Of a stretch of DNA of 64,000 nt, positions 1-64,000 are shown in pieces. How positions within the stretch are numbered: the first letter of the stretch is position 1; every line of letters starts with the position of its first letter. Source of the stretch: Mycobacterium dioxanotrophicus. Lineage in GTDB: Bacteria > Actinomycetota > Actinomycetes > Mycobacteriales > Mycobacteriaceae. Location of the stretch: positions 2,852,001 through 2,916,000 of the forward strand of contig NZ_CP020809.1 of the NCBI RefSeq assembly GCF_002157835.1, written 5' to 3'. The position numbers and the translations under genes are program-made. A model generated the notes under the pieces. It saw only the letters and a list, made by a program, of their open reading frames with translations, was not told where the DNA came from and did no database searches.

Positions 1-2
1 CG

Positions 3-1310
3 TCCATCTTGCTGAACACTCCGGGCGAGTCCTCGTCGGTGATCACCTCGATCGAGGGCAACAAGATGGCCAAGGCCGGCCGAGCGGCCCAGGCCCTGGC
101 CACGGCGGCGATCGGATCGTTCGTCGCCGGAGCGATCGGGACCGCACTGCTGGCGGCGTTCGCCCCGCCGATCTCGCGGTTCGCGGTCACGCTCGGGGCC
201 CCGTCATACCTTGCGATCATGCTGTTCGCCCTGGTCGCGGTGACTGCGGTGCTGGGCGCGTCCAAACTGCGCGGCGCGATCTCCCTGTTCCTGGGCCTGG
301 CCATCGGCGTCGTCGGCATCGACTTCCTCACCGGTCAGCCCCGTGCGACATTCGGCCTGCCGCTGCTCTCCGACGGCATCGACATCGTGGTTATCGCGGT
401 GGCGATCTTCGCCCTCGGTGAGGCGCTGTGGGTGGCCGCGCACCTGCGCCGGCGCCCCGCCGAGGTGATCCCAGTGGGCCGGCCGTGGATGAGCAAGCAG
501 GACTGGGGCCGGTCGTGGAAGCCGTGGCTGCGCGGCACCGCGTACGGCTTCCCGTTCGGGGCGTTGCCTGCCGGTGGTGCCGAGTTGCCGACGTTCCTGT
601 CCTACATCACCGAGAAGAAACTCTCGAAGCATCCCGAGGAATTCGGCAAGGGCGCGATCGAAGGCGTGGCGGGGCCCGAAGCGGCCAACAACGCCTCTGC
701 CGCGGGCACGCTGGTGCCGATGCTGTCGCTGGGGTTGCCCACCAACGCCACCGCGGCGGTCATGCTCACAGCGTTCGTCTCCTACGGAATCCAGCCGGGG
801 CCAACCCTTTTCGAGAAGGAGCCGCTGCTGATCTGGACGCTCATCGCGAGCCTGTTCATCGGCAACTTCCTGCTGCTGGTGCTCAACCTGCCGCTGGCAC
901 CGATCTGGGCCAAGCTGCTGCGCACGCCGCGGCCCTACCTGTACGCGGGCATCCTGTTCTTCGCGACCCTGGGCGCGTTGGCAGTCAACGTGCAACCGCT
1001 GGACCTCGCACTGCTGTTGGTGTTCGGGCTGGTCGGCCTCATGATGCGCCGCTTCGGCTTGCCGGTGCTGCCGCTGATCATCGGTGTCATCCTGGGACCG
1101 CGCATCGAACGGCAACTGCGCCAGAGCCTGCAGCTCGGCGGCGGCGACTGGGGCAGTCTGTTCACCGAACCGGTCGCGATCACCACGTACGTGCTCATGG
1201 CGATCCTGCTGCTGGCGCCGTTGGTGCTGCGGCTGATGCACCGCAGCGAGGAGACCCTGCTGATCGTCGAGGACGACGCGGATCAGAAGGCGAAGGCGGG
1301 CAATCTGTGA
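3..1310 (+). CDS. TctA-family tripartite tricarboxylate transporter permease, 5' end outside window
   Basis: This is the large membrane subunit of a tripartite tricarboxylate transporter, which with TctB and a periplasmic TctC moves citrate-like or other carboxylates across the inner membrane. The reading frame is open to the first bases of the window. It begins with [19 protein letters not shown], the family's conserved internal loop around Asn-Thr-Pro-Gly, so roughly the first 60-100 residues are missing. A second conserved patch, [18 protein letters not shown], is followed by [19 protein letters not shown], both typical of TctA. About ten hydrophobic helices follow and the tail is acidic. 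Substrate cannot be read from sequence. TctB and TctC are not visible here and presumably lie upstream. A strong hairpin terminator follows. Confidence 0.9.
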
Positions 1311-1380
1311 CCGGCGAGCACAGCATCGCCCGGGCGGGGCTGGCTGATCGGCTGCCCATCGGCCGTTGAACTGGGCAAAC

Positions 1381-1421
1381 GGTCCTCACCGTGGCCCGCC
1401 GGGCCCGGTGAGGACCAGTTT
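1381..1421 (+). terminator. Intrinsic-type terminator after the TctA gene
   Basis: An 11-bp perfect stem pairs GGTCCTCACCG (1381-1391) with CGGTGAGGACC (1406-1416), with G/C-rich pairing inside the loop, followed by AGTTTTC. It stands between the transporter stop codon and the nitrate reductase start, so it should insulate the two. Confidence 0.8.
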
Positions 1422-1478
1422 TCGTCGCGATAACGTGCGGGGAAAGTTACCGGAACAGGCGCGGCTGATCATGGCCGC

Positions 1479-4400
1479 ATGGCAGATGGCACATCCACCC
1501 GAACCGCGTGTTCGTACTGTGGTGTCGGCTGCGGTATCGAGGTCACCACCAGAGTCGAGGGTGACCGCAGGGTGATCGCCCGGGTGTCCGGGGACAAACT
1601 GCACCCGGCGAACTTCGGCCGGTTGTGCACCAAAGGCCTCATGCACGCCGAGATGATGGCCGCCGCCGACGACCGGCTCCGGTCGGCGATGCTGCGTTCC
1701 ACCCGCGACGATGAACTGGTGCCGACCCCGGTCGACGACGCGATCGCCGAGGCCGGCCGCAGGTTGCGCGCCATCGTCGACGAGCACGGTCCGGATGCTG
1801 TCGCGTTGTACGTGTCGGGGCAGCTGTCGCTGGAAGCGCAGTACCTGGCCACCAAGCTCGCCAAGGGTTATCTGCGTACGCGCCACCTGGAATCGAACTC
1901 CCGGTTGTGCATGGCGAGTGCGGGAACGGGTTTCAAGCAATCGCTGGGCGCCGACGGACCTCCGGGCTCCTACGCCGACTTCGACTGCGCGGACCTCTTT
2001 TTCGTGATCGGTTCGAACATGGCCGATTGCCACCCGATCCTGTTCCTGCGGATGGCCGATCGGCTCAAGGCCGGAGCCAAGCTCATCGTGGTGGACCCGC
2101 GCCGCACCGCCACCGCCGAGAAGGCCGACCTGTTCCTGCAGATCAACCCGGGAACCGACGTGGCCCTGCTCAACGGTCTACTGCACCTGCTCGTGGCGGA
2201 CGGGGCGATCGATCAGGATTTCATCGCCGAGCACACCGAGGGCTGGGAGGCGATGCCGCAGTTCCTGGCCGATTACCCGCCCGCGCGGGTGGCCGAGATC
2301 ACCGGCATACCGGAAGCCGACATCCGTACCGCCGCACGGATGATCGCCGAGGCGGGGGAGTGGATGAGCTGCTGGACCATGGGGCTCAACCAGAGCACGC
2401 ACGGCACCTGGAACACCAATGCCATCTGCAATCTGCATCTGGCAACCGGCGCGATCTGCCGACCGGGCAGCGGGCCGATGTCGCTGACCGGCCAGCCGAA
2501 CGCGATGGGTGGCCGCGAAATGGGCTACATGGGGCCGGGTTTGCCCGGTCAGCGCGCGGTCTTCTCGGCAGAGGATCGAGCCTTCGTGGAGGGTCGATGG
2601 GGACTTGAGCCGGGCACCATCCGCTCCGAGGTGGGTCCCGGGACGATCGGTATGTTCGAGGAGATGGCCGAGGGCCACATCAAGGCGTGCTGGATCATCT
2701 GCACCAATCCCGTTGCCACCGTGGCCAACCGCAAGACGGTGATCAACGGTCTGGAGGCGGCCGAGCTGGTGATCGCACAGGACGCCTACCGGTCCACCGC
2801 CACCAATCACTACGCCGACATTCTGCTGCCCGCCGGGCTGTGGGCCGAATCCGAAGGTGTCGCAGTCAATTCCGAGCGCAACTTGACGTTGTTGTCCGCG
2901 TCCCTACCCCCGGCGGGAGACGCCAGGCCGGACTGGCAGCTGATCTGTGGCGTCGCGGCTGCGCTGGGGTTCGGCGAGCAGTTCGACTACGGCAGCGCCG
3001 AAGAGATCTTCGACGAGATCCGCGGGTTCGCCAACCCGAAGACCGGATACGACCTGCGCGGAGCCAGCTACGCCCGGTTGCGGCAGGCACCGCTGCAGTG
3101 GCCGTGCCCGCCGGCGGACGCCCCGACCGGTGGGGACGCCCGGCATCCCATCCGGTACCTCAACGACGGCGTCAGCCAGGATCTGTTCGTCGACGCGAAC
3201 GGCCACCGCCCGCGGTTGGCCTTCGCGACGGCGTCGCGGCGCGCGGTGTTCCACGCCCGCCCGCACCTCGACCCGGCCGAATTGCCCGATGACGATTATC
3301 CGTTCGTGCTCAACACCGGCAGGCTGCAGCACCAGTGGCACACCATGACCAAGACCGGCAAGGTCGCCAAGCTCAACAAGCTCAATCCGGGTCCCTTCGT
3401 GGAGATTCACCCGGTCGACGCGCAGCGGCTCGGCATCGTCGAAGACGCGTCGGTCGAATTGTCCTCGCGGCGGGGCCGGGCGGTGCTGCCCGCGGTGCTC
3501 ACCGACCGGGTTCGCCCCGGCAATTGCTTTGTGCCGTTTCACTGGAACGACGAGCACGGGGAATACCTGACCATCAACGCGCTGACCAACGACGCCGTCG
3601 ACCCGGACTCACTGCAGCCCGAGTTCAAAGCGTGTGCCGTGAGCCTGCGGCCGGTGCTGTCGGTGGCGAGCGCCGCGCCGGCGCATCCGGTCGCCGCGGA
3701 GATCGGCCTGACCGCGCTGACCCGGCCCAGCCTGTCTGAACCCGAGAAGGTCTATCTGTCAGGGTTTTTCACCGGACTCGGCGACCCGCCCGCCGGGGTG
3801 CCGGTGCTGCCGGAAGCGGCACCGGTCAGTACCACGGTGCGATTGTGGGTCGACGGGGTCCTGGCCGGACGTTATTCGCGTGCCGGTGTGTCGAGCGCGC
3901 CGGTCGCACCGTCGGGTCCGTCGGGGCCGTTGGTGCTGTGGGCTTCCCAGACCGGCACCGCCGAAGAGTTCGCGGCGCAGTTGGCCGGCCGGCTGGCCGG
4001 CGCCGAACTGGTCGGCATGGACGATCTGGCATTGTCCGACCTCGCGCCCGTACGCGACGTGTTGGTGATCACCAGCACCTTCGGTGACGGTGGCCCGCCC
4101 GACAACGGTTCCGATTTCTGGAGCAGGCTGCAAGCTTCGGACGCGCCGAATCTCGCCGGAATCCGTTATGCGGTACTGGGTATCGGTGACCGCGCCTACG
4201 ACAGCTTCTGTGGCCACGCCAGATCTCTGGACCAGCGGTTGGCCGACCTGGGTGCCACCCGGTTGCTCGACCGCACCGAGTGCGAGGCCTACGACGACGA
4301 GCCCATGCAGCGCTGGGCCGACACCGTCGCCGCGCTGATCGCCGGTGAGAGCGACGCGCCCGCGAGCGGTCCCGCCATGCGACACCAGGGTGGCGCCCGC

Positions 4401-5534
4401 ACCATCATCCGCACCGAACCCGACGAATTCACCAGGGCCAAGCCGATTCTGGCGACGTTGGCCCGCAACACGGTGCTGACCGCGCCGACCTCACAGAAAG
4501 AGGTCAGGCAGTTCGGTTTCGACATCTCCGACTATGACGTCAGTTACGCCGCGGGCGACTCACTCGGGGTCTACGCCAGTAACGACCCGGCGGTGGTGGA
4601 CGCCTGGCTGGCGGCCACCGCGCTGAATCCCGATGCGGTCGTCGAGGTCGACGGCAGCGAGCAGTCGTTGCGCGACGCATTGATCACGTCCTACGACATC
4701 TGCCGCGTCACCCCGAACCTGCTGGCCTTCGTCGCGGAGTCGGCTGCTGACCGCTCGGCGGCCAAGGTGCTCAAGGGATCCCGCGATCGGCTCGACACCT
4801 GGCTGGCCAACCGCAACGGGCTCGACGTCGTCACCGAGTTCGCCACCCGCGCCACTCCCGAACAGTGGCAGGACGTCCTGGTTCGGCTCACCCCCCGCAG
4901 CTATTCGATATCGTCGAGCCCACTGGTCAGCCCGCACGAGGTGCAGTTGACGGTGTCAGTGGTCCGGTATCGCGGTGCCGACGGGACCGGTCGCAGCGGG
5001 GTGTGCTCGACCTTCCTGGCCGACCGGGCCGCTGCGGCCGCGGTTTTCCTGCAACGCTCACCGCATTTCCGGCCGCCGCCCGAGGCCGACACCCCGATGA
5101 TCATGGTGGGTCCGGGCACCGGTGTCGCACCGTTCCGCGGCTTCCTGCAGGAGCGCCGGGCCCTGGGCCACCGCGGACGCAACTGGTTGTTCTTCGGTGA
5201 CCAGCACCGCGACGAGAACTATTACTACCGTGATGATTTCGAGGCGATGGCGCACGACGGCCTGCTCACCCGGCTCGACCTGGCGTTCTCTCGGGATCAG
5301 GCGCGGCGGGTCTACGTGCAGCACAGGATGCTCGAGCGCGGCGCCGAGGTGTGGCGGTGGCTGCAGGACGGCGCCCACTTCTATGTGTGTGGGGACGCCA
5401 CCCGGATGGCCAGGGACGTCGATACGGTGCTGAGCACGATCATCCGCACTCACGGCGGCATGTCGGACGAGGCCGCGCATGACTACAAGCGGGAACTGGT
5501 CGCCGACAAGCGGTATGTGCGCGACGTGTATTGA
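1479..5534 (+). CDS. nasN: Monomeric diflavin assimilatory nitrate reductase (NasN type)
   Basis: Predicted cytosolic NADPH-dependent nitrate reductase in one 1351-residue chain. The N-terminal part (about 1-720) is a molybdopterin oxidoreductase of the NarB/NasA/FdhF type. Its [4Fe-4S] cysteines are C11, C14, C18 and C50, and the segment NSRLCMASAGTGFKQ carries the likely Mo-ligand cysteine. A flavodoxin/FMN domain starts near 815 (WASQTGTAEEFA) and a CysJ-like FAD/NADPH reductase fills about 980-1351, with RSYSISSSP (FAD), GPGTGVAPFRGF (NADPH) and a C-terminal aromatic Tyr. Automatic annotation often calls this architecture 'bifunctional nitrate reductase/sulfite reductase flavoprotein'. 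From memory, it was characterised in M. smegmatis as NasN, a diflavin nitrate reductase. No nitrite reductase or nitrate transporter is adjacent. It converges with the LuxR gene, only 3 nt apart. Confidence 0.9.
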   Translation: MADGTSTRTACSYCGVGCGIEVTTRVEGDRRVIARVSGDKLHPANFGRLCTKGLMHAEMMAAADDRLRSAMLRSTRDDELVPTPVDDAIAEAGRRLRAIVDEHGPDAVALYVSGQLSLEAQYLATKLAKGYLRTRHLESNSRLCMASAGTGFKQSLGADGPPGSYADFDCADLFFVIGSNMADCHPILFLRMADRLKAGAKLIVVDPRRTATAEKADLFLQINPGTDVALLNGLLHLLVADGAIDQDFIAEHTEGWEAMPQFLADYPPARVAEITGIPEADIRTAARMIAEAGEWMSCWTMGLNQSTHGTWNTNAICNLHLATGAICRPGSGPMSLTGQPNAMGGREMGYMGPGLPGQRAVFSAEDRAFVEGRWGLEPGTIRSEVGPGTIGMFEEMAEGHIKACWIICTNPVATVANRKTVINGLEAAELVIAQDAYRSTATNHYADILLPAGLWAESEGVAVNSERNLTLLSASLPPAGDARPDWQLICGVAAALGFGEQFDYGSAEEIFDEIRGFANPKTGYDLRGASYARLRQAPLQWPCPPADAPTGGDARHPIRYLNDGVSQDLFVDANGHRPRLAFATASRRAVFHARPHLDPAELPDDDYPFVLNTGRLQHQWHTMTKTGKVAKLNKLNPGPFVEIHPVDAQRLGIVEDASVELSSRRGRAVLPAVLTDRVRPGNCFVPFHWNDEHGEYLTINALTNDAVDPDSLQPEFKACAVSLRPVLSVASAAPAHPVAAEIGLTALTRPSLSEPEKVYLSGFFTGLGDPPAGVPVLPEAAPVSTTVRLWVDGVLAGRYSRAGVSSAPVAPSGPSGPLVLWASQTGTAEEFAAQLAGRLAGAELVGMDDLALSDLAPVRDVLVITSTFGDGGPPDNGSDFWSRLQASDAPNLAGIRYAVLGIGDRAYDSFCGHARSLDQRLADLGATRLLDRTECEAYDDEPMQRWADTVAALIAGESDAPASGPAMRHQGGARTIIRTEPDEFTRAKPILATLARNTVLTAPTSQKEVRQFGFDISDYDVSYAAGDSLGVYASNDPAVVDAWLAATALNPDAVVEVDGSEQSLRDALITSYDICRVTPNLLAFVAESAADRSAAKVLKGSRDRLDTWLANRNGLDVVTEFATRATPEQWQDVLVRLTPRSYSISSSPLVSPHEVQLTVSVVRYRGADGTGRSGVCSTFLADRAAAAAVFLQRSPHFRPPPEADTPMIMVGPGTGVAPFRGFLQERRALGHRGRNWLFFGDQHRDENYYYRDDFEAMAHDGLLTRLDLAFSRDQARRVYVQHRMLERGAEVWRWLQDGAHFYVCGDATRMARDVDTVLSTIIRTHGGMSDEAAHDYKRELVADKRYVRDVY

Positions 5535-5537
5535 GCG

Positions 5538-8138
5538 CTACTGGCCCAGATCGCTCCACACGATCTTGGCGAGCTGGTCGCGGTCGGCCACGCCGAGCTT
5601 GATGCAGGCCCGGTAGATGTGACCCTCGACGGTGCGCACCGACACGGTGAGCCGCTCGGCGATGTCGCGGTTGGACAGGCCCCCGGCGACCAGCCCGGCG
5701 ATCTCGCGTTCCCGGGCGGTCACCGGCAGCGGCCGGGCCGCCGACCGGATGGCAGGCGTTGCCGCACCACCGCAGCGCGCGGCCAGATGCAGGGCGTGGG
5801 CCGCCGATTCGGTGCTGCGACGGCGCTGGCCGGCCCGGTCGTGCAGCGGCACGGCTTGCGCGGCGGCATCCGCGGCCGACAGGTTGAGGCCGGCCTGCTC
5901 GAATGCCTCGGAGACCGCGTCGAGTTCGGCGGGATCGGCTGCGGCCACCGCCGCCGCGTGCCGGGCGTAGAGGGCTGCGGGTGATCCGTCGATGCGGCCG
6001 GCGAGGGCCTCCAAGCGTCGGGTCACCGTGCGGTCGCCGAAGCGCGCGGCGTGGTGCAGGGCTTCGGCCTCGATCGCGAACTGGCCCGACGAATGCGCGG
6101 CGTCGGCGGCGGCGCGGGCCAGGTCGATGGCCGAGCGGTGCCCACCCTTGGCGGCGGCCACCCAGGCCTTGGCGATGGTCCATTGCGGATCGTGCAGCGC
6201 CATATGGGGACCCGAGTGCTCCGTCGCATCCTCGAGCACGCGTTCGGCCTGCTCGGGGTTGCCCACCGCGGCGTACGCGCGGGCCAGCAACAGCCGGCCG
6301 ACCAGCTGCCACGGCAGCGACGATTCCGCGTTCAAGGCCGCCAGCGCCTGTTCCAGCACGGTGATCGCGTCGCGGAACTGGCCGCGGTAGGTGGCCACCA
6401 GGCCGGTCATCATCTTCGCGATCGCCCAGCCCACAAACTGTCCGGCAGTGGAGAATTCGGCGTACTCAGCGGCCCGCTGCTCGGCCAGGTCGAGCTCACC
6501 GAGGTGGGTCAGCGCGAGCACGTCACCGTAGTGGACCATCAACCGGATCATGCCGTCGGTGGACTTGCGCTCGGCCCGGCAGCGCGCGGCGATCGGTTCG
6601 AATGCGGTGCCCCGGCCCGCCACCGGCATGGCCAGCCCCGCGCCCAGCGCAGCGAAGTCCACAGCTTGTTTGGGTGCTGCCGGGTCGGCCAGCACCTGTT
6701 CGGCGGCGGCCAGCCCGGTGGTGACCTTGTTCTCGTGCACGGCCATCGCCGATCCGGTGGCTTCCACCACGAGCCGCAGGCTGGGGTGGGTGACGCGGGA
6801 GCGCAGCAGCTCCAGCAGCCGCTCGGCCCGGGCGACATCGCCCATGGACCAGAACAGGATGGACAGCCGGGGGATGCCCCACTGCACGAGTTGCAGCTCG
6901 TCGAGCTCGTCGGGGGAGAACCGGGCCAGCACGTTGTCGGCCTGGGCGGGGTGGCCCTGCCACAGCAGCGCCCGGGACAGCAGCTCGGCCGCGGGCAGTC
7001 CGCCGCCCCGGTCGAACGCGGCGCGGGCCAGCCGTTCACCGAGCGGAAGGTTGGACAGGAACACCGCATCCTTGGCCGCGGTGATCAACAGGTCGGCGTC
7101 GGCGGACTGATCGCTGTCGACGCACAGCTGGGCCAGCCGGATTCTGCTTGCGGCCGAATCGAGTTCGCGCTGCCGCAGGATACCGACGATGTTGCCGCGC
7201 AGCTTGCGGGCCGACGCGGTGCCCACGCGCCTGCGGACCACCTCGCCGAACAGCGGATGGCTGAACCGGGCATTGACCTGCCGGTCGTCCTCGGTGATAC
7301 GGATCAGGCCGCGCATCTCGGCGCCGTCGACGGCGTCCTCGCCGGCGAGTTCGGCCAGCGCGTCGATGTCCAGCGGTTCGCACAGCGACAGCAGTTTCAG
7401 CGCATGCAGCACATCGGTGCCCGCGTGGGCCAGGCGCTCGTCGAGCAGCTCGGCGAGCCCGGACGGGATGACGGTGGGACCGCGGAACTGCCAGACCCCG
7501 TTGACCTCGGTGAGTGTCCCGGCGTCCACGGCACCTTCGACCATGTTGCGCAGGAACAGGGGGTTGCCGCCGGAGGACTCCCACATCACGTCGGCGCTGA
7601 GGCCCTCCAGCGTGCCGCCCAGCACGGTCTCGATGAGCGCGATGCTCTGTTCCTTGCTGAACGGGCGCAGTTCGAGGCGTTCCAGATAGCCGTCTTTCCA
7701 CAGTGAGGTGACTGCGTCGGGTACCGGCTCGCCGGTGCGCACGGTGGCCACCACCCGGCCGGCGCGCTCGACGGCGATCTGGTGCAGCAGCGTCGCCGAC
7801 AGCTGGTCCAGCAGATGCGCGTCGTCGATGCCGACGATGGTGTCGCCCTCGGCGACAAGGGATTCGCGCGCGGACCCGAGCAGTGCGATCGGGTCGCGGG
7901 AGGCCGATGGCCGCACCCAGGACGCGAAGGCGCCCAGCGGAATGCTGCGGGAGGACTCGGTGCACGCGGTCCAGTGCACCTTCGTGTCCATCGAAGACGT
8001 GACGGTGCGCGCCAGGGTGGTCTTGCCGACACCGGCGGCCCCCACGAGCACGACGCCGCAACTGTCCGTGCTGCTGAGCGCAGAGCGGATGGCCGCGTGT
8101 TCCGTCGGCCGGTCCAGCATCTGCCAATACCCTGGCAT
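5538..8138 (-). CDS. LuxR-family large ATPase (LAL) transcriptional regulator
   Basis: An 866-residue regulator of the LAL/MalT-like class. Near the N-terminus VLVGAAGVGKTTLA is a Walker A motif, followed by AAA-type sequence with VGIDDAHLLDQ as Walker B. The middle is alanine-rich helical TPR-like sequence. The C-terminus (LTAREREIAG-like, then GGLSNRDIAERLTVSVRTVE) is a GerE/LuxR helix-turn-helix. I chose the ATG at 8138 because MPGYWQMLDRPTEHAAI directly precedes the ATPase domain; an upstream ATG at 8231 is possible. It lies 119 nt downstream of the catalase-related gene on the same strand, so it may be read from the same operon and could control it; that is inference. It converges with nasN. 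Confidence 0.9.
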   Translation of the reverse strand: MPGYWQMLDRPTEHAAIRSALSSTDSCGVVLVGAAGVGKTTLARTVTSSMDTKVHWTACTESSRSIPLGAFASWVRPSASRDPIALLGSARESLVAEGDTIVGIDDAHLLDQLSATLLHQIAVERAGRVVATVRTGEPVPDAVTSLWKDGYLERLELRPFSKEQSIALIETVLGGTLEGLSADVMWESSGGNPLFLRNMVEGAVDAGTLTEVNGVWQFRGPTVIPSGLAELLDERLAHAGTDVLHALKLLSLCEPLDIDALAELAGEDAVDGAEMRGLIRITEDDRQVNARFSHPLFGEVVRRRVGTASARKLRGNIVGILRQRELDSAASRIRLAQLCVDSDQSADADLLITAAKDAVFLSNLPLGERLARAAFDRGGGLPAAELLSRALLWQGHPAQADNVLARFSPDELDELQLVQWGIPRLSILFWSMGDVARAERLLELLRSRVTHPSLRLVVEATGSAMAVHENKVTTGLAAAEQVLADPAAPKQAVDFAALGAGLAMPVAGRGTAFEPIAARCRAERKSTDGMIRLMVHYGDVLALTHLGELDLAEQRAAEYAEFSTAGQFVGWAIAKMMTGLVATYRGQFRDAITVLEQALAALNAESSLPWQLVGRLLLARAYAAVGNPEQAERVLEDATEHSGPHMALHDPQWTIAKAWVAAAKGGHRSAIDLARAAADAAHSSGQFAIEAEALHHAARFGDRTVTRRLEALAGRIDGSPAALYARHAAAVAAADPAELDAVSEAFEQAGLNLSAADAAAQAVPLHDRAGQRRRSTESAAHALHLAARCGGAATPAIRSAARPLPVTAREREIAGLVAGGLSNRDIAERLTVSVRTVEGHIYRACIKLGVADRDQLAKIVWSDLGQ

Positions 8139-8257
8139 GGACGCACAGTCTAAGTGCCGGTGGCGGATACCGCTGCCGTGGGCGGTATCCGAGATGTGCC
8201 ACTTCGGCTGTTGGCGCTGGGTCGCGGGCATGGGACCAAGGTTTCGGTGTTTGCGGA

Positions 8258-9358
8258 TCAGGAATCCGGCAGTTGGGCGATGTCGGTCGGTTCCAGGCTG
8301 GGCGCCCGGTTCACCTCGTGCCGGTAGATCGAGGAGGCGTCGTACACATCCTTTTTCAGCCGGTTGATCGAGCCGAGGGGGCGGTGCGCGGCCAGGCCCC
8401 GCCACGAGTTGAACGACAGCACGTCGTCACCGAACGCGCGGCGTTGCGGACCGGCCGGGTTTTGCGGGCCGAAGACGATTTTCGCGACCGGGCGGTGCGG
8501 TGAGGCCTCCTCGGGCCAGGCCACCGTGGCGTCCTCGATCGGCATGGTCTTCGGGTCGGTGCAGAGCTGGACACTGAGCTCGTATTCGGCGCTGTGGGCG
8601 GCCAGGAAATCCATGATCAGGTCGCGGTGCGCGTCCTGATCGGCGTCTTTCGGAAGTAGCTGGGTCTCAAGGGCTTTCACTTCGTCTGAGAGCGGAGCGT
8701 AGCGGAGCTTCGCCACGTAGTCGCCGTAGCGGATCGGTGCCGAGGAGTAGAACGTTTCGCCGAGGATAGGCCGGTTCTCGGCGACGAATACCGCCACGTT
8801 GGCGGGAATCGGCAGGCCGATCCGCTTGAGCCCGGCCAGGATGTCGCTGCCGACGGCCAGCACGCCGTCGGGCAGCCGGGCCAGCAGGGTGGCTGTCGGC
8901 ATGCCTTTGACCAGATAGTCGTGGGCGTCGGCGAAGAGGAACTCCCGGTGGGTCACCATGATGAAGTCCTGGGTGGTGGCGTCGTCGCCGGCCCGGGCCC
9001 GCGGGCCCTGCACGCCAAGCACTTTGACGGCCAGGCCGCGTACGCCGCGCACCCGGTCGCTGCGTAGCACACCCGACGTGGTCGACAGCCGGGCGATCAC
9101 CGGATACGTGCGCGGCGCGGCGAACAATCCCTGTGCCAAGGACGGCGGCAGATCCGGGTACACGGTCAGCTCGCCGCGCAGGATCGCGTGGCTCTTGGCG
9201 TGCGCATCGCGCAACCCGTGCTTGAACTTCTTGTACGCCCGCACATTGTTCTTGTGCAGCGCTTCGACGATCTTGGCGATGTCCTCGGCTTCGTCGGGCC
9301 TGGGCTGTTCGAGATCGTCGCGGTACCGGACGAACATCGACTCGTCGACAGCGGTCAT
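8258..9358 (-). CDS. Catalase-related haem protein, possible fatty-acid hydroperoxide enzyme
   Basis: A 366-residue small catalase-fold protein without the C-terminal domains of true catalases. Family landmarks are DAHAKSHAILRGELTV (distal His region), VIARLSTTSG (matching the catalase R-F-S-T segment) and INRLKKDVYDASSIYRHEVN near the end, where the proximal haem-ligand tyrosine and its arginine should lie. Known relatives include the M. avium paratuberculosis protein MAP2744c and coral allene oxide synthase, which act on organic or fatty-acid hydroperoxides rather than mainly on H2O2. The start at 9358 overlaps the stop of the upstream peroxidase gene (ATGA), indicating translational coupling. 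The pairing suggests it consumes the hydroperoxide made by that enzyme. Substrate is not proven. Confidence 0.85.
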   Translation of the reverse strand: MTAVDESMFVRYRDDLEQPRPDEAEDIAKIVEALHKNNVRAYKKFKHGLRDAHAKSHAILRGELTVYPDLPPSLAQGLFAAPRTYPVIARLSTTSGVLRSDRVRGVRGLAVKVLGVQGPRARAGDDATTQDFIMVTHREFLFADAHDYLVKGMPTATLLARLPDGVLAVGSDILAGLKRIGLPIPANVAVFVAENRPILGETFYSSAPIRYGDYVAKLRYAPLSDEVKALETQLLPKDADQDAHRDLIMDFLAAHSAEYELSVQLCTDPKTMPIEDATVAWPEEASPHRPVAKIVFGPQNPAGPQRRAFGDDVLSFNSWRGLAAHRPLGSINRLKKDVYDASSIYRHEVNRAPSLEPTDIAQLPDS

Positions 9359-11169
9359 CGTGGCGTGGCCTTTCTCGGCGATGCGGCGCCGGCCGGGTTC
9401 CATGGTGTGAACGGATTGCGCACGCCTTCGAGCGCAGGTTCGAGTTCGCGGTGGTGGCGCAGCAGCACACTGCGCATGTTGTTGTCCCGGATCCAGTCCA
9501 TCCCGACCTCGGTGTAGATCTCCTTGCGGAAACTGTCGGTGAAGAACCGGTCGCTTTCCAGCCGTCGCGACGCCATCAGGATGAACACCCGAAACGCGGT
9601 GTCGCTGAAGCCGAAACCGGGTGGCTTCGGCTCGGCGTAGAGGCCGATCATGAGGTCCACCGACTCGATGTCGTCGTAGACCTCCCGCAGCTCGGCCGCC
9701 AGGGTGGTCTCGCCGGTGAGCTCCTCGAAACTGGCCGCCGGCCTGAGCCGGAACAACCGTCGAAACTCGTTGTATCGCGGGACCCCTCGCTCCCGCGATC
9801 GAATGAGATCGATGGTGGCCAGATCGAGGAGCTCACCGTCTATGTGCTGCAGATGCTGCAGGTGGTGTGGATAGTTGTGCAGGTTGAGGGCACCGGGATT
9901 GGCGCGGCCGAACGAGTACAGCAGGTCGGTCATCGACGTCTCGGCGAGCCGGGCCCGGACGTTCTCGACGGTCAGGTCCGGCAGTTCGTGTACCGAGAGC
10001 ACGTGGTCGTCGGTGGCCGAGCGGAAGGTGTACGTGTCGGGGACCAACGGATGCATCCGGTACACCGCGACGAACTCTTCGGTGAGCGAGTACGGGATGC
10101 CGTGGTGGTTGGTCGGCGAACCGGGGATCCCGTGCAGCAGCACGCTGCTGCTCAACCGGCCGAAGCGGCGCGCGAACCCTTCGCCGAGCAGCCCGAACCA
10201 GTTGGCCCGCATGGCCGCGACCGTGGTCGGGTGCGCGATGATCGCCGGGGTCCAGTCGACGGTGTGGATCTTGGCCATCAGCGCGGCATTGACCAACCGG
10301 GCCTTGTCGTAGAGCTGCTGCGCCGACAGCTGCGGGTAGGCCGCGGCGAGCCGGTCGCGGATCGCGTTGTGCTCGCGCATGAACAACGAATGCAGCAGCG
10401 CCAGCCCGACCCAGAAGTTGGCCGCGGTACCGGTCAGATCCACCGTGGCCTCCACATCGGGCGGCGGCAGGCCCGCGTCGTCGATGCGCAGTCGCCCGGT
10501 CTCGGGGCACCGCAGCGCGTCCGCGAATGCCGGTGTGGTGCCGTAGATCTGCGACGAGTCCCACCAGTGCGTCTCCTGCGTGGTGAACGTCGCGGGGCCG
10601 GTCGGATCGGGATGAGGGTCCGGCGTGGTCCGGTCGACTCGCATGGGCCGCTGCGGCCACGGGTCGTCGTCGGCCAACGGCACCACCCACGGTTGCGTGG
10701 TGACGGTGCCGTGGCTGAACCAGTCGTGCACCTCGAACTGGATCCACGCGGCGGCCAGCACGTTGAGTGTGGTGGCGGGCTGAAACTCGGTCCGCGCCAA
10801 CAGCGTGCGGCTGATCAGCCGAGGGTTGGGTTCCAGCAGGTGCGTCTCGCTCTCCGGATGCTGATGGGCGGGCGGGACATTGCGCCCGAACCGGCAACCC
10901 AACGCTCCCATCTGGGGGCTGCCCAGATCGTTGTGCCTGCCGCTGCGCGTGCGGGCGACGAGATAAGCAGACGGACCGTCATCGCCCGGATCGGGCACCG
11001 GGCCCGCATCGAAGAGGTTCTGGGTGCGCAACTGGTGGCGCAGGCCGATGAGCACACCCAGGCCCAGCACCGTCGGCAGCCGGAACCAGCCGATGGTCTG
11101 ATCCACCCGCTGGGCGAACCGGGCGGCGATGCTGGCCAACCAGTTCGGGCGTCGAGCCGTGGTCACCAT
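9355..11169 (-). CDS. Alpha-dioxygenase-like animal-type haem peroxidase
   Basis: A 604-residue member of the cyclooxygenase/peroxidase superfamily, nearest to fatty-acid alpha-dioxygenases (PIOX) and linoleate diol synthases. AAWIQFEVHDWFSHG holds the distal haem His (about H148). EEFVAVYRMHPLVPD holds Tyr370 and proximal His373, which matches the spacing of the catalytic Tyr and proximal His in plant alpha-dioxygenase. A hydrophobic segment (about residues 35-45, LGLGVLIGL) near the N-terminus may associate with membrane. Known relatives add O2 to free fatty acids to give hydroperoxides. ATG 11169 is preferred; ATG 11184 is in frame. It is the first gene of a minus-strand operon with the catalase-related gene, under a promoter region carrying two palindromes. 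Confidence 0.87.
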   Translation of the reverse strand: MVTTARRPNWLASIAARFAQRVDQTIGWFRLPTVLGLGVLIGLRHQLRTQNLFDAGPVPDPGDDGPSAYLVARTRSGRHNDLGSPQMGALGCRFGRNVPPAHQHPESETHLLEPNPRLISRTLLARTEFQPATTLNVLAAAWIQFEVHDWFSHGTVTTQPWVVPLADDDPWPQRPMRVDRTTPDPHPDPTGPATFTTQETHWWDSSQIYGTTPAFADALRCPETGRLRIDDAGLPPPDVEATVDLTGTAANFWVGLALLHSLFMREHNAIRDRLAAAYPQLSAQQLYDKARLVNAALMAKIHTVDWTPAIIAHPTTVAAMRANWFGLLGEGFARRFGRLSSSVLLHGIPGSPTNHHGIPYSLTEEFVAVYRMHPLVPDTYTFRSATDDHVLSVHELPDLTVENVRARLAETSMTDLLYSFGRANPGALNLHNYPHHLQHLQHIDGELLDLATIDLIRSRERGVPRYNEFRRLFRLRPAASFEELTGETTLAAELREVYDDIESVDLMIGLYAEPKPPGFGFSDTAFRVFILMASRRLESDRFFTDSFRKEIYTEVGMDWIRDNNMRSVLLRHHRELEPALEGVRNPFTPWNPAGAASPRKATPR

Positions 11170-11227
11170 ATTCCGTCTCCCCATCCGCGCACGCCAGGAA
11201 TGTTGCCGTAGCAGCCGGGGAAAGGCA

Positions 11228-11245
11228 CGAGTAGTGCGCTACTCG
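11228..11245. promoter_or_regulatory. Palindromic operator candidate, copy 1
   Basis: CGAGTAGTGCGCTACTCG is a perfect inverted repeat (7-bp arms, 4-bp centre). It lies 59 nt upstream of the minus-strand peroxidase start and in front of the divergent plus-strand cluster. A second near-identical copy lies 86 bp away centre to centre, about eight helical turns. Confidence 0.6.
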
Positions 11246-11313
11246 AACCGAGCCAGTCGCCAGTGGCACAGCGCGACTACTTGCGTGAGCAATGGGGTAG
11301 TGCTGTTCGAACT

Positions 11314-11331
11314 GGAGTAGTGCGCCACTCG
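11314..11331. promoter_or_regulatory. Palindromic operator candidate, copy 2
   Basis: GGAGTAGTGCGCCACTCG matches copy 1 at 16 of 18 positions. The inner bases TAGTGCGC are unchanged. Between the copies are unpaired half-sites (ACTACT near 11275, GGTAGTG near 11297), so a third weak site is possible. Confidence 0.55.
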
Positions 11332-11402
11332 TGTCAGACATATCCACCGGGTGGTACGTTTCCTGGTATCGGCAACAGAACTTGCTGAGGGGAGTATCGG
11401 AG

Positions 11403-11453
11403 ATGTCCGAGATGTCTGTGACCTCGACCGACCGAGAATCGGCTCGATCATGA
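11403..11453 (+). CDS. Possible 16-residue leader peptide
   Basis: ATG at 11403 opens a short frame, MSEMSVTSTDRESARS, whose TGA overlaps the ATG of the next small gene (ATGA at 11450-11453). A purine-rich GAGGGGAG lies about 10 nt upstream. The overlap suggests coupled translation, but at this length the frame could be chance. Confidence 0.3.
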   Translation: MSEMSVTSTDRESARS

Positions 11454-11566
11454 TGGCCTGGCTTGCCGCACTGCCGGTGTTGCTGTTGATCACGGCGGTG
11501 CTCGGCGTGTACGACCTGCAGCGCTGGCTTGAGCGCTGGGACCACGACCGGCACCTGTCGGATTGA
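11450..11566 (+). CDS. Small single-pass membrane peptide
   Basis: A 38-residue frame starting MMAW, with one hydrophobic segment (LAALPVLLLITAVLGVY) followed by a charged tail rich in Asp, Arg and His. No family is recognised. Its first ATG overlaps the stop of the upstream 16-residue frame, and it ends 27 nt before the subtilisin-like protease gene, so it is probably the first solid product of the plus-strand operon. Longer in-frame starts exist upstream but would add sequence rich in unrelated residues. A role as membrane anchor or partner for the cytosolic protease is conceivable but not shown. Confidence 0.5.
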   Translation: MMAWLAALPVLLLITAVLGVYDLQRWLERWDHDRHLSD

Positions 11567-11593
11567 GACCGGTGCGATGCCAGAGGTAGTGCG

Positions 11594-13432
11594 GTGACCA
11601 CAGCCGACGATCCATGGCCCGATCGGGTGCATTGCGCGCTCGGCCACCTGGACCGCCTCGAGATGCCTGCCGACCCGCAGCACATCCGCGAGGCGGTCGC
11701 CGCGCGCTTCGCCTCCCGGTTCACCGCGCACGACCGACCCTGCGTCGACGGAAGCCCGCGCTGGCACGGTGAGGTCGACCGGGCCGTCGACCAACTGCTC
11801 GGAGCCGGTGTCGTCGCCTCGACCGCCCAGGCGGTGCAGTTGACGGCTCCGGGTCGACGCGGCGTCGACGATGCCTGCGCGTCGGCGTTGGCCACCGACG
11901 AACGTGCGCTCGCAGCCGCACCCGCGGCGCCCACCGCCGGGCCGGGCCGCGACGCGCTACTGGCCGGGGTGATCACCCCGCCGCTGCGGGCGAAGTTCGT
12001 CGTCCCGCCCGGCGGGGACGCCGCCCAGGCGCGGGATGCGTTGTGGCCGGTGATGATCGAGCTGAACCTGCGGTACGCCGACGGCACCGCCGCGGCGATG
12101 CAACGGGTGCGCGACCTGTGGCGGCTGGTCGACGGGACGGGCGTGCCGGTGCCCGTCGCCGGGCAGTACCTGGTGGGGGACCTGACCACCGGCCAGATCG
12201 AGGGGTTGGTATCCGCCGACGCGGTGCCACAGCGCTGGCCGGCCCGGGCCGTCTACCGGATCTGGCCCGACTTCGACACCCAACCCCTCATCGACGCATC
12301 CTCCGCAACCATCAAGGCCATTCCCGCGCAACGCGCGTTCGACAGCTTCGGCGACGGAATCGTCTGGGCAGTGGTCGATTCCGGCGTCGCGGCAGACCAC
12401 CCGCACTTCATCGGGCATCAGACCCTGTCCGATCCTGCGGTGGCCGACCTGCACCGCGACTTCACCGCCGGTGAGCAGGTCGCCTCCGCCCTGATCGACG
12501 ACGACGGGCACGGCACGCACGTCGCCGGCATCATCGCCGGCGGCCTGGTGGGGTTCAAGCCCGAGGACGTCTACGTCGCCGAGAAACGCTTCAACGTCGG
12601 CGCGCCGGACGGGGACGATCCGATCCTGCAGCAGCGCACGGTGACCGACGTCAGCAAGCTCGCCGGGATGGCCCCTCGGGCAAAGCTGGTCAGCCTCAAG
12701 GTCCTCGGTCCCGGCGATCAGACGTCACGCGTGAGTCGCGTGATGCGCGCGCTGGACTACGTCCGCGAGGTCAACGCGCAGAGCGAGCGGATGCCGCGCA
12801 TCCACGGGGTCAATCTCAGTCTGGGTTACGAATTCGCCGCCGAGTGGTTCGCCTGCGGCCAGAGCCCGCTCTGCCTGGAGGTCGACAAGACCGTGCGCTC
12901 GGGTGTCGTGGTCGTGGTGGCGTCGGGCAACACCGGTTACGTGTCGCTGAACCCGCTCTTCGCCAGTGACGTCACCAAATTCAGCGCCGACATGACGATC
13001 AACGATCCGGGCAACGCCGAACGGGCCATCACCGTCGGGGCCACGCATCGCGACGCTCCGCACACCTACGGGGTTTCGTACTTCTCATCCAAAGGGCCCA
13101 CCGGGGACGGACGGCGCAAGCCGGATCTGGTGGCGCCGGGGGAGCGGATCACCTCGGCCGCCGCGGGCAAGAACCGGATCAGCGTCCAGCAGCAGACCGA
13201 GGCGCCGATCGCCGACGGGGTGGCGCTGTACGTCGAGGCCAGCGGCACCAGCATGGCCGCCCCGCACGTGTCCGGCGCCATCGCGGCGTTCCTGTCGGTC
13301 CAGCGCGAACTCATCGGCAAGCCCGACGACATCAAGCGCATTTTCGTCGAATCGGCGACCTCACTCGGCCGCGATCCGGCCTTCGAGGGCAGCGGTCTGG
13401 TCGATCTGCTGCGCGCACTGCAATCGGTATGA
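11594..13432 (+). CDS. Subtilisin-like S8 serine protease without signal peptide
   Basis: A 612-residue S8 family protease. The catalytic triad is visible: D262 in VVDSGV, H306 in GHGTHVAG and S553 in GTSMAAPH, with the oxyanion Asn in VVASGNTGY. There is no N-terminal signal or membrane anchor, unlike the mycosins of ESX systems, so it probably acts in the cytosol. The first ~100 residues look like a small helical or winged-helix unit (WHGEVDRAVDQLLGAGVV, then LTAPGRRGVDD), reminiscent of the Mrr N-terminal domain; residues 130-255 are unassigned. The start is GTG 11594. It is followed 17 nt later by an alpha/beta hydrolase, so the two are likely co-transcribed. Proteases of this kind occur in defence and toxin settings; the target is unknown. 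Confidence 0.87.
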   Translation: MTTADDPWPDRVHCALGHLDRLEMPADPQHIREAVAARFASRFTAHDRPCVDGSPRWHGEVDRAVDQLLGAGVVASTAQAVQLTAPGRRGVDDACASALATDERALAAAPAAPTAGPGRDALLAGVITPPLRAKFVVPPGGDAAQARDALWPVMIELNLRYADGTAAAMQRVRDLWRLVDGTGVPVPVAGQYLVGDLTTGQIEGLVSADAVPQRWPARAVYRIWPDFDTQPLIDASSATIKAIPAQRAFDSFGDGIVWAVVDSGVAADHPHFIGHQTLSDPAVADLHRDFTAGEQVASALIDDDGHGTHVAGIIAGGLVGFKPEDVYVAEKRFNVGAPDGDDPILQQRTVTDVSKLAGMAPRAKLVSLKVLGPGDQTSRVSRVMRALDYVREVNAQSERMPRIHGVNLSLGYEFAAEWFACGQSPLCLEVDKTVRSGVVVVVASGNTGYVSLNPLFASDVTKFSADMTINDPGNAERAITVGATHRDAPHTYGVSYFSSKGPTGDGRRKPDLVAPGERITSAAAGKNRISVQQQTEAPIADGVALYVEASGTSMAAPHVSGAIAAFLSVQRELIGKPDDIKRIFVESATSLGRDPAFEGSGLVDLLRALQSV

Positions 13433-13449
13433 GGTGAAAGGAAAAACCC

Positions 13450-14814
13450 ATGGGCAACATCGAGAGCATCGACGGCAGGCCGCTGTTTCGACTGGTGTTC
13501 GACGCCGACGGTGACATCGATCCGGCGACATCGGCCGCGCTGACCGAGGGCATCCGGGAGAGTGCGCTGACCGACCTGGTGATCTTCTCGCATGGCTGGA
13601 ACAACGACGAGGCCGCGGCGACATCACTTTACGAGCGCTGGTTCAAACTGCTGGCGCAACAACTGGATCCGTCGTACACCGTCGGGTTCGTCGGGCTCCG
13701 GTGGCCATCGCAGCTGTGGCGCGACGAGCCGATCCCCGACTTCGCCGACGAACAGACCGACGACGCCGCAGGCGCCGTCGCGCTCGCGCAGGCCCCGACC
13801 TTCCCGGCCGGGCCGCCAACCCTCGACGCCGCTCAACTCGCCGACCTCAAGGAGATGTTCCCGGGCGGCAGCGAAGATCTCGATGTGATCGCCGGCCTGC
13901 TGGCCCAGCCGCCCACCGCGGTGGGCGCCACCCAGATGTTCGCCGCGATGCGCGCGTTCAACGCCCACACCGACACCGGATTCAGCGACGGCGAAGCGGA
14001 TCCCGCCGCGATGCTGGCCCCGGGTACTCCCGGAATGCTCGACCCGCAGCGCAGTCCGGTCGACGTGTTCACCAAGTTCGGTGACCGGCTCGCCGACGCA
14101 GGCGCCACGTTCGGCGATGGCGGCGGTGGAGCGGCCGGGCTGGGCGGTCTCGCCGAGAAGGTATGGCAGGGCGCGAAAGAGGCGCTGCGGCAGCTCAGCT
14201 ACTGGCAGATGAAGAACCGTGCAGGCGTGGTCGGCCGCAACGGGCTTGGCCCGGCCATCGACCGGTTGGCAGACGAGTATCCGGCGTTGCGGTTCCATCT
14301 TGTCGGGCACAGCTTCGGTGGCCGTCTGGTGTCCTACGCGCTGGCCGGGATGCGGGACCGCAAACCCTCGCCCGTGAAGGCAGTCACGTTGATGGAGGCG
14401 GCGTACTCGCGGTTTGCCTTCGCCGACCGGTTGCCGTTCCGGCAGGCTTCCGGCGCGCTGGCGGGCTGCCAGAACCGCGTCGACGGTCCCGTGACCGTCT
14501 GCTTCTCCCGCTACGACCGGGCGCTGAGCACGTTCTATCCGCTCGCTTCGGCTGCTGCGGGCGACGACGCGGCAGGGTTGGACGATCCGCTGTTCCGGTG
14601 GCGGGCCATGGGCTCGCTGGGTGCCTACCGCGCGGTGACCCAGCCGCTCGGCGACGACGGAGTGCCGTACCGGTTCCAGCCGCGTCAGCTGTTCAACCTG
14701 GACGCCTCGGCAGTCGTGAACGCCGACGCCGGCCCGTCGGGCGCGCACAGCGACATCTTCCATTCGGAACTGAGCTGGGTGACCGCATTCGCGGGTGGCT
14801 TGAACAAGCCGTGA
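13450..14814 (+). CDS. Alpha/beta hydrolase, lipase/esterase-like
   Basis: A 454-residue protein with an alpha/beta hydrolase core. An early strand leads to VIFSHGWNNDE (oxyanion region), and HLVGHSFGGRLVSYAL holds the nucleophile elbow with Ser288. The segment between (about 85-250) is a long insert rich in Ala and Asp that could be a lid. No signal peptide is seen. The ATG follows GAGGTGAAAGGAAAAACCC closely, giving a good ribosome site, and the gene is 17 nt after the S8 protease. The substrate is unknown. Because an alpha-dioxygenase-like gene is divergently transcribed from the same region, release of fatty acids from lipid is a reasonable guess only. Confidence 0.8.
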   Translation: MGNIESIDGRPLFRLVFDADGDIDPATSAALTEGIRESALTDLVIFSHGWNNDEAAATSLYERWFKLLAQQLDPSYTVGFVGLRWPSQLWRDEPIPDFADEQTDDAAGAVALAQAPTFPAGPPTLDAAQLADLKEMFPGGSEDLDVIAGLLAQPPTAVGATQMFAAMRAFNAHTDTGFSDGEADPAAMLAPGTPGMLDPQRSPVDVFTKFGDRLADAGATFGDGGGGAAGLGGLAEKVWQGAKEALRQLSYWQMKNRAGVVGRNGLGPAIDRLADEYPALRFHLVGHSFGGRLVSYALAGMRDRKPSPVKAVTLMEAAYSRFAFADRLPFRQASGALAGCQNRVDGPVTVCFSRYDRALSTFYPLASAAAGDDAAGLDDPLFRWRAMGSLGAYRAVTQPLGDDGVPYRFQPRQLFNLDASAVVNADAGPSGAHSDIFHSELSWVTAFAGGLNKP

Positions 14815-14933
14815 ATCACTGCGTGTGATCCGATCTCGCCGTAGGTCCGAAGGGGCAGTCATCGGTCGTTGTCCTTGCGGCGTATCCCTCGCCCTCAACA
14901 CAATGGGGAGGCGCCGTCGTAGGGAGTGGCGAT

Positions 14934-17501
14934 ATGTCCGTATCAAGGGCACGACCCGAGCCTCAGCGCAGCCACGATCGGCCTCGCCCGTCGCACACCC
15001 CGCTGCCCGCGATCAGAAGCGACGCCGCACCGAAGGTCTCCGCCGTGGGTGCTCCCGCCCTCGTCGCCCTCCAACGCCTCGCCGGAAACCAGGCTGTCCT
15101 CACCTTGCCTCACCTCCAGCGCCTCGCACTCGTCGACGGTCCGCCGCTCGCACCCGGCAATTACCGCTACGGCAACGACATCGTCAGTGTCGATGCGAAA
15201 GCGATGAACAAACTTCTGACCGATATGGCAGGACGCAACGGACTCGTGGCCGAGCGCACATGGCAGGCGGAGTTCGTCGCAGATATGAAGGGCACGCCCG
15301 GCGCCAACGTCCACAAATACGACGACCCTACGAAGGGCCAGACAGTCAGTGTCGAGCCGACGATGGCCACCAACGCCGAGCAAGGTCAGCGGGGCGTCGA
15401 CGACGGTGTGACGTTGGCGCAGAAGCAGTTTCAGCAGGACCTGCTGGGCACCGTCAGCAGCATGCTCGACTCCAGCGAGAGTCGTCTTCTCGCTGAGGGC
15501 AAGCGATACGGATTTCCCAACCAGGAGTCGATCCTCAACCCCACTCCAATGACTGCCGGCCAAGCCGCAATCTTCGCGTCGATGCCGTGGAGCGAAGAGA
15601 TCCGCGGGATGATGCGGGCTGCGAAAGCCCTCGTCGACGGCAAGCAGAAGCTGAAGAAGGCCAAGGACGCGAATGCCAAGATGGGGCCGTTTCTCGGAGA
15701 GATGGTTCGGCCGACGACGCTGGAACCTGCGGTCAAGGAGTACCACGCCCTGCGGCAGAAGCAGTGCAGCGACTATCCGATCCTGTCTTCGTTCGAACGC
15801 GACGACACGAAGCTTGCCGAGCTCGCATCCAACGCCCAGTTCGCGCAGCCCGGTTCGACCGGTCAGGCTGCCACGACGGCGCTGATGGATGCGCAGGAGA
15901 AGATTCGTCACGACATCGCCGACAAGCTGGCGAACATCGCGTACGTCAAGAGCAACATGAACGACGACGACAAGATCAAGAAGTTCTGGACCAACCCCTC
16001 GCTGCGTGACGGCACAAAGCGGAAGATGGCGATCGGCGCCGGTTCATTACCCAGTGCGGCGATCGACGACAAGATCCGGGGTATCAACGAAGACGCCGAG
16101 TTCGACGGCAAGCTCAAGACGGCCATCGGCACGGGACTTCTGCTGGCCTCACTCATCCCGGGTGTCGGACTCGTCGCAGGCGGTATCGGCATGGTGATGG
16201 GTGCGGTCGACGTCTACGGCGCGTTCCAGGACTTCTTCTGGGAGGAAGCGGCATCGGGTACCGCGATGGACAAGGCCGAGGCGATATCCCAGACCGATCC
16301 GTCGCTGTTCTCCTTGGGGGCCGCGCTCGCCTTCGGCCTGCTCGAAGGGGTCGCGGAGGTCAAGGCTCTCGAGGGTGCCATCGCCGTGTTCAAGGCTGTC
16401 GGCGCCGCCTACAAGGAGGCGCGTGCCGCTGCGGCCATCGCCAAGGTGGCCAGGGGCGCCGGAGCAGCCGAAGTGCTTGCGGCACAGAAGAAATTGCACC
16501 TCGCGGTGGAATCGGCAAGTGAGAAGCCAGGATTGGGCGCACAGATCGTCGCGACCGCGATGGGCGACGCCGAATCCATGGCCACCGATCTCAAGGCCGC
16601 ACTGGACAAGATCAAGGACCCGGCACTCAAGGATCTCATCGTCACGGCCAGCCGGGATAAACCGAACGAGGTCAGCCTGGCCGATCTGGCCGTCGCCGAC
16701 CCGGAAAAACTTCAGGCCGACTATGAGATCTGGAAGAAGGCCTCCCGCGACAAGGACAATCCGGATCGGGGCAAACGCTTCGATGATTGGTTGCGGGACA
16801 AGGCGACTCCGGAACAGCCCGGAACCATCACCGATCCGGCCGGACTGGTCGAGTACGGTCTCGACAACGCCGGCGCCAAACGGAGCTTCGAAGCGATGAT
16901 CAGCGACGACCCGTCGCGTGAGGCAGCGATCTTCCGCGATACGGCCACCGGCGAATGTGTCGCGGTTCAAGGCGGGCATTCATTTGTCGAAGGCCGGTCG
17001 TGGCAGATGCTCAAGGAGAACTTCCGCAACGGTGACCCCGCCGAATGGCACCTGGAAATCCACTACCACCCGAACCGGGGGCTCGCTTTCGATCGGCTGC
17101 CCTCGATGGCCGACTTCGATCTCGTCACCGGGGACACCCTTGCACTGCGGTCCCGAACTCCGGTCAAGTCTGCGATCGCCTGGCAGGACCCGGTCTCGAA
17201 AATCCGGTTCGAGACCGAATATGGGTTCGTTCCCGGGGCCGAACGCCCGTTCTGGACGCGCTATCGGGTCGACGACGGCACCATGCGCGTCGCGAGTTTC
17301 AAAGACCCACCCTGGACCGGTCCTGGCGCCGCGGAGTATCAGCAGTTTCTGTACAACAAGGCAGTTCTCGATCCCGCGACCGCCGTGCCGGGCGGGAACG
17401 TCATGCCGGTGCCCGGACCGTTACCACCCCCGCCGCTGCTCCCTGCGCCGCCCGGGGCTGAGCCGAACCGGCTGCGGCCGCCGCCCAAGCCCCGCCGTTG
17501 A
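14934..17501 (+). CDS. Large LQRLAGNQAV-motif protein with JAMM-like C-terminal domain, toxin/effector-like
   Basis: An 855-residue protein. After a basic, Pro-rich N-terminus, residues 46-55 read LQRLAGNQAV. As I recall, this motif is common at the start of actinobacterial proteins linked to contractile injection systems and DUF4157 proteins. The middle is helical and Lys/Ala-rich. A hydrophobic hairpin lies at about 393-430 (LLLASLIPGVGLVAGGIG) with more apolar helix after it. Near the end are H710-x-H712, Pro-Asn, then S724-x-x-D727 (HYHPNRG ... LPSMADF), close to the JAMM/JAB metalloprotease signature with a longer loop; E663 could be the upstream Glu. The tail is Pro-rich. No immunity gene or injection-system structural gene is visible. 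Domain function is inferred. Confidence 0.6.
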   Translation: MSVSRARPEPQRSHDRPRPSHTPLPAIRSDAAPKVSAVGAPALVALQRLAGNQAVLTLPHLQRLALVDGPPLAPGNYRYGNDIVSVDAKAMNKLLTDMAGRNGLVAERTWQAEFVADMKGTPGANVHKYDDPTKGQTVSVEPTMATNAEQGQRGVDDGVTLAQKQFQQDLLGTVSSMLDSSESRLLAEGKRYGFPNQESILNPTPMTAGQAAIFASMPWSEEIRGMMRAAKALVDGKQKLKKAKDANAKMGPFLGEMVRPTTLEPAVKEYHALRQKQCSDYPILSSFERDDTKLAELASNAQFAQPGSTGQAATTALMDAQEKIRHDIADKLANIAYVKSNMNDDDKIKKFWTNPSLRDGTKRKMAIGAGSLPSAAIDDKIRGINEDAEFDGKLKTAIGTGLLLASLIPGVGLVAGGIGMVMGAVDVYGAFQDFFWEEAASGTAMDKAEAISQTDPSLFSLGAALAFGLLEGVAEVKALEGAIAVFKAVGAAYKEARAAAAIAKVARGAGAAEVLAAQKKLHLAVESASEKPGLGAQIVATAMGDAESMATDLKAALDKIKDPALKDLIVTASRDKPNEVSLADLAVADPEKLQADYEIWKKASRDKDNPDRGKRFDDWLRDKATPEQPGTITDPAGLVEYGLDNAGAKRSFEAMISDDPSREAAIFRDTATGECVAVQGGHSFVEGRSWQMLKENFRNGDPAEWHLEIHYHPNRGLAFDRLPSMADFDLVTGDTLALRSRTPVKSAIAWQDPVSKIRFETEYGFVPGAERPFWTRYRVDDGTMRVASFKDPPWTGPGAAEYQQFLYNKAVLDPATAVPGGNVMPVPGPLPPPPLLPAPPGAEPNRLRPPPKPRR

Positions 17502-17598
17502 CTCTGTGGTGAGGGCGTCGGCTACTCGCGCTTCTGCGCCGTGGACGCAGAGTCAGTGTCTGCCGGGTCGGTGGCCGAAACCTGCCCGTCGCCACGGA

Positions 17599-18231
17599 CT
17601 ATGCCGCGAACGTCTGCACGTGGTCGATGGCTGCGTTGAGGGCGTTCTTGAGTGGGGTGACATCCTGCTGCACCTGGGTGAGGACCATGCCGCCCTGGAA
17701 TGCCGACAGCAGGAGATCGGCCAGCTGGGTGGGATTCGCGTCGGGGTTGATCCGGCCGAGGCTCTGCATCCGCTGCAGTCCGTCGCGGAAGATGTCCCGC
17801 CACTGATCGAATACTCGAGCCAGCTCATCGTGAACCTGCAGGTCTGACTTGATGATCTGGCTCGCCAAGGATCCGAGAGTGCAGCCGTCGCGGTAGGCGC
17901 TCTCGTGGGTGACGTAGTAGTCCACCCAGGCTCGGAGTGCGTCGATGTTGTCGAAGCCGGCGAATTGGTCACCGCCATAGAAGTGCAGGACGCGCTCGGC
18001 CTGCCATTCGATCACGGCCACGACCAGGCTTTCCTTGGTCGGGAAATAGTGATTGAGCTGCGACCCGCTGATGCCTGTGACGCGGCGGAGCTGCTCGTTG
18101 TTCGTCGCGGCGACGCCGTTGGTGTGGATGAGCTCCGCGGCGTGCTCGAGGATGCGCGCCCGCGTTGCCTCCCCCTTTTTCGTGAGCTTGCGGGGCTCTT
18201 GGACTGCCGTTCTGCCGGTCATGATCGCCAT
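17599..18231 (-). CDS. TetR-family repressor
   Basis: A 210-residue TetR regulator. The N-terminal helix-turn-helix is seen in ARILEHAAELIHTNGVAATN and ISGSQLNHYFPTKESLV. The ligand-binding half contains YRDGCTLGSLASQI, a Gly-Cys-x-Leu-Gly motif found in a subgroup of TetR proteins that sense electrophiles or oxidants. It is divergent from an AhpD/nitroreductase/RclC-like operon; two identical-arm palindromes in the 104-bp gap are the likely operators and would also give autoregulation. The start could be ATG 18231 or 18222; neither has an obvious ribosome site, so a leaderless mRNA is possible. Confidence 0.9.
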   Translation of the reverse strand: MAIMTGRTAVQEPRKLTKKGEATRARILEHAAELIHTNGVAATNNEQLRRVTGISGSQLNHYFPTKESLVVAVIEWQAERVLHFYGGDQFAGFDNIDALRAWVDYYVTHESAYRDGCTLGSLASQIIKSDLQVHDELARVFDQWRDIFRDGLQRMQSLGRINPDANPTQLADLLLSAFQGGMVLTQVQQDVTPLKNALNAAIDHVQTFAA

Positions 18232-18242
18232 GCTACCAAAAT

Positions 18243-18258
18243 TGGGCTTGACAGCCCA
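18243..18258. promoter_or_regulatory. TetR operator candidate 1, overlapping a -35 box
   Basis: TGGGCT-TGAC-AGCCCA is a perfect inverted repeat. The consensus -35 hexamer TTGACA (18248-18253) is embedded in it, so a bound repressor would block RNA polymerase on the plus-strand promoter. Confidence 0.65.
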
Positions 18259-18277
18259 CTATTGCGGGGTGTTAAGT
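18248..18277 (+). promoter_or_regulatory. Promoter of the AhpD-nitroreductase-RclC-like operon
   Basis: TTGACA at 18248-18253 and TTAAGT at 18272-18277 are separated by 18 bp. The -35 box sits inside operator 1, and operator 2 lies just downstream of the -10 box. The -10 match is moderate. Confidence 0.5.
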
Positions 18278-18284
18278 CGGGAAG

Positions 18285-18300
18285 TGGGCTAAGCAGCCCA
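18285..18300. promoter_or_regulatory. TetR operator candidate 2
   Basis: TGGGCT-AAGC-AGCCCA has the same arms as candidate 1 with a different centre. The centres are 42 bp apart, four helical turns, so two dimers would bind the same DNA face on either side of the -10 box. Confidence 0.65.
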
Positions 18301-18335
18301 AAAAATTCATCCACATCTCCTGGAGGTCGATCCGC

Positions 18336-18875
18336 ATGTCCCGTCTGAGCACACCCGCTTCCGAAGACGTCACCGCCGACGCGCAGAGCGTCCTGGACAC
18401 CGTCGGCAAACAGTTCGGCTTCGTCCCGAACATGTTCGCGATGCTCGCGTCCAATCCGACCGTCCTGGATGTCGTCATGGGTCTGCAGGGCAGCCTGGGA
18501 CGGGTCCTGGACGCCAAGACCAGGCACACCATCGCACTGGCGGTGTCCGAAGCCAACGGCTGCGAGTACTGCCTGGCAGTGCACTCGTATGTGTCGGCCC
18601 ACCTCGGCGGCATGTCGAGCGACGACATCGACCTGGCGCGGTCCGGTAACTCAATCGACCCCAAGCGGGCCGCCGTTGCTCGCTTCGCTCAGCAGGTGGT
18701 CGAAACACGCGGAAAGGTCGGCGATGCCGACCTGGCCGCCGTGCGGGGCGCCGGGTACACCGACTCGCAAATCCTGGCGATCGTCACTGTCGCCGTCCAG
18801 ACATTGCTGACCAACTACATCAACAACGTCAACCAGACCGTCATCGATATCCCGGCCGCCGGCGCAGCGGCGTAA
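18336..18875 (+). CDS. AhpD-like carboxymuconolactone decarboxylase-family peroxidase
   Basis: A 179-residue all-helical protein of the CMD/AhpD family. The redox motif is C76-E-Y-C79 with H83 (NGCEYCLAVHSYVSAHLGG), as in AhpD-type thiol peroxidases. The N-terminal GFVPNMFAMLASNP is also typical. A clear TGGAGG precedes the ATG. It is the first gene of a three-gene run controlled by the divergent TetR gene and is expected to reduce peroxide or other reactive species in the cytosol. Confidence 0.88.
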   Translation: MSRLSTPASEDVTADAQSVLDTVGKQFGFVPNMFAMLASNPTVLDVVMGLQGSLGRVLDAKTRHTIALAVSEANGCEYCLAVHSYVSAHLGGMSSDDIDLARSGNSIDPKRAAVARFAQQVVETRGKVGDADLAAVRGAGYTDSQILAIVTVAVQTLLTNYINNVNQTVIDIPAAGAAA

Positions 18876-18941
18876 CCGGCTACTCGCGCATACGACATTC
18901 ACCGTCCCCACCCAAACATATTGCGAAGAAAGCGAATTCAC

Positions 18942-19589
18942 ATGAACCTCGACAACCTGATGAGCAAGCACCTCACGAGATATTTCGACTCCAGCAAGAC
19001 CATCCCGGCGGACTCCCTGCAGCAGCTGCTGCGGTTCCTGCGCTCGACGCCGTCGTCGGTGAACGTACAGGCCAGCCGTTACTACGTGCTCGGCACGCCG
19101 GAGGCAAAGGAGCGGCTCGCAGACAATCTCGGCGAACGCTTCCTCGACAACGGCGGCAAGATCCGCGACGCCTCGCACGTCTTGATCTTCACCACCAGGG
19201 CCGACCTGCCCGGCAGCCACCTCGATGAGGTGTTCGGCAAAGAGAAGACCGATGGCCGGTTCCCCGACCCGGCGAAGCAGTCGCTGTGGGAGTCGATGAC
19301 ACGCGACTTCGTCAATCTCCGCACCTACGGCTACAAGGACCTGACTCACTGGATGGAGAAGCAGGCCTACCTGGCGCTGGGCATGACCATGATGGCGGCC
19401 GCCGAGCTCGGCTTCGACGCGACGCCGCTGGAAGGTTTCGACCCGGCCAGCGTCGACAAGGCATTCAAGATCCGAGAAACCGGATACACCACGACGGTGC
19501 TGCTGGCCCTCGGCTACCCGGACACCGCCAAGGCATACACCAACCCGATTTCGCGATTCGACCACGATCGGCTCTTCACCTTCGCCTGA
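18942..19589 (+). CDS. NfsB-like nitroreductase family protein
   Basis: A 215-residue FMN-dependent nitroreductase fold protein. The N-terminus HLTRYFDSSKTIPADSL is the usual nitroreductase opening (R-x-F/Y-x-x-x-K-x-I), followed by the FMN-contact segment RSTPSSVNVQASRY, and WMEKQAYLALGMTMMAAAELG carries the family's dimer/FMN helix. The C-terminal Arg-Phe replaces the usual K-x-R-x cofactor end. Likely reduces quinones, nitroaromatics or electrophilic aldehydes using NAD(P)H. It stands 66 nt after the AhpD-like gene. The ATG at 18942 is preferred over an upstream frame extension with poor sequence. Confidence 0.85.
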   Translation: MNLDNLMSKHLTRYFDSSKTIPADSLQQLLRFLRSTPSSVNVQASRYYVLGTPEAKERLADNLGERFLDNGGKIRDASHVLIFTTRADLPGSHLDEVFGKEKTDGRFPDPAKQSLWESMTRDFVNLRTYGYKDLTHWMEKQAYLALGMTMMAAAELGFDATPLEGFDPASVDKAFKIRETGYTTTVLLALGYPDTAKAYTNPISRFDHDRLFTFA

Positions 19590-19638
19590 ACCACATCACC
19601 CACATTCAGTTCATCTGGAACCCGAAAGGTATCGAAAA

Positions 19639-20148
19639 ATGTCCACCAGAACCGACGCGCTGAGCGTCGCATGCCAAAACAATGCGCCCGCAGTCCGTGG
19701 GCTGGCGAATATTCTCGTCCGCTACGGGCTGGCCATCGTCATCGGCTGGATCGGAATATTCAAATTCTGCTCGTACGAGGCACTCAATATTCAGCCGCTG
19801 GTCGCCAACAGCCCCTTCATGGGTTGGCTCTACAGCGTGTTCAGCGTGACGACGTTTTCGTCGATCCTCGGCGTCGTGGAGATAGTCACTGCTGTCCTGC
19901 TGGTGGTGAAGCCCTGGTATCCGCGGGTGTCGCTGGCCGGAAGTGTGTTGGCGATAGTGCTTTTCGTCAGCACGCTGTCGTTCGTGATCACGACACCGGG
20001 AGTGGGCGAAGCGTCGGCCGGAGGCTTTCCCTTCCTGTCCATGACGGGTCAATTTCTGATCAAGGACATCGTGCTGTTGGGGGCGTCGATTTTTACCCTC
20101 GCCGACGCCATGGAGGCGATCGCTCACCGCGCTGCGCCGCCGCAGTGA
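19639..20148 (+). CDS. DUF417/RclC (YkgB)-family membrane protein
   Basis: A 169-residue integral membrane protein with four hydrophobic helices and the family signature GWIGIFKFCSYEALNIQPLV, then NSPFMGWLYS. In E. coli the relative RclC is part of the reactive-chlorine resistance operon. Here it follows a peroxidase-like and a nitroreductase gene under TetR control, which supports a role in defence against reactive oxidants or electrophiles. The exact biochemical function of DUF417 is unknown. GAAAGG lies upstream of the ATG. Confidence 0.87.
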   Translation: MSTRTDALSVACQNNAPAVRGLANILVRYGLAIVIGWIGIFKFCSYEALNIQPLVANSPFMGWLYSVFSVTTFSSILGVVEIVTAVLLVVKPWYPRVSLAGSVLAIVLFVSTLSFVITTPGVGEASAGGFPFLSMTGQFLIKDIVLLGASIFTLADAMEAIAHRAAPPQ

Positions 20149-20220
20149 ATTCACTGTCGACAGGGGGCGCTCAGCTCAGCCGGCTGCAGGGAGCTGAGCG
20201 CAACCGGCTCGCGAAACGGA

Positions 20221-20246
20221 AAAGCCCCGGCTCCGGCCGGGGCTTT
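20221..20246. terminator. Bidirectional hairpin terminator between the RclC-like gene and tRNA-Leu
   Basis: AAAGCCCCGG and CCGGGGCTTT form a 10-bp perfect stem around a 6-nt loop, preceded by A residues and followed by T residues. It can end transcription from the plus-strand operon and from the minus-strand tRNA, whose 3' end is 28 nt away. Confidence 0.85.
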
Positions 20247-20274
20247 CTGTATCTGGTGTTGCCGCAAAAATTGT

Positions 20275-20359
20275 GTCCGAGGGGGGACTTGAACCCCCAC
20301 GCCCGTTAATAGGGCACTAGCACCTCAAGCTAGCGCGTCTGCCATTCCGCCACTCGGAC
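20275..20359 (-). tRNA. tRNA-Leu (anticodon GAG)
   Basis: Reading the minus strand, GTCCGAG at the 5' end pairs with CTCGGAC at the 3' end. The D-arm (GGCGGAATGGCAGACGC), anticodon stem CTAGC/GCTAG with loop TTGAGGT giving anticodon GAG, a long class II variable arm, and T-arm GGGGGTTCAAGTCCCCC are all present. CCA is not encoded; the next base gives discriminator A. Confidence 0.96.
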
Positions 20360-20476
20360 TTGCCAACCTCATCGGTTGGGCGCCTAAGGCTAACGGATTG
20401 AGGGCCCAGGTCCCAAACCGGTGGGTGCGAGCCTGCCGTGTCGGCCTGCCGCGCGATGGTGCCTGCAGTGGTACGA

Positions 20477-21820
20477 ATGGTGACTGTGACTGACCCCGTG
20501 GGCAGCGTTGACGAAGTGGTCGACATCGTCAGCGCTCTGATCAGGTTCGATACCTCCAACACCGGCGACCCCGCCACGACCAAAGGCGAGGCCGACTGTG
20601 CCGAGTGGGTCGCCGACCGGCTTCGGGAGGTCGGCTACACCACCGAATACGTCGAAGCCGGTGCGCCCGGCCGGGGCAACGTGTTCGCGCGCCTGCCCGG
20701 TGCGGACCCGCAGCGCGGCGCGCTGATGATCCACGGGCACCTCGACGTGGTGCCCGCCGAGCCCGCGGACTGGAGCGTGCACCCGTTCTCGGGTGCGATC
20801 AAAGACGGTTACGTCTGGGGCCGTGGCGCGGTCGACATGAAAGACATGGTCGGGATGATGATCGCGGTGGCCCGGCACTTCAAGCGGGCCGGCATCGTGC
20901 CGCCGCGCGATCTGGTGTTCGCGTTCCTCTCCGACGAGGAACACGGCGGCACGTACGGCGCGAACTGGCTGGTGGACAACCGGCCCGACCTGTTCGCCGG
21001 GGTCACCGAGGCGATCGGCGAGGTCGGTGGATTCTCCCTGACCGTTCCCCGCAAGGACGGTGGTGAGCGGCGCCTCTACCTCATCGAGACCGCCGAGAAG
21101 GGGCTGTCCTGGATGCGGTTGACGGCCCGGGGCCGGGCCGGGCACGGCTCGATGGTGCATGACGACAACGCCGTGACGGCGATCGCGGGCGCGGTCGACC
21201 GCCTGGGTCGGCATCGCTTCCCGTTGGTCCTCAACGAGGCGGTGGAGCAGTTCCTGGCCGCGGTCTCGGAGGAGACGGGCTACGAGTTCGACGTCGACTC
21301 TCCGGACCTCGACCTGGCGATCGAGAAGCTCGGCGGGGTGGCGCGCATCGTGTCGGCCACGCTGCGCGACACGGCCAACCCGACGATGCTCAAGGCCGGC
21401 TACAAGGCCAACGTCATCCCGGCGACGGCCGAGGCGGTCGTGGACTGCCGTGTGCTGCCCGGCCGCAAGGCGGCGTTCGAGCGGGAGATCGACGAGCTCA
21501 TCGGTCCGGACGTCACCCGCAGCTGGGAGCGTGACCTGCCGTCGTACCAGACCACCTTCGACGGCGATCTGGTCGATGCGATGAATGCCGCACTGCTGGC
21601 GGTGGATCCCGACGCGCGCATCGTGCCGTACATGCTTTCCGGCGGCACGGACGCAAAATCATTGCAGCGGTTGGGCATTCGCTGCTTCGGGTTCGCCCCG
21701 CTGAAGCTGCCGCCGGAGCTGGACTTCGCTGCGCTGTTCCACGGGGTGGACGAGCGGGTACCCGTCGACGCATTACAGTTCGGCGCGAAGGTCCTAGAAC
21801 ATTTCTTGACGCACTGCTGA
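20477..21820 (+). CDS. M20 family metallopeptidase (Rv2141c-like)
   Basis: A 447-residue zinc hydrolase of the M20/ArgE/DapE group. Metal and catalytic motifs are visible: MIHGHLDVVP (first Zn His and catalytic Asp), WGRGAVDMKDM (bridging Asp), and FLSDEEHGG (catalytic Glu and Zn Glu). The late His expected in the family is in FHGVDERVP. The dimerisation insert lies between. Likely hydrolyses a small peptide, amide or carbamate; substrate not readable. I chose ATG 20477 (MVTVTDPVGSVDEVV); the longer frame would run into the tRNA-side leader. The next gene follows 9 nt later. Confidence 0.9.
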   Translation: MVTVTDPVGSVDEVVDIVSALIRFDTSNTGDPATTKGEADCAEWVADRLREVGYTTEYVEAGAPGRGNVFARLPGADPQRGALMIHGHLDVVPAEPADWSVHPFSGAIKDGYVWGRGAVDMKDMVGMMIAVARHFKRAGIVPPRDLVFAFLSDEEHGGTYGANWLVDNRPDLFAGVTEAIGEVGGFSLTVPRKDGGERRLYLIETAEKGLSWMRLTARGRAGHGSMVHDDNAVTAIAGAVDRLGRHRFPLVLNEAVEQFLAAVSEETGYEFDVDSPDLDLAIEKLGGVARIVSATLRDTANPTMLKAGYKANVIPATAEAVVDCRVLPGRKAAFEREIDELIGPDVTRSWERDLPSYQTTFDGDLVDAMNAALLAVDPDARIVPYMLSGGTDAKSLQRLGIRCFGFAPLKLPPELDFAALFHGVDERVPVDALQFGAKVLEHFLTHC

Positions 21821-21829
21821 AAGGGCACC

Positions 21830-22354
21830 ATGAGCAATTCCCCGTACGACAACCTGCCACAGCTGCCGACCTTCACGCTGACCTCGGAGTCGGTGACCGA
21901 CGGGCAGCCGCTGGGCAACGACCAGGTCAGCGGCATCATGGGCGCGGGCGGTTCCGATGTGTCGCCGCAGCTGAGCTGGTCGGGATTCCCGGCAGAGACC
22001 AAGAGCTTCGCGGTGACGATGTACGACCCCGACGCACCGACCGGGTCGGGCTTCTGGCACTGGGCGGTCGCCGACCTGCCCGTGAGCGTCACGTCCCTGC
22101 CTGCCGATGCCGGTAACGGCGGCCCGTTGCCCGGTGGCGCGGTCACTCTCACCAACGACGCGGGCCTCAAGCGCTTCCTCGGCGCGGCCCCGCCTGCCGG
22201 ACACGGCCCGCACCGCTACTACGTCGCCGTGCACGCGCTGCCCGTCGAGGCTCTTGAGCTGCCCGACGGCGCCACCCCGGCGTACCTCGGCTTCAACCTG
22301 TTCGGCCAGGCCATCGCGCGCGCCGTCATCCACGGCACCTACGAGCAGAAGTAG
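21830..22354 (+). CDS. YbhB/YbcL family RKIP-like protein (Rv2140c-like)
   Basis: A 174-residue phosphatidylethanolamine-binding-protein fold. Signature segments are [37 protein letters not shown] (ligand-pocket Asp-Pro-Asp and His) and [13 protein letters not shown]. Family members bind anionic ligands; no enzyme activity is established. It forms a short operon with the M20 peptidase upstream, as in M. tuberculosis. A long inverted repeat follows and separates it from convergent pyrD. Confidence 0.9.
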
Positions 22355-22362
22355 CCCCAGCA

Positions 22363-22427
22363 CCGCGAGCGTGCGGGTCTGTTGCCCGACACTCCGTGTT
22401 TGGGCAACAGTCCACGCACGCTCGCGG
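22363..22427. repeat. Long inverted repeat between convergent genes, likely bidirectional terminator
   Basis: CCGCGAGCGTGCG (22363-22375) is perfectly complementary to CGCACGCTCGCGG (22415-22427). Inside it CTGTTGCCC (22379-22387) pairs with GGGCAACAG (22402-22410). The structure fills the gap between the RKIP-like gene and pyrD, which are convergent. Confidence 0.75.
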
Positions 22428-22431
22428 CGCC

Positions 22432-23496
22432 TCAGCGTGCGGCTGAGCCCACCGCGTCGGTGAGCGACGCGAACCCGCCCGCGTGCAGGCGTTCGGCGAT
22501 GCCGTCGTGAATCTGCTTGGCCCACAAACCGCCGCCGTAGATGAAGCCGGTGTAGCCCTGCAACAGCGTGGCCCCGGAGGTGATCCGGTCCCAGGCGTCG
22601 TCGGCGGTCTCGATCCCGCCCACGCTGATCAACACCAGCTTGTCGCCCACGCGGCGATACAGCCGGCGCAGCACCTCGGCTGAACGCCGGGCCACCGGCG
22701 GCCCGGAGATGCCGCCCGTCCCGAGGTCGTCGACGCCGGCGGTCGCCAACCCGTCACGCGAGATCGTGGTGTTGGTCGCCACGATTCCGGCGAGGCCCAA
22801 TTCAACTGCCAGATCGGCGATTTCATCGATATCGGCATCGGAGAGGTCGGGGGCGATCTTGACCAGCACCGGCTTGGTGGTCTCGGCCTTGACCGCAGCC
22901 AGGATCGGTCGCAACGAGGCCACCGCCTGCAGGTCGCGCAGTCCGGGAGTGTTGGGGGAGCTGACGTTGACCACCACGTAGGCGGCCAGGTTGCCCAGCT
23001 GTCGAGCGCTCTGCGCGTAATCCTCGACCGCGCGCTCGGCCGGGGTCACTTTCGTCTTGCCGATGTTCACCCCGATCGGCACGTCGGGGGAGTGCTGTGA
23101 CAGGCGCATGGCCAACGCGCCGGCACCCTCGTTGTTGAAGCCCATGCGGTTGAGCAGTGCGCGGTCCTCGGGAAGGCGGAACAGGCGCGGCTGCGGATTG
23201 CCCGGCTGGGCCGCCGCGGTCACGGTGCCCACCTCGGCGTACCCGAAACCCAGCGCACCCCAGGTGGCCAGTCCGCAGCCGTCCTTGTCGAACCCGGCGG
23301 CGAGGCCCATCGGGCCGGGGAACCGGACTCCGAACACCGTGCTGGCCAGCACCGGATCAGAAGGCGCCAACCAGCGGGTCAACGCGCGCCGAAACGCCGC
23401 CGGGCCCGAGGCGACGCGCAACAGCGCGAACACCCAGACATGGATCCGTTCGGGCGGCACCAGGAACAGTGCCCGCCGCAGCGCGCTGTAGATCAC
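22432..23496 (-). CDS. pyrD: Class 2 (quinone-dependent) dihydroorotate dehydrogenase
   Basis: Oxidises dihydroorotate to orotate with membrane quinone in pyrimidine synthesis. The 354-residue protein begins [20 protein letters not shown], the short membrane-binding helix of class 2 enzymes. It contains [33 protein letters not shown] (catalytic Ser region), [21 protein letters not shown] and [27 protein letters not shown] (FMN binding). GTG 23496 is chosen because it overlaps the stop of the upstream DUF5703 gene (GTGA) and gives the family's usual start. Confidence 0.96.
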
Positions 23497-23759
23497 GGCG
23501 TCGGCTGATCCGGTGTGCCCGGCGTGGTGGCGGCGGTCTTCCTGCGGCGCAACAGCACCCGTCGACTCCCGTCTGTATAGGCCCGCACCCGGGTCAGTTC
23601 CCAGCCGCGGTATTCCGCTTCTATGGACAGCCGGATGGAGGCGCTGAGCCTGGTCACGTCGGGTGGCAGCCGCAGCGGCACCCACTCGTACTCGTCGGAG
23701 AGCCCCTCGGCGTCCCACCCCGCCGGCATCCTGCCGCGTTGTATCGACGTCATGGTCAT
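23493..23759 (-). CDS. DUF5703 family small protein
   Basis: An 88-residue protein with [16 protein letters not shown] and [19 protein letters not shown], a compact conserved actinobacterial family with no known function. It sits in the middle of a three-gene minus-strand operon. Its ATG overlaps the lipoprotein stop (ATGA at 23759-23756) and its TGA overlaps the pyrD GTG. The tight overlaps suggest fixed stoichiometry, but no role is known. Confidence 0.8.
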
Positions 23760-24778
23760 CCCCCCGCGTGCGGGATCACCTGCACGCCCGCTCCCGAGCC
23801 GGACACCACATAGAGCGTGCCGGACTTGTCGTCATAGGCCAGGGAGTTGGGTTGCTGCACGGTTCGATAACGCACCTTTTCGACGGGAATGCCGGTGTCA
23901 AGATCGTAACCAATGACTGTGTTGTCGGCGGTCTGTGACACCCATGCCAGCCGCGATGTGCCGACCAGCCCGTACGGCGCGGCCCGCACCGGGTAGCGCT
24001 GACGCATGATCAGCGGGTCGGTGCTGAACACCAGCAGCTCGTCGCCGCGGGTATCGGCGACCAGGACCCGACCGTGCGGATCGACGGCCATGGTGGTGGC
24101 GCCGTCGCCGGCTCGCAGCGCCTGCTCGGCCTTGGTGCCAGTGACGTCGACCTCGGTCACCGAGGTCTGGCCGCGATCCAACACCACCGTGGTATTCCCC
24201 TGAGTGGCAAGCTCATCCACTCTCGCGAAAATCTTGAGTTTGGCGCCGACGGTATCGGGGGAATTCAGGGTGTAGACCGCGCCGTCGGCGCTGCCGAGTA
24301 CCGCTTTACCGTCCGTTCGCAACGTGATCGCGGTGAAATCGGTGTCCTGCTCACCCGCGACCGTGATTTTGGTCGCCTTGCCCGCTGCGATGTCGACGCG
24401 GAAGTACCCGCCCCGGGTCGCAAGGACGAGCCCGCCGCGGCTGTCGCCGGCCATCGTCGATGCCGTCGCGGGCAGCAGCACCGTGCGCGGCGGCTGGGTT
24501 CCGGCCACGAGGGTGACCATCGACTGCCCGTCGGGCCCCGGTCCGAGCACGGCCAGGCTGGCCGTTGCTGGATCGAACACCGCGGACTGCGCACGGCCGC
24601 CGACCGGGCGGACTTCGCCGTCGGGGACGCCGGTGACTGGAGGTGAAACCGCGGCCTGGGCGGGTTCGATGGTCGGTGGCGGAGCGTCGGCCGGGTTCGA
24701 CGAACAACCCGGCGCGAGCAGCAGTGCCAGTGCTGCCACGCCAGCACGAATCGGCTGACCTGCAGGGATTAGGCGCAA
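23756..24778 (-). CDS. lppL: LppL-like lipoprotein with beta-propeller repeats
   Basis: About 340 residues. The N-terminus has a signal peptide ending in a lipobox ([10 protein letters not shown]), then a Pro/Ala linker and WD/YncE-like repeats (for example [34 protein letters not shown]), so a secreted, lipid-anchored beta-propeller is predicted. The TTG start at 24778 places the signal peptide correctly; the long open frame upstream is non-coding. It is upstream of DUF5703 and pyrD, as lppL is in M. tuberculosis. No ligand can be predicted. Confidence 0.82.
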
Positions 24779-24892
24779 CGGATGGCTCTCGTTCGGGGCG
24801 GATGGTTGACCGACCAGTCTATGCACGGCCACCGAGGGTATTTGGACGCGTCTGGCGCACGTCCTTGCATAAGCAAGAGTATGGTGCGAAGC

Positions 24893-25204
24893 ATGACCCT
24901 CGCCGCAGACCGGGAACCGGGGTACCAGGAGTTTGCTATCGAGGACATTTCCACGGGTGTCCACGCCAGTGGATTTGGCCAGGTCGGTGACGGCCGTACT
25001 TTCTCCTTCCACATCGAACGCGGGCAGCTGATCATCGAGGTGTATCGGCCGCGCTTGTCCGGACCGGTGCCCGCCGAAGAAGACGTGGTGGCGCTCGCCA
25101 CCCGCAAACTGACCGATATCGATCTGACCGACGAGCGCAGCTTGTCGGCGACGGTGCGTGACGCGGTCGCCGACGCGCAGCCGGTACCGCGACTCGGACG
25201 CTGA
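24893..25204 (+). CDS. Conserved small protein (Rv2137c-like)
   Basis: About 103 residues, beginning MTLAADREPGYQEF. It contains the conserved stretch FAIEDISTGVHASGFGQV and ends in acidic and Pro-rich sequence. No domain is recognised. ATG 24893 is preferred; an ATG at 24881 is in frame 12 nt earlier. It sits between divergent lppL and uppP, the same position as Rv2137c, and runs in the direction of uppP, so it may be in the uppP transcript. Confidence 0.7.
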   Translation: MTLAADREPGYQEFAIEDISTGVHASGFGQVGDGRTFSFHIERGQLIIEVYRPRLSGPVPAEEDVVALATRKLTDIDLTDERSLSATVRDAVADAQPVPRLGR

Positions 25205-25249
25205 CCGAACCCTCACGGTACGGTCGTCGGCGTGATTGACGTGCCGGCG

Positions 25250-26080
25250 ATGTCGTGGCTGCAAGTGGTCGTGTTGTCGATTGTGCAGGGGCTCACAGAG
25301 TTTCTTCCCGTCTCGTCATCCGGGCACCTCGCGATCACCTCACGGCTGTTCTTCCATGACGACGCAGGCGCCTCCTTCACCGCGGTCACCCAACTGGGTA
25401 CCGAACTGGCCGTACTCGTCTATTTCGCCCGCGACATCTGGCGGATCGTCAAGGCCTGGTTCAACGGGCTGTTCGTCGCCGCCCACCGCGACGCCGACTA
25501 TCGCCTCGGCTGGTTCGTGATCATCGGCAGCATTCCCATCGGGTTTTTCGGGCTGCTGTTCAAGGACGAGATCCGCACCGGCGCACGCAATCTCTGGCTG
25601 GTCGCGTCGGCGCTGATCGTGTTCTCGGCGGTGATCGCCGCGGCCGAGTACTTCGGCAAGCAGACCCGCCAGGTGGAGCAGCTCACCTGGCGCGACAGCG
25701 TGGTGGTCGGCCTGGCGCAGTGCCTGGCCCTGGTGCCGGGTGTGTCGCGCTCGGGGGCGACGATCAGCGCCGGGCTGTTTCTCGGGCTGGACCGCGAACT
25801 GGCGGCCCGGTTCGGTTTTCTGCTGGCCATCCCGGCGGTGTTCGCCTCAGGATTGTTCTCCCTGCCCGACGCGTTCCACCCGGTCGGGGAGGGCATGAGC
25901 GCCAGCGGTGCGCAACTGCTGGTGGCGACGGTCATCGCGTTCGTCGTCGGGTTCGCCGCCATCGCGTGGTTCCTGAAATTCCTGGTCTCCCACAGCATGT
26001 ACTGGTTCGTCGGTTACCGGGTGGTGGCCGGCGCGGTGGTGCTCGTGCTGCTGGGTACCGGGGTGTTGGCGGCACAATGA
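25250..26080 (+). CDS. uppP: Undecaprenyl-diphosphatase UppP (BacA)
   Basis: Integral membrane phosphatase that recycles the polyprenyl-diphosphate carrier for peptidoglycan and arabinogalactan synthesis; it also confers bacitracin tolerance. The 276-residue protein begins [20 protein letters not shown], with the signature VSSSGHLAI and the second catalytic segment [16 protein letters not shown] holding the conserved Ser-Arg-Ser. About eight hydrophobic helices are present. ATG 25250 gives the same length as the tuberculosis protein; GTG 25232 is an in-frame alternative. Confidence 0.95.
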
Positions 26081-26105
26081 TCGAGCGCTTGAACGAGGAG
26101 CCGAT

Positions 26106-26777
26106 ATGACCGTCATCCTGCTGCGACATGGGCGTTCGACGTCGAATACCGCCAACACGCTCGCGGGCCGGTCGGAGGGCGTCGATCTCGACGAACGCGG
26201 CGTCGAACAGGCCGCTGCCGTGGTCGGCCGGGTGGGAGAGCTTCCGGTGCGCGCGATCGTCCGGTCGCCGTTGCTGCGCTGCGAACGGACAGTGGCCCCG
26301 CTGGCCGCCGCACTCGGGGTGGAGCCGATCGTCGATGACCGGCTGACCGAGGTCGACTACGGCGCGTGGACCGGCCGCAAGATCGGCGAGCTGGTGAAAG
26401 AACCGCTGTGGGGCGTGGTGCAGCAGCAGCCCAGCGCCGCGGTGTTCCCCGACGGGGAGGGGTTGGCGCAGGTCCAGGCCCGCGCGGTGGCCGCGATCCG
26501 GGAACGGGACCGCGCGCTGGCCGCCGAGCATGGCGGCGACGCGCTGTGGGTGGCGTGCACCCACGGCGACGTGATCAAGGCGATCCTCGCCGACGCGTTG
26601 GGCGTGCACCTGGATGGCTTCCAGCGCATCACCGCCGACCCCGCGTCCATGAGCGTGATCCGCTACACGGATATGCGCCCATTTGTCGTGCACATCAACC
26701 ACACCGGCGCGCAGCTGAGCGCCGGACTGGCCGCCAAACCTGCCACCGATGCGGTGGTCGGCGGGTCCACTGACTGA
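26106..26777 (+). CDS. Histidine phosphatase family protein (Rv2135c-like)
   Basis: A 223-residue phosphoglycerate-mutase-like phosphatase. The catalytic motif is ILLRHGRSTSNTANTLAGRS with the phospho-accepting His. Further active-site residues are in VRSPLLRCERT (Arg), LTEVDYGAWTG (Glu) and VACTHGDVIKA (second His). Probably an acid or metabolite phosphatase. It follows uppP by 25 nt and precedes the DUF3090 gene by 35 nt in a conserved actinobacterial gene order. Confidence 0.9.
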   Translation: MTVILLRHGRSTSNTANTLAGRSEGVDLDERGVEQAAAVVGRVGELPVRAIVRSPLLRCERTVAPLAAALGVEPIVDDRLTEVDYGAWTGRKIGELVKEPLWGVVQQQPSAAVFPDGEGLAQVQARAVAAIRERDRALAAEHGGDALWVACTHGDVIKAILADALGVHLDGFQRITADPASMSVIRYTDMRPFVVHINHTGAQLSAGLAAKPATDAVVGGSTD

Positions 26778-26812
26778 CCGTCGGTGCTCCAACCGGTATT
26801 TTGGAAGGTGCC

Positions 26813-27400
26813 ATGGCCCGCGCAATTCACGTCTTCCGCACTCCCGACCGCTTCGTGGCCGGGACCGTCGGTCAACCCGGAAATCGGACCTTCTACCTGC
26901 AGGCTGTCCACGACAGCAGGGTGATCTCGGTGGTGCTGGAGAAGCAGCAGGTCGCCGTGCTGGCCGAACGCATCGGTGCGCTGCTGCTGGAGATCAACCG
27001 CCGGTTCGGCACCCCCATCCCGCCCGACACCGGTGAAGTGGCCGACCTGCGGCCGCTCATCACGCCCGTGGACGCGGAGTTCCGGGTCGGCACCATGGGT
27101 CTGGGCTGGGACTCCGAGGCGCAGACGGTGGTGGTGGAGCTGCTGGCGGTCTCGGATGCCGAGTTCGACGCGTCGGTGGTGCTCGACGACGCCGAGGAAG
27201 GCCCGGACGCGGTGCGGGTGTTCCTGACGCCGGAGTCGGCCAGGGAGTTCGCGACGCGGTCCAACCGGGTCATCTCGGCCGGCCGGCCACCGTGCCCGCT
27301 GTGCGATGAGCCGCTGGACCCCGATGGGCATATCTGTGTACGTACCAACGGCTACCGGCGCGGTGCCATCGCCGGAACCGAAGATGACGCCGAGGGCTGA
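26813..27400 (+). CDS. DUF3090 family protein (Rv2134c-like)
   Basis: A 195-residue protein of unknown function beginning MARAIHVFRTPDRFVAGTVG. It ends in a small metal-binding-like knuckle, CPLCDEPLDPDGHIC, suggestive of zinc. It overlaps the next gene by 17 nt. Conserved linkage with the phosphatase and the kinase-like SCO1664-family gene indicates a shared but unknown process. ATG 26813 is used because the family starts Met-Ala-Arg. Confidence 0.85.
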   Translation: MARAIHVFRTPDRFVAGTVGQPGNRTFYLQAVHDSRVISVVLEKQQVAVLAERIGALLLEINRRFGTPIPPDTGEVADLRPLITPVDAEFRVGTMGLGWDSEAQTVVVELLAVSDAEFDASVVLDDAEEGPDAVRVFLTPESAREFATRSNRVISAGRPPCPLCDEPLDPDGHICVRTNGYRRGAIAGTEDDAEG

Positions 27401-28241
27401 CGGCGAGCCGGACTCCATTGACGCCGATGAGGCGTTGGCGGGCGGCGAACTCACGGTGATCGGTCGGATCCGTTCGGCGAGCAACGCCACCTTCCTGTGC
27501 GAGGCGCAACTGCGGGACGCCGTGGTGCACTGCGTGTACAAACCGGTGCGCGGCGAGGCCCCGCTGTGGGATTTCCCCGACGGCACACTCGCCGGTCGTG
27601 AGGTGGCCGCATACCTGGTGTCAGCGGCGCTCGGGTGGAACATCGTGCCCCAGACCATCATTCGTGACGGCCCTGCCGGCATCGGAATGGTGCAACGTTG
27701 GGTGGACCAACCCGGGGACGACGCGGACGTGAGGAGCGAAACGAGCACTGAACCGGCGGAGGAAGCGCTGGATCTCGTCGACCTGGTGCCCGCTGGGCAT
27801 GTTCCACCCGGTTACATGCCGATCCTGCAGGCCTACGACTACGCAGGCGACGAGGTGACCCTGGTGCACGCCGATGACCCCCGGCTGTATCGCATGGCGG
27901 TCTTCGACGTGCTGATCAACAATGCCGATCGCAAGGGTGGGCACATCCTGGCCGGCGTTGACGGCGGGGTCTACGGCGTCGACCACGGTGTCAGCCTGCA
28001 CGTCGAGGACAAGCTGCGCACCGTGCTGTGGGGCTGGGCGGGCAAGCCGGTGGACGACGACACCCTGGTCGACGTGGCGGCCCTGCGGGACCGGCTGGCC
28101 GGCGATCTGGCCGAGCAATTGTGCGACCACATCACCGGCCGTGAGATTGCCGCGCTGCGGGGCAGAGTTGTTGGGCTGCTGGACAATCCGGTGATGCCGA
28201 CACCGGACCGGCGTAGGCCCATCCCGTGGCCGGCGTTCTAG
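27384..28241 (+). CDS. SCO1664-family PI3/PI4-kinase-like protein (Rv2133c-like)
   Basis: A 285-residue protein with a kinase-like fold: VVHCVYKPVRGEAPLWDFP (nucleotide-binding Lys and Arg-Gly-Glu), FDVLINNADRKGGHIL (catalytic-loop-like Asn-Asn-Ala-Asp-Arg-Lys) and GVYGVDHGVSLHVE (metal Asp). These match the PI3/PI4-kinase-like, HipA-like superfamily used by SCO1664 proteins. A phosphotransfer activity is likely but the acceptor is unknown. It begins inside the end of the DUF3090 gene, so translation is probably coupled. Confidence 0.82.
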   Translation: MTPRADGEPDSIDADEALAGGELTVIGRIRSASNATFLCEAQLRDAVVHCVYKPVRGEAPLWDFPDGTLAGREVAAYLVSAALGWNIVPQTIIRDGPAGIGMVQRWVDQPGDDADVRSETSTEPAEEALDLVDLVPAGHVPPGYMPILQAYDYAGDEVTLVHADDPRLYRMAVFDVLINNADRKGGHILAGVDGGVYGVDHGVSLHVEDKLRTVLWGWAGKPVDDDTLVDVAALRDRLAGDLAEQLCDHITGREIAALRGRVVGLLDNPVMPTPDRRRPIPWPAF

Positions 28242-28356
28242 CCTCTGTGGGGCGTATGTCCGTGTCGCGATTAGGTAACTCGCTACTCTAGGCGGCCGCG
28301 GCGGACACCCGCAGACTGTGCGCAGCCAGATCGGCGGTGAGTGATCGGAGCACGTC

Positions 28357-29274
28357 ATGCAGCTGATGTTCGTCATGCCCCACACGATGGAACTCGCGGC
28401 GTTGACTCAGCCGTGGGAGCTCGCCGTCACCGGAGCGGACCAGGCCATGATGGCCAGGCGGGCCGAGGAACTTGGATACGGGTTGCTCGCGGTACCGGAG
28501 CATTTCCTGGTGCCGCGCTCCCACGTCGCACTGACAGGACCGCACTACTTCCATTCCACGGTCGCCCAGGCCTACCTCGCGGGGGCCACGCAGACCATCC
28601 GGCTGAGCACCTGCGCCACTCTGCTACCGCTGCAGCATCCGGTCATCATGGCCAAAGCGTTGGCGACAGCGGACTGGATGAGTGGCGGCCGGATCGGCGT
28701 CACGTTCGGTATCGGTTGGGACGCCGAGGAATTCCGGATGCTCGGGGTGCCCTTTCACGAACGCGGGCGGATGGCCGACGAGTATCTCAGCGCCATCATC
28801 GAATTGTGGACCAGCGAGTCGCCGAGATTCGAAGGAAAGTACGTCACGTTCGACGACGTCGCATTCCAGCCGAAACCAGTGCAGCAGCCGCACATCCCCA
28901 TCTGGATCGGCGGCGATGCCGACCGGGCGCTGCAACGCGCGGCCAGGTTCAGTTGCGGGTGGATGCCGTTTCTGACCCAGCCCGATCAGTTCCCCGCCCG
29001 GATCGACTTCATCAAATCCCAGCAGTCCTATGACGGCCGGCCGTTCGACGTGATGTACGGCCTGGGCACCTCACTGATCGGCGAAGGGCATGTGGTCAAG
29101 GATGATCCGACCCAGCGTCCGGGCATGAGTGCGGGCGAGATCATCGACAAGCTCGGCCGGTTCAGCGAACTGGGCGTGACGATCAGCAGTGTGCCGATAC
29201 CGCCGGTGCAGGATGTGGCAGAGTACCTGGACTACGCGCAGTGGGTCATCGAGGAGATCGCGCCCGCTGTCTAG
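28357..29274 (+). CDS. LLM-class F420-dependent oxidoreductase
   Basis: A 305-residue luciferase-like monooxygenase fold protein of the mycobacterial F420 type. Features are the N-terminal strand MQLMFVMPHTMEL, EELGYGLLAVPEHFLVP, the cofactor segment LLPLQHPVIMAKALATADWMSGGR, GIGWDAEEFRMLG, and PIWIGGDADRAL. Likely uses F420 or FMN for hydride transfer to an unknown substrate. It is a single plus-strand gene; the 115-bp gap before it carries a short repeated element (AACTCGCTACTC) but no clear operator. Confidence 0.88.
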   Translation: MQLMFVMPHTMELAALTQPWELAVTGADQAMMARRAEELGYGLLAVPEHFLVPRSHVALTGPHYFHSTVAQAYLAGATQTIRLSTCATLLPLQHPVIMAKALATADWMSGGRIGVTFGIGWDAEEFRMLGVPFHERGRMADEYLSAIIELWTSESPRFEGKYVTFDDVAFQPKPVQQPHIPIWIGGDADRALQRAARFSCGWMPFLTQPDQFPARIDFIKSQQSYDGRPFDVMYGLGTSLIGEGHVVKDDPTQRPGMSAGEIIDKLGRFSELGVTISSVPIPPVQDVAEYLDYAQWVIEEIAPAV

Positions 29275-29298
29275 TGCGGTACGGCCACTGTGGAATCT

Positions 29299-29973
29299 CT
29301 ACTCCGGCAGCGGTTTACGCCATTCGCGGACATTGACCTCGATACGGTCGCGCCTCGACCCCGACCAGGTCGTCGCCAGCCCATAGTGGTTGGCCAGTAC
29401 CACGATTCGTTCGCCGAGCAGTGTCTCGGTGCGGTCGGTGATCTCGGCGGACGCGGATTCATCGCCGGCCGCGGCCGCGCGTATCAGCGCCTGCGGTAAC
29501 GCCGGATGCGGGCGAAAAGCGCTGTAGCCCAGGTAGAGCACCGGATCGCGGTCGCCGAGGCGCGCAGCGTCCTGTTCGTGGAAGAAGGTGTACGCCCACT
29601 CGCGGTAGCGGTACCAGTCGTTCGGATCCGGGTTGGGCGTCCGTTCGTCGTCGATCTCGTGCGTCGCGCAGGTGGTGCAGCACGCGAAGCACATCCGGGC
29701 CAGGATGCCCTCCGACTCCAACTGGGTGAACACGTATTGCAGCCGCCCGTAGTCGCCGGTGTCCTGCCACCTCGCCTGCTCGGAAAGCCGTTGGCCCCAC
29801 ATCGATTCCAGCAGCGCCGTGGCCTCGGCTGGCCGGACCACCCCGGAGTCGTCCACCCACGCCGTCACCCAGTCGAGCAGGTCGTCGAATTCCCAGAAGC
29901 CCGCGACCAACCGCGCGCGGATGAAGCGGCTGAGCTCGTCGAGATCGCCGGTGTCCCAGTCGAGGATGCGCAT
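29299..29973 (-). CDS. DUF6891-like hypothetical protein
   Basis: A 224-residue soluble protein. Conserved-looking features are the cysteine cluster MCFACCTTCATHEI, YRYREWAYTFFHEQDAARL, LYLGYSAFRPHP and the C-terminal GERIVVLANHYGLATTWSGS. I associate this pattern with DUF6891, whose function is unknown; the Cys cluster might bind metal. It forms a minus-strand pair with the DUF2628 gene, 6 nt apart. Confidence 0.7.
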   Translation of the reverse strand: MRILDWDTGDLDELSRFIRARLVAGFWEFDDLLDWVTAWVDDSGVVRPAEATALLESMWGQRLSEQARWQDTGDYGRLQYVFTQLESEGILARMCFACCTTCATHEIDDERTPNPDPNDWYRYREWAYTFFHEQDAARLGDRDPVLYLGYSAFRPHPALPQALIRAAAAGDESASAEITDRTETLLGERIVVLANHYGLATTWSGSRRDRIEVNVREWRKPLPE

Positions 29974-29979
29974 CGCCGT

Positions 29980-30387
29980 CTAGCGCCGCCGGCCGAATCC
30001 CTCGAACAGGTTCCAGGATTGGCTGCTCCTGGTCACGTGCAGGTAGTACGCGTAGTTGGCGGTGCTCATCGCCACCGAGGCCACCGCGATGCCTGCCGCG
30101 CGGGCGACGTTGTCGGACACGTCGAGGACGACGAGCACCACCGAAAGGGCCATCGCGATGCCGAACAGTGTCAGTCCCTTGCGCCACATGCCCTTGACGA
30201 AGAAGTAGATGGGTCCGAAAAAGAAGGCCGGGAAGTTCGAGCCGATGCGCATCTTGGTGCCGAACGGCAGTGACCGGTAGACCGCCTTGGATTCCGGCGA
30301 CGAGTTGGGCAGGCCGTAGACGCTGAAGAAATCGAAGCGCCGTTGCCAGGCCGGGGACAGGGTCACGCTCGGGGTTTGCTCGGTCAC
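29980..30387 (-). CDS. DUF2628 family membrane protein
   Basis: A 135-residue protein with WQRRFDFFSVYG at the start and the family's FGTKMRIGSNFPAFFFGPIY and FFVKGMWRKG core, followed by two hydrophobic segments. Function is unknown. GTG 30387 (reading TEQTPSVTLSPAW) is chosen over the longer frame. It is transcribed together with the DUF6891-like gene and divergently from cysQ. Confidence 0.82.
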   Translation of the reverse strand: MTEQTPSVTLSPAWQRRFDFFSVYGLPNSSPESKAVYRSLPFGTKMRIGSNFPAFFFGPIYFFVKGMWRKGLTLFGIAMALSVVLVVLDVSDNVARAAGIAVASVAMSTANYAYYLHVTRSSQSWNLFEGFGRRR

Positions 30388-30497
30388 CCGATGGATCCTA
30401 ACGGTGGTGGTGAGCCCGCTTCGCCACGAGATCGGCACAACCGCCGCAGCCCAACCCCGATTCGAGGTCCGTCGGGCGCACCAGTCAAACTGACTGG

Positions 30498-31256
30498 ATG
30501 CACTCGACCGATGCCGACCTGGCCGCTGCCGTGGCCCAGGAGGCCGGCGAGTTGTTGCTGGCCGTGCGCGAGGAGATCGGTTTCTACGATCCGTATTACC
30601 TCGGCGACGAGGGCGATCTGCGCTCCAACGCCCTGATCCTGGACCGGCTCGCGCAAGCCCGACCGCGGGACGCGGTGCTCAGCGAAGAGGCCGTCGACGA
30701 TCTGTCCCGGGTCGACGCCGACCGCGTGTGGATCGTCGACCCCGTCGACGGCACGCGCGAGTATTCGCTACCGGGCCGCGAGGATTGGGCCGTGCACATC
30801 GCGCTGTGGCAGCGTCACCGCGCCGGGGGTCCCGGGCTCACCGACGCGGTGGTGGCGTTGCCTGCCCGCGGCGAGGTGTACCGCAGCGACACCGTGCAGC
30901 CACCGCCGCCGCGCCGGGACGGCCCCATCCTCATCACCGCCAGCACCAACCGGCCGCCGCCGGTGCTGTGGCGCATGCGCGAGCGGCTCGACTTCGAGCT
31001 GGTGCGGATCGGTTCGGCCGGGGCCAAGGCGATGGCCGTGGTCCGAGGCGATGTCGACGCCTACATCCATGCCGGCGGACAGTGGGAATGGGATTCGGCC
31101 GCGCCCGCCGGCGTGGTGCTGGCGGCCGGGCTGCACGCCTCCCGCCTGGACGGCTCCAAGCTGGTCTATAACCGTGCCGATCCGTATCTGCCGGATTTCG
31201 TGATGTGCCGCCAGGAGTTGGCGCCGATCCTGCTCGAGGCGATCGGCGCGGCGTGA
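30498..31256 (+). CDS. cysQ: 3'(2'),5'-bisphosphate nucleotidase CysQ
   Basis: Inositol-monophosphatase-fold enzyme that removes the 3' phosphate of PAP/PAPS in sulfate assimilation (Rv2131c-like). The 252-residue protein has the metal motif [20 protein letters not shown] and VLSEEAVDD (metal Glu), and a late [18 protein letters not shown] with the conserved Trp-Asp-x-Ala-Ala. It stands just upstream of mshC, as in M. tuberculosis, placing two sulfur-related genes together. Confidence 0.92.
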
Positions 31257-31377
31257 TCGAAAAGGCGGGAATGGATCTGCGTTCGTCATTGTCTGTGTTG
31301 CATGAACCGAGGCTGTCTTCGGTGACCCGACCGACCGGGGGAGACCCGTGCTGACCGAGCACCCTAAAGTCGAAGCC

Positions 31378-32616
31378 ATGCAGTCTTGGCCGGCGCCGAA
31401 CATCCCTACCCTGCCGGGGCAGGGTCCTCAGCTGCGCCTTTACGACACCGCGGACCGGCAGATCCGCCCGGTCGCGGCGGGGCCGACGGCCACCATGTAC
31501 GTCTGCGGCATCACGCCGTACGATGCGACGCACCTCGGCCACGCGGCGACCTATCTGACCTTCGACCTGGTGTACCGCCTGTGGCTGGACGCCGGGCACA
31601 CCGTGCACTACGTGCAGAACATCACCGACGTCGACGATCCGTTGTTCGAGCGCGCCGCGCGCGACGGGCTGGACTGGCGTGCGCTCGGTGACCGCGAGAC
31701 CCAGCTGTTCCGCGAGGACATGACGGCGCTGCGGGTATTGCCGCCGCACGACTACGTGGCCGCCACCGACGCGATCGGCGAAGTGGTCGAGGTGGTCGAG
31801 AAGATGCTGGCCTCGGGTGCGGCGTACGTGGTCGACGACGCGCAGTATCCCGACGTGTACTACCGGGCCGACGCCACCGTGCAGTTCGGCTATGAATCCG
31901 GATACGACCGCGAGACCATGCTGCGCCTGTTCGGCGAGCGTGGAGGCGACCCGGATCGGCCGGGTAAGGGCGACGAGCTCGATGCGCTGTTGTGGCGCGC
32001 GCACCGTCCCGGCGAGCCGAGCTGGCCGTCGCCGTTCGGGCCGGGCCGTCCCGGTTGGCACGTGGAGTGTTCGGCCATCGCGTTGACCCGCATCGGCACC
32101 GGCCTGGACATCCAGGGCGGCGGCAGCGACCTGATCTTCCCGCACCACGAGTTCTCCGCCGCGCATGCCGAATCCGTCACGGGGGAGCGCAGATTCGCGC
32201 GCCACTACGTGCACGCCGGGATGATCGGCTGGGACGGGCACAAGATGAGCAAGAGCCGCGGCAACCTGGTGCTGGTGTCCCGGTTGCTCGCCGATGGTGT
32301 TGATCCGGGTGCCATCAGGCTCGGGCTGCTGGCGGGGCACTACCGGGCCGACCGCTCCTGGAGCCAGCAGGTGCTCGATGAGGCCAACGCGCGCCTGGAA
32401 CGGTGGCGCGTGGCGACCACCATGCCCGGTGGCCCGGATGCCACCGATGTGATCGCGCGGGTACGGCGGTACCTCGCCGACGATCTGGACACTCCGAAAG
32501 CCCTTGCCGCTCTTGATGGTTGGGCTGACGACGCGATCGGTTACGGCGGCCATGACCCCGCGGCGCCGCGCGCGGTGGCCGCTGCCGTTGACGCGCTGCT
32601 GGGTGTGGCCCTCTAA
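31378..32616 (+). CDS. mshC: Cysteine:glucosaminyl-inositol ligase MshC
   Basis: Joins cysteine to GlcN-inositol in mycothiol synthesis, via a cysteinyl-AMP intermediate. The 412-residue protein is a class I CysRS paralogue with the HIGH-like region [20 protein letters not shown], zinc ligands in VCGI, HVECSA and FPHHEFS, and KMSKSRGN. It lacks the anticodon-binding C-terminus of real CysRS, which separates the two. ATG 31378 gives the known length; GTG 31348 with a good GGGGGAG upstream is an in-frame alternative that would add ten residues. Confidence 0.95.
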
Positions 32617-32637
32617 GCGGAGCGGTACGTTGGCGGC

Positions 32638-33513
32638 ATGAGTTCAGTCAACGGCAAGGTCGTCTTCATCACCGGTGGTGCTCGCGGTGTCGGCGAGGAG
32701 GTGGCCCGCCGCCTGCGCCGCAAGGGTGCCAAGCTGGTGCTCACCGATCTCGACGAGGCGCCGCTGACGGCCCTGGCCGCGGAGCTGGGTGAGGAACATG
32801 TGCTGACCGCCCTGGCCGACGTCCGTGACCTGCCTGCCATGCAGAAGGCTGCCGACTCCGCTGTCGAGCGGTTCGGCGGCATCGACATCGTGCTCGCCAA
32901 CGCGGGTATCGCGAGCTTCGGCTCGGTGCTCAACGTCGATCCCGAAGCGTTCAAGCGCGTCATCGACGTCAACATCACCGGCGTCTTCAACACCGTCCGA
33001 GCCACGCTGCCCGAGGTGATCAAGCGCCGCGGCTACGTGCTGGTGGTGTCCTCGCTCGCGGCGTTCACGTCCGCACCGGGCCTCGCGGCGTATCACGCGT
33101 CCAAGGCGGGCGTGGAGTACTTCGCCAACACGCTTCGGCTGGAGGTGGCCCACCTCGGTGTCGACGTGGGCTCGGCTCACATGAGCTGGATCGACACCCC
33201 GCTGGTGCAGGACGCGAAATCGGATCTTTCGACGTTCCGCGTCATGCTGTCCAAGATGCCCGGGCCGATCAAGCAGACCACCACGGTGGACAAGTGCGGC
33301 GCGGCGTTCGTCAAGGGCATCGAGGGCCGCAAGAGCCGCATCTACTGCCCGGACTGGGTCGGGCTCTTCCGCTGGATCCGCCCGGTGGTGGCAACCCCGT
33401 TGGGGGAGCGCGACATTCGCAAGTTCACGCCCGAGCTGCTGCCCAAGCTGGACGCCGAGGCCGCCGCGCTCGGCCGGTCTACCAGCGCGCGCACCGAGGC
33501 GCTGGAGAAGTAG
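32638..33513 (+). CDS. Short-chain dehydrogenase/reductase (Rv2129c-like)
   Basis: A 291-residue classical SDR. The NAD(P) motif is VFITGGARGVGEEVARRL, the structural Asn-Ala-Gly is VLANAGIASFG, and the catalytic Ser and Tyr-x-x-x-Lys are in LVVSSLAAFTSAPGLAAYHASKAG. LTDLDEAP after strand 2 (Asp) hints at NAD(H) preference. The C-terminal extension ends acidic and basic. It follows mshC by 21 nt and converges on the DeoR gene across a long palindromic repeat. Substrate unknown. Confidence 0.9.
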   Translation: MSSVNGKVVFITGGARGVGEEVARRLRRKGAKLVLTDLDEAPLTALAAELGEEHVLTALADVRDLPAMQKAADSAVERFGGIDIVLANAGIASFGSVLNVDPEAFKRVIDVNITGVFNTVRATLPEVIKRRGYVLVVSSLAAFTSAPGLAAYHASKAGVEYFANTLRLEVAHLGVDVGSAHMSWIDTPLVQDAKSDLSTFRVMLSKMPGPIKQTTTVDKCGAAFVKGIEGRKSRIYCPDWVGLFRWIRPVVATPLGERDIRKFTPELLPKLDAEAAALGRSTSARTEALEK

Positions 33514-33520
33514 CGAAAAC

Positions 33521-33581
33521 GCCGAGTGGCCAGTTGCGCACGCATTTTCGCGAATATGCGTGCCACAACTGGCCACTCGGC
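33521..33581. repeat. Palindromic repeat element, copy A
   Basis: GCCGAGTGGCCAGTTG (33521-33536) is perfectly complementary to CAACTGGCCACTCGGC (33566-33581). The loop itself is palindromic (ACGCAT...ATGCGT around TTCGCGAA). It lies between convergent genes and may act as a two-way terminator. A homologous copy lies at 41333-41389. Confidence 0.8.
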
Positions 33582-33595
33582 GGTAGTAGCGCCGG

Positions 33596-34435
33596 TTACA
33601 GGGCCGACGCGCCGACGTCGGGTGCGACGACGACGTTGACGCCGTCCAGGCGCAGCGCACGGATCTGGTCCTCAGGCGTGCGGCTGTCGACGATGACCGT
33701 GTCGAAATCGCTCAGTGGGCCCAGGGCGTGCAGGGCGCGCCGCTCGAACTTGGAGTGGTCCAGGTAGGCGATGCGGGTGCGCGCCGACTCGAACATCGCG
33801 CGCTTCACCAGAACGGTGTCGTGATGTTGGTGAAAGCAGATGCCGTCGGTGACGGCGGAGGTCGACATGATGAACACGTCGGCCCGGATGTTGCGGAGCG
33901 CGGTGAGCGTCAACGACCCCATGTAGGCCCGGCACCACGGGTAGTACTGGCCGCCGAGCGCGATGACGTTGAGGCCCGGCTGGTTGAGCAGGGCGTCGAG
34001 CGCGGACTGGAAGTTGGTGATGACGGTCAGCGGCTGACGCTCGGGCAGCTGGCTCACCAGGTGCAGGCCCGTGGTGGAGTCGTCGATGATCACCGACTGC
34101 CCGGGTTCGATCATCTGTAGCGCGGCGTTGGCCACGGCGTGCTTGTCGGCGACGTTCTGGCGGGCCCGGAATTCGGTGCTGGCCTCCGACAGGGTGCTCG
34201 GCATGGCCGTTGCGACCCCGCGGGTCTTGCGGATCAGCCCCTGGGTGGCCAGGGTGTCCAGATCGCGGTGCACGGTCATCAGGCTGACCCCGAACGCGTC
34301 GGGCAGGTCTTCGATCTTCACCGACCCGGCGGCCATCACCATTTCCAGGATGGCGGCGCGGCGTTCATTCGGTCCCGCCGGAGGCTCCGCCTGTCCGTCG
34401 CGGTGCGACCGACCAACACCCGCTGGGTTCGGCAT
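33596..34435 (-). CDS. DeoR-family regulator of the tetritol operon
   Basis: A 279-residue DeoR/GlpR regulator. The N-terminal helix-turn-helix is EDLPDAFGVSLMTVHRDLDTL, preceded by RRAAILEMVMAAGSVKI. The C-terminal sugar-phosphate sensor domain contains IDDSTTGLHLVSQL and DVFIMSTSAVTDG. ATG 34435 has a strong AGGAGG upstream. It is the last gene of the minus-strand transporter operon, after an 11-bp hairpin. It probably senses erythrulose phosphate or a related sugar phosphate and controls the divergent promoters near 38.2 kb. Confidence 0.9.
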   Translation of the reverse strand: MPNPAGVGRSHRDGQAEPPAGPNERRAAILEMVMAAGSVKIEDLPDAFGVSLMTVHRDLDTLATQGLIRKTRGVATAMPSTLSEASTEFRARQNVADKHAVANAALQMIEPGQSVIIDDSTTGLHLVSQLPERQPLTVITNFQSALDALLNQPGLNVIALGGQYYPWCRAYMGSLTLTALRNIRADVFIMSTSAVTDGICFHQHHDTVLVKRAMFESARTRIAYLDHSKFERRALHALGPLSDFDTVIVDSRTPEDQIRALRLDGVNVVVAPDVGASAL

Positions 34436-34453
34436 CGGGCCTCCTGTTCTGTC

Positions 34454-34490
34454 GTACGGACGGGACGCGCCGCGCACGCCCCGTCCGTAC
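34454..34490 (-). terminator. Hairpin between the sugar-binding protein gene and the DeoR gene
   Basis: GTACGGACGGG (34454-34464) and CCCGTCCGTAC (34480-34490) form a perfect 11-bp stem with a G/C-rich 15-nt loop. No T-run follows on the minus strand. It may be a partial terminator or mRNA-stabilising hairpin that keeps the regulator level below that of the transporter. Confidence 0.55.
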
Positions 34491-34512
34491 CTTACTTAGA
34501 CGCTGATCGCGG

Positions 34513-35562
34513 TCACTGTTGGTTCAGCTTCTCGTTGGACAGATCGCCCGAGGCCAGGTTCTGGGCGACCAGCGCAGGCAGCTGCGCGAGGAACGCGTCT
34601 TTGCCGGTCACCACGTTCTGGTAGTACTGATCGACGTTCTGCGGTGTCACAGGCGGCATCTTGTAGACGTACTTCTGCTCGACCGGCTCACCCTTGACGG
34701 CGCGCTGCGCCACCGCGATGCCCTCGGCCATCTCGACCCGGCCGTGTTGCAGCGAGGTGCCGATGAACTTGCCGCTCTTGACCGCTTCCAAGCCGTCCTG
34801 GATGCCGTCGATGCCGACCACGGGGATCGACTTGCCCGCCTCCGAGAGGGCTTGCACGGCACCGAGACCCATGTCGTCGTTCTCCGAGACGATTCCGTTG
34901 ATCTGGTCACCGAAACTGGAGATCCAGTTCTTCATCTTGTTGACCGCCTCGTCGCGCTTCCAGTTGGCGGTGTCGATGGCCAGGATCTTGATGCCGGGGT
35001 ACTTGGTCAGCGTGTCCTTGATGCCCTTGGTGCGGTCGAGTTCGGGGGACGATCCGAGCGGGCCCTGCAGCACGACGATGTTGCCCTTGCCGCCGAGCTT
35101 GTCTGCCATCATCTGCATCTCCTGTGCACCGGCGGCGACATCGTCGGGCAGCACCGAGGATTTCAGCGCACCCGAATCGGCAAGCGCGGTGTTCACGGCG
35201 ATCACCGGAATGTTGGCGGCCTTGGCCGAAGCCATCTGCGGCGCAAGGGAATCCGCCTGCACCGGGACGATCACGATGGCGTCCACCTTCTGGTTGATCA
35301 GCTGGTCGACCTGGCTGGCCTGGGTCGAGACGTCACCGCCCGCCGAGTTCCACACCAAGTCGATGTTGTTGGCCTTGGCGTAGGACTCGGCGCCTTCCTT
35401 GCCCTGGGTGATGAACGAGGACATGTCGTAGACGGTGACGCCGACACGCGTCGACGGCTGGCCGTTCTTGGCGCTGGGATCACCTGCGCCACAGGCGGCA
35501 ACGGACACCATGAGGGCGGGAACCGCTGCCGTCACAAGCATTCGGGTCAGTCTGCGGGACAT
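34513..35562 (-). CDS. ABC transporter sugar-binding lipoprotein (RbsB-like)
   Basis: A 349-residue periplasmic-binding-protein of the pentose/ribose type with a signal peptide and lipobox ([11 protein letters not shown]). Ligand-fold motifs are [20 protein letters not shown] sequence ([19 protein letters not shown]), [17 protein letters not shown] and [18 protein letters not shown]. It delivers sugar or sugar alcohol to the adjacent permease/ATPase. The neighbouring erythrulose kinase and threitol dehydrogenase suggest a tetritol ligand. Start ATG 35562. Confidence 0.93.
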
Positions 35563-35614
35563 CGGGGTCGTGCCTTTCTCTAAGTGGATGAGGTTGGGGT
35601 GCAAGCGTTTCGGA

Positions 35615-36631
35615 TCAGCTGCTGCGTCTGCGCACGGCCCACACGTCGACGGCGACCGCCGCGACGATCAGCACGCCGCTGATGACCTTCTGCCAGTAGG
35701 CGGGGACGACGAGGATGTCCAGGCCGTTGTTGAGGGTCTGGATCAGCAGCAGGCCCAGCAGGGTGCCCCAGACCGATCCACGGCCGCCGAGCAGGCTCGC
35801 GCCACCGATGACGACGGCGGCGATGGCGGCCAGTTCGTAACCGGACCCCAGGTTGGGCGGACCGGAGATGACGCGCGAGGACAGGATCACGCCCGAGAGC
35901 CCCGCAAGCGCACCGCTGAGGGTGTACACCGCGATGAGGATCTGCCCAGATTTCACGCCTGCGACGTCGGCCGCGGTGCGGTTGCCCCCGACGGCGTACA
36001 CCCGCACGCCGAACGAGGTCTTGCGCAGCACCAGGTACGAGATGATGAAGCCGGCGATCATGATCAGCACCGGCAGCTGCACGCCGAACAACGTGGTGTT
36101 GGCGATCTTGCCCCACTCGCCGGGCAGCCCGTTGATCGGTGCACCGCCACCGATCACATAGGCCAGGCCCGAACCCGCTGTCAGTGTGCCCAGTGTCGCC
36201 ACGAACGGCGCCACCCCGAGCTTGCTGACCACGACCCCGTTGAGCAGGCCGATCAGAAGGCCGACCACCACACCCGCCGCGAGTCCGAGGAAGATCCGGT
36301 CGGGATGGCCGACCACCACCGACGACGCGGTCATCGCACTGACCGCGATCACGCTGCCCACCGACAGGTCGATGCCTCCGGTGAGGATCACGAAGGTCTG
36401 TCCGAGCGCGACCAGTGCGAACGGCGCGGCGGCCACCAGGATGGTCAATGCGTTGTCCGGCGTGGCGAACCGGACGCTGCGGTAGCTGAAGTAGGCCATC
36501 ACAAGCAGCAGCACGATCACCATCGAGTTACGGATCGCGAAGTTGGTGAGCCAGGTCCGGTCGAAGCGCCTGGTATCCCGCACGGCATCCGCGGGCGGAA
36601 GCTTGTTCGCCTGGTCGGTAGCGGTTGACAT
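35615..36631 (-). CDS. ABC sugar transporter permease (RbsC-like)
   Basis: A 338-residue membrane permease of the BPD_transp_2 class with about eight to ten helices. It contains the signature [20 protein letters not shown] and [19 protein letters not shown], and [18 protein letters not shown] toward the end. A GAGAGGAC ribosome site precedes ATG 36631. It is the second gene of the transporter operon, 29 nt after the ATPase and 52 nt before the binding protein. Confidence 0.93.
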
Positions 36632-36660
36632 GGTGTCCTCTCGAGGGCTTGGCGACGCGG

Positions 36661-38184
36661 TCACGCGACTTCGCCTGGTTGGGTGGCTTCCTGGCCGCTG
36701 GCATAGCGGAAGATGCGTTCCTGCACGTCGTCGGCATCGAGCTGGTCGCGGGACAGTTCCCCGGCCACGCCGCCGCTGCGCATCACCAGCACGCGATGGC
36801 TGAGCCCGATGAGCTCGGGCATGTCGGAGCTGACCAGGATCACGGTGAGTCCCTCGGCGGCCAAGTCGCGGATGATCGTGTAGATCTCGCCGCGGGCGCC
36901 GACATCGACGCCGCGGGTGGGTTCGTCGAGCAGCAGCACCGAGCAGTTCTGGGTGAGCCAGCGGGCCAGCACGATCTTCTGCTGGTTGCCGCCGGACAGG
37001 TTGCCGACGAGCTGGCCCAGGCCGCTGGACTTGAGCCGGACCGACGCGGTGGCATCGGTGACCGCCGCTGAACGTTTGCGGTTGCGTAGCCAGCCCGCGG
37101 AGGCGAATGCGCCCAGATGCGGCAGGCTGCCGTTGTCGAGGACCGACTGTGTGAGCACCAGGCCCGCGCCCTTCCGGTCCTCGGGGACCAGCGAGATGCC
37201 TGCGCGGATCGCGTCGGCCACCCGTCCGCGGTGGACTGCACGGCCGTTGACCTCGATGGAGCCGGCGACCGAGCGCCGGATGCCGAAGATGGCTTCGACG
37301 ATCTCGCTGCGCCCGGCGCCCACCAGTCCGCCGAGTCCGAGGATCTCGCCCTTGCGGACCTCGAGATCGACGGCGGGGCCATCGGGATGCAGTTGCAGAC
37401 CGCGCACGGACAGGCCGATCTCGTCACCGGCAGGGGTGATGGGCGGAAACAGGTTGTCCAGTTCGCGGCCGATCATGGCGTGCACGATGCCGTCCGGCGT
37501 GGTGTCGGCCAGCGGCGCGTTGAGTACGAGCTGGCCGTCGCGCAACACCACCACGTGGTCGGCCAGTTCGGTGATCTCGGCCATGCGATGGGTGGTGTAG
37601 AGCATCGCCACGCCCTGCTTCTTGAGCCTGCGCACCACGTCGTAGAGCCGCTCGACCTCGCGGTCGGGGATCGCCGACGTCGGCTCGTCGAGCAGCAGCA
37701 CCTTGGCGCCCCACGTGGTCGCCTTGGCGATCTCGACGAGCTGCATGAGCGCGATCGGCAGATCACCCATACGGGTCCTGGGATCGACCTCGACCCCGAA
37801 GGTGCCCAGCATCTCGCGCGCCTGTTTGGCCATGCCGCGCCGATCCAGGGTGCGGAACTGGGTCTTGAGTTCCCTTCCCACGAACAGGTTTTCGTAGATC
37901 GTCAGCTCCGGGTAGGGAGCGAGCTCCTGCGGCACGATGCCCACCCCGAGGCTGCGGGCGAGCTTGGGGTCGGCGTGCTGCAGGGCGGTGCCGTCGACGG
38001 TGACCTCGCCCGAGTCGGCCTTGAGTTGCCCGGTGACGATCTTCATGAGCGTGGACTTGCCCGCCCCGTTCTCGCCCGCGAGCACGGTGAGCTCGCCGGG
38101 GTGCAGGTCGAACGACACGTCACGCAGCACCGGCACGCCGCCGAAAGCCTTCGCGACGTGATCGACATGTAGGGCGGTGGCCAT
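36661..38184 (-). CDS. ABC sugar transporter ATPase with two nucleotide-binding domains (RbsA-like)
   Basis: A 507-residue fused ATPase. Domain 1 has Walker A GENGAGKST, Walker B VLLLDEPTSAIPD and a degenerate signature (LPIALMQLVEIAK). Domain 2 has a degenerate Walker A (LGGLVGAGRSE), signature LSGGNQQK and Walker B VLLLDEPTRGVDV. That asymmetry is normal for RbsA/MglA. ATG 38184 is preceded by GAGGAGCAGGT. It is first in the minus-strand operon and divergent from the erythrulose kinase gene. Confidence 0.94.
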   Translation of the reverse strand: MATALHVDHVAKAFGGVPVLRDVSFDLHPGELTVLAGENGAGKSTLMKIVTGQLKADSGEVTVDGTALQHADPKLARSLGVGIVPQELAPYPELTIYENLFVGRELKTQFRTLDRRGMAKQAREMLGTFGVEVDPRTRMGDLPIALMQLVEIAKATTWGAKVLLLDEPTSAIPDREVERLYDVVRRLKKQGVAMLYTTHRMAEITELADHVVVLRDGQLVLNAPLADTTPDGIVHAMIGRELDNLFPPITPAGDEIGLSVRGLQLHPDGPAVDLEVRKGEILGLGGLVGAGRSEIVEAIFGIRRSVAGSIEVNGRAVHRGRVADAIRAGISLVPEDRKGAGLVLTQSVLDNGSLPHLGAFASAGWLRNRKRSAAVTDATASVRLKSSGLGQLVGNLSGGNQQKIVLARWLTQNCSVLLLDEPTRGVDVGARGEIYTIIRDLAAEGLTVILVSSDMPELIGLSHRVLVMRSGGVAGELSRDQLDADDVQERIFRYASGQEATQPGEVA

Positions 38185-38226
38185 ACCTGCTCCTCTGATC
38201 TCGGATTTGAGAAAGATAACAACGAC

Positions 38227-38276
38227 GATGCGAACTATCAAGGGATTGACATTAGAAATCGCATCTATCATGTTAT
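38227..38276. promoter_or_regulatory. Divergent promoter and DeoR operator candidate of the tetritol locus
   Basis: GATGCGA (38227-38233) and TCGCATC (38259-38265) are perfect inverted arms 25 bp apart. A consensus TTGACA -35 (38246-38251) lies between them, and a weak -10 (TGTTAT, 38271-38276) 19 bp later. The stretch is clearly more A/T-rich than its surroundings, and other short related words (AACTATCAA, ATCTATCAT) could be extra half-sites. Confidence 0.5.
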
Positions 38277-38328
38277 AAAACGAGTGAGCGGACGCACACA
38301 CGCATCCGCGTGAGCGAAGGAATCAGCG

Positions 38329-40071
38329 GTGACGAAACTGTACGACGACCCACGCGCGTTCAGTGACGACCTCCTGGAGGGGTTCGTCGACCTGCACGCC
38401 GACCGTGTTCTCAGCGTCGAGGGCGGGGTGGTGCGAGCCGCCGAAACGCCCGGGAAGGTGGCCGTCGTCGTCGGCGGCGGCTCGGGTCACTACCCGGCGT
38501 TCTGTGGTGTTGTCGGAACAGGTTTCGCCGATGGGGCAGTGGTGGGCAACGTGTTCACCTCGCCCTCGACCCAGGAGGCCTACTCGGTCGGACGGGCGGC
38601 GTCCAACGGCGCCGGGGTGCTGTTCAGCACGGGCAACTACGCCGGCGACGTCATGAACTTCACGCTGGCCCAGCAGCGGCTGCAGCAAGAGGGCATCGAC
38701 ACCCGCGTCGTGTTCGTCACCGACGATATTGCTAGCGCACCTGTTGAGGAAATTCACAAGCGACGTGGGATCGCTGGCGACTTCGTGGTGTTCAAGATCG
38801 CCGGTGCCGCCGCCGAGGCCGGCTACGACCTCGACGGTGTGGAACGCGTCGCGCGCCTGGCCAACGACCGCACCCGCACGCTCGGCGTCGCGTTCGGCGG
38901 CTGCACGATGCCGGGCGCCGACACCCCGCTGTTCACCGTCCCCGACGGCCGCATGGGTGTCGGGCTCGGCATCCACGGCGAGCCCGGAATCGCCGAGGGC
39001 GATCTGCCCCGCGCTGCCGACCTGGCCCGCCGGTTGGTGGAAGGCGTGCTCGCCGAGGCGCCGGGGGACACCAACCGCGTCGGCGTGATCCTCAACGGTC
39101 TCGGCGCCACCAAGTACGAAGAGTTGTTCGTCGTGTGGCGCACGGTGGCCCCACTGCTGCGGTCCGCCGGCTACACGCTGGTCGACCCCGAGGTCGGGGA
39201 GCTGGTCACCAGTCTCGACATGGCAGGCTGCTCACTGACTTTGGTGTTCCTCGACGACGAGCTCGACGAGTTGTGGCGGGCGCCCGCCGACACGCCGGCC
39301 TACCGCAAGGGCATCGCGACCACGTCGGGCGCTGCACCCCGGCGCACTGTCGCGGCGGCGACCGTCACCGAAACCGAGGCCGTCGAGGTGTCACCGGCAG
39401 CCCGCCGCTGCGGACAGACCGCGACCGCGGTCCTGGCGGCGATGGCCGCCGCGATCGAGGGTGCGGCCGACGAGCTCGGGCGTGTCGACGCGGTCGCGGG
39501 CGACGGTGACCACGGCCGCGGCATGGTGAAGGGCACCTCCGCAGCACTGCAGGCGGCCGAGCGCGCCGATGCCTCCGGCGCGGGCGCGGCATCCGTACTC
39601 ACCGCGGCGGGAGAGGCCTGGGCCAGCCAGGCCGGCGGCACGTCCGGCGTGCTCTGGGGAGCCGCACTGGCCGCACTCGGCGCGCGTCTCGGCGACGACG
39701 CCGACGTCATCGCGCCTTCCGATGTCGCGGCCGCGGTGCGGGCCGGGCTGGAGGCCATCACCACGCTCGGCAAGGCCTCCGTCGGCGACAAGACGATGCT
39801 CGACGCGCTCGTGCCGTTCGTGGACCGCCTCGAACGTGAGACCGCCGCGGGCGCCGAGCTGGCCGATGCCTGGCAGCAGGCGGCGGCCGACGCCGAACAG
39901 GCCGCACAGGCCACGGCAGATCTGAAACCCAAAGTGGGACGGGCACGTCCGCTCGCCGAGCGCAGCCTCGGCACCCCCGATGCAGGAGCTCTGTCTTTGG
40001 CGCTGTGCGTCCGGACCGCGGCAGCGGTACTGGCACAGGCCGCGGCAGACGACACAGTGAGGAGCAAGTGA
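38329..40071 (+). CDS. derK: Erythrulose kinase, DhaK-DhaL fusion (DerK/LerK type)
   Basis: ATP-dependent kinase expected to make erythrulose 4-phosphate. The 580-residue chain fuses DhaK (about 1-330) and DhaL (about 370-580). DhaK shows [29 protein letters not shown] and GLGIHGEPG, where the His forms a hemiaminal with the ketose. DhaL shows [12 protein letters not shown] and [11 protein letters not shown] for Mg-ATP. The next genes, an RpiB-type isomerase and a threitol dehydrogenase-like SDR, favour D-erythrulose over dihydroxyacetone, as in the M. smegmatis threitol pathway; D versus L is not certain. The start is GTG 38329. Codons 38727-38780 are unusually A/T-rich for this gene. It overlaps derI by one base. 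Confidence 0.82.
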
Positions 40072-40538
40072 TGAGCGGTCTGCGGATCGTGGTCGGCGCC
40101 GATGACGCCGGCGTGGACTACAAGGACATCCTGCGGCGCGACCTGGAGGCCGACGAGCGCGTCGAATCCGTCGTCGATGTCGGGGTCGGCACCGACGAGC
40201 ACACCGCCTATCCGCACGTCGCGGTCGCGGCGGCCCGCATGGTCGCCGAAGGCAAGGCCGACCGCGCGCTGCTGGTCTGCGGCACCGGCCTCGGCGTGGC
40301 CATCAGCGCCAACAAGGTCCCCGGAATCCGGGCGGTCACCGCGCACGACAGCTTCTCAGTCGAACGGTCGGTGCTGTCCAACAATGCCCAGGTGCTGTGT
40401 TTCGGACAACGTGTCGTGGGGATCGAGCTGGCGCGCAGACTGGCCAAGGAATGGCTCGACTACCAGTTCGACCCGGAGTCGGCCTCGGCCGCCAAGGTCG
40501 ACGCGATCGCCGGGTACGAGCCGGCCCCCGGCTGCTGA
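40071..40538 (+). CDS. derI: RpiB-type erythrulose-4-phosphate isomerase (DerI type)
   Basis: A 155-residue member of the RpiB/LacAB family, which isomerises aldose and ketose phosphates. Conserved segments are [33 protein letters not shown] (anion hole with active-site Cys) and [20 protein letters not shown]. In the threitol pathway this family converts erythrulose 4-phosphate to erythrose 4-phosphate, feeding the pentose phosphate pathway. The ATG overlaps the kinase stop (TGATG). Pentose phosphate isomerase activity cannot be excluded from sequence. Confidence 0.85.
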
Positions 40539-40555
40539 CGAGCAAGGAGATGACC

Positions 40556-41326
40556 ATGAGCACCACGGATCCCGTTGTCGACTTCGACTTTTCGCTGGCC
40601 GGCAAGGTTGCCGTCGTGACCGGCGGAGCTTCGGGCATCGGCGCCGCGATCGCGACGGCCTACGCCAAGAAGGGCGCCTCCGTCGCCATCCTGGACCTCT
40701 CGGGTGATGCCGCTACCCAGCGGGCCCGTGAACTCGGGGACGGCCACGCCGCCTTCGCGTGCGATGTCAGCTCCGCGGAATCGGTCGCCGACGCCGTCGA
40801 GGCGGTCCGGGAACGCTTCGGCCGCATCGACATCCTCGTCAACTCCGCCGGGGTGGCGCTGCTCGCACCCGCCGCCGAGATCGACGTCAAGGCCTGGGAC
40901 AAGACCATCGCCATCAACCTGACGGGCACGTTCCTGATGTGCCAGAAGGTGGGGGCCGTGATGCTCGAGCAGGGCTACGGGCGCGTGATCAACATGGCCT
41001 CGCAGGCGGCCAGCGTCGCCCTCACCGATCACGTCGCGTACTGCGCCTCGAAATTCGGCGTCGTGGGCGTCACCAAGGTGCTCGCCTCGGAGTGGGCGGG
41101 CCGTGGTGTCACCGCCAACACCATCAGCCCGACGGTGGTGCTGACTGATCTCGGCCGCGCCGCATGGGAGAACGAGAAGGGGGACCGGCTCAAGACCCAG
41201 ATCCCGACCGGTCGATTCGCCTACCCCGACGAAATTGCCGCCGCTGCAGTATTTCTCGCATCCGACGCGGCCGCGATGATCAACGGGGCCGACCTTCTTG
41301 TCGACGGCGGATACACCATCCGCTGA
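40556..41326 (+). CDS. dthD: Threitol dehydrogenase-like SDR (DthD type)
   Basis: A 256-residue classical SDR with VAVVTGGASGIGAAIATAYA, a strand-2 Asp (AILDLSG) suggesting NAD+, NSAG, and the catalytic Ser plus Tyr-x-x-x-Lys in INMASQAASVALTDHVAYCA followed by SKFG. Placement after erythrulose kinase and isomerase genes makes oxidation of a tetritol to erythrulose the likely job, the first step of the pathway. AAGGAG lies 6 nt before ATG 40556; an ATG at 40550 would leave no spacing. It is the last gene of the plus-strand operon, followed by a palindromic repeat. Confidence 0.8.
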   Translation: MSTTDPVVDFDFSLAGKVAVVTGGASGIGAAIATAYAKKGASVAILDLSGDAATQRARELGDGHAAFACDVSSAESVADAVEAVRERFGRIDILVNSAGVALLAPAAEIDVKAWDKTIAINLTGTFLMCQKVGAVMLEQGYGRVINMASQAASVALTDHVAYCASKFGVVGVTKVLASEWAGRGVTANTISPTVVLTDLGRAAWENEKGDRLKTQIPTGRFAYPDEIAAAAVFLASDAAAMINGADLLVDGGYTIR

Positions 41327-41332
41327 CGACGT

Positions 41333-41389
41333 CGAACGGCCAGTTGTGACACGCCTTTTCGTCGATCGCGTGGCACAACTGGCCGCTCG
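41333..41389. repeat. Palindromic repeat element, copy B
   Basis: GGCCAGTTGTG (41338-41348) is perfectly complementary to CACAACTGGCC (41374-41384), extended outward by imperfect CGAAC/GCTCG. The loop (ACGCCTTTTCGTCGATCGCG) resembles that of copy A at 33521-33581. It lies between convergent dthD and the PAC2 gene. Confidence 0.75.
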
Positions 41390-41398
41390 GCCGCATGC

Positions 41399-42277
41399 TT
41401 ACCGGCCGCGCCGACGCAGATACCGCTCGAACTCCGCCGCCAAGGCGTCACCGTCGATCTTGCCCAGCACTTCGTGCATGTCGACCTCGGCGTCGCCGCG
41501 TTCCTCCAGCGACTGGACGTACTCGGCGATCTCGTCGTCCTCGGCCGTCATCTCGGTGACCGCCTGCTCCCACTCCTCGGCGGCCGCGGGCAGGTCGGCC
41601 AGCGGCACCTCGATGTCGAGCACGTCCTCGACGCGGCGCAGCAACGCCACGGTGGCCTTGGGGTTGGGTGGCTGCGACACGTAGTGCGGCACGGCCGCCC
41701 AGAACGTCACCGCCGGGATACCGGCCTGCACACACGCGTCCTGGAACACCCCGGCAATGCCGGTCGGGCCCTCGTAGCGGGTTTCCTCCAGCCCGAAGAA
41801 CTTGGCCGACTCCGACGAGTACGCGGCACCCGACACCGGCACCGGGCGGGTGTGAGGCGTATCGGCCAGCAACGCACCGAGGATCACCACGGTCTGCACG
41901 TTGAGCTTGTCGGCGATGGCCAACAGCTCGGCGCAGAAAGTGCGCCACCGCATGTTCGGCTCGACACCGTGCATGAGCACCACGTCGCGCTCGCTGCCCG
42001 GTGGTCGGCAGTGCGAGATGCGCATCGACGGCCACACCAGCTCCCGCGTCACGCCGTCGATCTGCCGGATCACGGGTCGGTTCACCTGGTAGTCGTAGTA
42101 GGCCTCGTCGTCGATCTCGACGATCGGTTCGGCTTCCCAGATCGCATCGAGGTGGTCCAGCGCGTCGCTGGCCGCGTCACCGGCGTCGTTCCATCCTTCG
42201 AACGCCGCAACGACGATGGCGTTCTGCAATTCGGGCAGGTCGGACGGCCTACCTCCGCTCGGATACGACGGTGTCAC
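41399..42277 (-). CDS. PAC2 family protein (Rv2125-like)
   Basis: A 292-residue protein of the PAC2 (proteasome assembly chaperone 2-like) family. Recognisable segments are AIVVAAFEGWNDAGDAASDA, LMHGVEPNMRWRTFCAEL, VVILGALLADTPHTRPVPV, GPTGIAGVFQDACVQAGIP and FWAAVPHYVSQPPNPKAT. The acidic tail (AEDDEIAEYVQSLEERG) is typical of the actinobacterial form. GTG 42277 gives the known family length. Function in bacteria is unresolved; note that mpa lies in the same window, but no direct link is shown. Confidence 0.88.
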   Translation of the reverse strand: MTPSYPSGGRPSDLPELQNAIVVAAFEGWNDAGDAASDALDHLDAIWEAEPIVEIDDEAYYDYQVNRPVIRQIDGVTRELVWPSMRISHCRPPGSERDVVLMHGVEPNMRWRTFCAELLAIADKLNVQTVVILGALLADTPHTRPVPVSGAAYSSESAKFFGLEETRYEGPTGIAGVFQDACVQAGIPAVTFWAAVPHYVSQPPNPKATVALLRRVEDVLDIEVPLADLPAAAEEWEQAVTEMTAEDDEIAEYVQSLEERGDAEVDMHEVLGKIDGDALAAEFERYLRRRGR

Positions 42278-42632
42278 ACTGCCAGCGTAAGCCCTGCGTG
42301 GGGGCGATGAGCGCCTTGTCGCCACGGGTCATTTCGCGCCGCTGAGCCAGTCGCGCCAACAAGCGGGTTGCATAGACCAACTACCCTGTTGATGTGAATG
42401 CTGGTGACCGTCGCGCCTCCGACACCGATCGGCTCGACACCGTGTCGCCGTGTGTGGTGGGCAACGGTGCCGACGATACGAAATACGTGCGGCTGCAATC
42501 TGGTTAGGCCCGGTGACGACGACATTGCCGACAAGATCCGCAAGGTGCCGCTCAAAAGCGCGTGACGCCAAGCGGGTCGGGTCGATCGCGACGACGCGTT
42601 GGGCGTCCACACGTCTGTCTGATGACGACGTA
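42278..42632. other. Intergenic region between the PAC2 gene and the metH leader
   Basis: About 355 bases without a supportable gene. It must hold the divergent promoters for PAC2 (minus) and metH (plus). No convincing -35/-10 pair, B12 box or repeat was found; open frames here have no plausible ribosome site or protein-like composition. Confidence 0.5.
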
Positions 42633-42730
42633 GACTCTTCTGGTCGAGAGGCGTTGCAACGGTTCCGGGTTTCTGCCCGTATCCGCCACGCTCGGCAGAG
42701 TCAAGGACGCCTTCCGTTACGGAAGGAGAG
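42633..42730 (+). promoter_or_regulatory. S-adenosylhomocysteine (SAH) riboswitch candidate in the metH leader
   Basis: The leader fits the SAH riboswitch layout. P1 is GACTCT/AGAGTC (42633-42638 with 42697-42702) continued by GTCGAG/CTCGGC (42643-42648 with 42691-42696). A core GAGGCGTTGCAACGG-like strand leads to a P2 arm closing at CCGCC. A pseudoknot pairs AGGCGT (42649-42654) with ACGCCT (42707-42712). Just after, CCTTCCG-TTA-CGGAAGG (42710-42726) hides the ribosome site GGAAGGAG. The pseudoknot and this hairpin share bases 42710-42712, so ligand binding should free the ribosome site and turn metH on. Confidence 0.62.
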
Positions 42731-42733
42731 TAT

Positions 42734-46489
<3,756 letters not shown>

Positions 46490-46563
46490 GCTCGACCTTC
46501 GTCGGCGGCCGGTGGGCGGAGAAATGCCCACGGCTGTAAGGCTTTCGGGGAGGCCGTGCTCGA

Positions 46564-46585
46564 CACCACCGAAACTTCGGTGGTG
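46564..46585 (+). terminator. Hairpin after metH
   Basis: CACCACCGAA and TTCGGTGGTG form a perfect 10-bp inverted repeat around two bases, 75 nt after the metH stop. There is no T-run, as is common for mycobacterial terminators. Confidence 0.6.
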
Positions 46586-46650
46586 CGAGCCGGTTTGGCG
46601 GCCGGTCGCGCGATGTGACTGGCAGGTGGCCGCTGTGCGAGAATCGCCGG

Positions 46651-47334
46651 GTGAAAGCGGTGCTGTGGGATATGGACGGCACCCTGGTCGACTCCGAAAA
46701 ACTCTGGGACGTCTCGATGCACGCGCTCTATGCGCGGATGGGTGCGGTGCTCACTCCCGAGGTGAGGGAGTCGACGCTGGGTGGCTCGGCAGAGACGGTG
46801 ATGCAGATCGTCTACAAAGACGTGGGGCTCGACCCCGACCCGGCCGCGATGGCCGAGTCGGCGGACTGGCTGCACGATTACACGGGTGATCTGTTCGAGC
46901 AGGGCCTGCCGTGGCGCCCCGGCGCCCAGGAACTGCTCGACGCCCTGCTCACCGCGGGCATTCCGATGGCGCTGGTGACCAACACCCGGCGCGATCTCGC
47001 CGAGCGGGCCCTGAAAAGCATTGGCAACCACTACTTTTCGGTGACCGTATGCGGTGACGAGGTGCCAACCGGCAAGCCGTCACCCGACCCGTATCTGCGT
47101 GCGGCCGAACTGCTCGGGTTGCCCGCGAGCCGTTGTCTGGCCATTGAGGATTCGGTCACCGGCACGGCGTCCGCCGAGGCCGCCGGGTGCCCCGTGCTGG
47201 TGGTGCCCAACGATATGGCCGTTCCTCACGGACCGCGTCGCAAGCACGTCGAATCGCTGAGCCGGCTCGACGTGGCCGATCTTCGGGCGATCCACGCCGA
47301 GCTGGACAGCGAGCAAGGTCAGCGCAGCGCCTGA
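46651..47334 (+). CDS. HAD-superfamily phosphatase
   Basis: A 227-residue beta-phosphoglucomutase/phosphoglycolate-type HAD protein. Motif I is VLWDMDGTLVDSEK (nucleophile D7, acid D9), motif II is ALVTNTRRDLAERAL, and motifs III/IV are GKPSPDPYLRAAELLG and CLAIEDSVTGTASAEAAGCP. The alpha-helical cap lies in about 15-85. Substrate is probably a sugar phosphate or small phosphomonoester. GTG 46651 starts the motif in register. It precedes the glucose permease gene by 96 nt, which may hint at sugar-phosphate metabolism. Confidence 0.9.
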   Translation: MKAVLWDMDGTLVDSEKLWDVSMHALYARMGAVLTPEVRESTLGGSAETVMQIVYKDVGLDPDPAAMAESADWLHDYTGDLFEQGLPWRPGAQELLDALLTAGIPMALVTNTRRDLAERALKSIGNHYFSVTVCGDEVPTGKPSPDPYLRAAELLGLPASRCLAIEDSVTGTASAEAAGCPVLVVPNDMAVPHGPRRKHVESLSRLDVADLRAIHAELDSEQGQRSA

Positions 47335-47392
47335 GGCGTCAATCACCGGTACGGATTTCGCCCCTATCGGCAGGTCGACTGTGCGATTGTGA

Positions 47393-47408
47393 TGTGGCAC
47401 AGATCACG
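47393..47408 (+). promoter_or_regulatory. CRP-like binding site candidate before the sugar permease
   Basis: TGTGG-CACAGA-TCACG matches TGTGA-N6-TCACA at 8 of 10 defined positions and lies 22 nt before the ATG. A single site seen by eye, so a weak call. Confidence 0.3.
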
Positions 47409-47430
47409 CGACGCTGCGAGAGGACGTGTC

Positions 47431-48897
47431 ATGACGCACGGACCGGTAGGCGATTCCACGTCCGGCCTCGACTATGAGGAATCGGAACACAGCGGCAAGG
47501 TGGTGCGCATCGCGTCGGTGGCCGCACTCGGCGGCCTGCTGTTCGGCTATGACAGTGCCGTGATCAACGGCGCCGTCGCCGCCCTGCGCGACGAGTTCGG
47601 CATCGGCGATTACACCCTCGGCGTCGCGGTCGCCTCGGCGCTGCTGGGTGCCGCGGCGGGCGCGATGACGGCGGGCCGGTTGGCCGACCGCATCGGGCGT
47701 CTGTCGGTGATGAAACTGGCCGCCATCCTGTTCTTCATCAGCGCCATCGGCACGGCCTTGGCGCCCAACATCTGGCTGGTGGTGATCTTCCGCGTCATCG
47801 GCGGTATCGGCGTCGGCGTGGCGTCGGTGATCGCACCGGCCTACATCGCCGAGACCTCGCCACCGCGAATCCGGGGGCGGCTGGGGTCGTTGCAACAGTT
47901 GGCGATCGTCAGCGGCATCTTCATATCGCTGGCCATCGATGCGCTGTTGGCGCGACTGGCCGGGGGATCGCGGGAGGAACTGTGGCTCGGGTTGGCTGCG
48001 TGGCGCTGGATGTTCCTTGCGATGGCGTTGCCCGCGATCCTCTACGGCGCGCTGGCATTCACCATCCCGGAATCGCCGCGCTATCTCGTTGCCAAGTACC
48101 GGATTCCGGAAGCCCGCTCGGTTCTCACGATGCTGCTGGGCGAGAAGAACCTGGAAATCACCATCAGCCGTATCCAGGATTCGCTGAAATCCGACAAGCC
48201 GCCGTCATGGCGGGATCTGCGCAAGCCCGCGGGCGGTATCTACGGCATCGTCTGGGTGGGCCTCGGGCTGTCGATCTTCCAGCAGTTCGTCGGCATCAAC
48301 GTGATCTTCTACTACTCGAACGTGCTGTGGGAGGCCGTCGGATTCGGTGAGAGCCAGGCGTTCGTCATCACGGTGATCACGTCGATCACCAACATCGTGA
48401 CCACGCTGATCGCCATCGCACTCATCGACCGGATCGGCCGCAAACCGCTGCTCCTCATGGGTTCGGCGGGCATGGCGGTCACGCTGGGCACCATGGCGGT
48501 CATCTTCGGCACCGCGAGCCAGGTCGGCGGCAAGCCGGTGCTGGGCGACGTCGCCGGACCGGTGGCGCTGGTCGCCGCCAACCTGTTCGTCGTGGCATTC
48601 GGTATGTCGTGGGGCCCGGTCGTGTGGGTGTTGCTCGGTGAGATGTTCCCGAACCGCATCCGCGCCGCCGCGCTGGGGTTGGCCGCGGCCGGTCAGTGGG
48701 TGGCGAACTGGGTGATCACCGTGACGTTCCCGACGCTGAGCAGCATGCTCGGCGTGGCCTACGGCTTCTACGCCCTGTGCGCGGTGCTGTCGTTCGTGTT
48801 CGTGTCGCGGTGGGTCCAGGAGACCAAGGGCAAACATCTCGAGGACATGCAGAGCGAGATCCCGCACCACGAGCAGCATCCCACGCTGAATTCCTAG
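47431..48897 (+). CDS. glcP: MFS sugar permease, GlcP-like glucose transporter
   Basis: A 488-residue sugar-porter family transporter with 12 predicted helices. Signatures are GGLLFGYDSAVINGAV, GRLADRIGRLSVM (R-x-G-R loop), PAYIAETSPPRIRGRLGSLQ, FTIPESPRYLVAK, QQFVGINVIFYYSN and the second DRIGRKPLL. These match proton-coupled glucose/xylose permeases; M. smegmatis GlcP is, from memory, encoded in this chromosomal neighbourhood. GAGAGGAC precedes ATG 47431. Its stop overlaps that of the convergent small gene by 3 nt. Confidence 0.88.
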   Translation: MTHGPVGDSTSGLDYEESEHSGKVVRIASVAALGGLLFGYDSAVINGAVAALRDEFGIGDYTLGVAVASALLGAAAGAMTAGRLADRIGRLSVMKLAAILFFISAIGTALAPNIWLVVIFRVIGGIGVGVASVIAPAYIAETSPPRIRGRLGSLQQLAIVSGIFISLAIDALLARLAGGSREELWLGLAAWRWMFLAMALPAILYGALAFTIPESPRYLVAKYRIPEARSVLTMLLGEKNLEITISRIQDSLKSDKPPSWRDLRKPAGGIYGIVWVGLGLSIFQQFVGINVIFYYSNVLWEAVGFGESQAFVITVITSITNIVTTLIAIALIDRIGRKPLLLMGSAGMAVTLGTMAVIFGTASQVGGKPVLGDVAGPVALVAANLFVVAFGMSWGPVVWVLLGEMFPNRIRAAALGLAAAGQWVANWVITVTFPTLSSMLGVAYGFYALCAVLSFVFVSRWVQETKGKHLEDMQSEIPHHEQHPTLNS

Positions 48898-49346
48898 CGC
48901 GTGTCGTCGACGAAGTCCGACCAGCCGACGCTGGTCGCGACTTCCAGCGCGGGCTCCACCAGGGTGGCCGGGTCCATGCCGTTGTGGCTCATCCTGACCT
49001 CACAACCCGTCGCCACCACCCACACGGCCGCCGGATCCTTCTGGACCAGCGCGTAGGTGCCGGGGTCCCGGCACGGCACCTCGTAGGCGATGTCACCTGC
49101 CGTGGACCGCAACAGCGCGACCTCCTCGGCGACGTCGTCGACGGGATGCACGGAAATCGTCAGCGTCGCCGGTGCGGAGGTGCCCGGGCCCCAGGCCGCC
49201 GTCAAGGACGGGTACGGCGCGAGCGGGTTGGCCACCTGGTTGTTCCGCACCAGGCCATCGAGCGGCAGGTGCTTCGCCAGGATCGTGCTGATCGCTGCCA
49301 CCCGTGCGGTGTATGTCGGCAGGGGATGGTCGGCTGGATCGCTCAC
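48894..49346 (-). CDS. Hypothetical protein, unrecognised family
   Basis: About 150 residues. After a short polar start (SDPADHPLPTYTARVAAIST) it has a conserved-looking alpha/beta pattern with AWGPGTSAPATLTISVHPVD and a C-terminal CEVRMSHNGMDPATLV. There is no signal peptide or membrane segment. It resembles in size and pattern small mycobacterial DUF proteins, but I do not recognise the family. GTG 49346 is chosen because upstream sequence loses protein-like composition. It is convergent with glcP and divergent from hisE. Confidence 0.6.
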   Translation of the reverse strand: MSDPADHPLPTYTARVAAISTILAKHLPLDGLVRNNQVANPLAPYPSLTAAWGPGTSAPATLTISVHPVDDVAEEVALLRSTAGDIAYEVPCRDPGTYALVQKDPAAVWVVATGCEVRMSHNGMDPATLVEPALEVATSVGWSDFVDDTR

Positions 49347-49460
49347 CCCTCTATTGCACCCCAGGTTCGGGTTCCTACCGTGCACAAAAGTGGACTGTTT
49401 TCGGTGCCCGGCCGTGCACGGTCGGGGTGACCAGGGCCAACGCAGGATTACCGGCGGGCC

Positions 49461-49742
49461 ATGAAACAATCCATGCCCGTGAAGACTTTCGACGGCCTGT
49501 TCGCTGAGCTCAGCGAGAAGGCACGCACCCGGCCCGAAGGTAGTGGCACCGTCGCGGCGTTGGACACCGGGGTGCATGGGCTCGGCAAGAAGATCCTCGA
49601 GGAAGCCGGCGAGGTGTGGCTGGCCGCCGAGCATGAGAGCGACGAGGCGCTGGCCGAGGAGGTCAGCCAGTTGCTGTACTGGACGCAGGTGCTGATGCTC
49701 GCCCGCGGCCTGACCCTCGACGACGTCTACCGGAAGCTGTGA
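49461..49742 (+). CDS. hisE: Phosphoribosyl-ATP pyrophosphatase HisE
   Basis: Second step of histidine synthesis, hydrolysing PR-ATP to PR-AMP and pyrophosphate. The 93-residue protein is an all-helical MazG-like fold with [20 protein letters not shown] carrying the metal-binding Glu residues. Length and start match the tuberculosis protein, beginning Met-x-Gln-Ser. The stop overlaps a possible GTG of hisG. Confidence 0.96.
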
Positions 49743-49744
49743 GC

Positions 49745-50596
49745 ATGCTGCGGGTCGCTGTTCCCAACAAAGGCGCGTTGAGCGAGTCGGCCGCCGAGAT
49801 CCTGTCCGAGGCTGGATACCGGCGTCGGCGCGATCCCAAGGATCTGACGGTCGTCGACAACAACAACAACGTCGAGTTCTTCTTTTTGCGGCCGAAGGAC
49901 ATCGCCGTCTACGTCGGGTCCGGTCAGCTCGATCTCGGCATCACCGGGCGTGACCTGGCCGCGGATTCGGACGCACCGGTGCGTGAGCGGTTGTCGCTCG
50001 GTTTCGGAAATTCCACCTTTCGCTACGCCGCGCCTGCGGGCCGGGAGTGGACGACGGCGGACCTCGCGGGCAAGCGGATCGCCACGTCGTTTCCCAACCT
50101 GGTGCGCAAAGACCTGACGGCACAAGGAATCGATGCCACCGTGATCCGGCTCGACGGGGCGGTGGAGATCTCGATCCAGCTCGGTGTCGCCGACGTCATC
50201 GCCGACGTGGTGGGCTCGGGCCGCACGCTGGGGCTGCACGATCTGGTGGCCTTCGGTGCGCCGCTGTGTGATTCGGAGGCGGTGCTGATCGAACGTGACG
50301 GTGCCTCGGACGAGAACGCGGCCGCGCGGGACCAGCTGACCGCCCGAGTGCAGGGCGTGGTCTTCGGTCAGCAGTATCTGATGCTCGACTATGACTGCCC
50401 GCGTGCGGTTTTGGACGACGCCATGGCGGTCACCCCGGGGCTGGAATCGCCGACCATCGCGCCGCTGGCCGATCCAGAATGGGCGGCCGTGCGAGCCCTG
50501 GTCCCGCGCCGCGACGTCAACTCCATCATGGATGAGCTCGCGGCCATCGGCGCCAAGGCGATTCTCGCCTCTGACATCCGGTTCTGCCGCTTCTGA
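49745..50596 (+). CDS. hisG: ATP phosphoribosyltransferase HisG (long form)
   Basis: First, feedback-regulated step of histidine synthesis. The 283-residue long form starts [13 protein letters not shown] and has [14 protein letters not shown], the PRPP-binding [23 protein letters not shown] stretch ([15 protein letters not shown]), and the C-terminal ACT-like regulatory domain ending [16 protein letters not shown] 49745 is used; GTG 49739 would overlap hisE. The hisE-hisG pair is typical of actinobacteria. Confidence 0.97.
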
Positions 50597-50636
50597 TCAT
50601 CCGGTGCCCGGACGCGCTGCGTGTTAGCGTCCGGGC

Positions 50637-51119
50637 ATGACCCATTTCCTCGTTCTGCTGCTGGCGCTGCTCATCGGGGTGGTGGCCGGGCTGCGGGCGT
50701 TGACCCCGCCCGCCGTGGTGGCGTGGGCCGCGGCGTTGCACTGGATCAATCTGGACGGCACCTGGGCGCAGTGGTTGGCCCATCCCATCACCGTCACTGT
50801 GCTGACCATTCTTGCTGTGGTCGAGCTCATTACCGATCAGCTCCCCAAGACGCCCAGTCGTAAAACCCCGGTCCAGTTCCTCGCGAGGCTGATCGTCGGT
50901 GCGTTCGCCGGGGCGGTGATCGGCACGGCCTGGGGGTACACCTTCGGCGGACTCGGTGCCGGCATGATCGGTGCGGTGCTGGGAACGCTGGGCGGCTACG
51001 AGGCCCGGACCCGCCTGGTCGCCGCCACGGGCGGCCGCGATCTGCCGGTCGCCCTGGTGGAGGATGTCGTCGCGGTGGTGGGCGGCTTCGCGGTCGCGGC
51101 GCTCACCGCGGTGGTGTAG
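50637..51119 (+). CDS. DUF4126 family membrane protein (Rv2120c-like)
   Basis: A 160-residue small membrane protein with about four hydrophobic segments. GVVAGLRALTPPAVVAWAAA and VVELITDQLPKTPSRKTPVQ are the family's conserved stretches, and GGFAVAALTAVV closes the protein. Function is unknown. It follows hisG by 40 nt and precedes the flavoprotein disulfide reductase gene by 2 nt. Confidence 0.85.
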   Translation: MTHFLVLLLALLIGVVAGLRALTPPAVVAWAAALHWINLDGTWAQWLAHPITVTVLTILAVVELITDQLPKTPSRKTPVQFLARLIVGAFAGAVIGTAWGYTFGGLGAGMIGAVLGTLGGYEARTRLVAATGGRDLPVALVEDVVAVVGGFAVAALTAVV

Positions 51120-51121
51120 CC

Positions 51122-52498
51122 ATGGCGGAGCCAGAGCGGTTCGACGCCATCATCGTTGGTGCCGGGCAGGCCGGCCCGTCGCTGGCCGGGCGCCTCACCA
51201 CAGCAGGCAGCACCGTCGCCGTGATCGAACGCAAACTGGTGGGCGGTACGTGTGTGAACACCGGCTGTATTCCCACCAAGACCTTGGTGGCCAGCGCCCA
51301 TGCCGCGCACCTGGCCCGCCGGGGCGCCGAATACGGGGTCAGCACAGGCGAAGTCACCGTCGACATGGTCAAGGTGAAGGCCCGCAAGGACGGCATCATC
51401 GGGGACGACCGGCACGGGGTGGAGGCCTGGTTGGAGGGCATGGACGGGGCGTCGCTCATCCGCGGCCACGCCCGGTTCGTCGATCCGCACACCATGGAGG
51501 TCGACGGTCGGCTGCTGCGTGCGGATCGGATCTTCCTCAACGTGGGCGGCCGCGCCGTGGCTCCCGATTTCCCGGGCCTGGCCGACATCGACTATCTGAC
51601 CAATGTCGGGATCCTGGAACTGGATTCGGTGCCCGAGCACCTCGTGATCATCGGCGGCAGCTACATCGCTCTGGAGTTCGCTCAGATGTACCGCCGCTTC
51701 GGCGCGAGGGTCACCGTCGTCGAGCGGGGCCCGCGGCTGACCTCACGGGAGGACGAGGATATCTCGGCCGCGATCAAGGACATCCTCGAAGCCGAGGGCA
51801 TCGACATCGTGCTCAATGCGACCGGCATCCGCTTTGCCAAGCGAGACAACGGTTTTGAGGTTGTCCCGGCCGACGGCGCGGCGCCGATCGCGGGAACGCA
51901 CCTGCTGGTGGCGGTCGGCCGGGTGCCCAACACCGACGATCTCGGCCTGGAGAACGCCGGTGTGCAGACCGACAAGCGCGGTTACATCGTGGTGGACGAC
52001 GAGTTGCGCACCAGCGTCGAGCACATCTGGGCCATGGGGGACTGTAACGGCAAGGGCGCGTTCACCCATACCTCCTACAACGACTACGAGATCGTGGCGG
52101 CCAATCTGCTCGACGACGATCCGCGCCGGGTCAGCGATCGCGTTCCCACTTATGCGCTGTTCATCGATCCGCCGCTGGGGCGGGCCGGGCTGACCGTCGA
52201 CCAGGTGCGGGCGTCAGGACGAAAAGCGTTGGTGGCCAAGCGCCCGATGACCCGGGTGGGTCGCGCGGTGGAGAAGGGGGAGACGCAGGGCTTCATGAAA
52301 GTGGTGGTCGACGCCGAGACCGAGGAGATTCTCGGTGCGGCCGTTCTCGGCGTCGGTGGCGACGAGGTCATCCACAGCATCCTCGACGTCATGACCGCCA
52401 AGCTGCCCTACACCGCCATCTCCCGCACCATGCACATCCATCCGACGGTCAGTGAGCTGGTGCCGACGCTGCTGCAGGACTTGCAGCCGCTGGACTGA
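51122..52498 (+). CDS. FAD-dependent pyridine nucleotide-disulfide oxidoreductase (mercuric reductase-like)
   Basis: A 458-residue class I flavoprotein disulfide reductase. FAD motif AIIVGAGQAGPSLAGRL, redox pair C44-x4-C49 in GGTCVNTGCIPTK, NAD(P) motif VIIGGSYIALEFAQMYRR, second FAD motif WAMGDCNGKGAF, and the C-terminal dimer-interface His-Glu in HIHPTVSELVP. It lacks the extra C-terminal cysteines and the N-terminal metal domain of true MerA, so automatic 'mercuric reductase' names should be read with caution; it is also not the typical mycothione reductase. Its last 50 bases overlap the convergent flavodoxin gene. Confidence 0.88.
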   Translation: MAEPERFDAIIVGAGQAGPSLAGRLTTAGSTVAVIERKLVGGTCVNTGCIPTKTLVASAHAAHLARRGAEYGVSTGEVTVDMVKVKARKDGIIGDDRHGVEAWLEGMDGASLIRGHARFVDPHTMEVDGRLLRADRIFLNVGGRAVAPDFPGLADIDYLTNVGILELDSVPEHLVIIGGSYIALEFAQMYRRFGARVTVVERGPRLTSREDEDISAAIKDILEAEGIDIVLNATGIRFAKRDNGFEVVPADGAAPIAGTHLLVAVGRVPNTDDLGLENAGVQTDKRGYIVVDDELRTSVEHIWAMGDCNGKGAFTHTSYNDYEIVAANLLDDDPRRVSDRVPTYALFIDPPLGRAGLTVDQVRASGRKALVAKRPMTRVGRAVEKGETQGFMKVVVDAETEEILGAAVLGVGGDEVIHSILDVMTAKLPYTAISRTMHIHPTVSELVPTLLQDLQPLD

Positions 52499-53096
52499 GG
52501 CTGCGGCCGATGTTCAATTGGCGGGTCACCAGTGCCACGCGCGCCCCGAGATGACGGCACGTGGCGACGTCGGCGGGGTGCACCTGATCGGGGTTGGCGT
52601 CCACGTTGGTCTGAGCGCCTGCCCCCAGGAAGAAGCCGAGCCGATTGAGATCGTTCTCGCTACTGAACGAGGTATTCCAGCCGGGTGCCAAACCCAGGTT
52701 CACCCAGTGCATCCGGTGCTGGGCGGCGAGGACCGCCAGTGAACTGAGCGTGTTCAGCTTGTCGCCGCTCTTGCCTCCGGAGTTCGTGAAGCCCGCCGCG
52801 ACCTTGTCCCGCCAGGTGCCGTCGACGCAGCGCCGTCCGGTCTTCTCGGCGAACGCCTGGAACCCGGCCGACACGTTGCCCATATAGGTGGGGGTGCCGA
52901 AGATCATGGCGTCGACGTTGTCGAGGAGGTCCCACTGGGCCTCGGTGATGGTGTCGACCACGACGAGAGTGACGTCGGCTCCGGCGTCGACCGCACCGGC
53001 GGCCACCGCGTCGGCCAGGGTCGCGGTGTGCCCGAAACCCGAGTGGTAAACGACCGCCACGGTGGGCGCTGCGATATCGGAACCGTTGTGAGACAT
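52449..53096 (-). CDS. Flavodoxin-fold NAD(P)H quinone oxidoreductase-like protein (WrbA/NADPH-dependent FMN reductase)
   Basis: A 215-residue flavodoxin-like protein. VAVVYHSGFGHTATLADAVA is the phosphate-binding loop for FMN, IFGTPTYMGNVSAGFQAFAE the second FMN loop, and FTNSGGKSGDKLNTLSSL the third. WrbA-type proteins reduce quinones by two electrons. It is third in an ArsR-SRPBCC-flavodoxin operon, beginning 2 nt after the SRPBCC gene. Its end overlaps the convergent disulfide reductase gene by 50 bp. Confidence 0.88.
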   Translation of the reverse strand: MSHNGSDIAAPTVAVVYHSGFGHTATLADAVAAGAVDAGADVTLVVVDTITEAQWDLLDNVDAMIFGTPTYMGNVSAGFQAFAEKTGRRCVDGTWRDKVAAGFTNSGGKSGDKLNTLSSLAVLAAQHRMHWVNLGLAPGWNTSFSSENDLNRLGFFLGAGAQTNVDANPDQVHPADVATCRHLGARVALVTRQLNIGRSLSPAAASPAAASAPAH

Positions 53097-53098
53097 GA

Positions 53099-53617
53099 CT
53101 ATTCCCCTTCCCATTGCTGACCTAACGCCGCTGCCACTTCTTGATAGCGCTGCCCCCAGTCGGGGAGTTCGTTGCCTGCCAGGTGAGCTTCCAGCCGGTC
53201 CAGGTAGGCGTGGGTGCCGGGATGGAAACCCTGGCCGTCGCGGGCGGTGAGACCGCGGTGGCTGAACCGCAGCAGGGTGCCGTCGCCATCCGGGCTGAGT
53301 TCGTACCGCACGACGCCGGCTTCGGGGGCCGACAACACGGCCTGGTTCCACTCGTGCTCGAAAACCCTTGGCGGGTCCCACACCCTGATCCGGCCGGTCA
53401 TCTTCTTCTGCTGAGGCGGGATCGGTGGCGAATGCGGGATCATCTCGATCGTGCCGCCTTCCCGCGCGTCGATCGTCGTTTCTCCCATCCATTGGTTGCG
53501 CTGCGCGGGCTCGGTGATCGCGGCCCACACCGCCTCGACCGGATAGGGCAGGCGTCGCTCGAAGTTCAGCGCGGCCCGATCGCCTTCGACGGTGAGTTTT
53601 CCTTCGCGGCTGGTCAT
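53099..53617 (-). CDS. SRPBCC/AHSA1-like START-fold protein
   Basis: A 172-residue ligand-binding fold of the AHSA1/activator-of-Hsp90 type. Signature parts are RRLPYPVEAVWAAITEPAQR, WMGETTIDAREGGTIEMI, RVWDPPRVFEHEWN and FSHRGLTARDG. Proteins of this kind are very often paired with ArsR regulators, as here; their ligands are mostly unknown. The ATG overlaps the ArsR stop (ATGA at 53617-53614). Confidence 0.88.
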   Translation of the reverse strand: MTSREGKLTVEGDRAALNFERRLPYPVEAVWAAITEPAQRNQWMGETTIDAREGGTIEMIPHSPPIPPQQKKMTGRIRVWDPPRVFEHEWNQAVLSAPEAGVVRYELSPDGDGTLLRFSHRGLTARDGQGFHPGTHAYLDRLEAHLAGNELPDWGQRYQEVAAALGQQWEGE

Positions 53618-53931
53618 TTGGTCTCCTTGTGGGTCGTTTCGAGGTGACGTTCCAGGGCGTCGAGGTGGTTGGTCCAGTAGCGGCGGTACCGCTCGATCCA
53701 CGCATCGATCTGCACCAGGCCGTCGGCGCGCAGCGCGTAGATGCGCCGCTGCGCGTCGGGCCGGACCTCGACCAGGCCGACCTCACGCAGCACCTTGAGG
53801 TGGCGTGACACGGTCGGCTGGGTCAGTCCGGGCAGGGTGGCGACCAGCTCACCGGCAGTGCGCTCGCCGTCGGTGAGCGCGTCGAGTAGGGCGCGTCTGC
53901 TGGGTTCGGCGACGGCCTCGAAGACGTCCAT
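53614..53931 (-). CDS. ArsR-family transcriptional regulator
   Basis: A 105-residue winged-helix regulator: EPSRRALLDALTDGERTAGE, then LPGLTQPTVSRHLKVLREVG as recognition helix and VEVRPDAQRRIYALRADGL as wing. No metal-binding cysteines, so it likely senses a non-metal signal, as is usual for the ArsR-SRPBCC pairing. The region just upstream contains the near-palindrome TATATAGATGCAAACGCATATA (within 53954-53976), a plausible operator. Confidence 0.9.
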   Translation of the reverse strand: MDVFEAVAEPSRRALLDALTDGERTAGELVATLPGLTQPTVSRHLKVLREVGLVEVRPDAQRRIYALRADGLVQIDAWIERYRRYWTNHLDALERHLETTHKETK

Positions 53932-54029
53932 GCATCGAGTATTGCACTCTGTCTATATAGATGCAAACGCATATAGGTAGTCGTCCGGGTGCCTGGCGAC
54001 GTCGGTCGTCGGCACGTCACACTGGCTGG

Positions 54030-54422
54030 GTGGTTCATGACGATCCGGAACTGCAGGACGCGATCTCCCGCTACGCGCAGCGATACCGGCCCAAGCCTCG
54101 CAGGGGACAGGCGGCGCTGACGGTGGCGCTGGTGGTGCTGCACGCGGCGCTCGTCGTCGAGACTTGGCTGTCCTGGTTGCGGATGGCGCAGGCGCTCGAG
54201 ATGTGCATTGCCGACATCTGCGGGTACCCCGCCGCGGTTGACCGCACCTTCTGGGTGGCGATACCCGCCGGCGCCGCACTGCTCGTCATCGATCTGGCGG
54301 TGACGGCCTACCTGATGTTCCGTCGGCGCCGCGCCTTCGTGGTGCCGATCGCAGGTTGTTGCGTCCAATTGGCGCTGTTCGCGGTGACCGCCCTGCTCCT
54401 CGCCGATGCCGGATCCGCCTGA
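54030..54422 (+). CDS. Small membrane protein, unrecognised
   Basis: About 130 residues from a GTG start, with three hydrophobic helices (VALVVLHAALVVETWLSW, AIPAGAALLVIDLAVTAYLM, CCVQLALFAVTALLLAD). Between them CIADICGYPAAVDRTF has two cysteines that may form an extracytoplasmic disulfide. No family recognised. An in-frame ATG at 53961 would extend into the ArsR promoter region and is less likely. It is convergent with the thioesterase gene, which ends 2 nt later. Confidence 0.65.
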   Translation: MVHDDPELQDAISRYAQRYRPKPRRGQAALTVALVVLHAALVVETWLSWLRMAQALEMCIADICGYPAAVDRTFWVAIPAGAALLVIDLAVTAYLMFRRRRAFVVPIAGCCVQLALFAVTALLLADAGSA

Positions 54423-54424
54423 CG

Positions 54425-55219
54425 TCAGCGCCGCAGTACCAGCAGGGTCTGTGCTGAGGTGCCGATAAACCCTTGCCGGTCAAAGAGTTCCGCGGTCGTC
54501 ACGCCGACGCCGTCAGGTCCGATGGAGCCCCGTGCGCGCAGGGCGAAGTCGGATCCGATCGGCAGCCGGTGCAGGTGCACCGCGGTGTCGGTGTTCATGA
54601 AGACGAACTTGTCGGGATCCAACGCGGCGCCTGCACCGTTCGCGGAATCCACCACGAGAGCCAACCGCTGAACCGCCGTGGTCTCTTCGTCATCGACGAC
54701 CGGGGTCAGCGCACGCAACCACACCACCGACGCCCCGGCGTCGGTACCGCGCTGGCGCCGCCAGCTCACCGTCTCCAGATAGCCCGCCGCGCCCTCCCAG
54801 TCGTGCGCCACATCGGTCTGCTGCCCTTCGACCAGCGGGGCGAAGCGATCCGTGGCCACATCGCTGGTGTCCCCGGTGGCCAGCAGCCACGCGCTCACCC
54901 TGGCCACCGCGCGCCACTGCCCGTCAGGCCGTTGTGCGGACATCTCGGCGATCGCCAGCGATATCCGGGCGCCCGGGCGGTCGACCCAGGCCCGGACCCG
55001 CAGCGGCGCAACAGGTATGGCGCCGAGGATGTCCAGCGTCAAGCGGCCGATGCGCAGACCCGACGGAGCCATCAACTCCTCGATGGCCTTGGTCAACAAG
55101 GCCAGGGGAGGCGAGCCGTGCTGGATCGCCGGATCCCAGTTGCTTCGGGTGTCGGCGGTGGACTCGAACAGTTGGAATTCGCCGTCGGCGGAGAGCCGAC
55201 GGTAGTGGCAGCCGATCAT
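54425..55219 (-). CDS. TesB-like acyl-CoA thioesterase family protein
   Basis: A 264-residue double-hotdog protein. The N-terminal half has DPAIQHGSPPLALLTKAIEE, a common mycobacterial thioesterase opening, and LTLDILGAIPVAPLRVRAWV. The C-terminal half has VFMNTDTAVHLHRLPIGSDF and the closing RGSIGPDGVGVTTAELFD/RQGFIGTSAQTLLVL. These match the PF13622-type acyl-CoA thioesterases. ATG 55219 overlaps the RecB-like gene's stop (ATGA), so the two are translationally coupled. Confidence 0.85.
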   Translation of the reverse strand: MIGCHYRRLSADGEFQLFESTADTRSNWDPAIQHGSPPLALLTKAIEELMAPSGLRIGRLTLDILGAIPVAPLRVRAWVDRPGARISLAIAEMSAQRPDGQWRAVARVSAWLLATGDTSDVATDRFAPLVEGQQTDVAHDWEGAAGYLETVSWRRQRGTDAGASVVWLRALTPVVDDEETTAVQRLALVVDSANGAGAALDPDKFVFMNTDTAVHLHRLPIGSDFALRARGSIGPDGVGVTTAELFDRQGFIGTSAQTLLVLRR

Positions 55220-56082
55220 GCCGCGGGCTCTGTCGGGGCCGGTGACTGCTCGGGCCAGCCCGGGTACGGCGGCGGGGTGCCACCGAACGCGGGGCACAGG
55301 GCCTGATGCGCACACCACGAACACAGCCGCGACGGGTTGGGCCGGAAATCGCCTGTGGCGCCGGCTGTTTGGATCGCGCGCCAGATCGCCATCAGGGTGC
55401 GCTCGAACCGGAGCAGTTCGTCGGCGTCGGGCGAATAGTCGAGTACCTGACCGTCGGCGAGGTACACCAGGCGCAGTCGGGCCGGCATGACGTTGCGCGA
55501 CCGCAACAGCGCGACCGCGTAGAACTTCATCTGGAACATCGCCTTGAACTCGGCCATGGTGCGCGCCGCGGGCGGCGCCTTGCCGGTCTTGTAGTCCACC
55601 ACGCGCAGCTCACCGGTCGGCGCGACGTCGATGCGGTCGACGAACCCCCGCAGCAGCGTGCCGTCGGTCAGCTCGACATCGATGCGCAGCTCGCAGCTGT
55701 CCGGGTCGAACCGCGTCGGATCCTCCAACCGGTAGTAACCCGACAGGAGCGCCCGCGCCTCCTCGAAGAGAGTGGGGGACACGGTCTCCGCGAGTTCCGG
55801 CTCCGCGGCCACCACCTGGGCCCAGGCGGGCTCGACGAGCGCCAGCGCGGTGTCGTGTACCCGCTCGGCCGCAGGCAGCCCGTACAGCTGCTCCAGGGCC
55901 GCGTGGACCAGTGATCCGCGCAGCTGCGCCGGTGACCGCGGCTCGGGCAGCCGGTCGATGGCCCGGAAGCGGTACAGCAGCGGGCATTGCTTGAAATCGC
56001 TGGCCCGGGATGGCGAGAGCGCCGGCCTGCGCAGCGGCCCGGCCGGCTCGGCAAGCGTGGTTGCCGCCGTCACCTCACTCAT
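55216..56082 (-). CDS. RecB-like PD-(D/E)XK nuclease with iron-sulfur cysteines (Rv2119-like)
   Basis: A 288-residue standalone exonuclease-domain protein. RGFVDRID and RVVDYKTGKAP carry the Asp and Asp-x-Lys of the PD-(D/E)XK site. Four cysteines, C33 (DFKQCPLLYRF) and C254, C257, C263 (CSWCAHQALCPAF), match the iron-sulfur staple of AddB/Cas4-type nucleases. A DNA repair or processing role is likely; no cas genes are near, so this is not a CRISPR Cas4. It is upstream of the thioesterase and divergent from trmI. Confidence 0.9.
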   Translation of the reverse strand: MSEVTAATTLAEPAGPLRRPALSPSRASDFKQCPLLYRFRAIDRLPEPRSPAQLRGSLVHAALEQLYGLPAAERVHDTALALVEPAWAQVVAAEPELAETVSPTLFEEARALLSGYYRLEDPTRFDPDSCELRIDVELTDGTLLRGFVDRIDVAPTGELRVVDYKTGKAPPAARTMAEFKAMFQMKFYAVALLRSRNVMPARLRLVYLADGQVLDYSPDADELLRFERTLMAIWRAIQTAGATGDFRPNPSRLCSWCAHQALCPAFGGTPPPYPGWPEQSPAPTEPAA

Positions 56083-56097
56083 ACCGGCAGCCTATGA

Positions 56098-57006
<909 letters not shown>

Positions 57007-57017
57007 GAGCGCGCCCG

Positions 57018-57311
57018 TCAGTCTTCGCTGCGGCTCAGGCCACGGCGGGTGGACAGCAGGTCGACCTCCGGGCGGGCCGCCACGAGCCGCTCGGCGGCGT
57101 CGAGCACGTCGACCACGTGGGAATGGTCCCCGGCCACGACCGCGATACCGATCCCGGCGCGACGGTGCAGCTCATGGGCGCCGGTCTCGGCGGCCGACAC
57201 GGCGAACCGGCGATGCAACTCGGCGATGATCGGTCGGATCACCGACCGCTTCTGCTTGAGCGAGCGGACATCACCGAGCAGCAGATCGAATTCCAGCCAG
57301 CCGATCCACAT
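57018..57311 (-). CDS. DUF503 family protein (Rv2117-like)
   Basis: A 97-residue ferredoxin-like small protein: MWIGWLEFDLLLGDVRSLKQ and KRSVIRPIIAELHRRF are the family's hallmark, followed by AGIGIAVVAGDHSHVVDVLD. Structures exist but function is unknown; some relatives are linked to ribosome or RNA binding. It lies directly downstream of lppK on the minus strand. Confidence 0.9.
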   Translation of the reverse strand: MWIGWLEFDLLLGDVRSLKQKRSVIRPIIAELHRRFAVSAAETGAHELHRRAGIGIAVVAGDHSHVVDVLDAAERLVAARPEVDLLSTRRGLSRSED

Positions 57312-57319
57312 CCGAGGAC

Positions 57320-57874
57320 TCAGGGGGTCGGCGTCGGGGGAACCGGCGTCGGAGAAGCCGGCTCGGGAGTGGCGGTGCGGCCGAGTTCCAGCAGCATGTC
57401 GGCGGTATGTCGGGTCAGCAGCCAGTCCGTGCCGTGCGGCGTGAACTCCATCGGGAAGCTGAACTGCTTGCCCTGGCCATTGGCGGACGGCGTCGTGACC
57501 GTGATGGTGGCGACCACGTTGCCCGCGGTCGATTGTGACCAGGCCAGATCCTTGGCCTCGAAGTCCAGCGGGGTGAAACCGTAATCGGCGAGCGCCCGGC
57601 CGAACTTGTCGAGGGCCGCGGCGTCGTCGGAGGTCGAATGCTCCACGAGGCCGACCTTGTTGGCGCCAGGGACATTCACGTCGGCCAGCCGGTACAGCAC
57701 GCCGGTCAGCGCGTCCGGCGCGGGCAGCGGCGCTGCCGGAGGAGGCGCAGGCGTGATCAGCGAGCTGGTCGCCGGGGGCGGCGGCGCGGCCGCAGGGCGT
57801 TCGTCGTTACTGCACCCTGACAGCCCAAGTGCCGCCACACATGTGGCGGCACTCAGGACTGCGATGCGGATCAA
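57320..57874 (-). CDS. lppK: LppK-like lipoprotein
   Basis: A 184-residue lipoprotein. The signal peptide ends in ALGLSGCSNDE, giving a lipid-modified Cys. A Pro/Ala linker follows, then a globular domain with LDFEAKDLAWSQSTAGNVVA and FPMEFTPHGTDWLLTRHTAD. The tail is Pro/Thr-rich. This is the mycobacterial LppK position upstream of DUF503. It is in line with the MTB12-like gene, 7 nt away. Role unknown. Confidence 0.85.
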   Translation of the reverse strand: MIRIAVLSAATCVAALGLSGCSNDERPAAAPPPPATSSLITPAPPPAAPLPAPDALTGVLYRLADVNVPGANKVGLVEHSTSDDAAALDKFGRALADYGFTPLDFEAKDLAWSQSTAGNVVATITVTTPSANGQGKQFSFPMEFTPHGTDWLLTRHTADMLLELGRTATPEPASPTPVPPTPTP

Positions 57875-57881
57875 TTAACCG

Positions 57882-58385
57882 TCAGTTGACCGACGACAGC
57901 AGGTTCATGGCCGAGGCCTTGGAGATCTGCCAGCCGGTGGGGCTCGGGCCGGCCACGAACTGGATGTTCTGGGTGGCGGTTCCGCCGAGGTTCGACGTCG
58001 CGGTGACATCGGCGGTCGCAACGCCGCCCTCATCGTCGATGTTGGCAACGCTGAAGGTCAGCGGGAACTTGCCTTCGGCTGCGGCCCGGCTGTAAGCGCG
58101 GTCCGCGGCGATGCTCTCGATCCGGCCGATGCCGCCCTGGATGTAGGCAGCCTTACCGCTGAACGAACCACCGGTGGCCAGCGCCTGCAGCGTCTGGGTC
58201 AGGGCGGTCTGCAGCTCCGGCGCGGGGGCCTGCGGCAGCGGCGCGTCGAACACGACCGGCTGCACGGCCGGAGCGGACGAGAGGGTGCTGGATGCAATGG
58301 ACGTCACACCTGCCGCGGCACCGCCCACGACAGCGGCCGCTCCTGCGGCTGCGACAAAGCCGGTAACGAGGGATTTCAGGGTCAC
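57882..58385 (-). CDS. MTB12 (CFP-2)-like secreted low-molecular-weight antigen
   Basis: A 167-residue secreted protein. The N-terminus TLKSLVTGFVAAAGAAAVVG with GGAAAGVTSIASS is a Sec signal peptide like that of MTB12/CFP-2 (Rv2376c). QPVVFDAPLPQAP, KAAYIQGGIGRIESIAADRA, FPLTFSVANIDDEGGVATAD and GWQISKASAMNLL follow that family. Function is unknown; relatives are immunodominant culture-filtrate antigens. It is divergent from mpa with a 145-bp gap. Confidence 0.85.
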   Translation of the reverse strand: MTLKSLVTGFVAAAGAAAVVGGAAAGVTSIASSTLSSAPAVQPVVFDAPLPQAPAPELQTALTQTLQALATGGSFSGKAAYIQGGIGRIESIAADRAYSRAAAEGKFPLTFSVANIDDEGGVATADVTATSNLGGTATQNIQFVAGPSPTGWQISKASAMNLLSSVN

Positions 58386-58530
58386 GACATTCCTTTCGAT
58401 CGGACCAACTCAGACAAGAGGCTAACAGTGGCGCTGGTGTGTCGAGTTCCTAGACCACACACAAAGGCTGAATCGCCGGTAGCGTTGAAGTTGTTACTGC
58501 ACCAACTTCCGGTGCGGGAGGGAGCGCAAG

Positions 58531-60372
58531 ATGAGCGAGTCAGAGCGTTCGGACGGTTTCGCCGAGGGCTACCAGGGTGGCCACTCGGCGCCGGGATCCA
58601 GCGAAGAAGCCGCCGAGCTGGAATCGTTGCGCCGCGAGGCCGCAATCCTGCGCGAGCAACTGGAAAATGCGGTAGGTCCGCAGAGCGGTTTGCGCAGTGC
58701 CCGCGACGTGCATCAGCTCGAGGCACGGATCGACTCGCTGGCCGCGCGCAATGCCAAGTTGATGGACACCCTCAAGGAGGCCCGTCAGCAGCTGCTTGCG
58801 CTGCGTGAGGAGGTCGACCGGCTGGGTCAGCCGCCGAGCGGTTACGGCGTGCTGCTGTCGACCCACGACGACGACACCGTCGACGTGTTCACCTCCGGCC
58901 GCAAGATGCGGTTGACGTGCTCGCCCAACATCGAGACGGCCACGCTCAAGCAGGGCCAGACCGTGCGGCTCAACGAGGCCCTCACGGTCGTCGAGGCAGG
59001 CAGCTTCGAGGCGGTCGGCGAGATCAGCACGTTGCGCGAGATCCTGGACGACGGACACCGCGCCCTGGTGGTCGGTCACGCCGACGAGGAGCGCATCGTG
59101 TGGCTGGCCGAGCCCTTGGTGGCCTTCAGCGAGCTGCCCGAGGATTCGGGTCTGCTGGTCGACGACGGCCGGCCGCGCAAGCTGCGCCCTGGCGACTCGC
59201 TGCTCGTCGACACCAAGGCCGGGTACGCGTTCGAACGCATCCCCAAGGCTGAGGTCGAGGACCTGGTGCTGGAGGAGGTGCCCGACGTCAGCTACCTCGA
59301 CATCGGTGGCCTGAGCCGGCAGATCGAGCAGATCCGCGACGCCGTCGAGCTGCCGTTCCTGCACAAGGAGCTCTACAAGGAGTACTCGCTGCGTCCGCCC
59401 AAGGGCGTGCTCCTCTACGGTCCTCCCGGCTGCGGTAAGACGCTGATCGCCAAGGCCGTGGCCAACTCGCTGGCCAAGAAGATGGCGGAGGTGCGTGGCG
59501 ACGACGCGCGCGACGCGAAGAGCTACTTCCTCAACATCAAAGGCCCCGAGCTGCTCAACAAGTTCGTCGGTGAGACCGAACGGCACATCCGGCTGATCTT
59601 CCAGCGGGCCCGGGAGAAGGCCTCCGAGGGCACCCCGGTGATCGTGTTCTTCGACGAGATGGACTCGATCTTCCGCACCCGTGGCACGGGAGTCAGCTCC
59701 GATGTCGAGACCACCGTTGTGCCTCAGTTGCTTTCGGAGATCGATGGTGTCGAGGGCCTGGAGAACGTCATCGTCATCGGTGCATCCAACCGTGAGGACA
59801 TGATCGATCCGGCGATCCTGCGGCCCGGCCGGCTGGACGTCAAGATCAAGATCGAGCGCCCGGACGCCGAATCGGCGCAGGACATCTTCAGCAAGTACCT
59901 CACCGAGGACCTGCCGGTCCATGCCGACGACCTGACCGAGTTCGGTGGCGACCGCGCCGCGTGCATCAAGGCGATGATCGAGAAGGTCGTCGACCGGATG
60001 TACGCCGAGATCGACGACAACCGGTTCCTGGAGGTCACCTACGCCAACGGTGACAAGGAAGTCATGTACTTCAAGGACTTCAACTCCGGCGCGATGATCC
60101 AGAACGTGGTGGACCGGGCGAAGAAGAACGCGATCAAGGCGGTGCTCGAGACGGGCCAGCCGGGCCTGCGCATCCAGCATCTGCTCGACTCGATCGTCGA
60201 CGAGTTCGCCGAGAACGAGGATCTGCCCAACACCACCAATCCCGATGACTGGGCCCGCATCTCGGGCAAGAAGGGCGAGCGGATCGTGTACATCCGCACG
60301 CTGGTCACCGGGAAGAGCTCGAGTGCGTCGCGGGCGATCGATACCGAGTCGAACCTGGGTCAGTACCTGTAG
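58531..60372 (+). CDS. mpa: Mycobacterial proteasome ATPase Mpa (ARC)
   Basis: Hexameric AAA ATPase that recognises Pup-tagged proteins, unfolds them and feeds them to the 20S proteasome. The 613-residue protein has an N-terminal coiled coil ([20 protein letters not shown] onward), two OB domains, and an AAA domain with Walker [18 protein letters not shown], Walker [13 protein letters not shown] and arginine-finger region. The C-terminal end GQYL carries the penultimate Tyr that opens the proteasome gate. pup, dop and prcBA are not in the window; the ectoine genes separate mpa from where they usually lie. Confidence 0.98.
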
Positions 60373-60393
60373 CGGATGTCGTCGCGCCCGCCA

Positions 60394-60434
60394 GGGCCCG
60401 GTAGCCGGCGTTGCACAGCCACTCCACCGGGCCC
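60394..60434 (+). terminator. Hairpin after mpa
   Basis: GGGCCCGGT (60394-60402) is complementary to ACCGGGCCC (60426-60434) with a 23-nt loop, 22 nt after the mpa stop and between convergent mpa and the LysR gene. No T-run. Confidence 0.4.
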
Positions 60435-60472
60435 CGGCGAAGCCGCAGATCGGCAGACGTCATGACGCCACG

Positions 60473-61375
60473 TCAAGCGTCTGCTGAGCCGATCGCCGCC
60501 GCGACGGCGCGCAGTTCCTCGAGCACCGCGCCGACGGCGGGCCGTGCCGCGGCCCCGGATCGGGTGACGGCCTCGACGCGGCGAGCCACGGTGATGTCGG
60601 TGACCGGCAACCGGACGAGCGGCCGGGTCAGCAACACGTAGCGCGGCATCAGCGCGATACCGAGACCCGCGTGGACCAGTTCTTCCACGACGCGGAAGTC
60701 GTTGACCCGCTGCGTGATATGTGGTTTCACGCTGGTCAGCAGCGCGATCGAGTTGAGGACGTCGTCGACCATGAGGCCGCCCTCCACACCGATCCAGTGT
60801 TCGTCGGTCAGCTCGGTCAGCCGGACCCGATCTTGGCGGGCCAGCCGGTGGTCGGCAGCCATCACCACATCGAGTGGTTCACGCAACAGCTCGGTCGCGG
60901 TGAAACGCGGTTCCCAGTCCGAGGTGTCGCGCTCATCGCGGTGGACGACCACGATGTCGAACTCGGCGAGTTGTTGCGGGGCGCGGGATGCCGGGACGTC
61001 GATGTCGCGGCCGCGTACCTCGACACCGCGGTCACGGGCTCGAACGATCAACGGAACCAACAACATCGCCGCGCCCGATGGAAAGAACGACACACTGACC
61101 GTGCCTCGTGGCGACGTCCGGTAGGCGTCCATCTCCGCGCGGGCACGCTCGAGTGCGGCCAGCACGGAGTCCGCGTGGCCCACGAGTACCCGACCGGCGT
61201 CGGTGAGCCGGACTCTGCGGCCTGCCGGCTCGATCAGCGCTACACCCGCCTCGCGCTGAAGGATCTTGAGTTGTTGGGACACCGCCGACGGCGTCATGGA
61301 CAGCACGTCGGCCACGGCGGCAACGGTGCCGTGATCGGCCAGTTCGCGCAGCATCCGTAGCCGGCCCGCATCCAT
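60473..61375 (-). CDS. LysR-family transcriptional regulator
   Basis: A 300-residue LysR protein. The winged helix is MLRELADHGTVAAVADVLSM followed by TPSAVSQQLKILQREAGVAL. The effector domain contains VSVSFFPSGAAMLLVPLIV and DIVVVHRDERDTSDWEP. It is divergent from the EamA transporter gene, the usual arrangement for a LysR protein and its target; a short A/T-rich ATATATATG-like patch near 61388 lies in the gap. Effector unknown. Confidence 0.93.
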   Translation of the reverse strand: MDAGRLRMLRELADHGTVAAVADVLSMTPSAVSQQLKILQREAGVALIEPAGRRVRLTDAGRVLVGHADSVLAALERARAEMDAYRTSPRGTVSVSFFPSGAAMLLVPLIVRARDRGVEVRGRDIDVPASRAPQQLAEFDIVVVHRDERDTSDWEPRFTATELLREPLDVVMAADHRLARQDRVRLTELTDEHWIGVEGGLMVDDVLNSIALLTSVKPHITQRVNDFRVVEELVHAGLGIALMPRYVLLTRPLVRLPVTDITVARRVEAVTRSGAAARPAVGAVLEELRAVAAAIGSADA

Positions 61376-61446
61376 GAAGAAATTCTACATATATATGACA
61401 GAATCGTTAGCTTGACTGAAGTGATGGTGGGCCACAGGCTGGACGC

Positions 61447-62355
61447 ATGCCCAACCGGACCGCCGACCTCGCGCTGCTCGGTGTCGCCGTGGTGTGGGGT
61501 TCCAGTTACCTCGCGACCAAAGAGCTGGCGAGCGGCGACACCGTATTCGCCGTGTTGGCACTGCGGTTCGTCATCGCCGTGGCAGCGCTGGCGGTGTTGG
61601 CCGGGTCCAGGTTGCGACGCATCACGCCAGAAGAACTGGCGTCCGGCATGCTGTGTGGCGTCGTTCTGTGGGCCGTCTACTCGTGCGAAACCTACGGTGT
61701 GACCCGTACGTCGGCGTCCAACGCGGGTCTGTTGATGGCGTTGACGATCGTCGTCACGCCGCTGCTGTGCGGCGCGCGCAGTGTCCCGGCCCGGTTCTAT
61801 GCCGCCGGCGCGACGGCGGTGGCGGGGTGTGTATTGCTCACGCAGTCACAGGGTTTCGGGCCGCCCGGCGTCGGTGACGTGGTGATCGGCGCAGCGGCTG
61901 TGCTGCGGGCCGGGCATGTGGCCCTGCTGGGCCGGATGACGGCGGGCCGCGAGCTCGACGTCACCCGGATGGCTCTGGTGCAGCTGATGACCGTCGCGAT
62001 TCTCTCGGTGAGCTTGGCCAGCGCCACCGGGGAGCCGGTGGACACCATCGCGCTCGGCATGCGTCGCGGTGACTGGCTGGTGTTGCTGTATCTGGCGTTG
62101 GCGTGCACGGTGTTCGCGTTCGTCGTGCAGGTGCGCGCCGTGCAACGGAGCACGCCCGCGCGGGTGAGCCTGCTGCTGGGAACCGAACCGCTGTGGGCCG
62201 CCGTGATCGGTGCCGCGGTGGCGTCCGATCCGGTCACCGTGGCGGGAGTTTGCGGTGCGGCGTTGGTGGTGTGCGGTGCGGTATGGGGTCAGCGGGTGCT
62301 GGCACCGGTCGATGGGCCGGCGGCGCGCGACGAGAGTCGCGTCCTGCCGGGCTGA
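61447..62355 (+). CDS. EamA/DMT-family transporter
   Basis: A 302-residue exporter of the drug/metabolite transporter superfamily with ten hydrophobic segments in two EamA repeats. Repeat 1 opens with LGVAVVWGSSYLATKELASG; repeat 2 covers GDVVIGAAAVLRAGHVALLG through LLLGTEPLWAAVIGAAVASD. Members export amino acids or small metabolites. Divergent LysR regulator upstream. A long gap separates it from the ectoine genes. Confidence 0.9.
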   Translation: MPNRTADLALLGVAVVWGSSYLATKELASGDTVFAVLALRFVIAVAALAVLAGSRLRRITPEELASGMLCGVVLWAVYSCETYGVTRTSASNAGLLMALTIVVTPLLCGARSVPARFYAAGATAVAGCVLLTQSQGFGPPGVGDVVIGAAAVLRAGHVALLGRMTAGRELDVTRMALVQLMTVAILSVSLASATGEPVDTIALGMRRGDWLVLLYLALACTVFAFVVQVRAVQRSTPARVSLLLGTEPLWAAVIGAAVASDPVTVAGVCGAALVVCGAVWGQRVLAPVDGPAARDESRVLPG

Positions 62356-62755
62356 TATTCGGTGCCGGCCGGTGTCGAAATGCCATCGAATTCAGCCGCC
62401 GGAATTCCACGATATCCGCATTTATTGACGGGGCGTAAAAATGGTCTCTTTCCCGCGAAAATGGTGCGATTATGCCGGTTTTCGCCTCATTTTTCCGGGT
62501 CGACCGGTGTCCTTTGGCGCGGGTTCGCGAGGACCGATGGGCGATTATAACGATTTGATAACGGTGGTGAAGTTCACCCGATGGTCGGTGGCTGCGGGAT
62601 AATCGCAGCTCAGCGCCGGTGCACAGCAGACTCCCAGAGGTGCCCGGGCATGTCGGTCGGCTTGATCAACCACCCCCGGTGTGCTTACGGTCGGAGCACC
62701 GATGACTTGAACTGATGACTATTGATGACTGTTCGGTGGTGACTTCTAACTCGAT
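62356..62755. other. 400-base leader/intergenic region before the ectoine genes
   Basis: No convincing gene. The first part (62400-62560) is A/T-richer than the flanks, suggesting promoter DNA. An imperfect hairpin CGGTGTGCT/AGCACCG lies near 62680-62700. GATGACT occurs three times (62701, 62714, 62724) just before ectA. No known riboswitch consensus was recognised. Confidence 0.5.
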
Positions 62756-63337
62756 ATGCACGTTTACAACAGCGCCCCGCCGCGTGTCAGCGCAGAGCCG
62801 GGACGAGATCCGTGGGGCCCAGATGCCCGCAGCGAATTACTGCGTCCGCCACGTGCCGACGACGCGATGGCGATCCGCGACCTGGCCGCACAAACTCAGG
62901 TGCTCGATCTGAACTCGACGTACGCCTACCTGCTGCTGGCAACCGATTTCGCTGCCACCTCGATCGTGGCCGAACATGATGGCGACCTGCGAGGGTTCAT
63001 CACCGGCTACCACCCGCCGCCACGACCGGACGTACTGTTCGTCTGGCAGGTCGCCGTGGCTCCGTCGGAGCAGGGCAGCGGGTTGGCCAGCGCGATGATC
63101 GATGCGCTGGTGCAGCGGGTCCGGGCTGACCGGCGGGGTCATCCGATCACCGTCGAAGCGACTGTCTCGCCGGACAATTCGGCCTCCCGCGCATTCTTCG
63201 GTGCCTTCGCGCGCCGCAACGGCGTCGCGCTCGTGGAGGAGCCGTACTTCGGCGGTGAACTGCTCGCCGCCGACCTCAGCCACGAGGACGAGCCGATCCT
63301 GCGGATCGGCCCGATCGCCGCACCACTGCCCAACTGA
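62756..63337 (+). CDS. ectA: L-2,4-diaminobutyrate acetyltransferase EctA
   Basis: GNAT enzyme that acetylates diaminobutyrate, the second step of ectoine synthesis. The 193-residue protein has [36 protein letters not shown] (substrate site), [20 protein letters not shown] (acetyl-CoA loop) and [20 protein letters not shown]. The ATG at 62756 has only a weak ribosome site; the DNA upstream does not give a better start. It precedes ectB, as in standard ectABC operons. Confidence 0.94.
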
Positions 63338-63429
63338 TTGACCGGGCCGCGGCCGCCGAATCTGTACGGCCAAGGTGCCCAACCGAATTCCCCAATTTAA
63401 TCCATTTGAACCGATCGGAAGGATTTCCC

Positions 63430-64000
63430 TTGCTGCTCGCCGAAACCGCACCCCTGACCGAGGATCGTCTGCCTGATGTGTTCTCCTCGGTGGAGTCCGA
63501 GGTTCGCAGCTATTGCCGTGGCTGGCCGACGGTGATGCAGAGCGCCAGCGACTCCTGGGTGACCGACACCGAAGGGCGGCGCTACATCGATTTCTTCGCA
63601 GGTGCGGGCGCGCTGAACTACGGCCACAACAACCCCCTGCTCAAGGCTCCGTTGCTGGACTACCTGGCCTCTGACGGGATCGTGCACTCGCTCGATATCG
63701 CCACCGAAGCCAAACAGCGCTTCCTGGAGACCTTTTCGCGGGTGATCCTGGAGCCGCGCGGTCTGGACTTCAAAGTGCAGTTCCCCGGACCGACGGGAGC
63801 CAATGCCGTCGAGTCGGCCCTCAAACTGGCCCGTAAGGTCACGGGTCGCGAATCAATTGTCAGCTTCACCAACGCCTTTCACGGTATGACTCTCGGCGCC
63901 CTATCGGTGACCGGCAATTCGATGAAGCGGGCCGGCGCCGGCATTCCGCTGGTCCACGCCACCCCCATGCCGTACGACAACTACTTCGGTGGGGTCACCG
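63430..64000 (+). CDS. ectB: Diaminobutyrate-2-oxoglutarate aminotransferase EctB, 3' end outside window
   Basis: PLP-dependent transaminase, first step of ectoine synthesis from aspartate semialdehyde. About 190 residues are in the window. [20 protein letters not shown] is the typical EctB start region; [38 protein letters not shown] (cofactor phosphate) and [18 protein letters not shown] follow. The probable start is TTG 63430, seven bases after GGAAGG. The PLP lysine lies beyond the window end. Confidence 0.95.

Follow-up and report, generated by a model that had tools for sequence, protein, structure and literature searches.

The window, meaning the whole 64,000-nt stretch of DNA analyzed here and the frame of all coordinates below, carries metH, whose product matched the cobalamin-dependent methionine synthase model TIGR02082 with 1728.8 bits (cut-off, 1010.85). 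Upstream of metH lies a leader in which a -10 box is followed by two helices (P1 and P2), a pseudoknot, conserved unpaired segments, and a hairpin over the ribosome site (Table 1). The TAGACT box stands 6 or 7 bases 5' of P1 in 73 of the 78 element-bearing loci described below, and the transcript probably starts about 6-8 bases 3' of the box, at the first bases of P1. P2 consists of CGG (42660-42662) paired with CCG (42683-42685) and an inner 4-bp helix, and the stem of the hairpin, read directly, joins CCTTCCG (42710-42716) to CGGAAGG (42720-42726). The window's own genome also contains ahcY. A tRNA gene lies at 20274-20359 on the reverse strand, and a search of the whole window at the Rfam gathering threshold returned tRNA alone and no riboswitch.

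Table 1. Features of the metH leader and its surroundings, in coordinates of the 64,000-nt window
Feature	Position	Strand	Basis or remark
metHa start remnant (older, different metH): promoter, start, codons for about residues 2-37 and 84-108	42354..42541	+	Local alignment
-10 box TAGACT	42631..42636	+	Same box before P1 in 73/78 named loci
P1, 5' strand GUCGAG	42643..42648	+	Partner 42691-42696
Pseudoknot, 5' strand AGGCGU	42649..42654	+	Partner 42707-42712
Core UGCAA, between pseudoknot strand and P2	42655..42659	+	Same letters as Rfam SAH consensus
P2 arm, CGG/CCG and variable inner helix	42660..42685	+	Two-sided changes
Joining segment CCACG	42686..42690	+	Rfam SAH alignment
P1, 3' strand CUCGGC	42691..42696	+	Partner 42643-42648
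AAGG, 5' of pseudoknot strand	42703..42706	+	Rfam SAH alignment
Pseudoknot, 3' strand ACGCCU	42707..42712	+	Last three bases common to the ribosome-site hairpin
Putative expression platform, hairpin over the ribosome site	42710..42726	+	Pairing in mycobacterial rows, energies
Shine-Dalgarno sequence AAGGAG	42723..42728	+	Sequence
metH, cobalamin-dependent methionine synthase, 1251 aa, GTG start at 42734	42734..46489	+	TIGR02082
Further metHa fragments, downstream of metH	46510..46598	+	Alignment to metHa loci

A preliminary description of this DNA had drawn P1 as a long helix between 42633-42648 and 42691-42702. Its inner part, GTCGAG (42643-42648) with CTCGGC (42691-42696), was retained, and P1 is 6 bp only; the outer part was too long, overlapping the -10 box and lacking conservation, and the long helix was rejected. 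The pseudoknot AGGCGT/ACGCCT, the hairpin covering the ribosome site, and their overlap at 42710-42712, all of which had been proposed at the same time, were found on direct reading at the positions listed in Table 1.

Checked against the Rfam SAH covariance model (RF01057), the leader, which the preliminary description had assigned to this type, matched over all 78 model positions (42640-42719, forward strand; E 0.0054), but its 27.1 bits, visible at a relaxed threshold, lie under the gathering score of 37 bits, which is an annotation threshold and not a property of the RNA. P1 and P2 follow the layout of the class, both in the full-length Rfam alignment and in the pair counts of the leader alignment given below, and the unpaired core (UGCAA, CCA.G, CAA.G) is conserved in the window except at two positions, 42689 and 42705. 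The leader resembles RF01057 members in P1, P2, the pseudoknot, the UGCAA core, the spacing of the blocks, and SAH-recycling target genes. It differs from them in its score, in pseudoknot letters that are changed pair by pair, in a shorter linker between P1 and the pseudoknot (7 model positions missing), in swapped letters at 42689/42705, and in a ribosome-site hairpin that is nearly fixed in mycobacterial rows. We attribute the low score to the shorter linker and to the pseudoknot changes, which count as mismatches in a model that holds no pseudoknot pairs. The SAM/SAH riboswitch model RF01727 had no match at E up to 10 within 42300-42900.

The score was not accepted as sole proof of membership, because chance-like sites in related genomes reach 29.3 bits. 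In its own 8.08-Mb genome, the window held the best RF01057 match (27.1 bits, E 0.018), and the next three scored 20.9-22.1 bits. Sub-threshold matches (E up to 0.1) were present in 165 of 198 genus genomes, none of which had a match over the cut-off. A second match occurred in 10 of these 165 genomes, at up to 29.3 bits; the six that were examined were all spanned by long reading frames, five did not have the core pattern, and none had metH, ahcY, metK, or adenosine deaminase as a neighbor; these six look like chance. Best matches per genome were fetched from 30 genus genomes, and every one of them fell at the beginning of metH. It is this position, together with conservation as one site per genome (175/198), that excludes chance as an explanation for the metH leader.

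In a check that the preliminary description had named, homologous leaders retained both P1 and the pseudoknot, and two-sided changes appeared once the leader alignment was extended across the order. Within the mycobacteria, P1 and the pseudoknot are nearly fixed (only one of the six P1 pairs varies, and the pseudoknot pairs are all invariant), covariation is limited to P2, and the ribosome-site hairpin, also nearly fixed, is paired in 99.3% of cells over 49 rows. The broader alignment, A3, extends to the order's other genera, which contribute 40 loci to its 54 rows. Every row fitted a segment pattern that itself demands UGC[A/G][A/G]C, GCCACG, and AAGG. In A3, 98.6% of cells were paired, compared with 27.8-41.8% in slid controls, and two-sided changes were seen in 7 of 17 pairs, with P1, P2, and the pseudoknot all represented; none of 500 shuffles reached the observed pairing values, although relatedness can inflate this shuffle test. 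P1 pair 3, for example, changed from CG to UA in two rows. The pseudoknot was paired in 99.4% of cells over the 54 rows, its pair 6 being CG in 37 rows, UA in 16, and mismatched in one, and its pairs 1, 2, and 6 were changed on both sides relative to the Rfam consensus line. The predicted pseudoknot is thereby supported by one clearly two-sided pair within the actinobacteria and three relative to that consensus line. Position 42689 is C (consensus G) and 42705 is G (consensus C), a complementary swap, and by comparison with the Rfam consensus line the two may form a swapped long-range pair. A proteobacterial comparison for these positions through plasmid-borne ahcY yielded no RF01057 match over the cut-off in two Acinetobacter regions and one Nonomuraea region.

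The element preceded metH in 78 of 80 named loci encoding close MetH relatives, nearly all of which are titled mycobacteria, with one Tsukamurella and a few generic or doubtful metagenome bins. The metH leaders of the remaining two, both metagenome bins (L093 and L104), have lost the aptamer and kept a mutated ribosome-site hairpin; with R1, a model built from 49 mycobacterial leaders, they scored 24.5 and 33.9 bits, compared with at least 84 bits in the other loci searched in that set. R1 matched once in each of 175 of the 198 genus genomes, the match in G059 being weak (E 0.007). Across the order, it located the element in 27 of 85 genera and 113 of 397 genomes. A broader model, R2, used for the class-level search, gave matches in 54 of 296 genomes and 14 of 114 genera; the match in G707 (E 8e-4) falls within a reading frame, has no pseudoknot, and was taken as false, leaving 53 of the 54. 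Fifteen of the 40 loci from the order's other genera passed the RF01057 cut-off, as did 7 of the 11 class-search loci scored with Rfam (30 loci were fetched). One locus, L223, has the same pseudoknot letters as the window and a MetH 84% identical to the window's, and scored 41.3 bits with RF01057. Loci of this kind, L223 included, form a bridge from the window to accepted RF01057 members.

Some occurrences stood apart from this distribution. L054, whose contig title names a Bifidobacterium breve metagenome bin, has a mycobacterial-type metH and leader, and is probably a mislabelled bin. Tsukamurella sp. TY48 (L062) carries the element with a MetH about 90% identical, and the same combination, again at about 90% identity, was seen in another genus of the family (G412), where two other sampled genomes of that genus gave far weaker MetH matches. 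The occurrences in L062 and G412 suggest transfer.

The genes that follow the element in relatives belong mostly to SAM/SAH metabolism. In the 40 order loci outside the genus, the element precedes metH in 21 (including L171), ahcY in 12 (including L158), and adenosine deaminase in two (L163, where the gene is split over two frames, and L173). Single loci have metK (L165), a MOSC-domain protein (L177), and a methyltransferase (L182) after the element, one has its gene context unsettled (L184), and in another (L152) the similarity of the next open frame to MetH is confined to the C-terminal part of the enzyme (47.8% over 138 residues), and this may be a shortened or broken metH. A locus from another genus of the window's family (L240), whose first codons resemble those of L182, may be a second methyltransferase context. 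The adenosine deaminase, metK, MOSC-domain, and methyltransferase-like contexts reach beyond the usual SAH regulon. Among the 30 class-search loci fetched, nine of them from the genus itself, 29 had metH and one (L230) had ahcY. The ahcY, metH, metK, and adenosine deaminase contexts in relatives fit SAH sensing, and the assignment of the metH leader to the SAH type in the preliminary description is supported jointly by the model match, the homologous leaders, and these gene contexts.

Relatives also differ in the structure that follows the aptamer. At metH loci, the hairpin incorporating the terminal bases of the pseudoknot strand sits on or before the ribosome site, and no T-run was found in the metH copies of relatives or at the window hairpin. 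At ahcY loci, a longer hairpin that includes AAGG and the pseudoknot strand was present in 9 of 12 leaders, and in 5 of 12 the hairpin was followed by four or more consecutive T; a looser T-rich rule was satisfied by 7 of the 11 first tested. The five ahcY leaders with the same aptamer, a terminator-like hairpin, and the run of at least four T (L153, L161, L168, L172, and L174) are probably a transcriptional version. Because a formed pseudoknot blocks the hairpin in both platforms, ligand should switch the gene on, and the metH and ahcY platforms are predicted to share this polarity.

Folding of the window's leader was consistent with a competition between two nearly equal structures, the pseudoknot helix at -8.3 kcal/mol and the hairpin at -7.8 kcal/mol being balanced. 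In the RNA from 42643 to 42740, the unpaired probability of 42721-42726 was 0-0.01, and it rose to 0.43-0.95 when the pseudoknot bases were reserved. When the RNA was extended to 42746 or 42760, the minimum-energy fold exchanged P1 for a helix with metH codons 2-4, and in the RNA to 42760 with the pseudoknot bases reserved, the ribosome site was largely paired elsewhere (unpaired probability 0.08-0.96, with four of six bases below 0.3). This competing helix joins AGAGGCGUU (42647-42655) to AACGCCUCU in codons 2-4 (42737-42745); it is the 9-base complement of AACGCCTCT in the codons to AGAGGCGTT in the aptamer that wins in the minimum-energy fold. Eight of 79 leaders (the window and 78 others) have such a 9-base complement, compared with about 0.3 expected for at least 9 from base shuffles, a comparison in which the leaders are related to one another. 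With 8 bases or fewer in the other 71, and given this relatedness, the helix was not adopted in the mechanism; in these folding models, codons 2-4 could possibly act as a decoy strand.

A control mainly at the level of transcription, for instance through Rho or an intrinsic terminator and not through ribosome access, is the alternative that the longer hairpins and T-runs of the ahcY relatives bring to mind. The window hairpin, however, lacks a T-run and occupies the ribosome site immediately 5' of the start codon, like the metH copies of relatives, and we hold such control to be unlikely at this locus. The specificity of the same fold could also have shifted, with the leader responding not to SAH alone but to SAM, to SAM as well as SAH, or to adenosine: some relatives precede metK and adenosine deaminase, metK is reported absent from the proteobacterial SAH regulon as described in PMC4239095, and 42689 and 42705 depart from the Rfam consensus. 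Yet agreement with that consensus extends over the UGCAA core and most of the remaining conserved positions, the two changes resemble a swapped pair, and 33 of the 40 order loci target metH or ahcY, both of which that article reports for SAH riboswitches, and a shifted specificity appears quite improbable to us. The strong conservation of the leader could also serve a protein; on such a reading the leader would bind no metabolite and would instead be a binding site for a protein, or else a hairpin that covers the ribosome site constitutively. We give this very little credence, as the homology to a ligand-binding class extends into the unpaired core and the gene contexts belong mostly to SAM/SAH metabolism.

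The reading we favor, with a probability of roughly 0.85, is that the metH leader belongs to the SAH class of riboswitches, working at the level of translation and turning the gene on; both ligand binding and the direction of control are what we infer from sequence. In such a switch, the hairpin would form in the absence of SAH and metH would be poorly translated. As SAH, the by-product of methylation, accumulates, it would stabilize the pseudoknot, the hairpin would lose its three basal pairs, and the ribosome site would open. More MetH would then be made, returning homocysteine to methionine.

The distribution of the element within the genus follows that of two different MetH enzymes. Young et al. 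2015 (PMC4428469) describe, as MetH switching in actinomycetes, how a conventional MetH took the place of an older enzyme, MetHa, at the same site in most rapid growers; species such as M. tuberculosis and M. leprae retained MetHa, and M. marinum still has a fragment of it. Of the 198 genus genomes, 23 had no R1 match, and 20 of these were searched for metH; all 20 gave some match and 16 a match over the cut-off. Leaders were read in 15 of these 16 (the start of the other, L200, is truncated). The MetH of the 15 element-free loci was 32.5-34.8% identical to the window's, and their leaders had a -10-like box a few bases 5' of the start codon; a box so near the start suggests that the element-free metH is probably leaderless. 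In the order sample, all 40 element-bearing genus genomes had a MetH at least 89% identical, and the element-free genus genomes G029 and G538 had far weaker MetH matches (E 2e-173 and 6e-176).

Traces of the older gene were visible around the window's metH. The upstream segment aligned locally to L198 with a score of 100 (best of 20 shuffles, 32), and tblastn gave 64% identity over 25 amino acids in this remnant. Downstream, 46557-46598 shared 37 of 42 bases with L190 (score 59, compared with 28 for 15 shuffles), and the whole downstream segment stood clearly above its own shuffles in 11 of 15 comparisons with metHa loci and did not in four. The divergent neighbor gene was the same in 76 of the 78 named loci, 30 of which retained a recognizable metHa-start remnant before the element. 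Since metHa remnants flank the window's metH on both sides, the riboswitch probably arrived through the MetH switching described by Young et al., and the simplest reading of these alignments is that promoter, riboswitch, and metH settled as one inside metHa. In this lineage, the element would have entered with conventional metH, displacing an older actinobacterial and probably leaderless metH at the same site. We consider it rather probable that the mycobacterial replacement of MetH also exchanged the way the gene is controlled, with promoter, SAH riboswitch, and metH entering as a cassette inside the probably leaderless metHa, such that methionine synthesis would be SAH-induced in nearly all species with the new enzyme and species that kept MetHa would be without this control. 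One family of the order sample (f16) counts against a strict link between element and enzyme, as its MetH is 73-78% identical and it had no match in a search with R1 only.

Parts of this picture are already in print. The preliminary description had called a SAH riboswitch notable for a mycobacterium, a claim that is weakened by the survey of Sun et al. 2013 (PMC3766115), in which SAH riboswitches were also identified in Mycobacteriaceae. These are of the same class and from the same bacterial family, and they are very likely the same leaders as those described here; the main text of that survey devotes one sentence to them, without gene, structure, or mechanism, and places the targets in its supplement. 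Presence in the family is thus already published, and the sensor class is known. The proteobacterial SAH regulon, as described by Leyn et al. 2014 (PMC4239095), has ahcY and metF as its core and includes metH in Comamonadaceae, with metK not listed as a member. The SAM/SAH riboswitch (RF01727) has a related ligand but differs in context, having been described, according to PMC2864571, only before metK and in Rhodobacterales, and in its lack of a match in the window's metH leader. The MetH switching of PMC4428469 shares with our observations the replacement of MetHa by conventional MetH and differs in that here the replacement probably included a riboswitch; neither SAH nor adenosylhomocysteine is mentioned in the main text of that article. 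SAH and S-adenosylhomocysteine are likewise absent from an M. smegmatis cobalamin paper (PMC8088520) and an M. tuberculosis cobamide review (PMC12713380), and SAH from an M. smegmatis transcriptome paper (PMC5741613). Among the matches listed, none dealt with a SAH riboswitch on mycobacterial metH, in a search whose scope lay mostly outside the subscription literature. The structure, the two actinobacterial platforms, and the link to MetH replacement were not found in the literature searched.

For the mycobacteria, these results place a putative riboswitch on a central enzyme of one-carbon metabolism in most of the species sampled (175 of 198 genomes), where the Rfam threshold had missed it. 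They also offer a testable reason why the regulation of MetH would differ between mycobacteria with the two types of the enzyme. In the relatives, one aptamer appears to serve two platforms of the same predicted polarity, terminator-like at ahcY and a ribosome-site hairpin at metH. The arrangement in the window suggests a joint arrival, in which the acquired enzyme came with an RNA sensor of its own.
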